5,569 bases of DNA from an uncultured Clostridia bacterium (GTDB lineage: Bacteria > Bacillota > Clostridia > Oscillospirales > Acutalibacteraceae). The position numbers were made by a program, and so were the translations under genes. The stretch spans positions 1 to 5,569 of the forward strand of contig CAMPAT010000064.1 in NCBI GenBank assembly GCA_946633275.1, given 5' to 3'. The stretch's first letter is position 1; each line of letters starts with the position of its first letter. The notes under the pieces were generated by a model. It saw only the letters and a program-made list of their open reading frames with translations. It was not told where the DNA came from and searched no databases. Shown here piece by piece: positions 1 to 5,569 of the stretch.

Positions 1-753
1 TACCGTGTACAGACGAAGGTAAACGGCAAGTGGAAAACGTACAAGGACACCAAGGACACCTCGTTCACCATTACAGGACTTGCTCCTGCTTCAACGACAA
101 CAGTCAGAGTAGGCACAATCAAAACGCTCGGCGGCAAGGATTACATCGGCAAGTCGTGCGCAGGAATTGATATGACTACCCTTCCGGACAAGGTAACGGG
201 AATAAAGAACGCTTACGTAAGCGTTAACAAAATCAAGCTTACCTGGACGAAGCAGACAGGCGCGTCGTACTACAATATTTACTTATATAATGAAAAGACG
301 GGAGCATACGACTACCTCCGTTCAACGACTGCAAATTCGGCTGAATTCCTCAAGCTGAAAACTAACGCAAAGTTCAAGTTTAAAATCCGCGCAGTTAAGA
401 CTATGAGCGACGGAACAAAGCTTTACGGTGCGAAGAGCGACGCCTTCACGACTTACACCTATCCTTCTATGCCGACGATAACATCAGCAACTTCAAAGGC
501 GGCAAAGAAAATAACAGTAAAATGGAAGAAGGTAAGCGGCGCTCACGGCTACCAGGTTGAATGGAGCACAAGCAAGAATTTCAAGTCAAACTTCCTTACG
601 AAAAACGTTGACTCCGCAAAAGCTGTTTCAAAGGTGATAACGACTTCAAAATCGAAGAAGACGTACTACGTCCGCGTAAGAAGCTATAGAAAGCACGGAA
701 AAACAAAGGTTTACTCCTACTGGAGCAAAACGCTCAAAGTTAAAACTAAATAA
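1..753 (+). CDS. Fibronectin type III repeat protein, 3' part (5' end outside window)
   Basis: The frame is open from base 1, so this is the C-terminal 250 residues of a longer protein. The ATG at 172 falls inside a continuous repeat array and is not the start. Three FN3-like beta-sandwich modules can be read: the tail of one (residues 1-57), a full one (about 60-153, with KVTGIKNAYVSVNKIKLTW then FKIRAVKT), and a last one (about 154-250, with KKITVKWKKVSGAHGYQVEW then KKTYYVRVRS). The W-x(n)-Y and Y-x-[IV]-R-[AV] spacing is typical of bacterial FN3 domains on secreted or surface proteins. The tract is very Lys/Thr/Ser rich. It ends in KVKTK with no LPXTG anchor, dockerin or membrane helix. 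Any catalytic or binding domain would be upstream and cannot be seen, so function is unknown. The last module closely resembles one in the VanW-like protein on the other strand. A strong terminator follows 11 bases after the stop. Confidence 0.85.
   Translation, partial: YRVQTKVNGKWKTYKDTKDTSFTITGLAPASTTTVRVGTIKTLGGKDYIGKSCAGIDMTTLPDKVTGIKNAYVSVNKIKLTWTKQTGASYYNIYLYNEKTGAYDYLRSTTANSAEFLKLKTNAKFKFKIRAVKTMSDGTKLYGAKSDAFTTYTYPSMPTITSATSKAAKKITVKWKKVSGAHGYQVEWSTSKNFKSNFLTKNVDSAKAVSKVITTSKSKKTYYVRVRSYRKHGKTKVYSYWSKTLKVKTK
565..681 (+). repeat. FN3 core segment shared with the VanW-like protein
   Basis: This segment encodes STSKNFKSN (565-591) and KKTYYVRVR (655-681). Both peptides occur identically and in the same order in the second FN3 module of the minus-strand VanW-like gene (2413-2526). 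Codon choice differs at many positions, so the resemblance is at protein level rather than a recent DNA duplication. Confidence 0.7.
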
Positions 754-764
754 GAAGCAATAAT

Positions 765-797
765 AAGCCGAAAAGCGAAATGCTTTTCGGCTTTTTT
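765..797 (+). terminator. Intrinsic terminator of the FN3 repeat gene
   Basis: A perfect 12-bp stem (AAGCCGAAAAGC at 765-776 with GCTTTTCGGCTT at 782-793) encloses the loop GAAAT, and six T residues run through 792-797. It begins 11 bases after the stop codon at 753. The other strand has only an interrupted T-rich tail after the hairpin, so it should act mainly on plus-strand transcription. Confidence 0.93.
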
Positions 798-801
798 ACA
801 T

Positions 802-834
802 AAAAAGTCTCCCCCGACCGAAGCCGAGAGAGAC
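802..834 (-). terminator. Intrinsic terminator of thiT, UUCG tetraloop
   Basis: Read on the minus strand, GTCTCTCTCGGC (834-823), loop TTCG (822-819) and GTCGGGGGAGAC (818-807) form a 12-bp stem with three G-U pairs. It closes on the very stable C(UUCG)G tetraloop and is followed by TTTTT (806-802). It lies 29 bases after the thiT stop codon and only four bases from the T-tract of the opposing plus-strand terminator. Confidence 0.9.
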
Positions 835-845
835 AATATGGGGTC

Positions 846-862
846 AACTGCCTGTGGCAGTT
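846..862. other. Small hairpin just after the thiT stop codon
   Basis: AACTGCC (846-852) and GGCAGTT (856-862) are perfect inverted repeats around a 3-base loop. On the minus strand the arm begins two bases past the TAA stop of thiT. No T-tract follows on either strand, so it is not a terminator by itself. It could be an RNA 3'-end stabiliser upstream of the real terminator, or chance. Confidence 0.4.
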
Positions 863-863
863 A

Positions 864-1568
864 TTAACGGATTTCCGGATTATCGGTAATAGCTTTGTTA
901 ATCGGTTTGATTGACATAAGAATTACAAGGACGATAACGGTAATGAAAAGTTCGGGAATCATATAAAATCCGTTATAGACAAATGAGTAAATCTCAGCAA
1001 GGTACTGTCCCGAATGGTGCGCAAGGATGTTCTCAGAGAGCGAAGTAAGCATTGTGTCCATGCGACCGCCGTCAGCAAAATAATCTCCGAGGCCCTCAAA
1101 GAAGCCCTTTGCGTAATCTCCCCAAAGAAGGAAGCCGGATACAAAGTGCGCCGCAAATCTGAGTATTACTACAAAGCCGCCGCCGAGCGCAAGGGATACG
1201 GTATTGGCGCGAATTCTGTCTCTGAACACACCTGAAAAACCGAGCACGGTAAACGCTACGATATAGTCGAGAGCAGCCATAATCACGATTTTCATAACAG
1301 AGCCCTTAACGTCGCCTGAATCGTACATACCCGCAAAAGCCTGAGTAGTAGTAGCGCCGAGCACAGCCTGAAGTATGCTGAACATAAACGCAGAAAATAC
1401 TCCCCAGCGCGTACCGTACTTAAAGCCGACAATGATTACGGGGACCATACTTGCAAGCGTAATTGAACCTCCGAACGGCCATTCAAAAATCTTGACAAAA
1501 GAAAGAATAGTTCCCAGCGCAAGCAGAACGCCTGTTGTAGTAAGCATATTAGTCTTCTTAGTTGCCAT
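864..1568 (-). CDS. thiT: ThiT, thiamine-binding S component of an ECF transporter
   Basis: ThiT is the membrane S component that binds thiamine with high affinity. It works with the shared ECF energising module (EcfT plus two EcfA ATPases, not in this window). The 234-residue protein has about six hydrophobic segments (roughly 8-27, 35-52, 55-72, 92-115, 124-147, 200-220). Family landmarks are FEWPFGGSITLASMVP (28-43), LDY (100-102), the RFAAHFVSGFLLWGDYA stretch (137-153) and FVYNGFYMIPE (196-206). By family knowledge W30, H141, W149 and Y198/N199 match aromatic and polar residues that hold thiamine. Typical ThiT proteins are about 180-200 residues. The excess lies in a polar insertion of about 30 residues (about 155-193) between the last two helices. 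The ATG at 1568 is fixed by AGGAGG six bases upstream. The upstream TPP riboswitch independently supports the thiamine assignment. Confidence 0.92.
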   Translation of the reverse strand: MATKKTNMLTTTGVLLALGTILSFVKIFEWPFGGSITLASMVPVIIVGFKYGTRWGVFSAFMFSILQAVLGATTTQAFAGMYDSGDVKGSVMKIVIMAALDYIVAFTVLGFSGVFRDRIRANTVSLALGGGFVVILRFAAHFVSGFLLWGDYAKGFFEGLGDYFADGGRMDTMLTSLSENILAHHSGQYLAEIYSFVYNGFYMIPELFITVIVLVILMSIKPINKAITDNPEIR

Positions 1569-1574
1569 ATTTCT

Positions 1575-1580
1575 CCTCCT
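1575..1580 (-). promoter_or_regulatory. Ribosome binding site of thiT
   Basis: A perfect AGGAGG on the minus strand sits six bases before the ATG at 1568. It directly follows the U-rich tail of the attenuator and is not buried in that hairpin. This suggests control is mainly by transcription termination rather than by masking the ribosome site. Confidence 0.9.
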
Positions 1581-1622
1581 ATAAAATATAATAAGCCCCT
1601 GTACCGAAAGATACAGGGGCTT
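1581..1622 (-). terminator. Riboswitch-controlled attenuator terminator in the thiT leader
   Basis: On the minus strand AAGCCCCTGTA (1622-1612), loop TCTTTCGG (1611-1604) and TACAGGGGCTT (1603-1593) form a perfect 11-bp stem. A U-rich but interrupted tail (ATTATATTTTAT, 1592-1581) follows. It lies between the TPP aptamer and the thiT ribosome binding site, the usual place for the expression platform of an OFF-type TPP riboswitch. Its 5' arm is also complementary to CAGGGG in the aptamer (1707-1702), which gives a possible antiterminator. Confidence 0.9.
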
Positions 1623-1632
1623 TATTTATTAT

Positions 1633-1712
1633 CTCGTCTTGACGGCTCGCATTACCGAACCTCTTGGCGGGTATATTCTCAGCCCCGGATTTACCGGAGC
1701 ACCCCTGACATC
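1633..1712 (-). ncRNA. TPP riboswitch (THI element) aptamer
   Basis: On the minus strand the conserved THI-box core reads in order. GGGGT (1705-1701) begins P2. P3 is GCTCCGG/CCGGGGC (1700-1694 with 1688-1682) around a five-base loop. CTGAGA, the thiamine-pyrimidine pocket, is at 1682-1677. ACCC (1672-1669) closes P2. P5 is GGTTCG/CGAGCC (1661-1656 with 1649-1644) around GTAATG, matching the family's TAATG loop. The P4 strands differ from the usual CCTGAT...CGTAGGG pattern, and P1 is weak (TGTC with GACG, one wobble). High TPP should stabilise the aptamer and let the downstream terminator form, switching thiT off. Recognition rests on motifs read by eye; a covariance-model search would settle the exact ends. 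Confidence 0.87.
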
Positions 1713-1716
1713 GTTT

Positions 1717-1745
1717 ATTCTACTCTTGCGTCGGCGTAATGTCAA
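1717..1745 (-). promoter_or_regulatory. Sigma-A promoter of thiT
   Basis: On the minus strand TTGACA (1745-1740, perfect -35) and TAGAAT (1722-1717, -10) are separated by 17 bases, the optimal spacing. Transcription would start near 1710-1712, so the TPP aptamer begins essentially at the 5' end of the RNA. The promoter lies 37 bases beyond the stop of the VanW-like gene, so thiT has its own transcript. Confidence 0.88.
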
Positions 1746-1782
1746 TACACTAACGGCAAGTTTGTATAAAGTTCATTAAATT

Positions 1783-3438
1783 TTAATAATACGAACGTGT
1801 TGTATAGTTAACTTTGCCGCCTGCATATCTGCGAAGCGTGAAGGACTTGCCCTTCTTCGAAACCTTAAGAGTCACCTTCTTATGCTTTGCTGCAGTGCAG
1901 GTATAAAACGCGCACTGAACCTTCTGGTCTTCAAGCCACATTCTAATCATAATCGGATGGTTGGTATTATTCCTGAACTTAAAGTCCTGCGAGCCGTAGT
2001 AAACGGTAGCGTCGCGGCCGAGCTTGCCGTAATGCACGCGCTGAGAATGCTGATGTCTCTCAACAATCTGCATATTGGCAACGAGCGCCGTATTAAACAC
2101 AGTTGAAGCAACCTGACATACGCCGCCGCCGTAGCTCTGAATAACCTCGTTTGCGCCGCGGAAGGTAGAAGCCTTCTTATAGCCCTTGCTTGCCGACCTT
2201 ACGCCTACAGTCTTGTTAAACGAGAACACCTCGCCGGGATAAATGATTGTGCCGTTAATCGCCTTGCAGGCAATGCGAAGGTTATTATTACGCGCAGGCT
2301 TGTTCGGATAATGGATTGCGTGTTTTGCGTAAAGATAGCTGTAATTCGTCGTAGCCTTATTGCTCCACTCACCGTTTGCAGCCTGTTTGTTGTTATTGTA
2401 AAGATTACGCGCTCTTACACGCACATAATACGTCTTCTTATTCTTCGGGATAGTGATATTCTTCGACTTAAGGTCTTTTGAAACATACACATTCTTAACA
2501 TTGCTCTTAAAGTTTTTGCTCGTAGAATACTGAAGGTGGTAATCGTCGCAGGTAACCTTCTCCCACTTGACGGTAAGCGTTTTACCATTCTTCGACTTGC
2601 CTACTGCAGTAAGCTTAACCTTTTTCGGATTTGTCGCGTTAAGGAATACATCGCTGAAATCACCGAAAACGTCGCCGTTATTATGCGAAAACGCTCTGAT
2701 TTTGAAGTAATTGTCGCTGCTCTGGCTGAGGCTGTAAGCAGTACCCTCTGCAGCAGAAACTGTTGCGCGGTGCTTAACGTTTCCGCCGTCCTTGTCGCAG
2801 GTGTAAATCTGGTACCCGTCAACGCCTGCCTGAGCATTCCACGCGAGAGTGATGTTATATACATTTCTCTTCTTTACGTAAATGCCTGTAACCTTGCTCG
2901 GATAAACATTAATGCTGATATTCTTCGTACCTTTAAAGTTACCCTTGCCCGTATAAGTTGCAGTACCTAAGTGAGAGCCGACCTTATTAATATTGCTGAA
3001 AGATACTGTATAATCAGTACCTTCCTTAAGCACCTTATTGCCGAAAGTAACCTCGTAAGCAGAGCCGCTGCCTACAGTCGCCTTCTTAATTCCGCGGAAT
3101 TTTGCCGCAGAGATATCAGCAGGATTAATCTTGAACACCTTGTCTGCAGTACCCGTATATCCGTCAATACCTGTAACAGTAACCTTCGCTGAAGAAGTTA
3201 CGTTGATATTATCGGAATAAGTGAGGCTGTAATCGGAGTTCTCGGTAAGAGTTGTGCCGCCGTCCTTAACCGTAACAACAGGCTTGATTTCCGAGCCGGT
3301 ATAAGCATATTCGCTCTGCGCAAGCTGGATATCTGCTTCTGCGATATCCTTAGCAGGAACGGCGCTTGCCGAAAACGCGCCGAAGGTGCTTACCGTAAGC
3401 ATTACTGCCGCGCATAAAAGACTGATAGTTCTTTTCAT
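1783..3438 (-). CDS. Secreted Ig-like/FN3/VanW-domain protein
   Basis: This 551-residue exported protein begins with a signal peptide (residues 1-26: KR, then ISLLCAAVMLTV, cleavage near ASA-VP). Two related Ig-like modules follow (about 34-105 and 110-178), each with a [SD]DY-[ST]-[LV]-[ST]-[YF]-S-[DN] strand and a G-x-Y/F-x-GT turn. Two FN3 modules come next (about 180-268 and 271-366). The VanW domain (about 383-510) shows NLRIACKAINGTIIYPGEVF, FSFNKTVGVR, the invariant GGGVCQVAST around C441, ERHQHSQRVHYG and the DATVYYGSQDFKF block. A basic tail (515-551) ends the protein. VanW domains occur widely in Gram-positive envelope proteins. Their biochemical role is unsettled, and this is not evidence of vancomycin resistance. 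There is no G5 or transpeptidase-like domain. A GGGGGAC ribosome site precedes the ATG. The gene starts 18 bases after araD and shows no terminator of its own. Confidence 0.9.
   Translation of the reverse strand: MKRTISLLCAAVMLTVSTFGAFSASAVPAKDIAEADIQLAQSEYAYTGSEIKPVVTVKDGGTTLTENSDYSLTYSDNINVTSSAKVTVTGIDGYTGTADKVFKINPADISAAKFRGIKKATVGSGSAYEVTFGNKVLKEGTDYTVSFSNINKVGSHLGTATYTGKGNFKGTKNISINVYPSKVTGIYVKKRNVYNITLAWNAQAGVDGYQIYTCDKDGGNVKHRATVSAAEGTAYSLSQSSDNYFKIRAFSHNNGDVFGDFSDVFLNATNPKKVKLTAVGKSKNGKTLTVKWEKVTCDDYHLQYSTSKNFKSNVKNVYVSKDLKSKNITIPKNKKTYYVRVRARNLYNNNKQAANGEWSNKATTNYSYLYAKHAIHYPNKPARNNNLRIACKAINGTIIYPGEVFSFNKTVGVRSASKGYKKASTFRGANEVIQSYGGGVCQVASTVFNTALVANMQIVERHQHSQRVHYGKLGRDATVYYGSQDFKFRNNTNHPIMIRMWLEDQKVQCAFYTCTAAKHKKVTLKVSKKGKSFTLRRYAGGKVNYTTRSYY
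2413..2526 (-). repeat. FN3 core segment shared with the plus-strand FN3 protein
   Basis: Residues 305-342 of the VanW-like protein carry STSKNFKSN (2526-2500) and KKTYYVRVR (2439-2413). Both are identical to peptides in the last FN3 module of the gene at 1-753. Spacing between the two motifs is similar (20 versus 21 residues), so the modules are paralogous. Confidence 0.7.
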
Positions 3439-3443
3439 TTTCT

Positions 3444-3450
3444 GTCCCCC
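3444..3450 (-). promoter_or_regulatory. Ribosome binding site of the VanW-like gene
   Basis: GGGGGAC on the minus strand lies five bases before the ATG at 3438, within the 18-base gap after the araD stop codon. It is weaker than the thiT site. No promoter fits in this gap, which favours cotranscription or translational coupling with araD. Confidence 0.6.
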
Positions 3451-3456
3451 ATATTG

Positions 3457-4167
3457 TTATTTTGATTGACCGTAGTAAGCATTCTTGCCGTGCTTACGCT
3501 GGTAATGTTTATTAAGAAGATAGTTCTCAATACCTATATCGGAATTATCGCTGAGAGAAGCGACGCTCTCGGTACGGTACGCCATCTTAGCTACCTCCTC
3601 GAGAATGAGCGCGTTATCTACTGCGGAAAAGGCGTCCTTGCCCCAGGTAAACGGCCCGTGACGGTGAATAAGCACCGCCGGGCATTCAGCAGGACTGATA
3701 CCGCGTTTTGCAAATTCTTCAACAATTACCTTGCCTGTATTAAGCTCGTACTCGCCGTTGACCTCGTCCTCGCTGAGTCCGCGTGTACAGGGAACTGCGC
3801 CGTTTGCAAAATCGGCGTGAGTCGTGCCGTAAGCAGGGATATCGCGTCCTGCCTGCGCCCACGCGCAAGCCCACGGAGAATGAGTATGAACTATTCCGCC
3901 GATGTTCTCAAACTTCCTGTAAAGCTCAAGATGTGTCGGAGTGTCCGACGACGGATTGAGCTCGCCCTCAACCTTATTTCCGCGAAGGTCCATAACTACC
4001 ATATCGTCGGCAGTCATGGTGCTGTAAGGCACGCCCGACGGTTTGATTACGAACAGTCCGCGCTCTCTGTCTATACCCGAAACATTACCCCAGGTAAGCA
4101 CAACGAGATTATAGTCAACAAGCCTGAGATTTGCTTCAAAAACCTTCTTCTTTAATTCTTCCAACAT
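3457..4167 (-). CDS. araD: L-ribulose-5-phosphate 4-epimerase
   Basis: AraD interconverts L-ribulose 5-phosphate and D-xylulose 5-phosphate by a retro-aldol/aldol mechanism at a zinc site. This is the last step of bacterial L-arabinose catabolism, in the cytoplasm. The 236 residues match the family's usual ~231. The class II aldolase fold landmarks are all present: TWGNVSG (25-31), IKPSGVPY (41-48) for phosphate binding, NPSSDTPTH (71-79), VHTHS (93-97) with zinc ligands H94 and H96, HAD (117-119) with the catalytic-acid candidate D119, IHRHGPF (167-173) with zinc ligand H170, and the C-terminal [10 protein letters not shown] (225-234) with the catalytic tyrosine. Assignments follow the characterised E. 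coli enzyme. It lies 42 bases downstream of araA on the same strand, so the two are probably one operon. An AAAGGA site about 10 bases upstream supports the ATG at 4167. The protein appears intact. Confidence 0.97.
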
Positions 4168-4177
4168 ATGTATTTTA

Positions 4178-4183
4178 TCCTTT
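4178..4183 (-). promoter_or_regulatory. Ribosome binding site of araD
   Basis: AAAGGA on the minus strand lies about ten bases before the ATG at 4167, in the 42-base A/T-rich gap after the araA stop. The distance is slightly long but acceptable. It supports independent translation initiation of araD. Confidence 0.6.
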
Positions 4184-4209
4184 TACTTCCAAAAGTCAAG
4201 AAAAACTTT

Positions 4210-5569
4210 TTATTTTATATTAAGTTTATATGCAACGTCGTTAAAGAATAATTCTTTACGGAATTCGTTGATATCAGTATCCTTATTGATATGGATAAAT
4301 TCAATACCCATAATCTCCGCAAAATCGCGCATATGCTCCGCCGTAAGAGTATATGAAAGCACGCTGTGATGAGCGCCGCCTGCGTAAATCCAGGCTTCAG
4401 CGGAAGTCTGAAGATTCGGAAGCGGCTTCCAGAGCACGCCTGCGACGGGGAGCTTCGGCATAGCATTAACCTGTTCCTTGCACTCAACATCGTTAACAAT
4501 CATACGAAGTCTGTCGCCCATATCGACGAGAGTGACTACGATAGCGTCGCCCGTCTGAGCCTTGAAAACAAGTCTTGCAGGGTCTTCCCTGTCGCCTATA
4601 CCAAGCGGATGAACCTGAATTTTCGGCTTTTCGCCCGCAATAGTAGGACAAACCTCGAGCATATGTGAGCCAAGGAGCATTTCGTTACCGGGTTCAAAGT
4701 GATACGTGTAGTCCTCCATAAAGGCAGTACCGCCGTCAAGTCCCTCAGCCATTTTCTTCATAAGGCGAGTCATAGCGGCAACCTTCCAGTCGCCCTCTGC
4801 GCCGAAGCCGAAGCCCTGACGCATTAAGTCCTGAGCTGCAAGACCGGGAAGCTGACGGAGCTCCTGCAAATCCTCAAAGTTAGTATGAAACGCGCCGAAG
4901 CCTTCCTTAACGAGGAACTTTTTGAGCGCAACTTCTTCTCGCGCCTGATATCTGACAGCGTCGAGATTGTCGGTATCCATAACATAATTCTGCTCATACT
5001 CAGCCATCTGAGCGTCGATTTCATCCTCTGTTACGGCGTCAACCATCTTAATGATATCGCCGACTCCGTAGTGGTCAACCTGCCAGCCGAGTTTAATCTG
5101 AGCTTCAATCTTATCTCCGTCAGTTACGGCAACATTACGCATATTGTCGGAAATACGGAGCACACGAAGCTTGCGTGACTCCATAGCGCCTACAGCCGCG
5201 CGCATCCAGACGTCCATCTTATGCTGGAACTCAGCGTCCTTCCAGTAGCCTGCAATAACCTTCTGCTTCATACGCATACGCGCTGTAATATAACCGTGCT
5301 CTCTGTCGCCGTGAGCAGACTGATTAAGGTTCATAAAGTCCATATCAATCTCGTCCCACGGAATATCGCGGTTATACTGAGTATTAACGTGGAGGAAAGG
5401 CTTTTCAAGAGCGTTGAAGCCTGCAATCCACATCTTCGACGGCGAGAAAGTATGCATCCAGGTTATTACGCCTGCGCAGTTTGGAGTATTATTAGCCTCC
5501 TGCATAATACCGAGGATTTCCTTGGAAGTCTTGTAGTCGAGCGCGCCTGTCGGCTCGTCGCACAGCAGC
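4210..5569 (-). CDS. araA: L-arabinose isomerase, lacking its own N-terminus and joined in frame to an ABC ATPase segment
   Basis: AraA isomerises L-arabinose to L-ribulose in the cytoplasm and uses a divalent metal. Residues are numbered here from the ATG at 5505. The protein is unmistakable from EANN (3-6): CAGVITWMHTFSPSKMW, then DMDFMNLNQSAHGDREHG (54-71), GFGFGAEGDWK (231-241), FMEDYTYHF (262-270), GSHMLEVCP (279-287), HPLGIGDREDPARLVF (299-314) and GGAHHSVLSY (376-385). E264, E284, H299 and the HH at 379-380 are conserved candidates for metal and substrate binding. The C-terminus is complete. About 431 residues align, whereas AraA is normally near 500, so some 65-70 N-terminal residues are absent. 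The frame stays open to the edge, but those codons encode an ABC-transporter motif instead. The ATG at 5505 is not a credible start: it lies inside a conserved AraA region, and only GAAATCCTCGGT, with no Shine-Dalgarno, precedes it. araD follows after 42 bases; araB is not visible. Confidence 0.93.
   Translation of the reverse strand, partial: LLCDEPTGALDYKTSKEILGIMQEANNTPNCAGVITWMHTFSPSKMWIAGFNALEKPFLHVNTQYNRDIPWDEIDMDFMNLNQSAHGDREHGYITARMRMKQKVIAGYWKDAEFQHKMDVWMRAAVGAMESRKLRVLRISDNMRNVAVTDGDKIEAQIKLGWQVDHYGVGDIIKMVDAVTEDEIDAQMAEYEQNYVMDTDNLDAVRYQAREEVALKKFLVKEGFGAFHTNFEDLQELRQLPGLAAQDLMRQGFGFGAEGDWKVAAMTRLMKKMAEGLDGGTAFMEDYTYHFEPGNEMLLGSHMLEVCPTIAGEKPKIQVHPLGIGDREDPARLVFKAQTGDAIVVTLVDMGDRLRMIVNDVECKEQVNAMPKLPVAGVLWKPLPNLQTSAEAWIYAGGAHHSVLSYTLTAEHMRDFAEIMGIEFIHINKDTDINEFRKELFFNDVAYKLNIK
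5506..5569 (-). pseudogene. ABC transporter ATPase fragment (Walker B / D-loop) fused in frame to araA
   Basis: The minus strand from the window edge reads LLCDEPTGALDYKTSKEIL. LLCDEP is a Walker B strand with the catalytic glutamate. TGALD is the D-loop typical of MacB/LolD-like ATPases that partner FtsX-type permeases. In an intact ATPase, a beta strand and the switch histidine (ITHN-like) would follow about 20 residues later. Here the sequence passes without a stop or frameshift into AraA (EANN, CAGVITW). The exact join cannot be placed better than about 5495-5525, because EILGIM could belong to either family. The rest of the ATPase, if present, lies outside the window. Confidence 0.78.

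Follow-up and report, generated by a model that had tools for sequence, protein, structure and literature searches.

Does the end of this contig encode a fusion of an ABC transporter ATPase with L-arabinose isomerase, or are two separate genes joined there? The window, which is the whole stretch of 5,569 bp analysed here, is the entire contig C64 of its own draft genome (G000), a draft of 1,159,960 bases in 241 contigs that is 62.5% complete. Since the window is thus a complete contig of a fragmented draft, the join sits in its last 57 bases.

The frame and its neighbours

The minus-strand araA frame (5568-4210) opens with LLCDEPTGALDYKTSKEILGIMQEANN and is open up to the contig edge, as an earlier note on this DNA had stated, and its first codons, LLCDEPTGALDYKTSKEIL, are of the ABC ATPase type. 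The further observation of that note, that ABC ATPase codons precede those of AraA in one reading frame, is confirmed by NCBIfam ABC models that match the frame start. The features discussed here are, in window coordinates:

5533..5569, minus strand: ABC-ATPase-specific tail, codons LLCDEPTGALDY (Walker B plus D-loop), from NCBIfam ABC models and a DNA match
5512..5532, minus strand: KTSKEIL-coding 21-base segment holding the join, with codons that suit both families
4210..5532, minus strand: araA, L-arabinose isomerase, without codons for the first 51 residues (PRK02929, E=3e-212)
3457..4167, minus strand: araD, L-ribulose-5-phosphate 4-epimerase (NF006047, 373 bits against a cut-off of 257)
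1783..3438, minus strand: fn3/VanW-domain protein with a signal-like start, as judged by eye (PF04294, E=3e-49)

Downstream of araA come araD, the fn3/VanW-domain gene, and a ThiT-like gene (864-1568). Directly upstream of the ThiT-like gene, positions 1622-1716 (minus strand) give a weak match to the TPP riboswitch model RF00059, with GCUGAGA in the aligned core. A short scan gave it 26.6 bits (E=0.0017) against a gathering score of 54.3. No match in the window reaches a gathering score, and this one is perhaps a divergent TPP riboswitch.

Two protein families and the switch between them

Most of the frame is an ordinary isomerase. PRK02929, the AraA model, covers frame residues 13-450 starting from profile position 55, and in Pfam the central and C-terminal domains are complete (PF24856 and PF11762), while AraA_N (PF02610) is present only from profile position 49 because the contig leaves the gene. 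Frame residues 13-452 thus look like AraA as it is known from PRK02929 and these Pfam domains, in the araA-araD order of relatives, and the difference from a usual AraA is that the first 51 residues are absent from contig C64, a number counted on the 489-residue AraA of G035 and smaller than the roughly 65-70 missing residues estimated in the earlier note. The nearest relatives by AraA are G006 and G035, whose proteins are 95% (over query residues 13-452) and 94% identical, respectively. A near-full AraA match beginning at query residue 12 or 13 was found in 34 of 36 other genomes of the genus, in open frames of at least 491 residues; the exceptions are G013, which has no match, and G017, which has a piece starting from residue 12 and cut by a contig edge. 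The AraA matches of relatives begin just where the ABC-specific codons stop.

The ABC-type start itself was not seen on any other isomerase. DEPTG stands ahead of the AraA core in 0 of 109 AraA loci of relatives (L006-L114, with at least four contigs taken twice and one search keeping 80 of 595) and in none of the 120 listed among 7,998 AraA homologues in a large protein collection, so that the join is absent from related genomes, and the full-length AraA proteins naturally carrying such an N-terminus that the earlier note had asked about did not turn up in either set. An ordinary AraA N-terminal motif is present in 104 of the 109 loci; among the other five, L047, L097, and L101 have an ordinary start when inspected by eye, L055 is truncated at its contig edge, and L058 carries a different fusion, described below. 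Only one araA match exists in all of draft G000, and the stretch 5490-5569 has no second full match there, only three further matches of 14-19 bases each.

The start of the frame belongs to a different family. Ten ABC ATPase models match it, starting at residue 1 or 2 and ending between residues 28 and 42. The best is TIGR03608 (residues 1-31, E=5.5e-4), and FtsE matches residues 1-28 (E=1e-3), both models being from NCBIfam; all the scores are far under the whole-protein cut-offs, as expected when only a fragment of the protein is present. The ABC share amounts to 12 specific codons and at most seven more that suit either gene (window 5512-5568), less than the 24-residue piece described earlier. 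With the last 60 bases as query, the intact ABC ATPase gene of G035 (contig C98) is 84% identical over 57 bases, and 13 of 80 genomes in the genus, G000 included, give matches at E<=0.001, several of them short. The likeness to LolD/FtsE/MacB-type ABC exporter ATPases thus lies in the Walker B and D-loop codons and in this DNA identity to an intact gene of the same genus, whereas the difference is that only 12-19 codons are present, on a contig without room for Walker A or LSGGQ. The extension past 5569 proposed in the earlier note has no sequence to draw on in this assembly, since contig C64 stops there. In G006 the intact ABC ATPase has 233 residues, with a motif that we take to be Walker A, LSGGQQQR, and LLCDEPTGALDYHTSKEIL, and the gene after it codes for a permease-like protein of 909 residues. 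An ABC ATPase of the G006 type was found at E<=1e-80 in 6 of 60 genomes of the genus, with G000 among the 60 and not among the six; no intact copy of the gene was found in G000, where the best-scoring ABC matches elsewhere are 39-42% identical.

A mobile or viral source of the ABC piece was also considered and rejected. Viral contigs scanned for an exact match of 36 bases had none. Among phages the best hit, with 86.8% identity across 53 bases, was a faecal 'Bacteriophage sp.' record that has no annotation, and among plasmids a phosphonate ABC gene came top (76% identity, with 74% of the query covered); neither explains the join.

A codon comparison with relatives places the switch between the two families within seven codons. 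Up to and including codon 12 the frame agrees with the ABC gene, and from codon 20 onwards it agrees with araA; codons 13-19, which spell KTSKEIL (window 5512-5532), suit both, so that two unrelated genes are joined inside a look-alike segment. Of the 120 AraA homologues listed, 36 contain KTSKEIL, as do 14 of the 120 ABC homologues listed, and the longer DYKTSKEIL is likewise found exactly in 14 of 120 listed ABC homologues. The earlier note named EI..I..N as a segment that both families tolerate here; this begins inside KTSKEIL, the segment that must hold the switch.

How conspicuous this site is at the DNA level varies among relatives. When the two genes are paired 21-mer by 21-mer (ungapped, plus strand), the site is covered in G035 by the single best of 995,038 pairings (17 of 21 bases), and in G006 only by one among the top 31 of 1,089,154; it is not conspicuous in G001 or G027, where 27,123 of 1,040,944 and 1,144 of 1,034,113 pairings, respectively, score as high. 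Between genes of different relatives, the longest exact runs shared in the segment are 17 bases, a length attained in 11 of 646 pairs (38 araA by 17 ABC segments of relatives, cut around the site), and the six pairs inspected combine different genomes. Since the intact ABC gene and araA start of G000 itself were not found, an identity of 21 bases is an upper bound set by the codons rather than an observation, and the exact 21-base stretch occurs only in loci of C64 itself (5 of 188 loci, all C64). Chance repeats are expected at k=21: a crude uniform model predicts about 0.9 of them in 2 Mb and about 57,000 in 500 Mb.

Gene order in relatives and other contig ends

In G006 and G035 (L119 and L120), the order is kinase, araA, araD, and VanW protein, and the araD and fn3/VanW-domain gene (1783-3438, minus strand) that follow araA in the window are the neighbours found in both. 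Beyond the kinase, both relatives have a membrane-protein gene, presumably for an ECF-transporter subunit. In G000, contig C80, whose start truncates the gene, codes for kinase residues 10-187 beside the relatives' usual neighbour gene. Neither the kinase residues beyond 187 nor the araA start were found in G000, absences that carry little weight in a draft of this completeness. A simple deletion from an upstream ABC gene to araA should have taken the kinase with it, given that this gene immediately precedes araA in G006 and G035, and yet part of it is kept. The comparison of the araA locus in close relatives that the earlier note had proposed gave ordinary AraA ends, with the ABC gene on other contigs: the two genes lie on separate contigs in all four relatives compared (G001, G006, G027, and G035), and G006 and G035 have a full-length AraA and an intact ABC ATPase, each on its own contig. 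The ABC gene of G027 sits deep inside a contig of 313 kb, at 159.6 kb and with over 150 kb on either side of it; araA is on another contig there, so the genes are more than 150 kb apart.

Among the contig ends covered, just one besides that of C64 is suspect. The right end of C52 (6,137 bases; L176) codes at 6053-6136 (plus strand) for 28 residues that match, at 93% identity, positions 844-871 of the permease in G006, from the same transporter family as the ABC ATPase. This terminal piece of about 85 bases is out of place, beginning within 30 bases after the stop of a gene that we take to be acetolactate-decarboxylase-like, and in G006, the one relative inspected, no permease piece lies in the 140 bases after that gene. 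The right end of C52 is probably a second chimeric end; because it was met via the permease search rather than by sampling, it gives no rate of such ends.

For comparison, 20 of the 241 contigs were sampled (C52 and C80 chosen on purpose and 18 taken at intervals). A frame of at least 100 residues lies near 29 of the 40 ends, and 22 of these frames run off the end. A Pfam scan covered 20 of the 22 (all except C30 right and C120 right) and placed a domain match within one residue of the end at C70 left, C105 right, C110 left, and C115 left. Together with C80, where the kinase aligns up to the end, this makes five clean ends; the other 15 scanned gave no judgement.

Origin of the join

We conclude that the join between the ABC ATPase and araA is very probably an artefact of assembly and not a new fusion protein, because it sits at a contig end, the switch falls in a shared peptide, both genes are ordinary in relatives, part of the kinase is kept, and a second odd end exists in the same draft. 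A short-read assembler would have walked from araA into an ABC-ATPase gene by way of a sequence, at most some 21 bases long, that is probably common to both. The real genome would then have an ordinary full-length araA with the kinase gene ahead of it, and a separate intact ABC transporter gene would exist, either in G000 itself or in a neighbour; with ordinary araA and a separate ABC gene, there would be no fusion protein and the promoter of the operon would be unchanged. It is probably contig C64, and not the cell, that lacks the 51 AraA residues. Of the two explanations offered in the earlier note, the chimeric contig join is supported, whereas the real deletion or novel fusion finds no support in the ordinary relatives, the separate contigs, and the partly kept kinase.

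Chimeras of this general kind are known from short-read de Bruijn metagenome assembly: a review (PMC7299287) describes communities of related species whose assembly graphs are often linked by shared k-mers and can yield chimeric contigs, and assemblers that start from small k. The likeness is that shared k-mers link different places, here through a look-alike stretch at a contig end; the difference is that the passages concerned speak of related genomes being mixed, whereas here the join is between two different genes, with an ABC piece that may stem from the same genome or another. Some results speak against an assembly artefact. The site is not conspicuous in G001 or G027, the identity of 21 bases is an upper bound in a draft where neither the intact ABC gene nor the araA start was found, and the five judgeable contig ends are clean, so chimeric ends are not general in this draft. 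The join also keeps the reading frame, as a real fusion would, although a shared peptide guiding the assembler explains this too.

A real deletion, from an upstream ABC ATPase gene to araA at a short direct repeat, would leave a truncated and probably inactive isomerase. It could account for a join in frame at a peptide common to both families, and for the failure to find in G000 an intact copy of this ABC gene elsewhere, the kinase beyond residue 187, and the araA start. We nevertheless regard it as very unlikely, since absences mean little in a draft that is 62.5% complete, kinase residues 10-187 persist beside their usual neighbour even though the kinase adjoins araA upstream in G006 and G035, and in G001, G006, G027, and G035 araA is not on the contig that has the ABC gene, with at least in G027 more than 150 kb between them. 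There is similarly little chance that recombination at a 21-base KTSKEIL repeat produced a genuine ABC-ATPase/L-arabinose isomerase fusion, with araA-araD under an ABC-transporter promoter. In the parts of the literature available on N-terminal fusions of arabinose isomerase with an ABC transporter, only surface-display work appeared, apparently unrelated.

A rearrangement other than deletion, or strain variation that places a partial araA copy behind an ABC gene in some cells, would leave the kinase where it is. We find this highly improbable too, in view of the single araA match in G000, the downstream araA-araD-VanW order, which is that of the primary operon of G006 and G035, and the second matches in 36 genomes of the same genus, which are ABC-type pieces rather than a second araA. 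Least credible of all, and next to impossible, is a naturally occurring AraA whose N-terminus owes its likeness to an ABC Walker B to coincidence: we found no support for it, ABC family models match the N-terminal piece, a real ABC gene shares 84% of the bases of this piece over a length of 57, and 0 of the 120 AraA homologues listed start this way.

With assembly as the preferred origin of the join, the locus illustrates how a seven-residue peptide shared in similar codons can make the end of a draft contig look convincingly like a fusion of two domains in one frame. Fusion proteins at contig ends should be compared with relatives and with reads before they are named.

Among the relatives, L058 (4936-7323, plus strand, of NZ_CALXEG010000005.1) has a 795-residue frame in which the N-terminal part of a sugar kinase is fused in frame to an AraA without its start. 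The kinase part resembles the kinase upstream of araA in relatives, and the site lies inside an 85-kb MAG contig. This frame reflects either an in-frame deletion or another assembly join, and it is a more interesting fusion candidate than the ABC-araA join of C64.
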